35,159 nt of DNA from Polaromonas sp. GTDB taxonomy: Bacteria > Pseudomonadota > Gammaproteobacteria > Burkholderiales > Burkholderiaceae_C. Every line of letters begins with the position of its first letter. Positions within the stretch are counted from its first letter, which is position 1. Location: positions 1 to 35,159 of the forward strand of contig PNNC01000028.1 in the NCBI GenBank assembly GCA_013824015.1. Reading direction: 5' to 3'. Under the pieces are notes generated by a model that worked only from the letters and a program-made list of their open reading frames with translations, made no database searches and was not told where the DNA came from. Made by a program: the position numbers and the translations under genes. Positions 1 to 35,159 of this stretch are shown here, piece by piece.

Positions 1-456
1 GACAGCCGCACCATTCTTGACCAGATGGGCGCCGAGGCGCTGCTGGGCATGGGCGACATGCTTTACATGCCCAGCGGCACCGGCTTCCCGATCCGCGTGC
101 ACGGCGCGTTTGTCAGTGACGACGAGGTGCACCGCGTGGTGGCCTACCTCAAGCAGCAGGGCGAACCCAATTACATCGACGGCGTGCTCGAGGGCGGCAC
201 GGTCGATGGCGACGGTGACCTGCTCGGTGATGCAGGCGGAAGTGCCGAAGGCGACAAGGACCCGATGTACGACCAGGCGGTCGAGATCGTGCTGAAAAAC
301 CGCAAGGCCTCGATCTCGCTGGTGCAGCGGCACCTCAAGATTGGCTACAACCGGGCTGCCCGGATGCTGGAAGAGATGGAAAAATCGGGAATGATCAGCG
401 CCATGTCGGGTAGCGGCCAGCGCGAAATTCTGGTGCCTGCGCGCGCCGAAGGATGA
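1..456 (+). CDS. ftsK: DNA translocase FtsK, C-terminal part (5' end outside window)
   Basis: The frame is open from base 1 and ends at TGA 454-456, so only about the last 151 residues are present. They begin in the end of the RecA-like motor domain ([20 protein letters not shown], then a PSGTG stretch). The acidic linker [12 protein letters not shown] leads into a gamma winged-helix domain (about residues 90-148: [20 protein letters not shown], then [11 protein letters not shown]), which in FtsK reads the KOPS sequences that orient translocation toward dif. In the family the protein is a septal, membrane-anchored ATPase that pumps DNA and activates XerCD at division. The Walker motifs and membrane segments lie upstream of the window. 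lolA follows at a short distance, a familiar Burkholderiales order (ftsK-lolA-rarA). Confidence 0.95.
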
Positions 457-563
457 CAGGCCAGCCTTTACGGCCGCGATACATTGTTCTGGCAACCAAT
501 CCGGCGCCCAGGTGTCCCACGGACATGTGTATCGGCCGCCGCTCAGACATCACCTGGAACACC

Positions 564-1268
564 ATGAACCACACCTTTTCATTTCCTCTTGCATCCCTGC
601 TGTCCCGCACGGCAGGTATCGCGCTGGCCAGCCTGCTGGCCCTTGCCCCGGTGACGACCATCGCCCAGGTCACCACGGTCAGCGGCCTGGAAAGCCTGGA
701 GACCTTTGTCAAAAATACCAAAAGCGGTCGTGCCGAATTCACCCAGGTGGTGACCAGTCCGGCGCGCGACGGCCAGACCGCAAAAACCAAAACCTCCAGC
801 GGCAGTTTCGAGTTCCTGCGGCCCAATCGCTTCAAGTTTGTCTATAAAAAGCCGTTTGAGCAGAGCATTGTTTCCGACGGACAGACGCTCTGGCTGCACG
901 ACGTCGACCTGAACCAGGTGACGGCGCGCAAACTCAGCCAGGTGCTGGGCGGCACGCCCGCCGCGGTGATTGCCGCCGCGGCCGACATCAAGGCGCTGCA
1001 GGCGGATTTCACGCTGGTGCCCCAGCCCGACAAGGACGGTCTCGAATGGATTTTGGCCACGCCGAAAACCAAAGATGGCCAGGTGCAGAGCATCACCGTC
1101 GGTTTCCGCGAAAGCGCCAAAGGCAGCGAGCTGGCGCGACTGGAAATTCTGGACAGCTTTGGACAGCGCTCGGTCATGAGCTTCAGCAACTTCGAGGTCA
1201 ACCCCTCGCTGAACGCGGCTGGTTTCCAGTTCAAGCCGCCGGCCGGCGCAGACGTGATCCGCCAGTAG
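564..1268 (+). CDS. lolA: Outer-membrane lipoprotein carrier protein LolA
   Basis: 234 residues. LolA is the periplasmic chaperone that takes lipoproteins from LolCDE and delivers them to LolB. A signal peptide fits residues 1-35 (MNHTFSFP start, hydrophobic LLSRTAGIALASLLALAP core, cleavage near TTIAQ). The mature part has the family pattern: SGLESLETFVKNTKSGRAEF early, FRPNRFKFVYKKPFEQSIVSDG in the middle with its aromatic/basic strand, then LWLHDVDLNQVTARKL. The frame is open upstream to ATG 453, but those 37 residues do not resemble a signal sequence, so the ATG at 564, just before the hydrophobic leader, is preferred. No clear Shine-Dalgarno is visible. rarA starts 8 nt after the stop, so the two are probably cotranscribed. 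Confidence 0.93.
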   Translation: MNHTFSFPLASLLSRTAGIALASLLALAPVTTIAQVTTVSGLESLETFVKNTKSGRAEFTQVVTSPARDGQTAKTKTSSGSFEFLRPNRFKFVYKKPFEQSIVSDGQTLWLHDVDLNQVTARKLSQVLGGTPAAVIAAAADIKALQADFTLVPQPDKDGLEWILATPKTKDGQVQSITVGFRESAKGSELARLEILDSFGQRSVMSFSNFEVNPSLNAAGFQFKPPAGADVIRQ

Positions 1269-1276
1269 CAAACGGC

Positions 1277-2614
1277 ATGGCCTCACGCGCTGAGACTTCG
1301 TTCGGCCCCGACGCCGATGCCAAAGCCGCAGCGCCGCTGGCCGAACGCTTCCGGCCGCAGTCGCTGGGTGAAGTGATCGGCCAGCAACATTTGCTCGGCG
1401 AGGACATGCCGCTGCGGATTGCCTTCGAATCGGGCCAGCCGCACAGCTGCATCCTCTGGGGTCCGCCGGGGGTCGGCAAGACCACCATCGCGCGCCTGAT
1501 GGCCAGCAGCTTCGATGCGCACTTCATCACCATCTCGGCCGTGCTGGGTGGCGTCAAGGACATCCGCGAAGCGGTCGAGCAGGCCAGCATCTGGCAGGGA
1601 CAGGGCCGGCGCACCATCATGTTTGTCGATGAGGTGCACCGCTTCAACAAGTCGCAGCAGGACGCCTTTTTGCCGCATGTGGAAAGCGGCCTGTTCACCT
1701 TCATAGGCGCCACCACCGAAAATCCCTCGTTCGAGGTCAACTCCGCCTTGCTGTCGCGCGCCGTGGTGTATGTGCTGCAGCCGCTGGGCGACGAGGATCT
1801 GAAACAAATCATCGCCAAGGTCCTTGCGGAACGTGCGCTGCCAGCGATCGAATCGATAGCGCCTGAAGCGGTGGACCAGCTGGTGGCCTATGCCGACGGC
1901 GATGCAAGGCGCCTGCTCAACACCCTGGAGTCACTCGATGTCGCCGGGCGGCGCGAGAAAAACGGCGGCAGGGTGGCTGTGACGGGCGCCTGGCTGCTCA
2001 AGGTGCTGGGCCAGCAGATGCGCCGCTATGACAAGGGCGGCGAGCAGTTTTACGACACCATCTCGGCGTTGCACAAGTCGGTGCGCGGATCCGACCCCGA
2101 CGCGGCGCTGTACTGGCTGGTGCGCATGCTCGACGGTGGCGCCGAGCCCAAATACATGGCGCGGCGCCTGATCCGCATGGCCAGTGAGGATATCGGTCTG
2201 GCTGACCCGCGCGCCTTGCGGCTGGCGCTCGATGCCGCTGAAGTCTACGAGCGCCTCGGTTCGCCCGAAGGCGAGCTGGCGCTGGCTGAGTGTGTGATCT
2301 ATCTGGCGGTTGCACCCAAGTCCAACGCCGCCTACAAGGCGTTCAACGAGGCCAGGGCCTTTGTCAAAAAGGATGGCACCCGGCCGGTGCCGCTGCACCT
2401 GCGCAACGCGCCGACCAAACTCATGAAGGCGCTGGACTACGGCAAGAATTACCGCTACGCCCATGATGAAGAGGACGGTTTCGCCGCTGGTGAAAGTTAT
2501 CTGCCCGAGGGCATGGCGGCGCCCGGCTTCTACCGGCCGGTCCCTCGTGGTCTGGAAATCCGCATTGCGGACAAGCTCGCCGAGCTGAAGTCAAAAAACG
2601 ACAAAAAGCCCTGA
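1277..2614 (+). CDS. rarA: Replication-associated recombination protein A (RarA/MgsA) AAA+ ATPase
   Basis: 445 residues, the usual RarA length. RarA is a clamp-loader-like AAA+ ATPase that acts at stalled or gapped replication forks. Visible in order: the N-terminal PLAERFRPQSLGEVIGQQHL box typical of the RarA/RuvB/RFC group; Walker A GPPGVGKT at about residues 62-69; Walker B with DEVH at 118-121 followed by RFNKSQQDAFLPHVE; sensor 1 in FIGATTENPSFEVN; a C-terminal tetramerisation region with YDTISALHKSVRGSDPDAAL and MASEDIGLADPRAL. The frame is open further upstream through lolA, but homology begins at ATG 1277, 8 nt after the lolA stop. The next gene is 270 nt away. Confidence 0.96.
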   Translation: MASRAETSFGPDADAKAAAPLAERFRPQSLGEVIGQQHLLGEDMPLRIAFESGQPHSCILWGPPGVGKTTIARLMASSFDAHFITISAVLGGVKDIREAVEQASIWQGQGRRTIMFVDEVHRFNKSQQDAFLPHVESGLFTFIGATTENPSFEVNSALLSRAVVYVLQPLGDEDLKQIIAKVLAERALPAIESIAPEAVDQLVAYADGDARRLLNTLESLDVAGRREKNGGRVAVTGAWLLKVLGQQMRRYDKGGEQFYDTISALHKSVRGSDPDAALYWLVRMLDGGAEPKYMARRLIRMASEDIGLADPRALRLALDAAEVYERLGSPEGELALAECVIYLAVAPKSNAAYKAFNEARAFVKKDGTRPVPLHLRNAPTKLMKALDYGKNYRYAHDEEDGFAAGESYLPEGMAAPGFYRPVPRGLEIRIADKLAELKSKNDKKP

Positions 2615-2724
2615 GCAGAACGAATGCTTACGGTTTCGTCCGCCTGCCACGGGAATTAAATTTCTCAAGGGTAAACCCCGCAAAAACTTCCGCGCTGGCC
2701 CGATTCTCGCTTGAGGGCCGTGGC

Positions 2725-2730
2725 TACAAT
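2725..2730 (+). promoter_or_regulatory. Candidate -10 element of the liv operon (TACAAT)
   Basis: GGCTACAATTTG contains a near-consensus -10 (TACAAT) about 155 nt before livH. No convincing -35 lies 16-18 nt upstream. If it is used, the liv mRNA would have a leader of about 150 nt carrying the two hairpins listed next. Confidence 0.35.
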
Positions 2731-2739
2731 TTGCGCATC

Positions 2740-2790
2740 AGCTCGCCACCCAAGCCCAGCCAGTCCGCTGGTTTTGATAGGCGGGCTTTT
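2740..2790 (+). terminator. Terminator-like hairpin with T-tract in the rarA-livH gap (rarA terminator or liv attenuator)
   Basis: AAGCCC (2752-2757) can pair with GGGCTT (2783-2788), followed by TTTTTGTT. A small CCAG-TCCG-CTGG hairpin (2760-2771) sits inside. The same 3' arm (GGCGGGCT, 2780-2787) can instead pair with AGCTCGCC (2740-2747), 8 bp with one G-U. So two alternative partners compete for one arm ahead of a T-tract. It may simply end rarA transcription, but it lies downstream of a TACAAT -10 and could be an attenuator for livH. Confidence 0.4.
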
Positions 2791-2830
2791 TGTTAACTCG
2801 CGCGATTTCATGGTGATCCCATGCAACGCG

Positions 2831-2849
2831 GCCCCGCATGGTGCGGGGC
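2831..2849 (+). promoter_or_regulatory. Perfect hairpin just upstream of the livH ribosome-binding site
   Basis: GCCCCGCA (2831-2838) and TGCGGGGC (2842-2849) form an 8-bp GC-rich stem with a 3-nt loop (TGG). It ends 23 nt before the Shine-Dalgarno GGGAG (2873-2877) of livH. It is not followed by a T-run, so it is more likely an mRNA leader structure than a terminator. Confidence 0.4.
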
Positions 2850-2884
2850 GGAGCTGGCAACTGAATTCAAACGGGAGAGTGTGT

Positions 2885-3814
2885 ATGGAAGTTTTGCTTC
2901 AGCAAATCATCAACGGACTGGTGCTGGGCAGCATGTATGCCCTGGTGGCCCTGGGCTACACCATGGTGTACGGCATCATCAATTTGATCAATTTCGCCCA
3001 CGGCGAGGTGCTGATGGTCGGCGCCCTGACGAGCTGGACCATCATTGTCTGGATGCAGGAGGCCATGCCGGGCACACCCGGCTGGGTCATCCTGATGATC
3101 TCGCTGCTGATTGCCTTCGTGGTGTGTGGCGCGCTCAATTTTGCGATCGAAAAAGTGGCCTATCGGCCTTTGCGCAATTCCCCCAAACTGGCGCCCCTGA
3201 TCACCGCCATCGGCATGTCCATCCTGCTGCAGACCCTGGCCATGATCATCTGGAAGCCCAATTACAAGCCCTACCCGACGCTGCTGCCGTCCGAGCCCCT
3301 GCACCTGGGCGGCGCGGTGATCACCGTGACGCAAATCTTCATCCTGGCGGCCACCGCGGTGTCGCTGGCCATCCTGATGTACCTGGTCAACTACACCAAG
3401 CTGGGCCGCGCGATGCGCGCCACCGCCGAGAACCCGCGCGTGGCGGCGCTGATGGGCGTCAAGCCCGATACCGTGATCTCGGCCACCTTCATCATTGGTG
3501 CGGTGCTGGCGGCGCTGGCCGGCGTGATGTATGCCTCCAACTACGGAACGGTGCAGCACACCATGGGTTTCCTGCCCGGCCTGAAGGCCTTCACTGCTGC
3601 GGTGTTCGGCGGCATCGGCAATCTCGGCGGCGCCGTGCTGGGCGGCATCCTGCTGGGGCTGATCGAGGCCATCGGCGGTGGCTACCTCGGCACCTGGACC
3701 GGTGGCGTTCTGGGCAGCCAGTACTCGGACATCTTCGCCTTTATCGTGCTGATTTTTGTGCTCACGCTGCGGCCCTCGGGGCTGCTCGGTGAACGTGTGG
3801 CTGACCGGGCCTAG
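2885..3814 (+). CDS. livH: Branched-chain amino acid ABC transporter permease LivH
   Basis: 309 residues, a polytopic inner-membrane permease of the LivH family. With LivM it forms the channel for leucine/isoleucine/valine or related substrates. Family landmarks: LLQQIINGLVLGSMYALVAL at the N terminus, GYTMVYGIINLINFAHGEVL, the EAA-like loop LGRAMRATAENPRVAALMGV, and FTAAVFGGIGNLGGAVLGG near the C terminus. ATG 2885 has GGGAG at 2873-2877. The frame is open 58 codons further upstream, but that part is leader sequence with hairpins and no homology. It is first in the order livH-livM-livG-livF. A binding-protein gene (livK/livJ) is absent, so it must lie elsewhere; substrate specificity cannot be read from these genes. 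Confidence 0.95.
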   Translation: MEVLLQQIINGLVLGSMYALVALGYTMVYGIINLINFAHGEVLMVGALTSWTIIVWMQEAMPGTPGWVILMISLLIAFVVCGALNFAIEKVAYRPLRNSPKLAPLITAIGMSILLQTLAMIIWKPNYKPYPTLLPSEPLHLGGAVITVTQIFILAATAVSLAILMYLVNYTKLGRAMRATAENPRVAALMGVKPDTVISATFIIGAVLAALAGVMYASNYGTVQHTMGFLPGLKAFTAAVFGGIGNLGGAVLGGILLGLIEAIGGGYLGTWTGGVLGSQYSDIFAFIVLIFVLTLRPSGLLGERVADRA

Positions 3815-3829
3815 AAGAAGGAGCGCACC

Positions 3830-4942
3830 ATGATGAAAAAACACAGACTCCTGACCTTTCTGGTGGCTGCGGTCGCCATGCTGATCCTGCCCCTGCTGCT
3901 GCAACAGGGCGGCAACGCCTGGGTGCGGATTGTCGACATGGCGCTGCTGTATGTGCTGCTGGCACTGGGCCTGAACATTGTTGTGGGTTATGCCGGCCTG
4001 CTGGACCTCGGTTATGTCGCGTTCTTTGCGGTGGGCGCCTATCTGTTCGCGCTGCTGGGGTCGCCGCACCTGGCCAGCGCTTTTCCCTGGATTGCGGCTG
4101 AATTCCCGAATGGCCTGCACCTGCCGATCTGGGCGGTGATTCCGCTGGCCGCCGCGCTGGCCGGGCTGTTCGGCGTCATCCTGGGCGCGCCGACACTCAA
4201 GCTGCGCGGCGACTACCTGGCGATTGTCACGCTGGGTTTCGGAGAGATCATCCGCGTCTTCCTGAACAACCTGGACCGCCCGATCAACCTGACCAACGGG
4301 CCCAAGGGCATCAACCAGATCGATTCGATGAAGTTTTTCGGCTTCGACCTCGGCAAGCCGCACAGCTTCTTCGGCATCGAGGTGGCCTCGGTGACCATGT
4401 ATTACTACCTGTTCCTGGTGCTGGTGATTGTGTCGGTGGTGATCTGCCACCGGCTGGAAAACTCGCGCATAGGCCGGGCCTGGATGGCGATCCGCGAGGA
4501 CGAAATCGCCGCCAAGGCCATGGGCATCAACACGCGCAACCTCAAGCTGCTGGCCTTCGGCATGGGCGCGACCTTCGGCGGCGTGTCGGGTTCGATGTTT
4601 GCCGCCTTCCAGGGGTTTGTCTCGCCCGAGTCCTTCAGCCTGATGGAGTCGGTGATGATTGTGGCGATGGTGGTGCTGGGTGGCATCGGCCACCTGCCTG
4701 GTGTGATACTTGGCGCCCTGCTGCTGGCCGCGCTGCCCGAGGTGCTGCGTCATGTGGCCGGTCCGTTGCAGGCCATGACGGGTGGCCGCCTCGACGCTGC
4801 CATCCTGCGCCAGTTGCTGATTGCGCTGGCCATGATCATCATCATGCTGTCGCGCCCGCGCGGCTTGTGGCCGGCACCGGACCACGGCAAGTCGCTGAAC
4901 AAGCCGGTCGGTCCCGATCCCATCCAGTCCATCAATCCCTAA
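3830..4942 (+). CDS. livM: Branched-chain amino acid ABC transporter permease LivM
   Basis: 370 residues, the second membrane subunit of the transporter. A short MMKKHR start precedes a strongly hydrophobic segment. The family core follows: VLLALGLNIVVGYAGLLDLG, GAPTLKLRGDYLAIVTLGFG, the cytoplasmic coupling loop IGRAWMAIREDEIAAKAMGI with its EAA-type residues, and SVMIVAMVVLGGIGHLPGVI. The C terminus ends in a polar tail (RPRGLWPAPDHGKSLNKPVG). AAGGAG at 3818-3823 is 6 nt before ATG 3830, which supports the first of the two adjacent ATGs. It follows livH by 15 nt, and livG starts within 10 nt of its stop, so it belongs to the operon. Confidence 0.95.
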   Translation: MMKKHRLLTFLVAAVAMLILPLLLQQGGNAWVRIVDMALLYVLLALGLNIVVGYAGLLDLGYVAFFAVGAYLFALLGSPHLASAFPWIAAEFPNGLHLPIWAVIPLAAALAGLFGVILGAPTLKLRGDYLAIVTLGFGEIIRVFLNNLDRPINLTNGPKGINQIDSMKFFGFDLGKPHSFFGIEVASVTMYYYLFLVLVIVSVVICHRLENSRIGRAWMAIREDEIAAKAMGINTRNLKLLAFGMGATFGGVSGSMFAAFQGFVSPESFSLMESVMIVAMVVLGGIGHLPGVILGALLLAALPEVLRHVAGPLQAMTGGRLDAAILRQLLIALAMIIIMLSRPRGLWPAPDHGKSLNKPVGPDPIQSINP

Positions 4943-4951
4943 GGAATGGCC

Positions 4952-5719
4952 ATGAGTGAAACCATTCTCAAAGTCACCGGTGTCTCCAAGCGTTTCGGCG
5001 GCCTGCAGGCGCTCAGTGATGTCGGCATTCACATCGAACGCGGCCAGGTGTATGGCCTGATCGGTCCCAACGGCGCCGGCAAGACCACGTTCTTCAATGT
5101 GCTGACCGGCCTGTACACACCCGACAGCGGCAGTTTCGAGCTGGCCGGCAAGCCCTACAAGCCGACCGCGGTGCACGAGGTGGCCAAGGCCGGCATTGCC
5201 CGCACCTTCCAGAACATCCGGCTGTTCGCCGACATGACCGCACTCGAAAACGTCATGGTCGGGCGCCACATCCGCACCAAGTCCGGGCTGATCGGCGCGG
5301 TGTTGCGCACGCCCGGCTTCAAGGCCGAGGAGGCGGCGATTGCCAAACGCTCGCAGGAGTTGCTCGACTATGTGGGCATCGGCAAATACGCCGACTTCAA
5401 GGCGCGCACCCTGAGTTACGGCGACCAGCGCCGGCTCGAGATCGCGCGCGCGCTGGCCACCGACCCGCAGCTGATTGCGCTTGACGAGCCCGCCGCCGGC
5501 ATGAATGCCACCGAAAAAGTGCAGCTGCGCGAGCTGATCGACCAGATCCGCAAGGACAACCGCACCATCCTGCTGATCGAACACGACGTCAAGCTGGTGA
5601 TGGGCCTGTGCGACCGCGTCACGGTGCTCGATTACGGCAAGCAGATCGCGGAGGGCCTGCCTTCCGAAGTGCAAAAAAACGAAAAAGTGATCACCGCCTA
5701 CCTGGGCACAGGTCATTGA
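4952..5719 (+). CDS. livG: Branched-chain amino acid ABC transporter ATPase LivG
   Basis: 255 residues, one of the two cytoplasmic ATPases of the Liv transporter. Walker A GPNGAGKT lies at about residues 38-45. LivG-type FQNIRLFADMTALENVMVGR follows, then the signature LSYGDQRRLEIARAL, Walker B LIALDEPAAGMN and the switch histidine in LLIEHDVKLVMGLCDRV. Two in-frame ATGs exist (4946, 4952). AAGGA at 4941-4945 directly abuts the first but is 6 nt from the second, so 4952 is preferred. The AAGGA overlaps the livM stop, implying translational coupling. Confidence 0.95.
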   Translation: MSETILKVTGVSKRFGGLQALSDVGIHIERGQVYGLIGPNGAGKTTFFNVLTGLYTPDSGSFELAGKPYKPTAVHEVAKAGIARTFQNIRLFADMTALENVMVGRHIRTKSGLIGAVLRTPGFKAEEAAIAKRSQELLDYVGIGKYADFKARTLSYGDQRRLEIARALATDPQLIALDEPAAGMNATEKVQLRELIDQIRKDNRTILLIEHDVKLVMGLCDRVTVLDYGKQIAEGLPSEVQKNEKVITAYLGTGH

Positions 5720-5733
5720 AGGGAAACAGCAGC

Positions 5734-6450
5734 ATGGCAAACACACTTCTCAAGGTGACGGGGCTCAAGGTCGCGTATGGCGGCATCAAGGCGGTCAAGG
5801 GCGTGGACTTTGAAGTCAACGAGGGCGAACTCGTCACGCTGATCGGCTCCAACGGCGCCGGCAAGACCACCACCATGAAAGCCATCACCGGCACCCTGCC
5901 GATGGCCGAGGGCGACATCGAATACCTGGGCAAAAGCATCAAGGGCAAGGGCGCCTGGGACCTGGTCAGGGACGGCCTGGCCATGGTGCCCGAGGGCCGC
6001 GGCGTGTTCACCCGCATGACCATCACCGAGAACCTGCAGATGGGCGCCTACATCCGCGACGACAAGGCTGGCATCGCCGAAGACATCGAGAAGATGTACA
6101 CGATTTTTCCGCGCCTGCGCGAACGCAAGGACCAGCTGGCCGGCACCATGAGCGGCGGCGAGCAGCAGATGCTGGCCATGGGCCGCGCGCTGATGAGCCG
6201 TCCGCGCGTCCTGCTGCTGGACGAGCCGTCGATGGGCCTGAGCCCGATCATGGTCGACAAGATCTTCGAGGTGGTGAAGGACGTGTCGGCGCGCGGCGTC
6301 ACCGTGCTGCTGGTCGAGCAGAACGCCAGCCGCGCGCTGGGCATCGCCGACCGCGGTTATGTGATGGAGTCGGGCATTGTCACCATGAACGGCGATGCCA
6401 AGGATTTGCTCAACGACCCGCGGGTTCGCGCAGCCTATCTGGGTGAGTGA
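5734..6450 (+). CDS. livF: Branched-chain amino acid ABC transporter ATPase LivF
   Basis: 238 residues, the second ATPase and last gene of livHMGF. Walker A GSNGAGKT at about residues 38-45, the LivF hallmark MVPEGRGVFTRMTITENLQM, signature MSGGEQQMLAMGRAL, Walker B VLLLDEPSMGLSP, and switch region LLVEQNASRALGIADRGYVM are all visible. AAGGGA at 5719-5724 is 9 nt before ATG 5734. The frame runs open upstream into livG, but homology starts here. A REP-like repeat begins 16 nt after the stop, and 617 nt of gene-free sequence follow. Confidence 0.95.
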   Translation: MANTLLKVTGLKVAYGGIKAVKGVDFEVNEGELVTLIGSNGAGKTTTMKAITGTLPMAEGDIEYLGKSIKGKGAWDLVRDGLAMVPEGRGVFTRMTITENLQMGAYIRDDKAGIAEDIEKMYTIFPRLRERKDQLAGTMSGGEQQMLAMGRALMSRPRVLLLDEPSMGLSPIMVDKIFEVVKDVSARGVTVLLVEQNASRALGIADRGYVMESGIVTMNGDAKDLLNDPRVRAAYLGE

Positions 6451-6466
6451 AGCTTCAAGCCTTTTC

Positions 6467-6515
6467 GGGCTCTGGCCCATGACTGGCGGGCGTGAACAGC
6501 TATTGAATTCATAGC
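6467..6515 (-). repeat. Short REP-like repeat, copy R1 (49 bp)
   Basis: Read on the minus strand it starts GCTAT-GAATTCA-ATAGC (5-bp stem, 7-nt loop), continues TGTTCACG and ends ATGGGCCAGAGCCC. It aligns without gaps over 49 bp to copies at 7432, 9757, 12976 and 26857. The shared core is GCTAT-N7-ATAGCTG, a C/G-rich middle, then GGGCTGGAG(C/G)C. It lies just 3' of livF. Confidence 0.8.
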
Positions 6516-6601
6516 GAAATAGTTGTCGTACCTGTCATCCCTGACTGGATCCGGGATCCATGTTGGCTTGCTCGTACCGTTTGGTTTGCCAGCGCCTGCA
6601 G

Positions 6602-7017
6602 GCCGGGGGTTGCCCGGCGGCAACTCACTTTTCTTTGTCTCGCCAAAGAAAAGTAAGCCAAAGAAAGGCGACGCTATGGTCCGGGTCCTTCCGCTTCGCT
6701 CCAGGCAACCTGCGGTGCTCGACAAAAGCGGGGTCTCGCTCGAACTCGCCTTCGGCTCAGACAATCGCGATCCCTGATCCGCTTTTGCCTGCGCTCCTCG
6801 GCCCAGCCCGACGGGTGGAGAAAAAACCAATGCCGGGGAGAAAATCCGGAGCAGAAAAAGCGCGCAGCGCTTCTTCTGCGGGAATCCCAAGCGGCGGTCA
6901 TGTTTGCACGCGAGCGCAGCGCACGCGGCCACATGAGGCTCCCTTCTCTCGCCCAGCGGGGCGAGGGAAGGGCGGGGGGGTGGGAGTGGGGAGTTAGCTC
7001 CTGCTATCGAAGGCGGA
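6602..7017 (+). repeat. Long structured intergenic repeat, copy A (~420 bp)
   Basis: This stretch has no credible gene. It matches 14133-14556 in the same orientation over its full length (for example CGAACTCGCCTTCGGCTCAG and CCTCGGCCCAGCCCGACGGG are identical). Hairpins in order: GCCGGG/CCCGGC (6602-6607/6613-6618); ACTTTTCTTTG/CAAAGAAAAGT (6627-6637/6644-6654); CAAAAGCGG/CCGCTTTTG (6723-6731/6779-6787); a 13-bp stem with one mismatch and GCA loop (6851-6863/6867-6879); and a 14-bp stem with one G-U (6941-6954/6959-6972). The third and fourth stems have different sequences in the other copy but still pair. Ends are approximate. No terminal inverted repeat or target duplication was found. Short open frames inside it look spurious. 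The bases from 6516 to 6601 hold no gene that I can see. Confidence 0.8.
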
Positions 7018-7067
7018 CTGCAGCCGCATCGTGGCGCAACTAACAAATCAATACCAACAACCCAAAC

Positions 7068-7706
7068 TCAAACCGGCCAGACCACCCCGTTGTCATTGAG
7101 GATCGCATCCAGCGGCACATCGTGCGGCTCAGGCTCCAGGTCGGGCAGCCAGCCGTGGCTGTAGCCAAGGCCGACGGTGAAGGGTCTGGGCTGCAGCGTC
7201 GCCAGCGTGCGGTCGTAAAAGCCGCCGCCGTAGCCGAGCCGGAAGCCGCCCGGCCCGTAACCGACACAGGGCACAAACAGCAGGGTCGGCACGATGATCT
7301 CGGTGTCCTTGGGCTTGGGGATGCCGTAGGCATCTTCTTCCATCGGGCAACCGGGGTACCAGGCATGGAAGGTCAGGGTCTTGTGCAGCTTGTTGACCAC
7401 CGGCAGGCCGATCTTGCGCGGCGACCGGTTTGCTATGTTTTCAGTAGCTGCTTCCGCCCGTCCTTCATGGGCTACAGCCTGATCTGCTTGTGAACCCTGG
7501 CTTAAAATGGCGTCTTCCTGCCAGCGGTACAGGGCCGGCAGCGGATCGAACTCCCCCTTGATCGGCCAGTAAGCCCCGATCACGACGTCCTCGCGGCCGA
7601 CCAGCCAGATCCGCATGACCCGCTGTAACAGGTCGGCCCGCTGTAGGCGGTCGGGAAGGTTCAGGCGTTGTTCAATCAGCGCTTTTCGCGCAGTTAATTT
7701 GTCCAT
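7068..7706 (-). CDS. fau: 5-formyltetrahydrofolate cyclo-ligase with an in-frame repeat-derived insert
   Basis: 212 residues. The enzyme converts 5-formyl-THF to 5,10-methenyl-THF using ATP. Family features: GAYWPIKGEFDPLPALYRWQ (about 44-63), RKIGLPVVNK...LTFHAW (97-114), and the glycine-rich nucleotide loop GYGPGGFRLGYGGGFYDRTL. Between the second and third blocks is an unusual stretch at about residues 66-95 (contains DQAVAHEGRAEAATENIA), encoded largely by a 49-bp repeat (7432-7480) read antisense. The rest of the ORF is intact and collinear with the family, so the gene is probably functional. ATG at 7706-7704 lies only 9 bp from the slt start on the other strand. No good Shine-Dalgarno is seen. 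Family symbols are fau/ygfA. Confidence 0.9.
   Translation of the reverse strand: MDKLTARKALIEQRLNLPDRLQRADLLQRVMRIWLVGREDVVIGAYWPIKGEFDPLPALYRWQEDAILSQGSQADQAVAHEGRAEAATENIANRSPRKIGLPVVNKLHKTLTFHAWYPGCPMEEDAYGIPKPKDTEIIVPTLLFVPCVGYGPGGFRLGYGGGFYDRTLATLQPRPFTVGLGYSHGWLPDLEPEPHDVPLDAILNDNGVVWPV
7432..7480 (+). repeat. Short REP-like repeat, copy R2, inside the fau coding sequence
   Basis: Same 49-bp layout as the other copies: GCTAT-GTTTTCA-GTAGC (one G-U in the stem), then TGCTTCCGCCCG and ATGGGCTACAGCCT. It lies on the strand opposite fau and encodes about residues 75-92 of that protein. Repeat-family identity comes from the gap-free match to copies at 9757, 12976 and, inverted, 6467 and 26857. 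Confidence 0.75.
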
Positions 7707-7715
7707 AATGACCCG

Positions 7716-9740
7716 ATGCTATCCAAATTTGTTGTCACTGCCCTGATTTCGGGCCTCTCGTCCTTTTTGATCCTGCCTCCCACATGGGCCCAAAACAATA
7801 ATTCGCGCGGCGACGAGGTGCTGGCGGAGATGAACAAGGCCTTCAAGCGCGGCGACAGAAACCGGCTGTCGCAACTGCTGCCGCAGGCACAGGGCCATGC
7901 CCTGGAGCCGTGGGCCGCCTACTGGGAGCTGAAGGCCCGGCTCGACGAAGCCAGCGCCCGTGAGGTGCAGGACTTTCTGGCGCGGTATGCCGGCAGCTAC
8001 CAGGAAGACCGCTTGCGCAACGACTGGCTGCTGCTGCTGGGGCAGCGCCGTGACTGGGCGGCGTTTGCCGCCGAGTACCCCGCCTACCGCATGGGCGACG
8101 ATCGCGACGTGCGTTGTTATGCGCTGCTGGTCGAACACCTGAAAAACCCGGGCGCCGACGCCCAGCTGGCCGAGGAAGTGCGCAGGAACTGGTTCGCCCA
8201 GCGCGATGCCAGCGACGGCTGCACGTCCGCCGCCTCGCGCCTGATCGGCAACCGCAACCTGACGGCGCATGATGCCTGGATCAAGGCCAGGCTGGCGACC
8301 GAAGCGAATCGTCCGCGGGCCGCGCGTGAGGCGGTCGAGATCGTCGCGCCCGAAGCCGTCGGCCTGGTGACCGAACTCACGGCCAGCCCGGCGCGTTTCC
8401 TGGCCACCAAGGTGATCGCCATCAGCCGGGTGCGCAAGGAGATCATCGTGCTGGCGCTGGTCAAGCTGGCCAGCACCGATGCCGACGGCGCGGCGCGTTT
8501 CATGCAGGACAAGTGGGGCATGCAGCTCAATGAGGAAGAGCGCAACTGGGTCTGGGGCGCGATTGGCCGGCAGGCCGCCAGCCGCCTGGCCAGCGAGGAC
8601 GCGGTCGGCTACTTCGCCAGGGTCAGCAGGAACACCGACCTCAGCGACGACATGCTGGGCTGGAAGGTGCGCGCGGCACTGCGTGCCGGCACACCCCGCT
8701 GGCCGCTGGTGCTGGCCGGCATCAACGCGATGAGCGAGGGCGCGCGCAAGGAACCGGTCTGGACCTACTGGAAGGCCCGCGCGCTGCTGAGCAATGCGCC
8801 GCCGCCTGCGGCTGGCGCCATGCCCTCGCCGCAACGCGCTGAAGCGCTGGCACTGCTGCAGTCCATCGCATCGGTGCGCGGCTTTTACGAACAGCTCGCG
8901 CTGGAGGAGCTGGGCCAGAAAATCACGCTGCCGGCCCGGCCGCCGGCGCTGACCGCCGAAGAAAAGGAAGCGGCGCGCCTGAACCCGGGCCTGAACCGCG
9001 GCGCCTATGCGATAGCGATCGGCCTGCGCAGCGAGGGCGTGCGCGAGTGGAACTACAGCACCAACCTGCATACCCGCGGCGGCATGAACGAGCGCGAACT
9101 GCTGGCCGCCGCGCAGTTCGCCTGCGACCGTTCGATCTGGGACCGCTGCATCAACACCAGCGAGCGCACCGCCAGTGCCTTCGATGCCGAGCAGCGTTTC
9201 CCCACACCGTTTCGCGAGGCTGTCACGCAGCGCAGCCAGGGCATCGGGCTGGACCCGGCCTATGTCTACGGCCTGATCCGGCAGGAATCGCGCTTCATCA
9301 TGGATGCGCGCTCCCACGTGGGCGCTTCCGGGCTGATGCAGGTGATGCCGGCCACCGCGCGCGAAACCGCGCGTTACATTGGCCTGGCCGGGTTCACCGC
9401 CGACCAGATCAATGATCGCGACACCAACATCGTGATCGGCACGGCCTACCTCAAGCGTGCGCTGGACGATTTCGGCGGCTCCATGCCACTGGCTGCGGCC
9501 GCCTACAACGCCGGACCCGGTCGCCCGCGCAGCTGGCGCAACGGCCCGGTCATCGAAGCGGCGATCTGGGCGGAAAACGTGCCCTTCAGCGAAACCCGCG
9601 ACTACGTCAAGAAGGTGCTGTCCAACACCACCAACTACGCCGCGCTGCTCAGCGGCCAGCCGCAATCGCTGAAGGCGCGTCTGGGCACGGTCGGCCCGCG
9701 TGACGCCTCGGCGCCACCGCCGGACGAGAAGATGCCCTGA
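7716..9740 (+). CDS. slt: Soluble lytic murein transglycosylase (Slt70 family)
   Basis: 674 residues. It cleaves the MurNAc-GlcNAc bond of peptidoglycan in the periplasm, forming 1,6-anhydroMurNAc. Residues 1-25 are a signal peptide ending TWAQ. A long alpha-helical superhelical domain (roughly 30-480) follows, rich in W, A and R repeats. The C-terminal catalytic SLT domain has RQESRF with the catalytic Glu at about 524, GASGLMQVMPATA, and AAAYNAGPGRPRSW. Length is close to E. coli Slt70. ATG 7716 begins the signal peptide. There is no Shine-Dalgarno, and CATAAT ends 6 nt before the ATG, so the mRNA may be leaderless. It is divergent from fau, with 9 bp between start codons. Confidence 0.95.
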   Translation: MLSKFVVTALISGLSSFLILPPTWAQNNNSRGDEVLAEMNKAFKRGDRNRLSQLLPQAQGHALEPWAAYWELKARLDEASAREVQDFLARYAGSYQEDRLRNDWLLLLGQRRDWAAFAAEYPAYRMGDDRDVRCYALLVEHLKNPGADAQLAEEVRRNWFAQRDASDGCTSAASRLIGNRNLTAHDAWIKARLATEANRPRAAREAVEIVAPEAVGLVTELTASPARFLATKVIAISRVRKEIIVLALVKLASTDADGAARFMQDKWGMQLNEEERNWVWGAIGRQAASRLASEDAVGYFARVSRNTDLSDDMLGWKVRAALRAGTPRWPLVLAGINAMSEGARKEPVWTYWKARALLSNAPPPAAGAMPSPQRAEALALLQSIASVRGFYEQLALEELGQKITLPARPPALTAEEKEAARLNPGLNRGAYAIAIGLRSEGVREWNYSTNLHTRGGMNERELLAAAQFACDRSIWDRCINTSERTASAFDAEQRFPTPFREAVTQRSQGIGLDPAYVYGLIRQESRFIMDARSHVGASGLMQVMPATARETARYIGLAGFTADQINDRDTNIVIGTAYLKRALDDFGGSMPLAAAAYNAGPGRPRSWRNGPVIEAAIWAENVPFSETRDYVKKVLSNTTNYAALLSGQPQSLKARLGTVGPRDASAPPPDEKMP

Positions 9741-9756
9741 GGTGTGCGGCTGGTTT

Positions 9757-9805
9757 GCTCCTGAATTGATAGCTGAAAGCGCACGTCCGGCAAGGGCTGG
9801 AGGCT
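9757..9805 (+). repeat. Short REP-like repeat, copy R3
   Basis: GCTCCTGAATTGATAGC keeps the 17-nt head spacing, but its hairpin is partly degraded (only GCT/AGC pair cleanly). It is followed by TGAAAGCGCACG and AAGGGCTGGAGGCT. It lies 16 nt downstream of the slt stop, collinear over 49 bp with the other copies. Confidence 0.75.
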
Positions 9806-9829
9806 GGAAATGCATCAAACCGGCAGGCA

Positions 9830-9860
9830 GGCATGGCGTCCCGGCATGCCATGGCGTTTT
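9830..9860 (+). terminator. Weak terminator-like inverted repeat downstream of slt
   Basis: GGCATG (9830-9835) can pair with CATGCC (9845-9850), or CATGGC (9832-9837) with GCCATG (9848-9853). TTTT follows at 9857-9860. Stem strength is modest, so this is only a candidate end for the slt transcript. Confidence 0.25.
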
Positions 9861-9934
9861 GTAGGTCTGCGCCTATGTCATCGCCGCCCCACGCAGGCTA
9901 AATTAGTCGCTTCCCCATTTCCCAGGAGACCCGC

Positions 9935-10489
9935 ATGAACCCCAGCTGGTGGCAACAGATTGCCGGCACCGTTGCCACCGAATTTTCGGACCTGCCCGAT
10001 CTGGCGCAGACCACGCGCGTGGTCCTGCGCCTGGTGATGGCAGCCGTGCTGGGCGGACTGCTGGGCTGGGAGCGCGAACACAAGGGCCAGGCGGCCGGCG
10101 TGCGCACCCACATGCTGGTGGCCATGGGCGCGGCGCTGTTTGTGCTGGTGTCGCAGCAGCTGGGCATGGAAAAGGACGACCTGAGCCGCGTGATCCAGGG
10201 CCTGACCGCCGGCGTGGGTTTTCTGTGTGCAGGCACCATCCTCAAGGGGGACAAGGCCGGCGATGTGAAAGGCCTGACCACGGCAGCGGGCCTGTGGCTG
10301 ACTGCGGCCATCGGGGTGGCCGCGGGCCTGGGCCGTGAACTGACGGCCGTGCTGGCGACCGTGCTGGCCCTGATGGTGCTCGCGCTGGTGCCGGTGCTGG
10401 TCAGGCTGATCGAGAAGCCGGAGCCGCTGATCACCGACGCCGATGTGGACAGCGATGCGTCGCGTCAACGCATCCAGACGAAAGACTGA
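9935..10489 (+). CDS. MgtC/SapB family inner-membrane protein
   Basis: 184 residues. Three to four hydrophobic segments make up an MgtC/SapB-like N-terminal domain: LRLVMAAVLGGLLGWEREHK with the conserved GWERE, AAGVRTHMLVAMGAALFVLV, GVGFLCAGTILKGD, then GLTTAAGLWLTAAIGVAAGL. The family is linked to Mg2+ limitation and intracellular survival in pathogens, but many environmental members have no assigned role, so function is only inferred. It lacks the longer C-terminal soluble domain of true MgtC. AGGAGA at 9924-9929 is 5 nt before ATG 9935. Its TGA directly abuts the stop of the convergent hemerythrin-like gene. Confidence 0.88.
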   Translation: MNPSWWQQIAGTVATEFSDLPDLAQTTRVVLRLVMAAVLGGLLGWEREHKGQAAGVRTHMLVAMGAALFVLVSQQLGMEKDDLSRVIQGLTAGVGFLCAGTILKGDKAGDVKGLTTAAGLWLTAAIGVAAGLGRELTAVLATVLALMVLALVPVLVRLIEKPEPLITDADVDSDASRQRIQTKD

Positions 10490-10933
10490 TCAATCCTTCA
10501 GGCGCTGGGAGACAAACTCGCCTTCGTAGTCCCTGGCCAGCGACAGCTTCTCGGCTTCCGTCAGCACCTTGCCCGCAAGCTGGAAGATGCCCTGTTCCTC
10601 GTCCTTGAGGTGGTGGTAGATCTTGTGGTGCAGTTCCTTGGCGACCGCCAGCCAGCCCGGCGAACTGGCGTCGGTGTTCTCGAGCTTCTCCACCAGTTCG
10701 TCCATCTCATGGTGCTCGGCGATGCCGTGGCGAGAAGGCTCCTGGGTCATGTCGTGCGCAATCAGCGGCACATAAAAGAAACGTTCCTCGGCGGCAGCGT
10801 GGGCCGCGAGCTCCGTCTTCAATTCCTTGAAGAGGATGTCGCGCTCCTTGCTGTCGCCGGAGGTGTTGATCAGGGCGTCGGCGAGGCCGCGCTGGGTTTC
10901 GTGGCTGGTGCGCAGGGCTTCAAAAATGTTCAT
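10490..10933 (-). CDS. Hemerythrin-like HHE-domain protein
   Basis: 147 residues, an all-helical HHE cation-binding domain. Likely di-iron ligands are H11 (RTSHETQ), H45 and E49 (AAHAAAEERFF), H74 or H75 (IAEHHEMDEL), H102/H107 and E112 (LHHKIYHHLKDEEQ). Such proteins bind O2 or iron or respond to oxidative/nitrosative stress; the substrate is not readable here. The frame stays open 47 codons upstream, but homology starts at ATG 10933 and the upstream part is Arg/Pro-rich. CATAAT (plus-strand ATTATG, 10940-10945) ends 6 nt before the ATG and no Shine-Dalgarno is present, so the transcript could be leaderless. Tail-to-tail with the mgtC-like gene, zero bases apart. Confidence 0.88.
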   Translation of the reverse strand: MNIFEALRTSHETQRGLADALINTSGDSKERDILFKELKTELAAHAAAEERFFYVPLIAHDMTQEPSRHGIAEHHEMDELVEKLENTDASSPGWLAVAKELHHKIYHHLKDEEQGIFQLAGKVLTEAEKLSLARDYEGEFVSQRLKD

Positions 10934-11166
10934 GCCCTGATTATGGGGAGGCCGCGGCGGGCGAGTTGTAGGCCGCAATGCCCAGATTTGTTGCGGTGGC
11001 TGCCTACACCGTCGTTTGCCGCGCCGGTGTGGGGCCGCCAGGCGGATCGCCCCATGCTCTATTTTCAGGAGCACTCAAGCCATGCCAGACAAGGGCCAGG
11101 ACCAATGATTGACTGTGATCCGGGGCTGTTTTGCAAGCCGGTGCGCGAAAGCGTTTAATAAGGCCT

Positions 11167-12156
11167 ATGAAAAAAATCCTGATTCTCGGCGGTACCGGAT
11201 TTGTCGGCCGCCACGTCTGTGAAAAACTGACCCGGCTTCAATGGCGCGTGACCGTCCCGACACGCCGGGAAGCGGGCGCCCGCGACATCCAGATGCTGCC
11301 TTCCCTGGATGTGGTGCTGGCCGATGTGCATGACGAGGCGGCACTCACCCGTATCGTGGCCGGCCATGACGCGGTGGTCAACCTGGTGGCGATCCTGCAT
11401 GGCACGCAGGCCGCCTTCGAGCATGCCCATGTGGCGCTGCCGCAGAAGATTGCGCGCGCCTGCGCCGCCACCGGCGTGACGCGCCTGATCCACGTCAGCG
11501 CGCTGGGCGCCGACGCGCGCAACCCGGACGCTGCGCCGTCCATGTATTTGCGCAGCAAGGGTCAGGGGGAAGTGGTGCTGCACCACGCGGAGCTGGCCCT
11601 GACCATGTTGCGGCCCAGCGTGATGTTCGGCAGCGGCGACAAATTCCTCACGACCTTTGCACAGCTGCAGAAAATTTTCCCGGTGATCCCGCTGGCCGCC
11701 AGCCATGCCTTGTTCCAGCCGGTGTGGGTCGAAGACGTGGCCAGCGCCATCGTGCACTGCCTGCAGGACCAGAACCTGCACGCCACGACCGGCCAGACCT
11801 TCGAGGCCTGCGGCCCCGACGTCTTCACCCTCCGGCAGCTGGTCGAACTGGCGGGTCGCTTCAGTGGCATCAACCAGGGCCGCGGTCGCCCGGTGCTGCC
11901 CCTGCCCGCGACGCTCGGGCGGCTGCAGGCACGCATGATGGCGCTCGCGCCTGGCGAACCGCTGATGAGCCGTGACAACCTCGATTCCATGCGTGTGCCC
12001 AACATCGCCAGCGGCAACTTGCCTGGCCTGGAGGCGCTGGGCATCACGCCTGCCTCCCTCGAAGCCATTGCACCGAGCTACCTCGGGCCCGCTGCCGGCG
12101 GCTGGGGCCTGCGCAGCAACCTGGTGGCCAAGCGCAAGACGGCAGGGCGGTTCTAG
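11167..12156 (+). CDS. Atypical SDR / complex I NDUFA9-like NAD(P)-binding protein
   Basis: 329 residues. It has an N-terminal Rossmann nucleotide-binding loop GGTGFVG at residues 8-14 (KKILILGGTGFVGRHVCEKL), then AVVNLVAILHG, HVSALGADARNPDA, YLRSKGQGE with a YxxxK-like pair, and LRPSVMFGSGDKFLTTFAQL. These match the NDUFA9-like/NmrA-like atypical short-chain dehydrogenases. In bacteria the partner and reaction are not established. ATG 11167 is preceded by AAGG 3 nt upstream and by TTTAAT (11154-11159) 7 nt upstream; TTGCAA at 11130-11135 is a plausible -35 with 18-nt spacing. The 233 nt between it and the hemerythrin-like gene hold no other gene that I can see. Confidence 0.85.
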   Translation: MKKILILGGTGFVGRHVCEKLTRLQWRVTVPTRREAGARDIQMLPSLDVVLADVHDEAALTRIVAGHDAVVNLVAILHGTQAAFEHAHVALPQKIARACAATGVTRLIHVSALGADARNPDAAPSMYLRSKGQGEVVLHHAELALTMLRPSVMFGSGDKFLTTFAQLQKIFPVIPLAASHALFQPVWVEDVASAIVHCLQDQNLHATTGQTFEACGPDVFTLRQLVELAGRFSGINQGRGRPVLPLPATLGRLQARMMALAPGEPLMSRDNLDSMRVPNIASGNLPGLEALGITPASLEAIAPSYLGPAAGGWGLRSNLVAKRKTAGRF

Positions 12157-12254
12157 CCGGGCCTGCCGGGCAGACATCAATGGCCGCGGTTTTTCGCATC
12201 AATGAAAGGGCCGGCGGACGGTAGCATGGGCGCTTGTTCTCCGGAAAGACCGTC

Positions 12255-12944
12255 ATGCTCAAGCTTTACATCGGCAACAAGAACTACTCGTCCTGGTCCA
12301 TGCGCCCTTGGGTGCTGCTCAGGCAGGCGGGCATCCCCTTCGAGGAAGTGATGGTGCGTTTTGGGGACGACCCGTTCCATGCCGGCTCCAGCTTCAAGCA
12401 GGCGGTGCTGGCGGTCAGCCCGGGCGGGCGGGTGCCGGTGCTGGTGGACGAGGGGCTCGCGGTCTGGGACACGCTGGCGATCGCGGAGTACGTCGCCGAA
12501 AAATTCCCGGACAAACAGCTTTGGCCGCAGGATGTGAAAGCCCGCGCCCGGGCCCGCAGCGTCTGCGCCGAAATGCACTCGGGCTTCGGCGCGTTACGCA
12601 GCGCCTGTCCGATGAACATCGAAGCCGACCTGTCACAAACGGGCGCCATTGTCTGGCGTGACCAGGCGGCTGTGCGCAGCGATGTGCAGCGCATCGTGTC
12701 AATGTGGACTGAACTGCTGGAACAGAACCGGGGTCCGCTGTTGTTCGGCGGGTTTTCGATCGCTGACGCCTACTTCGCACCGGTCTGCATGCGATTGAAA
12801 AGTTATGGCTTGCCCGTGCCGGCCCACATCAGCGCTTACGTCGGCCGTGTCTGCGCCTTGCCCGGTGTGAAGGCATGGATCGACGAAGCCCTGGCCGAAC
12901 AGGATTTTGTGGTCGCCGATGAGCCTTACCGGGTGGCGCGCTGA
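12255..12944 (+). CDS. Glutathione S-transferase family protein
   Basis: 229 residues. The N-terminal thioredoxin-like domain is LKLYIGNKNYSSWSMRPWVL, with the SSWS active-site serine region, and GGRVPVLVDEGLAVWDTLAI contains the cis-Pro VPVL and the following acidic residue typical for the glutathione gamma-Glu site. A helical C-terminal domain follows (ADAYFAPVCMRLKSYGL). It resembles YfcF-like or zeta/maleylacetoacetate-isomerase-like GSTs; substrate unknown. GGAAAG at 12243-12248 is 6 nt before ATG 12255. It follows the NDUFA9-like gene by about 100 nt and may be transcribed with it. Confidence 0.9.
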   Translation: MLKLYIGNKNYSSWSMRPWVLLRQAGIPFEEVMVRFGDDPFHAGSSFKQAVLAVSPGGRVPVLVDEGLAVWDTLAIAEYVAEKFPDKQLWPQDVKARARARSVCAEMHSGFGALRSACPMNIEADLSQTGAIVWRDQAAVRSDVQRIVSMWTELLEQNRGPLLFGGFSIADAYFAPVCMRLKSYGLPVPAHISAYVGRVCALPGVKAWIDEALAEQDFVVADEPYRVAR

Positions 12945-12975
12945 TGTTTCTGCCGGCCTGGGCGCAGGCTGACGC

Positions 12976-13024
12976 GCTATCGATTCAATAGCTGCTTGCG
13001 CAATCCGGGTATGGGCTGGAGCCC
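12976..13024 (+). repeat. Short REP-like repeat, copy R4
   Basis: GCTAT-CGATTCA-ATAGC (perfect 5-bp stem, 7-nt loop) followed by TGCTTGCGC and ATGGGCTGGAGCCC. It fills most of the 96-nt gap between the convergent GST and Bug genes. Of the five copies it looks closest to the consensus. Confidence 0.8.
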
Positions 13025-13040
13025 AAAATCCCGAACAGCG

Positions 13041-14039
13041 TCAGTCGACGCGTGCGCCCGAGGCCTTCACCACTTTTTCATACTTTGCCAGCTCCGCCTT
13101 CATGAAGGCGCCGAACTGCTCGGGCGTGTTGGCCACCGGCTCGGCCATCAGCGCGGCAAAACGGGTTTTGGCTTCGGGCGAATTGAGTGCGGCGACAAAG
13201 GCCTGGTTCAGTTTGGCGACCACGTCCTTCGGGGTGGCGGCCGGCGCCACCAGGCCCCACCAGGTGTCGATCGAAAAACCCTTGAGGGTCTCGGCCACGG
13301 CGGGCACCTCGGGCAGCACCGCGCTGCGGGCGCTGGTGGTGACCGCCAGCGCCTTGAGCTTGCCGGCCTTGATGTTGGCCGCGGCGGTGGCGAGGTTGTC
13401 GAAATTGAAATCGACCTGGCCGCTGAGCAGCGCCAGTTGCGCCGGGTTGCCGCCGTTGTAGGGGATGTGCAGCGCGAAGATGCCGGCCTGCGCCTTGAAC
13501 ATTTCGCCGGCCAGGTGGCCCGCGCTGCCATTGCCCCCACTGCCGTAGTTGAGCTTGGCGGGATTGGCCTTGGCGTAGCTGATCAGGTCGGCCAGGGTGT
13601 TGATGTTCAGGCGCCTGGCGGTGTCGGCATTGATCACCAGCACATTGGGCACGCGCAGCATTTGCGTGATGGGCGCAAAGTCGGTGGCTGCGTTGTACGG
13701 CATCTTGCTGTAGAGCCAGGGGTTGATGGCGTGGGTGGCCACGGCGGCAATGCCGATGGTCATGCCGTCCGGCGCCGCCTTGGCGATGGCGTCCGCCCCG
13801 ATGTTGCCGCCGCCGCCCGGGCGGTTTTCAATGATGACCGTGCCCAGCGAGTCCTTGACACGTTCGGCCATCAGCCGCGCCGTGACATCGATCGGGCCGC
13901 CTGGCGCGTAGGGAACGATGATGCGCATGACTTTGGGCTGCGCCTGCGCGGTGGTGATGGTGGCGGACAGGGCCAGCGCGGCGAAAGAGGAGATCGCCAG
14001 CGTGCGGGCCGCGAGGAAGGGGAGGGCGGTAAGTTTCAT
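13041..14039 (-). CDS. Bug/TctC family tripartite tricarboxylate-type binding protein
   Basis: 332 residues, an extracytoplasmic solute-binding protein of the Bug family, greatly expanded in Burkholderiales. Signal peptide at about 1-34 (hydrophobic ISSFAALALSATITTAQAQ). The mature N terminus has the family signature MRIIVPYAPGGPIDVTARLM. Later hallmarks: VIIENRPGGGGNIGADAIAK, YGSGGNGSAGHLAGEMFK and FSIDTWWGLVAPAATPKDVV. No TctAB membrane genes are adjacent, which is usual for orphan Bug proteins, so ligand and transporter partner are unknown. A 17-bp palindrome lies 11 nt upstream of its start on the minus strand. Confidence 0.92.
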   Translation of the reverse strand: MKLTALPFLAARTLAISSFAALALSATITTAQAQPKVMRIIVPYAPGGPIDVTARLMAERVKDSLGTVIIENRPGGGGNIGADAIAKAAPDGMTIGIAAVATHAINPWLYSKMPYNAATDFAPITQMLRVPNVLVINADTARRLNINTLADLISYAKANPAKLNYGSGGNGSAGHLAGEMFKAQAGIFALHIPYNGGNPAQLALLSGQVDFNFDNLATAAANIKAGKLKALAVTTSARSAVLPEVPAVAETLKGFSIDTWWGLVAPAATPKDVVAKLNQAFVAALNSPEAKTRFAALMAEPVANTPEQFGAFMKAELAKYEKVVKASGARVD

Positions 14040-14050
14040 GGGCTTGATTG

Positions 14051-14067
14051 TGCAAAAGATTTTTGCA
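14051..14067. promoter_or_regulatory. Operator-like palindrome upstream of the Bug gene
   Basis: TGCAAAA-GAT-TTTTGCA is a perfect 7-bp inverted repeat with a 3-bp spacer. It lies 12-28 bp upstream of the Bug-gene start codon (14039, minus strand). It could be a repressor site or a short leader hairpin. Confidence 0.4.
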
Positions 14068-14101
14068 GGGGGTTATGTGGGATTCCCTAGGAGCCATTTA
14101 C

Positions 14102-14130
14102 GGCAAGCTCGACGATGGCAGCTTGCCATC
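14102..14130 (+). repeat. Two mutually exclusive hairpins at the edge of repeat copy B
   Basis: GGCAAGCT (14102-14109) pairs with AGCTTGCC (14120-14127). Alternatively GATGGCA (14114-14120) pairs with TGCCATC (14124-14130) with a 3-nt loop. Both are perfect and they overlap, so only one can form. They sit immediately before the shared part of the long repeat and have no clear counterpart in copy A. Confidence 0.45.
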
Positions 14131-14132
14131 AA

Positions 14133-14556
14133 GCCGGGTCTCGCCCCGGCAGGCGAGGCACTTTTCTTTGCGTCGCCAAAGAAAAGTACCCAAAAGAAAG
14201 GCGACCCGATGGTCTGGGGCCCCTGCGCTTCGCTTCGGGGCGACCTGCGGTGCTCGCAAAAAATGGGGTCGAGCTCGAACTCGCCTTCGGCTCAGACAAT
14301 CGCTCGCCCTGATCCATTTTTCGCTGCGCTCCTCGGCCCAGCCCGACGGGTGGGGGGAAGAAAACCAATACCCGGATACCGGACCCCGTTCGGAGTGCAT
14401 GAAGCGCGCAGCGCTTCATGCACGGGAATCCCAACAGACGGTCATGTGGGCACGCGAGAGCAGCGCACGCGGCCAAATGAGGCGCCCTTCTCTCGCCCAG
14501 CGGGGCGAGGGGCGGGGGGTTGGGAGTGGGGAGTCAAGCCTGCTATCGAAAGCAGA
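14133..14556 (+). repeat. Long structured intergenic repeat, copy B (~420 bp)
   Basis: Same element and orientation as 6602-7017. Hairpins: GCCGGG/CCCGGC (14133-14138/14145-14150); ACTTTTCTTTG/CAAAGAAAAGT (14160-14170/14177-14187); AAAAATGG/CCATTTTT (14259-14266/14314-14321); a perfect 13-bp stem GTGCATGAAGCGC with its complement around a GCA loop (14395-14407/14411-14423); CTCGCCC/GGGCGAG with AGCG loop (14492-14498/14503-14509). It ends near CTGCTATCGAAAGCAG. It fills most of the 537-nt gap between hemL and the Bug gene; nothing else gene-like is seen there. Confidence 0.8.
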
Positions 14557-14576
14557 CCCGGGGCGCGGCGCCGATA

Positions 14577-15876
<1,300 letters not shown>

Positions 15877-15893
<17 letters not shown>

Positions 15894-16830
15894 TGGGGGG
15901 TAGGTCAAAAGAGGGCAGGGAGGGATCCGGATCAGCACTCGCGGCTTCATCGTCCTCATCGTCGCCATCGGTGTCGGTCTGGGCCCAGAACAGCCGGTCC
16001 GGCACGATGTTGCCCATGCCCGGATGAAAACCTGCGTCCAGGCTGTGGTCAAGGTAGGTCAGGGCTTCACTGGTGGCGGCCTGCAGGTTGTGCCCGTTGG
16101 CCAGCAAGGCCGTGATGGCGGCCGTCAGTGTGTCGCCGGCCCCGGCGAACACCGCCTCGAAGCGCTCGAATTTCTCGCTGTAGAGAACGGCTTGCGGCGT
16201 CGCCAGCACATTGTCGATGAACTGCTCGGGCAGGGGAATGCCGGTGACCAGCGTGTAGGGCACGCCGGATTCGGCGGCAGCCTTGGCAATGTCGCGGGCC
16301 GATGGGCTTTTGTCGCCGGCCCAGTCCGGCAACAGCCAGCGCCACAGGCTGCTGTGGTTGCCCACCAGCACGGTGGTCTGCGGCAACAGCAGTTCGCGAA
16401 ACGCATCCAGGTAGTTGTCGATGGCTTCTTCGTCCCACCACGACAGGTTGGGCATATAGGCAATCAGCGGCACATCGGCATAGTCCGAGGCGATCTCGGC
16501 GATGGCGCTGATGTTTTCCGGATTGCCGACAAAGCCGACCTTGATAGCGCTGACCGGCATGTCCTCGAGCGCGGTGCGGGCCTGCTCTGTGACCGCTTCC
16601 TCATCAAAGGAAATGTGATCGAAAATTTCTGCGGTATCGCGCACATAGGCGCCGGTCACCACCGCCAGCGCATGGGCTCCGGCCGAGGTGATGGCCGTGA
16701 TGTCGGCGGTCAGGCCGCCAGCGCCACTGGGGTCGCTGGCATTGAAGGTCATCACGCAAGCGGGAGCGGTTTCGCCATCCTCTGCTTCGATGGGCGGGGC
16801 GTCCGGAGGAGGTGGGTTGGGGTTTGCCAT
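15877..16830 (-). CDS. ThiD/PfkB-fold kinase (hydroxymethylpyrimidine or pyridoxal kinase-like)
   Basis: 317 residues, longer than typical ThiD (about 266). A Pro-rich N-terminal tail ([10 protein letters not shown]) comes before [20 protein letters not shown], the counterpart of the ThiD GSDSGGGAGIQAD motif. The body is ThiD-like. The C-terminal catalytic loop reads [19 protein letters not shown] with Asp at about 233, the PfkB/pyridoxal-kinase form GAGD, where classic ThiD has GTGCT. The ThiD DPVM segment is not recognisable (reads [10 protein letters not shown]). The C terminus is a long acidic tail ([20 protein letters not shown]). Usual annotation would be phosphomethylpyrimidine kinase, but the substrate is uncertain. 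Overlaps hemL by 17 nt. ATG 16830 is chosen at the start of the polar tail; CAAAAT ends 7 nt upstream. Confidence 0.8.
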
Positions 16831-16911
16831 AGGCTCGATTTTGACCTGTACGCGAATAAGCAACGCCGCCTCGATACAATTGTTGCATTCTATTCGAAGG
16901 CAACTTAAGCT
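16831..16911. promoter_or_regulatory. Divergent promoter region between the ThiD-like gene and rubredoxin
   Basis: 81 bp separate the two starts. GATACAAT (TACAAT at 16875-16880) is a good plus-strand -10 for rubredoxin, although no -35 is well placed. Minus-strand CAAAAT (plus ATTTTG, 16838-16843) could serve the kinase gene. Confidence 0.4.
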
Positions 16912-17085
16912 GTGACTCAAACAATGACCTGGATGTGTTTAATCTGTGGGTGGATTTACGACGAAACGACGGGAGCGCCGGAACACGGCATTGCGGCTGG
17001 CACGCCGTGGGCCCAGGTTCCGATGAACTGGACCTGCCCCGAGTGCGGCGCGCGAAAAGAAGACTTTGAAATGGTTCAAATCTGA
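16912..17085 (+). CDS. Rubredoxin
   Basis: 57 residues from GTG 16912, or 53 from ATG 16924. It is a small one-iron electron carrier. The two CxxC pairs are plain: WMCLICGWIYDE and NWTCPECGARKEDFE, four cysteines binding Fe. The GTG start is preferred because GAAGG (16896-16900) lies 11 nt upstream, while the internal ATG has no ribosome site. The N terminus (MTQTMTW) also looks like the usual family TKTW with K changed to M. The ORF was too short for a length-filtered ORF list. Its electron partner is not indicated; it sits between the ThiD/hemL pair and the pil cluster. Confidence 0.93.
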   Translation: MTQTMTWMCLICGWIYDETTGAPEHGIAAGTPWAQVPMNWTCPECGARKEDFEMVQI

Positions 17086-17110
17086 ATGGCCGGGCCGGTT
17101 GTCTAAACAA

Positions 17111-17135
17111 ACGCGCAGCAGAGGTGCCTGCGCGT
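17111..17135 (+). promoter_or_regulatory. Leader hairpin immediately upstream of the pilG ribosome-binding site
   Basis: ACGCGCAG (17111-17118) and CTGCGCGT (17128-17135) form a perfect 8-bp stem with a 9-nt loop, ending 3 nt before the AAGGAG (17139-17144) of pilG. There is no T-run, so it is not a standard terminator for rubredoxin. It may protect or gate the pilG leader. Confidence 0.4.
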
Positions 17136-17152
17136 CATAAGGAGCACAGTCA

Positions 17153-17551
17153 GTGAGTATTCCCAGTTCAGGGCTCAAGGTATTGGTCATCGACGACAGC
17201 AATACCATACGGCGCAGCGCAGAGATATTCCTGAAACAGGGCGGCCATGAGGTGTTGCTGGCGGAGGATGGCTTTGACGCCCTCTCCAAGGTCAATGACT
17301 ACCTGCCGGACCTGATTTTTTGCGACATCCTGATGCCGCGTCTGGATGGCTACCAAACCTGCGCCATCATCAAGCGCAACCCGAAATTTTCAAACGTCCC
17401 CATTGTGATGTTGTCTTCCAAAGACGGCGTTTTCGACAAGGCGAGAGGCAGGATGGTCGGATCCCAGGACTACCTGACCAAGCCGTTTACCAAAGATCAG
17501 CTGCTGCAAACCGTGCAGGAGCTGGGCAGCGCAAAACAAGGAGTAGCGTAA
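17153..17551 (+). CDS. pilG: Type IV pilus response regulator PilG
   Basis: 132 residues, a single CheY-like receiver. The acidic pair is D14-D15 (VLVIDDSNTIRRSAE), the phospho-acceptor D58 (FCDILMPRLDGYQT), the switch serine in VMLSSKDG and the conserved lysine K110 (YLTKPF). In the family PilG receives phosphate from ChpA and promotes pilus extension and twitching. It starts with GTG 17153, supported by AAGGAG at 17139-17144 (8-nt spacing). It is first of pilG-pilH-pilI-pilJ-chpA; its TAA overlaps the pilH ATG by one base (TAATG). Confidence 0.95.
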   Translation: MSIPSSGLKVLVIDDSNTIRRSAEIFLKQGGHEVLLAEDGFDALSKVNDYLPDLIFCDILMPRLDGYQTCAIIKRNPKFSNVPIVMLSSKDGVFDKARGRMVGSQDYLTKPFTKDQLLQTVQELGSAKQGVA

Positions 17552-17916
17552 TGGCAATCAAAAAAATACTGATCGTGGACGATTCCAAAACCGAACTGAT
17601 GTTCATGACCGATTTGCTCGGCAAGAACGGTTTTTCGGTGAAAACCGCTGAGAACGCCGAAGACGCCTTTCGTCGGCTTGCCGAGGAAAAACCCGACCTG
17701 ATCCTGATGGACGTGGTGATGCCCGGGCAAAATGGCTTTCAGCTCACGCGCGCCATCACGCGGGATCCCCTGTACGCCGATGTACCGATCATCATGTGCA
17801 CCAGCAAAAACCAGGAAACCGACCGTGTCTGGGGTATGCGCCAGGGTGCCAAGGACTACATCACCAAACCGGTGGATGCCGACGACTTGATGGCCAAAAT
17901 CAAGGCGCTGGGCTGA
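17551..17916 (+). CDS. pilH: Type IV pilus response regulator PilH
   Basis: 121 residues, a second stand-alone receiver. D10-D11 are in KILIVDDSKTE, the phospho-acceptor D54 in LILMDVVMPGQNGFQ, Thr in IIMCTSKNQETD, Lys at 106 in DYITKPVDADDL. PilH is known in Pseudomonas as the partner regulator opposing PilG, favouring retraction or acting as a phosphate sink. ATG 17551 overlaps the pilG stop, with AAGGAG at 17538-17543. A longer upstream open frame runs through pilG in another phase and is not coding. Confidence 0.95.
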   Translation: MAIKKILIVDDSKTELMFMTDLLGKNGFSVKTAENAEDAFRRLAEEKPDLILMDVVMPGQNGFQLTRAITRDPLYADVPIIMCTSKNQETDRVWGMRQGAKDYITKPVDADDLMAKIKALG

Positions 17917-17939
17917 TTCTTCACCGACACCACTAAAGC

Positions 17940-18470
17940 ATGGCCAACCGACAAGCACTACGAGAATTGCAAAGCCGCCTGGCCGACAGGCTGCAAGCCG
18001 CCAAGACGCAGGGTGTATCGGCTTCCTGGCTCGCGGTGGAGGCGGGAGGCGACAAATATCTCTTTCCCCTGAACCAGTCCGGAGAAATTTTCCCCTGGGT
18101 CAGTGCACAGAACGTTCCTTACACGCAGGCATGGTTTGCCGGAGTGGCCAACTTGCGTGGCGGTTTGTACGGCATCGTCGATCTGGCGAGTTTCGTGACC
18201 GGGAAGATGCCCCCGCCGCGCAGTGAAATGGCCCGCACTGAATCCCGGCTGGTCGCACTCAACAGCGCCCTGGACATCAACTGCGCCTTGCAGATTGACA
18301 AGCTGTCGGGGTTGCGCAATCCGGAGGCTTTCACCGACTTCGCCGAAAAGTCGCCAGACGCGCCGGAATTTTTTGGACACAGTTACGTGGATGCCAACGG
18401 CGCCACCTGGCAGGAAATCAACCTGCAGTCCCTCGCGCAACAAGCCCATTTTTTGACCATCAGCGCCTAG
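17940..18470 (+). CDS. pilI: Chemotaxis adaptor PilI (CheW-like)
   Basis: 176 residues with a single CheW domain, the adaptor that links PilJ to ChpA. Visible: N-terminal helix [20 protein letters not shown], then [40 protein letters not shown] with the CheW-type NLRG turn, and DLASFVTG. The end is [20 protein letters not shown]. It starts 24 nt after pilH and lies 31 nt before pilJ. No strong Shine-Dalgarno is seen before ATG 17940. Confidence 0.92.
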
Positions 18471-18501
18471 CGCGTTTACGTTTTTCCCCGGAAGGCTCAC
18501 C

Positions 18502-20778
18502 ATGTCTGTCATTGAAACTATCCAGAAGCTATTCAAAACAAAGCCCGCTGCGCCCCAGGACAGCATGGATGATGTTTCACTCGACATGTCGGTTGATCCG
18601 CTCGCGACGGGTGCCATGAATTCCTCGGGCAGCCTGGCTGCGGCCACGTCCGCGCAGGACGCCGGCGACGGACCCGAAAGCCAGAATGAAGACGAACGGG
18701 TCGAAGACGGCGAGTTGTTGTCGCTTCCGGTGCTGGGCCGCCGGCGCATGGGCGCCCATCAGCAGATCCTGGTGGTTCTGCTTGGTTTTGCGGTCGTGGT
18801 GCTGGCTTCCGTGACCTTTGTGGCCCTGAATCAGGCGGACCAGGTGGCGCAGCAGGTGGCCGCCACCGGCCAGTCGCTGATGCAGTCGCAGCGGCTTGCC
18901 AAATCGGTGTCCCAGGCGCTGGTGGGCAGCGCACAGGCCTTCCCTGACGTGAGGGAAAGCTCCGATGTGCTGGCCAAAACCGTGCGTGGACTGAAGTCGG
19001 GCGAAGTGTCGCTGCGCCTCGAGCCGGTGGCTCCGGAATTGCAGCCGGATGTCGAGGCTGTCACGCCGCTGATGGAGCGCGCCGAGAAGAATGCGTCGAC
19101 CGTGATGGGCCAACAGGCCATTTTGACGCAGGTGGGTAACGCCTTGCGCACCATCAACCGCCAGTCTTCCGACCTGCTGGAAATCGCCGAAACCGTGTCG
19201 TCGCTCAAGCTTCAGCAAAACGCGGCGCCCGCTGAAATTTCCGCCGCCGGTCAGCTTGTGATGTTGACGCAGCGCATTGGTAAATCAGCCAACGAGTTCC
19301 TGACCATGGAGGGCGTGAGCCCCGAGGCGGTGTTTCTGCTTGGCAAGGACTTGAACTCCTTCAAGGAAATTGCCCAGGGTCTGCAGGAGGGCAGCCCCGA
19401 ACTGCGCCTGACCGGCTCCAAGGATCCACAGACCCGGGAGCGGCTCGACGCGCTGATGGCGCTGTATGAGCAGACACGCGTTCAGGCCGGTGCGATTCTC
19501 GGCAACTTGCAGGGTCTGGTGTCGGCGCGTGAGGCACAAGCCTCGATTATTTCGGACAGTGAGCCGCTGCGTCGCGGTCTGGAAGACATCCAGGGCAAGC
19601 TTTCGTCACAAACCGGTCTGGGTGTCGGTGCGCTGACCACCCTGGCGGTGGCTGCGGCGTTTGCGCTGTTGTGCGCTGCGGGCCTGGCGCGTTTGCAGGT
19701 GCTGGACAGCCGGCAGCGTCAGGGTATTGCTGAAAGCCAGCGGCTGGAAGCCAAGGGCCAGGAGCAGGATGCCAAGCGTGTCAATGACGCCAACCAGGCC
19801 GCCATTTTGCGCCTGATGAACGAGTTGCAGACAGTGGCCGAGGGTGATTTGACCCAGGAAGCCACCGTGACCGAGGACATCACCGGCGCCATTGCCGACT
19901 CGGTGAACTACACGGTGGAGGAGTTGCGCCAGCTGGTGGGTAACGTGCAGAACACGGCGACACGGGTGGCGCAAACCACAGCGCAGGTGGAAAGCACATC
20001 GACCGAGCTGCTTGCGGCTTCGACCGAGCAGCTCCGCGAGATTCGCGAAACCGGCCAGTCGGTGCTCGACATGGCGACCCGAATCAACCAGGTGTCCAGC
20101 CAGGCGCAGGAATCCTCCCAGGTGGCGCGCCAGTCGCTGAGCGCTGCGGAGTCCGGATTGCAGGCCGTGCAAAACGCGATCGGCGGCATGAACTCGATTC
20201 GCGACCAGATCCAGGAAACCTCCAAGCGGATCAAGCGACTCGGTGAGTCTTCGCAGGAGATTGGTGAAATTACCGAACTGATTTCCGACATTACCGAACA
20301 GACCAACGTGCTGGCGCTCAATGCCGCCATTCAGGCGGCGTCTGCCGGTGAAGCCGGCCGGGGCTTCTCGGTGGTGGCCGAGGAGGTGCAGCGACTGGCT
20401 GAACGTTCCGCAGATGCAACGCGCCAGATTTCCGCGCTGGTGAAAGCGATTCAGACCGACACCCAGGATGCGGTGGCCGCCATGGAACGCTCGACACAGG
20501 GTGTGGTTGAAGGAGCCAAGCTGTCAGACAGCGCCGGTACCGCACTGTCCGAGATTGACCTGGTGTCACGCCGGCTGGCCGACCTGATCGAGCAGATTTC
20601 TGCCTCGGCGTCGCGCGAAGCGGAATCCGCCAACGTGGTGGCCGGCAACATCCAGCACATTTTTGCGGTGACGGAGCAGACCGGAGAAGGTACCCGTTCA
20701 ACGGCGCAGCAGGTGCGTGACCTGTCGCGGATGGCCGAGGAACTGCGCCAGTCCGTGTCGCGATTCAAGATTGCCTGA
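18502..20778 (+). CDS. pilJ: Type IV pilus methyl-accepting chemotaxis protein PilJ
   Basis: 758 residues, an inner-membrane receptor of the Pil-Chp system. Unusual acidic/polar N-terminal extension (about 1-85, e.g. [13 protein letters not shown]), then TM1 at about 88-109 ([20 protein letters not shown]), a periplasmic part with two PilJ-type repeats (each with a QSQRLAKSV- or [12 protein letters not shown]-like motif), TM2 at about 375-398 ([20 protein letters not shown]), a HAMP-like linker, and a long cytoplasmic coiled coil. The MCP hairpin tip is [20 protein letters not shown] followed by [18 protein letters not shown], which contacts CheW/CheA. ATG 18502 has GGAAGG about 8 nt upstream. 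No cheR/cheB-like pilK or chpB gene follows in this cluster. Confidence 0.95.
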
Positions 20779-20832
20779 GGCGGACCTGTTGTCCTGTCCG
20801 TGAAACCCGATTTATGAACCGGCCCGCCATTT

Positions 20833-23800
20833 ATGCAATCGAACGACCTGAATTCAACAGCCACTGAAGTGGACGTGGCTGTCAATGATCTGGGCCCGCT
20901 GGCCTGGGTGCTGGACGAACTGCGTAAATCGCTGGATGGATCGGCCAAGGCGCTCAAGCGCTTTGTCCGGGATGCCGAACTTGCGCGAGGTTCTGACCTG
21001 GCGGCCCTCGATGCGAGCCAGCTGCGGATCGCGCGCCAGCAGCTGCATCAGGCTGTGGGGGCCCTGGAAATGGTCGGACTGGGCGCGCCGGCCCTGCTGC
21101 TGCGGTCCATGGAAGCGGCGGTGCAGAAATTCATCCAGCGCCCCGACCTGTGCAGCCAGGATGCCGCGGCCAAGGTTGAACTGGCCAGTTTTGCGCTCAC
21201 GGAGTATCTGGAAGGTGTGCTGGCCGACAAGCCGGTGTCCGCTGTTTCCCTGTTTCCGCAGTACCGCGACGTTCAGGGTCTGGTCGGCGCTGACCGCATT
21301 CATCCGGCCGATCTCTGGGCATTCGACTTGCGCTGGATCGAGCCGGTGACAGACCTGACGGTCCAGGCCCGGCCCTATGACGATGCGTCGCGGCAAGTGC
21401 TGGACCAACTCGTCCTGAAAATCATGCGCACCGGCGACGCGCAAGCGGCGCAAGGCTTCAGGGACATGTGCCTGGGTTTTGCCAGGGCGCAGTCGGGCGG
21501 CGAGCCACGCGTTTTCTGGAAAATCGCGGCGGCCTATTTCGAGGCGATGTCGCAAGGCCTGCTGAAGGTCGATATCTACGTCAAGCGGGCAGCTTCGCGC
21601 ATCCTGCTGCAGTACGCGGCGTTTGCCAAGGGCAGCACCAATGCCTCGGACCGCCTGGCCCAGGATCTGTTGTTCTTCTGTTCGCAGGCGGTGCCCGTCC
21701 GCGCCAGTGACGCGCCGGTGCTTTCGGCGGTTCGTGCGAGTTACGGCCTGGCCCGCTTCAAGCCGGTGGACTACGAGGCGGTGCAGTTTGGCCGCTTTGA
21801 CCCGGCTCTGCTGGCGCAGGCCCGCAAGCGGATTGTGTCTGCCAAGGAAACCTGGTCATCGCTGACCGCAGGCGATGTCGGCAAGTTCAAGACCGTGGCC
21901 GACCAGTTCAGTCTGGTCACCGACTCGCTGGTCAAGCTGCATCCTCCGAGCGAGCCACTCGCGCAGGCCTTGTCGCGCGTGATCGATACGACCGTTCGCT
22001 CCGGGCAGGCGCCCCCGATCGAGCTGGCCCTCGAAGTGGCCACCGCCGTGTTGTACCTGGAAGCTGCTTTCGACGATCTTGATCCCAACGATCCGCAGCT
22101 GACCGCCAGGACAGCCCGGCTGGCGGAACGCCTCGAAGGTGTCCGCAGTGGTGGCGAGGCGCAGCCGCTGGAAGCCTGGATGGAAGAGCTCTACCGCCAT
22201 GTCAGCGACAAGCAGACCATGGGCAGCGTGGTGGGCGAGTTGCGCATCTCGCTGAGCGAACTTGAAAAATCGCTGGACCTGTTTTTCCGCAACCCCCAGG
22301 AGAAGGCGGTGCTTGCCGCAGTGCCGGGGCAGTTGTCGCAAATGCGCGGTGTGTTGTCGGTGCTCGGTCTGGACCAGGCCTCGCACGCGGTGCTGCGGAT
22401 GCGCGATAGCGTGGAGCAGATGCTGGTCACGGAAGTCGATGAGCAACTGGCCCGCTCTGCCGGCACGTTTGACCAGCTGGGCAACAACCTTGGCGCCTTG
22501 AGCTTCCTGATTGACATGCTCAACTACCAGCCGGCGCTGGCCAAGAAGCTGTTTGTTTACGATGAGGCCAAGGGCGAACTCAAGCCGCTGATGGGCCGAA
22601 GCCAGGCCGCGCCGGATGCCGCCGCCCCGGTTTCGATGCACGCCGAGCTGTCCCAGGAAGTCCTCTCGGTGGTTCATGATGCGCAAGCCGGTCTGGCGGC
22701 TGCAACGCTCAGTGACAAACTGGACGTGCTGGCGACACATGCTGCGCTGGCTGATCAGCCCGCGCTGGCGGAAACTGCCCGCAATGCTGCGGCCGCTGTG
22801 GCCAGCAACACCCAGGCGAATTCGAGTTCGCTGACCGATCTGGTGGCGGCCGCGGCGCCGGCGCCCGTGGTGGCGGCCACGGCCTCCGAGGACTTTGAAG
22901 AAGACGACCTGCGCGACATTTTCCTGGAGGAAGCGCGCGAGGTGGCGGGGCAGGCGCAAGCGGCCCTTGCCGCTCTGGCGGTTGAGCCGGGCGACAACGG
23001 CGAATTGACCATCCTGCGCCGCGCCTTTCACACGCTCAAAGGCAGCTCGCGCATGGTGGGGCTCAACGAGTTTGGCGAGGCGGCCTGGTCCATGGAGCAA
23101 CTGCTCAACGGCTGGCTGGCTGAGCAGAAGTCATCGGATGACAGCTTCCGCGCCTTGTGTGTTCAGGCCATGGAAGGTTTTGCCGCCTGGATTGACGACA
23201 TCGCGGCCAACCGTGACGCCGCATGGAAAGCCGCGCCATTTCGAAGCAGTGCCGATGCGATGCGCACCGAAGGACTTTTTGTCGCCATCGCTTTGCCACA
23301 AGCCGCGGCGTCCGTCCCCGTGCCTGGCGACGCGCCTGTGCAGGCCGAGCCCGCGCCGTCGGTCACGGGCACTGATTTTGACTTTGATTTCTCGATGGAC
23401 GCCCCGCCGGCAACTGCACTGACGTCGGCCGGGCTGGAACAGCCTGCAGAGATCCAGGGTATCGACTTCGACAGCCTGTCGGCCCTGTCCAGTGATCCGG
23501 TGGTGGCCGTTCAGGCCGCGCCGGCGGCCGTATTTGAGCTGGACCTCGAAGAGCCCGCGCCGGCGGTGGCGGACGCCAATCCGGTTGAGTTGTCCGACAT
23601 TGATTTCGATGCCCATTTCCTGGCTCCTGCAACTGCCGACGATGCGGCGAGCGCCACCGCGGATACGCCAGCGCCCGCTGTTGCGGACAGCGTACAGGCG
23701 TTTGCTGAAGACGCCCCGCTGGAATCCGCAGCGGCGCCAGAGGAGATCGAGCTGCCTGTCACGTTTGAGGACTTCAGCGAGTCGGCGACCCTCGAGTCAG

Positions 23801-26800
23801 TCGGGGATGAACAGGTCAAGGTGATCGGTTCCCTGCGCATTGGCATTCCGCTGTACAACGTTTATTTGAATGAGGCGGATGAATGGTCGCGCCGGCTGGT
23901 GACCGAGGTCACCGAATGGACCATGGAGCATGGCCAGCCGATTGGGGACTCGACCCTCGCGCTGACCCATTCTCTCGCGGGCAGTTCATCGACGGTCGGA
24001 TTTGATGCGCTCTCGGAGATGGCCCGTGCGCTCGAGCATGCCTTGCAGCAGTCACAGATCCAGCCTGGCAACAGCGGTTTCCGCCACGGCCCGTTGTTCA
24101 TCAATGCGGCCGAAGATATCCGGCGTCTGCTGCATCAGTTTGCCGCCGGTTTCCTCAAGCAGCCCGACCCGAAAATCCTCCAGGCCTTGCGCGATATTGA
24201 TTTTTCCGAACCCGTCAGCGACCCGGCCCCGCCTGCTGCGGCAGCGCCACCGGTGGCGCCTGCTTCTGCGACCAAATTCATCATCAAGGCGGTGACCAGC
24301 GCGCCGGTCCGGGTGTCCGCAGCCCCTGCGAATGGGCCTGCAGCGGTGGTCCCGGCGCCAGCGACCCCGGCGCCGGCGCCGGTCGCGGCGCCTGAGCCCG
24401 CGCCCGCGCCCGCGCCCGTTGCGGCAGCCGCCGCCCAGCCCCTGGCCTTCAACGAGGACATGGACGACGAGTTCGACGCGGTGGACGTCATTGACCCGGA
24501 CCTGTTCCCGATTTTCGAGGAAGAAGGTGCCGAACTGATGCCGCAGCTGGGTGCAGCCCTGCGGCAATGGGCGGCACGACCCGACAACCTGGGCGCGCGC
24601 AATGAGGTTTTGCGCGCACTGCACACCCTCAAGGGCAGTGCCCGGCTCGCCGGTGCGATGCGGCTGGGGGAGATGGCCCACCGCATCGAGTCGGATATCG
24701 AACACATGGGTTCGGATGCGGCCGCGTCGCAGGATTTTGATGCCCTGCTGGCGACGTTCGACGGCATGCAGGCCAACTTCGAGGCCCTGCGGCATCCCGG
24801 CGCTTCCGAAACCGTGGAGCCCCTGGCGCCCTTGTCCCAGGCGGCGGACGCCGCAGCGGACGAGCCGCAGGACGCGACCGGCACGGCCGTGGCGCCTGCC
24901 GGCAGTCGCAAGGTGGTGATGTCGATGGCGCAGGCGACGGCCCTGCAGCCTTTGCGTCCGGCGGCTTCCGGGTCGATCCGGGTACGTTCGCAGTTGCTGG
25001 ACCGCATGGTCAACCAGGCTGGTGAGGTGATGATCACCCGTTCCCGCCTGGAAGCCGAACTGAACCAGTTGCGCGGCTCCCTCAATGACCTGAGCGGTAA
25101 CCTGAACCGCCTGCGCTCGCAATTGCGTGACGTGGAAATGCATTCGGAAACCCAGATGCAGTCGCGCCTGCAGCAGGCCAAGGAAGCCCAGCTCGGGTTC
25201 GACCCGCTGGAGTTCGACCGTTTCACCCGCGTGCAGGAACTGACACGCATGATGGCCGAGTCGGTCAACGACGTTGCGACGGTGCAGCGCACGCTGCAGC
25301 GCACCGTTGAAGCGACCGAAGACGACCTGATCGCCCAGGCCCGCCAGACGCGGGAACTGCAGCGCGACCTGTTGCGTACCCGCATGGTGGAGTTCGAGGG
25401 CATTTCCGAGCGTCTGTACCGCGTGGTGCGCCAGGCCTCGAAGGAAACCGGCAAGCAGGTGCGGCTGGATCTGCAGGGCGGCACCATCGAGATGGACCGC
25501 GGCATGCTGGACCGCATGACACCGGCGTTCGAACACCTGCTGCGCAACTGTGTGGCGCACGGCATCGAGGCCCCCGAGGCACGCACCGGCGCCGGCAAGG
25601 ACGCCAGTGGCCTGATCACCGTGAGTGTGCAGCAGTCGGGCAATGACGTGGCGGTCGAATTCCGCGATGACGGCGCCGGGCTGGACCTGCGGCGTATTCG
25701 TGAAAAGGCCGAGAGCTCCGGATTGATCGCGCCGGGCCAGCAGATCGGCGACGATGAGGCTGCCAACCTGATTTTCATGCCTGGTTTTTCCACGGCATCC
25801 CAGGTGACGGAGCTCGCCGGGCGGGGTATCGGCATGGACGTGGTCCGCTCCGAGGTCAACGCGCTGGGTGGCAGGATTGAAACCACCACCGTGGCCGGCA
25901 AGGGCACCAACTTCAAGCTGGTGCTGCCCCTGACCACGGCAGTGACGCAGGTGGTCATGCTGCGCGCCGGCGGCTCGTCGGTGGGTGTGCCTGCCAACGT
26001 GGTCGAGACCGTGCGCCGGATTTCCGCCAAGGACCTGCAACAGGCCTACAACAGCGGCGTGCTCGACGTGGCCGGCGAAAGTGTCCCCTTCTTCTGGTCG
26101 GGCGCCTTGCTTCAGGCCTCGCGCCGAAGCAACGAACCCCAGGGCAAAACCGCGCCAGTGGTGATTTTCCGGAGCGCTGCCCAGCGGATTGCACTGCACG
26201 TCGATGAAGTGCTGGGCAACCAGGAGGTGGTGGTTAAAAACCTCGGGCCCCAGCTTTCGCGTCTGCCGGGCCTGGCGGGCATGTCGGTGCTGGCCTCGGG
26301 TGCGGTGGTGCTGATCTACAACCCGGTCGCACTGGCCACGGTGTATGGGCAGCAGGCGCGCGGCTGGAGCTCCGACAGTGCCGAGCCGCACATGCTGGAG
26401 CAGGCTGCCGGTGCTGATTCGGGCGGTGGCACGGTGGCCGTGGCGCCGATCATGCCGGCGGCGCCGCAGATTCCGTTGATCCTGGTGGTGGACGATTCGA
26501 TCACGGTGCGGCGCGTGACCCAGCGCCTGCTGCAACGCGAGGGTTACCGCGTCTCCATGGCGGCTGACGGGCTGCAGGCGCTGGAGCGGCTGCAGGAAGA
26601 GCGGCCCACGGTGGTGCTGTCGGACATCGAGATGCCGCGCATGGATGGTTTCGACCTGGCGCGCAACATCCGCGGCGACGTCCGCCTGAGCAGCCTGCCC
26701 ATCATCATGATCACGTCGCGGATCGCCGAGAAGCACCGCGAACATGCCAGGGAGCTGGGGGTGGATCACTACCTCGGCAAACCGTATGCCGAGGACGAAC

Positions 26801-26847
26801 TGCTGAGCCTGATTCGCCACTACTGCAGCGCCGAGCTTGCAGCTTGA
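20833..26847 (+). CDS. chpA: Hybrid chemosensory histidine kinase ChpA (PilL)
   Basis: 2004 residues, the CheA-like kinase of the pilus system. In order: an N-terminal ChpA-specific region with a degenerate Hpt-like helix (LHQAVGALEMVGL, H72); a second degenerate one near residue 500 lacking the His; canonical Hpt AFHTLKGSSRMVGL (H733); a Hpt-like THSLAGSSSTVGF (H1046, Lys replaced); an Ala/Pro-rich linker (about 1135-1210); canonical Hpt LHTLKGSARLAG (H1264); CheA dimerisation (RMVNQAGEVMITRSRLEAEL); HATPase N box HLLRNCVAHGIE (about 1570-1581), DDGAGLD, GRGIGMDVV; a CheW-like domain; and a C-terminal receiver (ILVVDDSITVRRV, phospho-Asp at about 1931 in SDIEMPRMDG). Pseudomonas ChpA carries more Xpt modules. 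ATG 20833 lacks a clear Shine-Dalgarno. Confidence 0.95.
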   Translation: MQSNDLNSTATEVDVAVNDLGPLAWVLDELRKSLDGSAKALKRFVRDAELARGSDLAALDASQLRIARQQLHQAVGALEMVGLGAPALLLRSMEAAVQKFIQRPDLCSQDAAAKVELASFALTEYLEGVLADKPVSAVSLFPQYRDVQGLVGADRIHPADLWAFDLRWIEPVTDLTVQARPYDDASRQVLDQLVLKIMRTGDAQAAQGFRDMCLGFARAQSGGEPRVFWKIAAAYFEAMSQGLLKVDIYVKRAASRILLQYAAFAKGSTNASDRLAQDLLFFCSQAVPVRASDAPVLSAVRASYGLARFKPVDYEAVQFGRFDPALLAQARKRIVSAKETWSSLTAGDVGKFKTVADQFSLVTDSLVKLHPPSEPLAQALSRVIDTTVRSGQAPPIELALEVATAVLYLEAAFDDLDPNDPQLTARTARLAERLEGVRSGGEAQPLEAWMEELYRHVSDKQTMGSVVGELRISLSELEKSLDLFFRNPQEKAVLAAVPGQLSQMRGVLSVLGLDQASHAVLRMRDSVEQMLVTEVDEQLARSAGTFDQLGNNLGALSFLIDMLNYQPALAKKLFVYDEAKGELKPLMGRSQAAPDAAAPVSMHAELSQEVLSVVHDAQAGLAAATLSDKLDVLATHAALADQPALAETARNAAAAVASNTQANSSSLTDLVAAAAPAPVVAATASEDFEEDDLRDIFLEEAREVAGQAQAALAALAVEPGDNGELTILRRAFHTLKGSSRMVGLNEFGEAAWSMEQLLNGWLAEQKSSDDSFRALCVQAMEGFAAWIDDIAANRDAAWKAAPFRSSADAMRTEGLFVAIALPQAAASVPVPGDAPVQAEPAPSVTGTDFDFDFSMDAPPATALTSAGLEQPAEIQGIDFDSLSALSSDPVVAVQAAPAAVFELDLEEPAPAVADANPVELSDIDFDAHFLAPATADDAASATADTPAPAVADSVQAFAEDAPLESAAAPEEIELPVTFEDFSESATLESVGDEQVKVIGSLRIGIPLYNVYLNEADEWSRRLVTEVTEWTMEHGQPIGDSTLALTHSLAGSSSTVGFDALSEMARALEHALQQSQIQPGNSGFRHGPLFINAAEDIRRLLHQFAAGFLKQPDPKILQALRDIDFSEPVSDPAPPAAAAPPVAPASATKFIIKAVTSAPVRVSAAPANGPAAVVPAPATPAPAPVAAPEPAPAPAPVAAAAAQPLAFNEDMDDEFDAVDVIDPDLFPIFEEEGAELMPQLGAALRQWAARPDNLGARNEVLRALHTLKGSARLAGAMRLGEMAHRIESDIEHMGSDAAASQDFDALLATFDGMQANFEALRHPGASETVEPLAPLSQAADAAADEPQDATGTAVAPAGSRKVVMSMAQATALQPLRPAASGSIRVRSQLLDRMVNQAGEVMITRSRLEAELNQLRGSLNDLSGNLNRLRSQLRDVEMHSETQMQSRLQQAKEAQLGFDPLEFDRFTRVQELTRMMAESVNDVATVQRTLQRTVEATEDDLIAQARQTRELQRDLLRTRMVEFEGISERLYRVVRQASKETGKQVRLDLQGGTIEMDRGMLDRMTPAFEHLLRNCVAHGIEAPEARTGAGKDASGLITVSVQQSGNDVAVEFRDDGAGLDLRRIREKAESSGLIAPGQQIGDDEAANLIFMPGFSTASQVTELAGRGIGMDVVRSEVNALGGRIETTTVAGKGTNFKLVLPLTTAVTQVVMLRAGGSSVGVPANVVETVRRISAKDLQQAYNSGVLDVAGESVPFFWSGALLQASRRSNEPQGKTAPVVIFRSAAQRIALHVDEVLGNQEVVVKNLGPQLSRLPGLAGMSVLASGAVVLIYNPVALATVYGQQARGWSSDSAEPHMLEQAAGADSGGGTVAVAPIMPAAPQIPLILVVDDSITVRRVTQRLLQREGYRVSMAADGLQALERLQEERPTVVLSDIEMPRMDGFDLARNIRGDVRLSSLPIIMITSRIAEKHREHARELGVDHYLGKPYAEDELLSLIRHYCSAELAA

Positions 26848-26856
26848 AGAAAAAAA

Positions 26857-26905
26857 GGCCTCCAGCCCATAGCCGGCAAGGGCGAGCAGCTATAAAAGTT
26901 ATAGC
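26857..26905 (-). repeat. Short REP-like repeat, copy R5, overlapping the phrB stop codon
   Basis: On the minus strand it reads GCTATAA-CTT-TTATAGC (7-bp stem, 3-nt loop), then TGCTCGCCC and ATGGGCTGGAGGCC. It lies between the convergent chpA and phrB. The phrB stop (TAA, 26901-26899) and its preceding Leu codon fall inside the repeat. Confidence 0.8.
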
Positions 26906-28392
26906 AATTCGGGCTTGACCGGCTTTTTCACGACGGCATAACGCAGCAGTGTCAGGGCCCTGGCCTCATCGTGTTTCACCACCGGAAGCGGGTAGTCCTC
27001 GCCCAGTTTTACACCGGCGGCCGCCAGTTCGACCGGGCTGGCCAGCCAGGGGCTGTGGATCGCGCGACCGGTGAGCCCGGCCAGCCGGGGCAGGTACCGG
27101 CGGATGAACTTGCCGCCGGCATCAAACTTCTCGCTCTGGGTGACCGGGTTGAAGATCCGGAAATAGGGCTGTGCGTCGCACCCGCTGCTGGACGCCCACT
27201 GCCAGCCCCCGTTGTTGGCTGACAGGTCAAAGTCGTTGAGGTGGGTGGCGAAGTAGGCCTCGCCCCAGCGCCAGTCGATGCCCAGGTCCTTGACCAGAAA
27301 ACAGGCGGTGACCATGCGCAGGCGGTTGTGCATGTAGCCGGTCTGGTTGATCTGCGCCATTGCGGCGTCGACCAGCGGGTAGCCGGTGCGGCCCTCGCAC
27401 CAGGCCTGGAACAGTGCCTGGGCGTGCGGCCCCTGCTCCCACTGGATGGCGTCGTACTCCGGCTTGAAGGACGCCGTGGCCGCGTGCGGGAAGTTGCTCA
27501 GGATCTGCGCATAAAAATCGCGCCAGACCAGTTCGCTGAGCCAGACCGCGGCGCCTTCGCTGCCGCGCTGTTGCCCGAGCAACGCCGCCGCCGCGAGACG
27601 GCGTATCGACACGGTGCCGAAGCGCAGGTGCACGCCCAGGTAGCTCGGTCCCTTGACCGCCGGGAAGTCGCGCGTGGCATGGTACTGGTCCATGCGAGTG
27701 ATGAATTCATCGAACAGTGTCCCGCCGCCGGCGCTGCCCGCCGGGATTTTCAGCTCGCCGAGATTGGTCGGTTCAAACCCGAAAGCCGCCAGTTCAGGCA
27801 CTGCTGCGCGCCATGGCGCCGGCAGCGGGGCCAGCGCCGCGGCATGGCGCGCCACCGCGTAGGGGCGCAGGTAAAACGCATCGACCTTTTTGAGCCAGGC
27901 GTTTTTATAGGGCGTGAACACGCTGTAGGGTTTGCCGGTCTGCGTCAGCAGCTCCTGGCGCTCGAAAATCACATGGTCCTTGAAACCATGAAACGCCGCA
28001 GCGGACGCGGCCAGCGTGTCGGCAACCTGGCGGTCCCGCCGGAGTGATTGCGGCTCGTCATCGTGGTTGGCGAAGACGGCGTTGACGCCCAGGGCCCGTG
28101 CCAGTTCCGGCACAGCCACGGATGCCTGGCCGTGCAGGGTGATCAGGCCGGCCTGCTCGATGCCATGCGGCCTGGCCAGTTGCCGCAACTGCCGGTCGAG
28201 GTCCACCAGGGACTCCCGGATGAATTCGACCCGGCGGTCGGCGCGCGGCAGCTTGTCCAGGATGTCACGGTCCAGCACAAACACGCAAAATACCTGGCGG
28301 CATGTCTTGAGCGCGTGGTACAGCGCCGCATTGTCATCGCTGCGCAGGTCACGCCTGAACCACATCAGCCCCTTGTCATATTGCTTGTTCAT
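26899..28392 (-). CDS. phrB: Deoxyribodipyrimidine photolyase
   Basis: 497 residues, a class I CPD photolyase that splits UV dimers using light, FADH- and an antenna pigment. The N-terminal alpha/beta domain has GLMWFRRDLRSDDNAALYHA. The FAD domain has WREGRTGYPLVDAA-type residues (EGRTGYPLVDAAMAQINQTG), MHNRLRMVTACFLVKDLGID, WRWGEAYFATHLNDFDLSAN and NNGGWQWASSSGCDAQPYFR with the tryptophans of the electron chain. The upstream frame is open but unrelated; homology starts at ATG 28392. Its last codons and stop are encoded by repeat R5. It is divergent from yqgE with an operator-like palindrome between them. Confidence 0.95.
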   Translation of the reverse strand: MNKQYDKGLMWFRRDLRSDDNAALYHALKTCRQVFCVFVLDRDILDKLPRADRRVEFIRESLVDLDRQLRQLARPHGIEQAGLITLHGQASVAVPELARALGVNAVFANHDDEPQSLRRDRQVADTLAASAAAFHGFKDHVIFERQELLTQTGKPYSVFTPYKNAWLKKVDAFYLRPYAVARHAAALAPLPAPWRAAVPELAAFGFEPTNLGELKIPAGSAGGGTLFDEFITRMDQYHATRDFPAVKGPSYLGVHLRFGTVSIRRLAAAALLGQQRGSEGAAVWLSELVWRDFYAQILSNFPHAATASFKPEYDAIQWEQGPHAQALFQAWCEGRTGYPLVDAAMAQINQTGYMHNRLRMVTACFLVKDLGIDWRWGEAYFATHLNDFDLSANNGGWQWASSSGCDAQPYFRIFNPVTQSEKFDAGGKFIRRYLPRLAGLTGRAIHSPWLASPVELAAAGVKLGEDYPLPVVKHDEARALTLLRYAVVKKPVKPELL

Positions 28393-28448
28393 GTTCGGAT
28401 CATTTTCCTGGCGGGTGGGGACGGCTGCAGGCAGGGTTTTTTCCACCG

Positions 28449-28465
28449 GCGCAGGCAGCCTGCGC
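28449..28465. promoter_or_regulatory. Perfect palindrome in the phrB-yqgE divergent region
   Basis: GCGCAGGC-A-GCCTGCGC, 8-bp arms around one base. It sits 57-73 bp upstream of the phrB start and directly before the TAAAAT -10 (28467-28472) of yqgE, so a bound protein could control both genes. Confidence 0.45.
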
Positions 28466-28477
28466 GTAAAATCGGGC

Positions 28478-29065
28478 ATGGCCATGGATTCTGCACCGAT
28501 CAATCTTACCCACCACTTCCTGATTGCCATGCCCGGTCTGGACGACGAGGCTTTCGCCAGAAGTGTGGTGTACATGTGCGAACACAGCGACCGTGGCGCG
28601 CTCGGGCTGGTGATCAACAAGCCCAGTGAGATCAACCTCCAGAACCTGTTCGACAAGGTGGCCTTGCCCTTGCGGCGCGAGGACCTGACCGGCTCCCCGG
28701 TGTTCCAGGGCGGCCCGGTGCAGACCGAACGCGGTTTTGTGCTGCATGAGTGCATGCTGGCGGGCAGTGAATCCGTCTACGCCTCGACCATGACCATTCC
28801 CGGTGGCCTTGAAATGACGACGTCGCGGGATGTGCTGGAGGCGCTGTCCACCGGTGCCGGTCCCCGCAAGGTGTTTGTCTCATTGGGGTACTCGTCCTGG
28901 GGCGAGGGCCAGCTGGAATCCGAAATTTCCGAAAACAGCTGGCTGACCGTCGAGGCCGACCTGTCGCTGATCTTCGACACGCCGGTCGAGCAACGTTATG
29001 ACAAGGCGCTGTCCCTGCTGGGCCTGCAAAGCTGGACGCTGTCGCCCGAGGCCGGGCACGCATGA
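28478..29065 (+). CDS. yqgE: YqgE/AlgH family protein (UPF0301)
   Basis: 195 residues. The family signature is clear: INLTHHFLIAMPGLDDEAFA, VVYMCEHSDRGALGLVINKP, VFQGGPVQTERGFVLH and VFVSLGYSSWGEGQLESEI. The molecular role is unknown; in gammaproteobacteria the gene is conserved next to yqgF, as here. Two in-frame ATGs exist (28478, 28484) and neither has a Shine-Dalgarno. TAAAAT (28467-28472) ends 5 nt before the first, so a leaderless start is possible. Its stop overlaps yqgF as ATGA. The frame upstream of 28478 lies within phrB antisense and is not coding. Confidence 0.93.
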   Translation: MAMDSAPINLTHHFLIAMPGLDDEAFARSVVYMCEHSDRGALGLVINKPSEINLQNLFDKVALPLRREDLTGSPVFQGGPVQTERGFVLHECMLAGSESVYASTMTIPGGLEMTTSRDVLEALSTGAGPRKVFVSLGYSSWGEGQLESEISENSWLTVEADLSLIFDTPVEQRYDKALSLLGLQSWTLSPEAGHA

Positions 29066-29478
29066 GGACATCGGCCCTGCCTGCCGCGGCTGCCAGTCTC
29101 CAGACATTTCTTGCTTTCGATTTCGGCCTCAAGCGCACCGGTGTGGCCACCGGCAACCGGCTCACGCGCACCGCGACACCGCAGGGCAGCATTGCCGCAG
29201 AAGGCGACGCCCGTTTCGCGGCCATCACGCTGAAGATCCGGGAGTGGCAGCCCGATGCGCTGGTGGTCGGCATTCCGTATCACCCGGACGGCGCCAGCCA
29301 TGAGAACACCGCGCGCGCCCTGAAGTTCGCCCGCCAGTTGCGCGGGCGTTCCGGCCTGGAGGTGTTCGAGGTCGATGAACGCTACAGCACCACCGAAGCC
29401 CTGTCACAAGGCGCACCGGATGCCGATGCAGCTTCTGCCTGCATAATCCTCGAGCAGTTTTTAAGGAGTCTTCCATGA
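29062..29478 (+). CDS. yqgF: RNase H-fold pre-16S rRNA nuclease YqgF (RuvX)
   Basis: 138 residues. An RNase H-fold enzyme implicated in 5' maturation of 16S rRNA (formerly a putative Holliday resolvase). Key acidic residues: D20 in LAFDFGLKRTGVATGN, then LVVGIPYHPDG, EVDERYSTTEA (105-112), and PDADAASACIILEQF near the C terminus. ATG 29062 overlaps the yqgE stop as ATGA, so translation is coupled. An ideal AAGGAG (29463-29468) lies inside its last codons and serves whatever starts at ATG 29475. Confidence 0.95.
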   Translation: MRTSALPAAAASLQTFLAFDFGLKRTGVATGNRLTRTATPQGSIAAEGDARFAAITLKIREWQPDALVVGIPYHPDGASHENTARALKFARQLRGRSGLEVFEVDERYSTTEALSQGAPDADAASACIILEQFLRSLP

Positions 29479-29543
29479 GCAGTGCACCACAGCGCCGCGC
29501 GGCGGCAACCCGCGCGCGGGGCCAGCGACGGGGAGCAGCATGA
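29475..29543 (+). CDS. Candidate 22-residue linker ORF between yqgF and pyrR
   Basis: ATG 29475 overlaps the yqgF stop as ATGA and has AAGGAG at 29463-29468 (6-nt spacing), the best Shine-Dalgarno in the region. It reads MSSAPQRRAAATRARG and a few more residues, with 6 Arg in 22, and stops at TGA 29541-29543, which overlaps the pyrR ATG as ATGA. The CATGAGCAG at its start (29474-29482) is repeated at the pyrR start (29539-29547). It could be a translated coupling leader, or a by-product of a duplicated junction. No homology is recognised. Confidence 0.3.
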   Translation: MSSAPQRRAAATRARGQRRGAA

Positions 29544-30052
29544 GCAGCCTGACCCTGGATGCCGAAGCGCTGTACCGCGAAGTCCTGCGCGCCATGCCGC
29601 AGATGCTCGCGACATCCGGACAAAAGCCTCGTCTGGTGGGCGTTGCGTCCGGCGGCGTGTGGCTGGCCGAACGCTTGCGCGCCGACCTGGGGCTGGCGGA
29701 GGAGGCCGGCACCCTGTCGTCGGCGATGCACCGCGATGATTTTTCGCAGCGCGGCCTGTCGGCCAGCGGCCAGACCGTGCTGCCCTTCGACGTCAACGGC
29801 GCCGACCTGATCGTGCTCGACGACGTGCTCTACACCGGGCGCACCATACGCGCGGTTCTCAACGAGTTGTTCGACTACGGCCGGCCGGCCAGTGTCAGGC
29901 TGGTGGTGCTGGTGGACCGGGGCGGCCGCGAGTTGCCGATCCAGGCCGACTTTGCGGCGGCCCGGGTGGCCCTGCCGGCCTCCCAATCGCTGGCCCTGGC
30001 GCGCGGCGACGATGGCCATTTCAGTTTCCAGGTGCAAGGAGCGACCCCATGA
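29540..30052 (+). CDS. pyrR: Bifunctional pyr operon regulator / uracil phosphoribosyltransferase PyrR
   Basis: 170 residues, a type I phosphoribosyltransferase fold. The PRPP loop is [20 protein letters not shown] (about 88-107). [15 protein letters not shown] and [20 protein letters not shown], with the PyrR-type VDRGGRELP, set it apart from other PRTases. In Bacillus PyrR binds pyr mRNA and causes attenuation; in proteobacteria it may act only as a PRTase. No anti-terminator structure is evident in front of it; it is embedded in a coupled gene run. ATG 29540 has GGGGAG at 29530-29535. Confidence 0.95.
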
Positions 30053-30090
30053 ACCCCCTGACCGGCGGCCAGACCGCACGCAAGGCCTGA
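30049..30090 (+). CDS. Candidate 13-residue linker ORF between pyrR and pyrB
   Basis: ATG 30049 overlaps the pyrR stop as ATGA, with AAGGAG at 30036-30041 (7-nt spacing). It reads [13 protein letters not shown] and stops at TGA 30088-30090, two bases before the pyrB ATG. A ribosome finishing it would be placed to restart on pyrB. It may equally be chance sequence in a short gap. Confidence 0.3.
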
Positions 30091-30092
30091 CC

Positions 30093-31055
30093 ATGCTGTA
30101 TCGACGAAATCCGCAGCTCAACAAAAACGGCGAACTGATCCACCTGCTGTCGATCGAGGGTTTGCCCAAAGCCACGCTCACGCAGATCCTGGATACCGCC
30201 GCCAGTTTTGTCAGTGTCAGCGACCGCGAGGTCAAGAAGGTGCCGCTGTTGCGCGGCAAAAGCGTGTTCAACCTGTTTTTTGAAAACTCCACCCGCACCC
30301 GCACCACCTTCGAGATCGCGGCCACGCGGCTGTCGGCCGACGTGATCAACCTCGACATTGCACGCTCCTCGGCCTCCAAGGGCGAGTCCCTGCTCGACAC
30401 CATTTCCAACCTGAGCGCGATGGCGGCCGACCTGTTCGTGGTGCGCCACAGCGAGTCGGGCGCGCCCTACCTGATTGCGCAACACGTTGCGCCGCATGTG
30501 CATGTGATCAATGCCGGCGACGGCCGCCATGCGCATCCCACCCAGGGCTTGCTGGACATGTACACCATCCGCCACTACAAGAAGGACTTCAGCAATCTGA
30601 CGGTGGCCATCGTCGGCGATGTGCTGCATTCCCGGGTGGCACGCTCCGACATCCACGCGCTGACAACGCTGGGCTGTCCGGAGGTCCGGGTGGTGGGCCC
30701 GAAAACCCTGGTGCCTGCGGACATGGCGCAGATGGGCGTGCGGGTCTGCCACACGCTGGAAGAAGGCATCCGGGATGCCGACGTCATCATCATGCTGAGG
30801 CTGCAAAACGAACGCATGTCCGGCGCCTTGCTGCCCAGCAGCCAGGAATTTTTCAAGAGTTTCGGCCTGACCAACGACAAGCTGCAACTGGCCAAACCCG
30901 ACGCCATCGTGATGCACCCCGGCCCGATCAACCGGGGCGTCGAGATCGATTCGGCGGTGGTGGACGGCGCGCAAAGCGTGATCCTGCCGCAGGTCACCTT
31001 CGGCATCGCCGTGCGTATGGCCGTCATGAGCATTGTTGCCGGGAACGAAGCATGA
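30093..31055 (+). CDS. pyrB: Aspartate carbamoyltransferase catalytic subunit
   Basis: 320 residues. Condenses carbamoyl phosphate and aspartate, the first committed pyrimidine step. The carbamoyl-phosphate loop STRTR is at 66-70 ([15 protein letters not shown]). Further motifs: [36 protein letters not shown], and [11 protein letters not shown]. Length and the following pyrX place it in the class A type, whose holoenzyme includes an inactive dihydroorotase homologue. ATG 30093 has AAGG at 30082-30085. The long in-frame extension upstream overlaps pyrR in another phase and is not coding. Its TGA overlaps an ATG as ATGA. Confidence 0.96.
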
Positions 31056-31189
31056 ATAAAAGCCCCCACGCTTGTCGCTGCGCGTACTGCGCTGCCCCCC
31101 GAGGGGGCGCGTTTTTCCTTGGGGCGGCCCGGCGGAAAAACATGTCTCCCCGAACTTGTCGCTTCGCGCGCAGCGGAGAAAAAGCATGA
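31052..31189 (+). CDS. Candidate 45-residue ORF spanning the pyrB-pyrX gap
   Basis: ATG 31052 overlaps the pyrB stop (ATGA), the frame stays open through the inserted repeat, and TGA 31187-31189 overlaps the pyrX ATG (ATGA). It begins [19 protein letters not shown] and is Cys/Arg-rich. No strong Shine-Dalgarno precedes it. Most of it is repeat DNA, so a functional peptide is doubtful, but translation through the gap would couple pyrX to pyrB. Confidence 0.2.
31057..31182 (+). repeat. Inserted repeat between pyrB and pyrX, flanked by 8-bp direct repeats
   Basis: AGCATGAA occurs at 31049-31056 and again at 31183-31190. Both copies carry an ATGA junction. The DNA between has an internal direct similarity (CTTGTCGCTGCGCG near 31071 and CTTGTCGCTTCGCGCG near 31156), a GC-rich hairpin and CTTGGGGCGGCCCGGCGGA. 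I recall similar GC-rich intergenic blocks in Comamonadaceae genomes, but only one copy is in this window. The flanks look like a target-site duplication. Confidence 0.5.
31094..31116 (+). terminator. Terminator-like hairpin with T-run between pyrB and pyrX
   Basis: GCCCCC-CGA-GGGGGC (31094-31108) followed by GCG and TTTTT (31112-31116). The stem is short but entirely GC. It could cause partial termination between pyrB and pyrX, although the T-run starts 3 nt after the stem. Confidence 0.4.
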
Positions 31190-32478
31190 AGATCCTCATA
31201 AAAAACGGCCGGGTGATGGATCCGGCATCGGGCCATGACGCGCTCGGGGATGTGGCGATCGCCGCGGGGCGCATCGTCTCACTCAAGGGCATACCGGCAG
31301 ATTTCACGCCGAACAAGACCATCGATGCCGCAGGTTGCATCGTGGCGCCGGGCCTGATCGACTTGTCGGCGCGCCTGCGCGAACCCGGCTACGAGCACGA
31401 AGGCATGCTCGAAAGCGAACTCGCCGCGGCGGTGGCCGGTGGCGTGACCAGCCTGGTCTGCCCGCCGGACACCGACCCGGTGCTCGACGAACCGGGACTG
31501 GTCGAGATGCTCAAGTTCCGTGCCGAAAAACTGCACCAGTCGCGCGTGTTTCCGCTGGGCGCGCTGACGCGGGCGCTCCAGGGCGAGGCCCTGACGGAAA
31601 TGGTGGAGCTGACCGAGGCCGGCTGCGTTGGCTTCAGCCAGGCCGAGGTGCCGCTGGCCAACACCCAGGTGCTGCTGCGCGCGCTGCAATATGCCGCCAG
31701 CTTCGGCTACACCGTCTGGTTGCGGCCGCAGGACAGCTGGCTGGGCGGCGGTGTGGCCGCCAGCGGCGCGCTCGCGACGCGGCTGGGCCTGAGCGGCGTG
31801 CCGGTGGCGGCCGAAACGATTGCGCTGCACACCCTGTTCGAGCTGATGCGCGCGACCGGTGCGCGCGTTCACATCTGCCGCATCAGCAGCGCGGCGGGTG
31901 TGGCCCTGCTGGCGCGTGCCAAGGCGGAAGGCCTGGCGGTGACCGCCGATGTCAGCATCAACAGCCTGCACCTGACCGATACCGACATCGGCTACTTCGA
32001 CAGCCGCATGCGCCTGAACCCGCCGCTGCGCCAGCAGCGTGATCGCGATGCGCTGCGCCAGGGCTTGCTGGACGGCACCATCGATGCGCTGGTGTCCGAT
32101 CACACGCCGGTCGAGGCCGATGCCAAGACCCTGCCTTTTGCCGAGGCCGAGCCGGGCGCGACCGGTCTGGAACTGCTGCTGGGCCTGGCCTGCAAATGGG
32201 GTCAGGACAGTGGCGTGGGCCTGCAGCGGGCGCTGGCGGTGCTCACCAGCGAGCCGGCCCGCGTGCTTGGCAGCACACTCGGCACGCTGCAGGCCAGTGT
32301 GGGGCAACTCGCTGCAGGCGGCGTGGCCGACATCTGCGTGTTCGATGCGCAGTCCGAATGGACGGTCCAGCCCGACGCACTGCTCAGCCAGGGCAAACAC
32401 ACGCCATTTTCAGGCTACCAGCTGCCGGCCCGCGTGCGCTGGACGCTGGTGGGCGGCCAACTCGCCTACGGGGCATAA
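31186..32478 (+). CDS. pyrX: Pseudo-dihydroorotase, structural subunit of class A aspartate transcarbamoylase (PyrX/PyrC')
   Basis: 430 residues of dihydroorotase fold, but the zinc site is lost. The usual HxH in PGLIDxHxHLREPG is replaced by S-A-R at 61-63 ([13 protein letters not shown]). The histidine expected in VHICHxS is Arg ([10 protein letters not shown]), and the metal-bridging acidic segment reads [20 protein letters not shown] keeps one Asp. Such inactive homologues sit next to pyrB in Pseudomonas and many betaproteobacteria and are needed to assemble active ATCase. A catalytic pyrC should be elsewhere. ATG 31186 begins the homology; the upstream open frame covers the repeat. Confidence 0.88.
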
Positions 32479-32481
32479 GGC

Positions 32482-33237
32482 GTGCGGCAAGCCAGGGCCG
32501 TCTGGCGGCTGCTGTGGGCCCTGTCGCACATTGCGGGCGGCATCTGGACCATTGTCTGGCGCTTTCCCCGGCTCACGCAGCCCGAGAAGGAGGCGCGGGT
32601 GCACGCCTGGGCGCAGGCCATGCTGCGCGGCGTCGGCATCGAGCTGGCGCTCCAGGGCCTTCCTCTGGCCCACGGGCCGGCCTTGCTGGTGGCCAACCAC
32701 CTGTCCTGGCTGGACATCGTGGTGCTGCATGCCTCGCGCTACTGCCGTTTTGTTTCCAAGGCCGACATCCGGCACTGGCCGCTGGTCGGCACGCTGGCGG
32801 GCGGCGCAGGCACGCTCTACATCGAGCGCGAGTCGCGGCGCGACGCCCACCGCGTGGTGCATCACATGGTCGAGCGGCTACGGCTGGGCGAGGTGCTGGC
32901 GGTGTTTCCTGAAGGCACCACCGGCGATGGCATCTCCATGAAACCGTTTCATGCCAATTTGCTGCAGGCGGCCATTTCCGCCGATGCACCGGTGCAGCCA
33001 CTGGCCTTGCGGTTTGTCGATGCGGACACGCGGCAGACAAATTTTGCGCCGCGCTACATCGATGACGATTCGATCTTTGTATCGATCTGGGAAACCCTGT
33101 GTGTCACGCGGCTGCGCGCCGAAGTCACCGTGGGGCCGCCGCAGCGCGCCGAGGGGCGCGACCGCAGGGCCTGGGCGGCCGACCTTCAGGCGGAGGTGGG
33201 ACGCCTGCTGCGCGAAAGGGCAGACACCGGCGCCTGA
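32482..33237 (+). CDS. 1-acyl-sn-glycerol-3-phosphate acyltransferase (PlsC family)
   Basis: 251 residues. An N-terminal membrane-associated segment (LLWALSHIAGGIWTIVWRF) precedes the acyltransferase motifs: HX4D at H73-D78 (ANHLSWLDIV), the acceptor-binding GTLYIERESRRD, and FPEGTTGDG at 142-150. The reaction would be acylation of lysophosphatidic acid or a lyso-ornithine-like acceptor; which one cannot be told. It starts with GTG 32482, 3 nt after pyrX. AAGG is only 1-2 nt away, so the true start may differ slightly. It closes the yqgE-to-plsC run and converges on the ABC ATPase gene with an 18-nt gap. Confidence 0.9.
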   Translation: MRQARAVWRLLWALSHIAGGIWTIVWRFPRLTQPEKEARVHAWAQAMLRGVGIELALQGLPLAHGPALLVANHLSWLDIVVLHASRYCRFVSKADIRHWPLVGTLAGGAGTLYIERESRRDAHRVVHHMVERLRLGEVLAVFPEGTTGDGISMKPFHANLLQAAISADAPVQPLALRFVDADTRQTNFAPRYIDDDSIFVSIWETLCVTRLRAEVTVGPPQRAEGRDRRAWAADLQAEVGRLLRERADTGA

Positions 33238-33255
33238 GCAGCCGCCGGCAAGGGC

Positions 33256-34320
33256 TTATTCGCGCTGGAAAGTCACCACGTGATCGACTTCGGCGCGAAT
33301 GCCTATCCATTCGCCGAGTGCGTGGTCGTGATGGGAGGGTACATGGGCCATCACGGTTTCACCGCTGGCGAGCTGCAGGGTGTACAGGAACTCCGAACCG
33401 CGAAACGCCTTGCGCACGATCTGTGCCTTCACCGGCGCTGCGTCGTCATGCACGATGTCGTCCGCGCGCAGCAGCACATCACAGACACCGTCCGGATAGG
33501 CGCCGGGCAGGGGGCATTCCAGCACATCGCTGAGATCGCCCAGCGCGGTCTGCACCACCACGTTGTCACCGCGCTGCGTGATCTGCGCACGGGTGAACAC
33601 CCCGTGGCCGATGAAGTCGGCCACAAAACGTGTCGCCGGCCGGTGGTAGAGCTCATACGCATCGTCCCACTGGTGCAGCTCTCCTTCATGCATCACCCCG
33701 ATGCGGTCGCCGATGGCAAAGGCTTCGAGCTGGTCGTGGGTCACCATCAGCGCGGTGGCGCCGGCCTGCTTCAGGATGCCGCGCACCTCGTGGGCCAGAC
33801 GCTCGCGCAGGTCCACATCCAGATTGGAAAAGGGCTCGTCGAGCAGCAGCAGCCGCGGCCTGGGCGCCAGCGCGCGCGCCAGCGCCACACGCTGCTGCTG
33901 GCCGCCTGACAGCTCGTGCGGGTAACGCTGTTGCGCCTGGGCCAGGCCGACCAGGTCCAGCGCCTCGCCGATGCGCTGCTGGCGCTCTGCCGGCCGCAGG
34001 TGGGACAGGCCGAAGGCCACGTTGTGGCCGACGTCCAGATGTGGAAACAGCGCGTAGTCCTGGAACACCATGCCGATGCGCCGTTGTTCGGCGGGGATGT
34101 GGATGCCTGCGCTGCTGACGGTTTCCCGGTCCAGCAGGATGCTGCCGGCCTGGGCGCGCTCCAGCCCGGCCACGGCGCGCAGCAAGGTGGTCTTGCCGCA
34201 GCCGGAGGGCCCGATCAGCACGCCGATCTCGCCGATCCGCAAGCCCAGCGACACGCCATGGACGGCCGGCCGCGGCTGGCCGGCGTAGTGGACCACCAGC
34301 CTGGAAAGGTCTAAAAACAT
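33256..34320 (-). CDS. Iron(III)-type ABC transporter ATP-binding protein (FbpC-like)
   Basis: 354 residues. Walker A GPSGCGKT at 37-44, Q-loop GMVFQDYALFPHLDVGHNVA, signature LSGGQQQRVALARAL, Walker B LLLLDEPFSNLD and switch MVTHDQLEAFAIGDRIGVM. The C-terminal regulatory part (TOBE-like) is of the FbpC/FutC/PotA class. Fe3+ is inferred from the class and from the adjacent FbpB-like permease; spermidine or other substrates cannot be excluded. ATG 34320 is preferred over one 10 codons upstream because that stretch overlaps a palindrome. TACAAT ends 6 nt before this ATG on the minus strand. Divergent from the permease gene. Confidence 0.9.
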   Translation of the reverse strand: MFLDLSRLVVHYAGQPRPAVHGVSLGLRIGEIGVLIGPSGCGKTTLLRAVAGLERAQAGSILLDRETVSSAGIHIPAEQRRIGMVFQDYALFPHLDVGHNVAFGLSHLRPAERQQRIGEALDLVGLAQAQQRYPHELSGGQQQRVALARALAPRPRLLLLDEPFSNLDVDLRERLAHEVRGILKQAGATALMVTHDQLEAFAIGDRIGVMHEGELHQWDDAYELYHRPATRFVADFIGHGVFTRAQITQRGDNVVVQTALGDLSDVLECPLPGAYPDGVCDVLLRADDIVHDDAAPVKAQIVRKAFRGSEFLYTLQLASGETVMAHVPSHHDHALGEWIGIRAEVDHVVTFQRE

Positions 34321-34324
34321 GACT

Positions 34325-34346
34325 GAATTGTAGATACTTACAATTC
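34325..34346. promoter_or_regulatory. Operator-like palindrome over the promoter of the ABC ATPase gene
   Basis: GAATTGTA (34325-34332) and TACAATTC (34339-34346) are a perfect 8-bp inverted repeat with a 6-bp spacer (GATACT). One arm contains the minus-strand TACAAT -10 candidate of the ATPase gene. GAGAAT next to it weakly resembles a Fur-box hexamer. The position between two iron-type transporter genes suits a shared operator. Confidence 0.45.
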
Positions 34347-34432
34347 TCATTCACACTTCGCAGGCGCCAGCCCGCAAAAGTTCTGCGGACAAGGCGGCTG
34401 ACCGTCGCCAACCTTCCCTTTTTCTGGACTTC

Positions 34433-35159
34433 ATGCTTCGCCGTTTTATCCCGTCCGCCCTGTTGTTTGCGCTCATGGTCGTTCTGACCTTGCCGGTGCT
34501 GACGGTGATGTTGTCCTGGCTGGAACTGGACGCCGATTCCCTGCCCATCCTGACCCAACTGCTGCAGACGGTGCTGCCCGACTACGCCTTCACCTCGCTG
34601 CTGCTGTGCCTGGCGGTGGCGCTCGGTGTGGCCGTGGTGGGCATGGCCACCGCCAGCGCGGTGACCCTGTTTGACTTTCCGGGGCGGCGCTTTTTTGCCT
34701 GGGCGCTGCTGCTGCCGCTGGCCATGCCCGCGTATGTGGTGGCCTACGCTTACACCGATTTTCTGCAGTACGCCGGACCGCTGCAAAGCTGGATGCGCGC
34801 CAGTTTTGGCTGGCAGGGACGGCTGCTGCCCGAGATCCGCAGCCTCGGTGGTGCGGTGCTGGTGTTCACGGTGTCACTCTACCCCTATGTCTACCTGCTG
34901 GCGCGCACCGCCTTGTCCGAGCGCGCGGCGCACCTGATGGAGGCGGCCCGGCTGCTGGGCGCGCCCCTGTCGCGCCGCATCCGCGAAGTCGCCCTGCCGC
35001 TGGCCCGGCCTGCGGTTGCCGCGGGAGTGGCACTGGCACTGATGGAGACGCTGGCCGACTTCGGCGTGTCCAGTTATTTCGGCATCCAGACCTTCACCGC
35101 CGGCATCTACAAGGCCTGGCTGGCCATGGACAACCGCCTGGCTGCCGCGCAGCTGGCCA
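34433..35159 (+). CDS. Iron(III)-type ABC transporter permease (FbpB-like), 3' end outside window
   Basis: About 242 residues are present and the frame runs off the window end. It is a polytopic permease: an N-terminal hydrophobic segment (SALLFALMVVLTLPVLTVML), LLLCLAVALGVAVVGMATAS, FAWALLLPLAMPAYVVAYAY, and the cytoplasmic EAA loop EAARLLGAPLSRRIREVALP followed by LARPAVAAG. METLADFGVSSYFGIQTFT is typical of FbpB/ThiP-like iron permeases, which usually have two such halves in about 540 residues. ATG 34433 starts just before the first membrane segment. It is divergent from the ATPase gene, 112 nt apart; the binding protein is not in the window. Confidence 0.9.
   Translation, partial: MLRRFIPSALLFALMVVLTLPVLTVMLSWLELDADSLPILTQLLQTVLPDYAFTSLLLCLAVALGVAVVGMATASAVTLFDFPGRRFFAWALLLPLAMPAYVVAYAYTDFLQYAGPLQSWMRASFGWQGRLLPEIRSLGGAVLVFTVSLYPYVYLLARTALSERAAHLMEAARLLGAPLSRRIREVALPLARPAVAAGVALALMETLADFGVSSYFGIQTFTAGIYKAWLAMDNRLAAAQLA

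Follow-up and report, generated by a model that had tools for sequence, protein, structure and literature searches.

Intrastrand-triplex repeats are already known, and earlier work on them is reportedly that of Hoyne and Maher. The known examples include the BoxC, PIT and TM_ECO repeats (Holder et al. 2015, PMC4666352; this and the comparisons below draw on part of that paper). In the sections used here, in vivo DMS footprinting of TM_ECO gave no support for a stable triplex and its duplex form gave no triplex signals; TM_ECO is linked to genomic instability, and a polymerase block in vitro is cited, with no effect in vivo (Holder et al., PMC4666352). The element described here is a dispersed repeat of Polaromonas with two copies, A and B, in the window, that is, the whole stretch of 35,159 nucleotides that was analysed. 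It resembles BoxC, PIT and TM_ECO as described there in being dispersed and intergenic, in the order pyrimidine-purine-purine (Y-R-R) on one strand (class II, purine motif), in occurring as inverted pairs, in a copy number that is variable between relatives and in its association with genome instability. TM_ECO is a 37-nt G/C-rich motif, whereas the Polaromonas element has two candidate triplex motifs bounding a long stretch with further hairpins. Also unlike TM_ECO, the 5’ motif is A/T-rich and clamped, and its third strand covaries allele by allele. TM_ECO is found more often upstream of ORFs, whereas the Polaromonas elements lie mostly between convergent genes. When the TM_ECO/BoxC pattern CCCTCNCCC N3-6 GGGNGAGGG N3 GGGNGAGGG was sought at the 3’ end of 78 full copies, there was no exact match and only one copy matched with at most one mismatch, so the family does not follow this pattern; the minimum number of mismatches was 1 in one copy, 2 in 7, 3 in 24, 4 in 38, 5 in 5, 6 in 2 and 8 in 1. 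Elsewhere in the fetched loci, away from the 78 full copies, the exact pattern does occur 10 times.

Two other groups of repeats invite comparison. Like the REP/BIME sequences associated with RAYT transposases, the element consists of dispersed palindromic units, is found as inverted pairs and is intergenic; unlike them it is much longer, is mosaic, and has no link with Y1-type genes that we could find (23 of 25 Y1 loci, see below). The BRE repeats are, like our element, intergenic repeats of Betaproteobacteria, and most copies (29) are in Polaromonas sp. JS666 (Hot et al. 2011, PMC3110155, used in part). BREs are described there as about 90 bp long and often arranged in tandem arrays, unlike the Polaromonas element; this comparison is by description, not by sequence. 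In open PubMed Central text we did not find a clamped A/T-rich core, a composite element with two triplexes or allele-by-allele covariation of a third strand. Intrastrand-triplex repeats as such are not new; as judged from that body of text, these three features may be.

The two window copies are members of a many-copy non-coding repeat family in Polaromonas. The sequence-only reading had proposed that 6602-7017 and about 14133-14556 are one element in the same orientation, and the two align over their full length (BLASTN, 81% identity, E 1e-104); they also give the two largest direct-repeat families in a repeat search of the window. Both sit between long ORFs, in the gaps 6450 to 7068 and 14039 to 14577. 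The common order of hairpins that it described recurs in A, B and the further aligned copies, and the finding that it named as a refutation, only these two copies, is contradicted by at least 46 BLASTN places in the host genome (3.8 Mb in 234 contigs) with copy A as query. Its description of a dispersed, structured element that is not a cis-element of one pathway is supported, and the element is multi-copy. Of the 46 places 25 are near full length, and the figure is a lower bound, 40 of 100 candidates having been scored. The 5’ core is present in 52 copies in this genome. Several contigs start or stop inside the element, which indicates that the assembly breaks there. The nearest relative found (G017) has at least 52 places, with 40 of 108 candidates scored.

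The distribution is patchy. Copy number in related genomes ranges from 0 to dozens: there is a match in 38 of 61 genomes of the genus, and in 65 of 200 genomes of the taxonomic family, where it is mainly the first half that matches. With the first half as query, the 5’ core was found in 63 of 250 Burkholderiales genomes, representing 38 of 121 genera, and in the class 30 of 369 genomes match the 5’ core when the third tract is left free. An exact 26-base piece occurs in at least 97 stretches of a named genome collection; among the matches listed, 79 of 80 are titled Polaromonas and one Rubrivivax. Plasmid matches comprise 13 records, mostly covering 11 to 13% of the query. No match was found among 50,697 phage records and a phage origin was rejected. 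A decayed coding gene was also rejected, since the changes in the hairpins are compensatory. Rfam 15 gave no match in the window at gathering thresholds, and relaxed thresholds with three copies gave none above the gathering score. In one genome (G687, loci L333-L339) a longer related element was seen, at least about 800 bases of which are alike, by eye, in seven loci; one of its ends is the 5’ core, and loci that extend far enough show a degenerate inverted core at the opposite end.

The element is roughly 430 to 480 bp long. In alignments of 25 copies from the host genome, and of 78 copies from this genome and fetched relatives, it divides into two modules, a 5’ module at about 1-217 of copy A and a 3’ module at 217-416. 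Hairpin arms covary among the aligned copies (CTTTTCTTTG/CAAAGAAAAG, CTTTCTTTTG/CAAAAGAAAG, CTTTCTCTTG/CAAGAGAAAG), and the 29-base hairpin He has several alleles. Both in Polaromonas and in other genera the 5’ module is also found in pairs, with two inverted copies separated by about 90 to 100 bases. While the sequence-only reading had placed copy A correctly, its ends were a little short: an outer stem lies at the limits of the element (Table 1) and conservation among the 78 copies runs past both ends. The outer stem differs among copies with pairing kept in those read; the element does have covarying end sequences, where the sequence-only reading saw no terminal inverted repeat. The window copies are themselves imperfect representatives, A in both third strands and B in its shortened 3’ R1.

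Table 1. Coordinates, in the window, of the two copies and of their hairpins, clamps and candidate triplex motifs
Feature	Coordinates	Strand	Basis
Copy A, outer stem to outer stem	6583..7019	+	coordinates and alignment of copies
Copy A outer stem, left arm	6583..6590	+	
Copy A outer stem, right arm	7012..7019	+	
Copy A 5’ motif, pyrimidine tract Y, CTTTTCTTTG	6628..6637	+	family covariation
Copy A 5’ motif, first purine tract R1, Watson-Crick partner of Y	6644..6653	+	
Copy A 5’ motif, second purine tract R2, CAAAGAAA, differing in one base from the exact mirror AAAAGAAA	6659..6666	+	
Copy A clamp S2, loop side TCGCC	6640..6644	+	S2 covariation
Copy A clamp S2, 3’ side GGCGA, directly behind R2	6667..6671	+	
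Copy A hairpin He, which has more alleles in the family than any other hairpin	6852..6879	+	
Copy A 3’ motif, pyrimidine tract	6941..6954	+	
Copy A 3’ motif, first purine tract, GGGGCGAGGGAAGGG	6958..6972	+	triad table
Copy A 3’ motif, second purine tract, GGGGTGGGAGTGGGG; one of the 3 of 17 AA-type copies without the matching TT	6977..6991	+	
Copy B, as delimited by the sequence-only reading	14133..14556	+	alignment, BLASTN
Copy B 5’ motif, Y	14161..14170	+	
Copy B clamp S2, loop side GTCGCC	14172..14177	+	
Copy B 5’ motif, R1	14177..14186	+	
Copy B 5’ motif, R2, exact mirror of R1	14192..14199	+	
Copy B clamp S2, 3’ side GGCGAC	14200..14205	+	
Copy B hairpin He, another allele, whose arms match	14395..14423	+	
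Copy B 3’ motif, pyrimidine tract	14485..14498	+	
Copy B 3’ motif, first purine tract, shortened by a deletion in copy B	14502..14512	+	copy A/B alignment
Copy B 3’ motif, second purine tract, GGGTTGGGAGTGGGG	14517..14531	+	

Other short repeats accompany the element. A palindromic repeat, TCATCCC...GGGATC, lies immediately left of copy A (window 6536-6561) and, by a strict pattern, is in the left flank of 16 of the 78 full copies; a second repeat, TCGGGCTGAGC.TGTCGAA, is in the left flank of 11 of the 78, and neither is in any right flank. These may be optional left ends or preferred neighbours. A family of small palindromes around GCTATTGAATTCATAGC forms inverted-repeat pairs at window 1834-1862, 6463-6516, 12974-13028 and 26857-26905, and is also present within apparent empty sites of relatives.

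The structure had been read as hairpins only, and this missed a triple-strand (mirror) relation at both ends of the element, where a pyrimidine tract and two purine tracts follow each other on one strand and the second purine tract mirrors the first. In the 5’ core the second purine tract, behind the hairpin, is the mirror of the first and neither a direct nor an inverted copy of it. It follows the pyrimidine tract from one allele to another, for example from Y TTTTCTTT to AAAAGAAA, from TTTCTTTT to AAAGAAAA, from TTTCTCTT to AAAGAGAA and from TTTTTCTT to AAAAAGAA. Among 333 distinct readings of the 5’ motif with exact stems, 132 had a mirror match only, 6 a mirror and a direct match, 16 were palindromic hits, 4 had a direct match only and 175 (152 plus 23 palindromic) had no third-tract match; the readings count both strands, and many of the 175 are opposite-strand readings of the same hairpins. 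The sample consists of the readings from all fetched loci and 46 of the 115 rows of the class scan, leaving out duplicates, imperfect-stem rows, most opposite-strand readings and all rows of four genomes, G926 (opposite-strand readings only), G174, G000 and G595. At least one mirror case was seen for each of ten non-palindromic stem types. The four direct-only cases have one common stem, CCTTTCTTTG, and by our reading the direct match in them arises through a one-base shift. When the downstream sequences were redealt among the hairpins, mirror matches numbered 40 on average and 55 at most in 200 runs, against 138 observed, figures that, like the control for the clamp below, overstate the certainty in view of the non-independence of related copies. 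In IMG/VR, scanned without any constraint on the third tract, 46 contigs matched; among the 41 of these that were listed, the mirror tract was present in 18 of 24 hairpins with an exact stem and in 0 of 17 with an imperfect one. In the triads of the 5’ motif A is opposite A in 509 of 516 cases and G opposite G in 89 of 92, which is partly circular, the modules having been preselected by at least 6 of 8 mirror matches. The motif is A/T-rich, and A-rich purine-motif triplexes are expected to be weak.

A second feature of the 5’ core is the clamp, in which the loop of the hairpin pairs with the bases directly behind the third tract. Loop and tail change together (TCGCC/GGCGA, TGTG/CACA, GTGCG/CGCAC, GTGCCC/GGGCAC, TGGCC/GGCCA, TATCC/GGATA, GCAGC/GCTG and others). 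Over 75 distinct loop/tail combinations, 4.01 of 6 positions form Watson-Crick pairs, compared with 2.97 after shuffling (maximum 3.23 in 500 runs). The exceptions are 23 of the 75 combinations with three pairs or fewer, and some motifs (L370, L378, L387, G625, G819) have no visible clamp. With the clamp, the 5’ core has the topology of an H-type pseudoknot in which the third tract crosses the first stem.

At the 3’ end a G-rich tail comes after the last hairpin, and the motif is G/C-rich. In 68 of the 78 copies (the other 10 did not fit the pattern) the tail was set as the mirror of R1. It then has G across from G at 780 of 785 positions; facing A there is A or T at 143 of 156, and facing C there is T at 76 of 79. 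In the unmirrored register these become 700 of 785, 65 of 156 and 55 of 79. T opposite C is a tolerated interruption. The A positions carry a further signal: when R1 has AA, R2 has TT in 14 of 17 copies, and when R1 has a single A, R2 has TT in 0 of 39 (Fisher 1e-10, with copies that are not independent; 17 of the 78 copies were unmatched by the pattern and 5 odd types were excluded). Both the order Y, R1, mirrored R2 on one strand and the triads G.G-C and A(T).A-T are those of class II, the purine motif, whose triads are given as such in the part of Holder et al. (2015, PMC4666352) used here. On the bottom strand a third-strand T becomes A, a misfit for the third strand of a pyrimidine motif. 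Most simply, then, the conserved object at the 3’ end would be a purine-motif triplex formed by the top DNA strand. For the 3’ tail alone a G-quadruplex is possible, an idea that leaves the association of AA with TT, and of A with T, unexplained.

The pseudoknot topology also raises the possibility of a structured RNA family. Telomerase RNA contains an H-type pseudoknot with a major-groove triple helix, and the 5’ core has a like topology on the bottom strand. An RNA read from that strand would have an A-U stem with a U-rich loop in its major groove, with U.A-U and C+.G-C triples as in telomerase RNA, and might cap or protect RNA ends near the 3’ ends of genes. The elements do lie near gene 3’ ends, and the geometry of the bottom-strand core would suit such a fold. 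In the part of Holder et al. (PMC4666352) used here, pyrimidine-type intrastrand triplexes are held possible in RNA and the purine motif is stated not to form in it. The 3’ end code is a purine motif, unlike telomerase-type pseudoknot RNAs, and its T opposite A would break a pyrimidine motif on the bottom strand. In a hand tally of the 78 copies, G-U and A-C cells are mixed by helix: 17 G-U and 28 A-C (18 without five misaligned copies) in Hb, 15 and 46 in Hd, 22 and 14 in He, 24 and 11 in Hf, and 15 and 23 in the clamp. Over all RNAalifold pairs there are 724 G-U and 240 A-C, a total dominated by a handful of pairs in which almost all copies have G-U. Orientation is not fixed either, as in tandem gene contexts 10 full elements run with transcription and 14 against it, and Rfam gave no match. 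We therefore regard an RNA family as unlikely. The suggestion of the sequence-only reading that the repeats are a family of transcribed RNAs has thus lost ground, there being no consistent G-U bias on either strand, no fixed orientation, and A or T opposite A at the 3’ end, as in the purine motif.

How the element moves bears on a further alternative. It could be a classical MITE or a REP-like element that is mobilised by a transposase encoded in the genome and whose structure serves the enzyme only. Copy number differs among related genomes as given above, sites are occupied in one species and empty in another, and the outer ends pair, all of which fits. However, in eight comparisons of occupied and empty sites by eye no clean target duplication could be read, the flanks having diverged and some empty sites containing other repeats. 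All 22 Polaromonas-group genomes tested have a gene for a Y1-type transposase, the enzyme family examined (one copy in 19, two in 3), and they include 7 genomes without a detected element. No element was found within the fetched flanks of 23 of the 25 Y1 loci. A Y1/RAYT partner was rejected on these two grounds, and we think it very unlikely that the element is a classical transposon derivative of this kind. The Y1-type gene has an open frame of about 235-280 aa (L277-L299), and in the host genome it lies upstream of what we take to be a glutamate synthase gene. An autonomous element between widely spaced ends found no support either: in the four wide pairs of cores examined (L255, L256, L308, L309) no transposase was recognised, and the genes are ordinary or of unknown kind. 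Between or beside the wide cores (L256:1926-2991, L309:1582-2301, L308:2838-4043) are genes for proteins of 126 aa, 196 aa, 239 aa and 401 aa, which are possibly cargo. The 239 aa protein has membrane-like stretches, the 196 aa protein, the only one scanned, had no Pfam hit, and the 401 aa protein is presumably a TIR-type nucleotide-binding protein. Of the earlier description as a non-autonomous mobile repeat without a transposase, the second part stands, none being seen in the element; the first is supported by the differences in copy number and by the occupied and empty sites, and is not supported by any target duplication or mobilising enzyme that we found.

The placement of the element is biased. 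In 128 distinct elements with 450 bp and a called gene on each side, the flanking genes are convergent in 71 cases, tandem in 46 and divergent in 11, compared with 42, 90 and 48 of the 180 remaining gaps in these loci that measure 100 bp or more (convergent 71/128 against 42/180, Fisher 1e-8; genes are from a crude ORF caller, and sites common to species are not independent). In other genera the inverted pairs of the 5’ module are likewise often between convergent genes, and one inverted-pair site is common to Polaromonas and another genus (L046 with L097, L079 and L112). These observations could be explained by an element that ends transcription in both directions, or insulates, and is retained between convergent genes. 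Against this, tandem contexts account for 46 of the 128 and divergent ones for 11, and at the corresponding site many relatives carry another repeat or a small palindrome of a different kind. Solo cores share the orientation of the nearest upstream gene in 90 of 124 cases and paired cores in 39 of 57, which is a bias and no rule; on these counts we rejected the idea that the 5’ core must always lie behind a gene in sense. PIT elements are without terminator activity (Holder et al., PMC4666352, in the part used here), and the placement could reflect mere tolerance. A role in ending or insulating transcription is in our view quite improbable.

Comparison of sites shows that sites persist while alleles mix. 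Between the host genome (G000) and G017, 15 pairs of elements occupy the same site in the same orientation, as judged by matching flanks (both flanks in five), and in 0 of the 15 is the positional partner the closest G017 copy. In three comparisons (L244/L055, L067/L098 and L220, L092/L113) a full element and an inverted pair take each other's place at a shared site. The site of copy B, at the putative hemL/Bug genes, is occupied in G017; no element was found there in the other fetched relatives of the genus, except near the same gene in L128, another species. The gene order behind the putative livF differs in G017. Apparent empty sites are either bare or taken up by a short palindrome, by some other repeat or by an end hairpin that has collapsed, and at the site of L210:8612-9013, where other loci have the element, a relative (L066) has an inverted pair of a different repeat, CCGTTCGGGCTGAGCCTGTCGAAG. 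Recombination between copies would produce reshuffled hairpin alleles, swapped ends and broken gene order, and the site history fits it, although misassembly of the metagenomes is also possible: the evidence for reshuffled alleles comes from two metagenome assemblies, and a comparison of isolates showed no clear signal.

The explanation that we consider probable is a non-autonomous dispersed DNA element with an intrastrand purine-motif triplex at each end, which stalls replication and recombines between copies; it is drawn from sequence comparison. At each end the pyrimidine tract and the first purine tract of the top strand would form a hairpin, in the groove of which the second purine tract, as the mirror of the first, would lie antiparallel. 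The 5’ triplex would be A/T-rich and closed by the clamp, in which, as in a pseudoknot, the hairpin loop pairs with the bases that follow the third tract, while the 3’ triplex would be G/C-rich and resemble BoxC, PIT and TM_ECO. The top strand may fold when it is single, as on the lagging strand or during repair, and the two triplex ends may then block the polymerase and stall DNA synthesis. Template switching and recombination between copies would swap alleles and ends, and the copies may spread by means of an enzyme acting in trans.

The cellular use of DNA triplexes is a long-standing question. In the family described here the third strand tracks the other two over many alleles and taxa. 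Mirror repeats are not kept in step by ordinary template switching, which gives inverted or direct copies, and the tracking is therefore evolutionary evidence that the triple strand matters. The pattern also supplies exact three-way compensatory mutants, and the search rule of Y, R1, mirrored R2 and clamp may allow further families to be found. More tentatively, we speculate that these repeats could be a mobile or formerly mobile family spread through the Gammaproteobacteria, the ends of which may be recognised as clamped three-stranded DNA. Selection would then keep the triplex, and a protein that reads it in single-stranded DNA might copy, swap and spread the ends.
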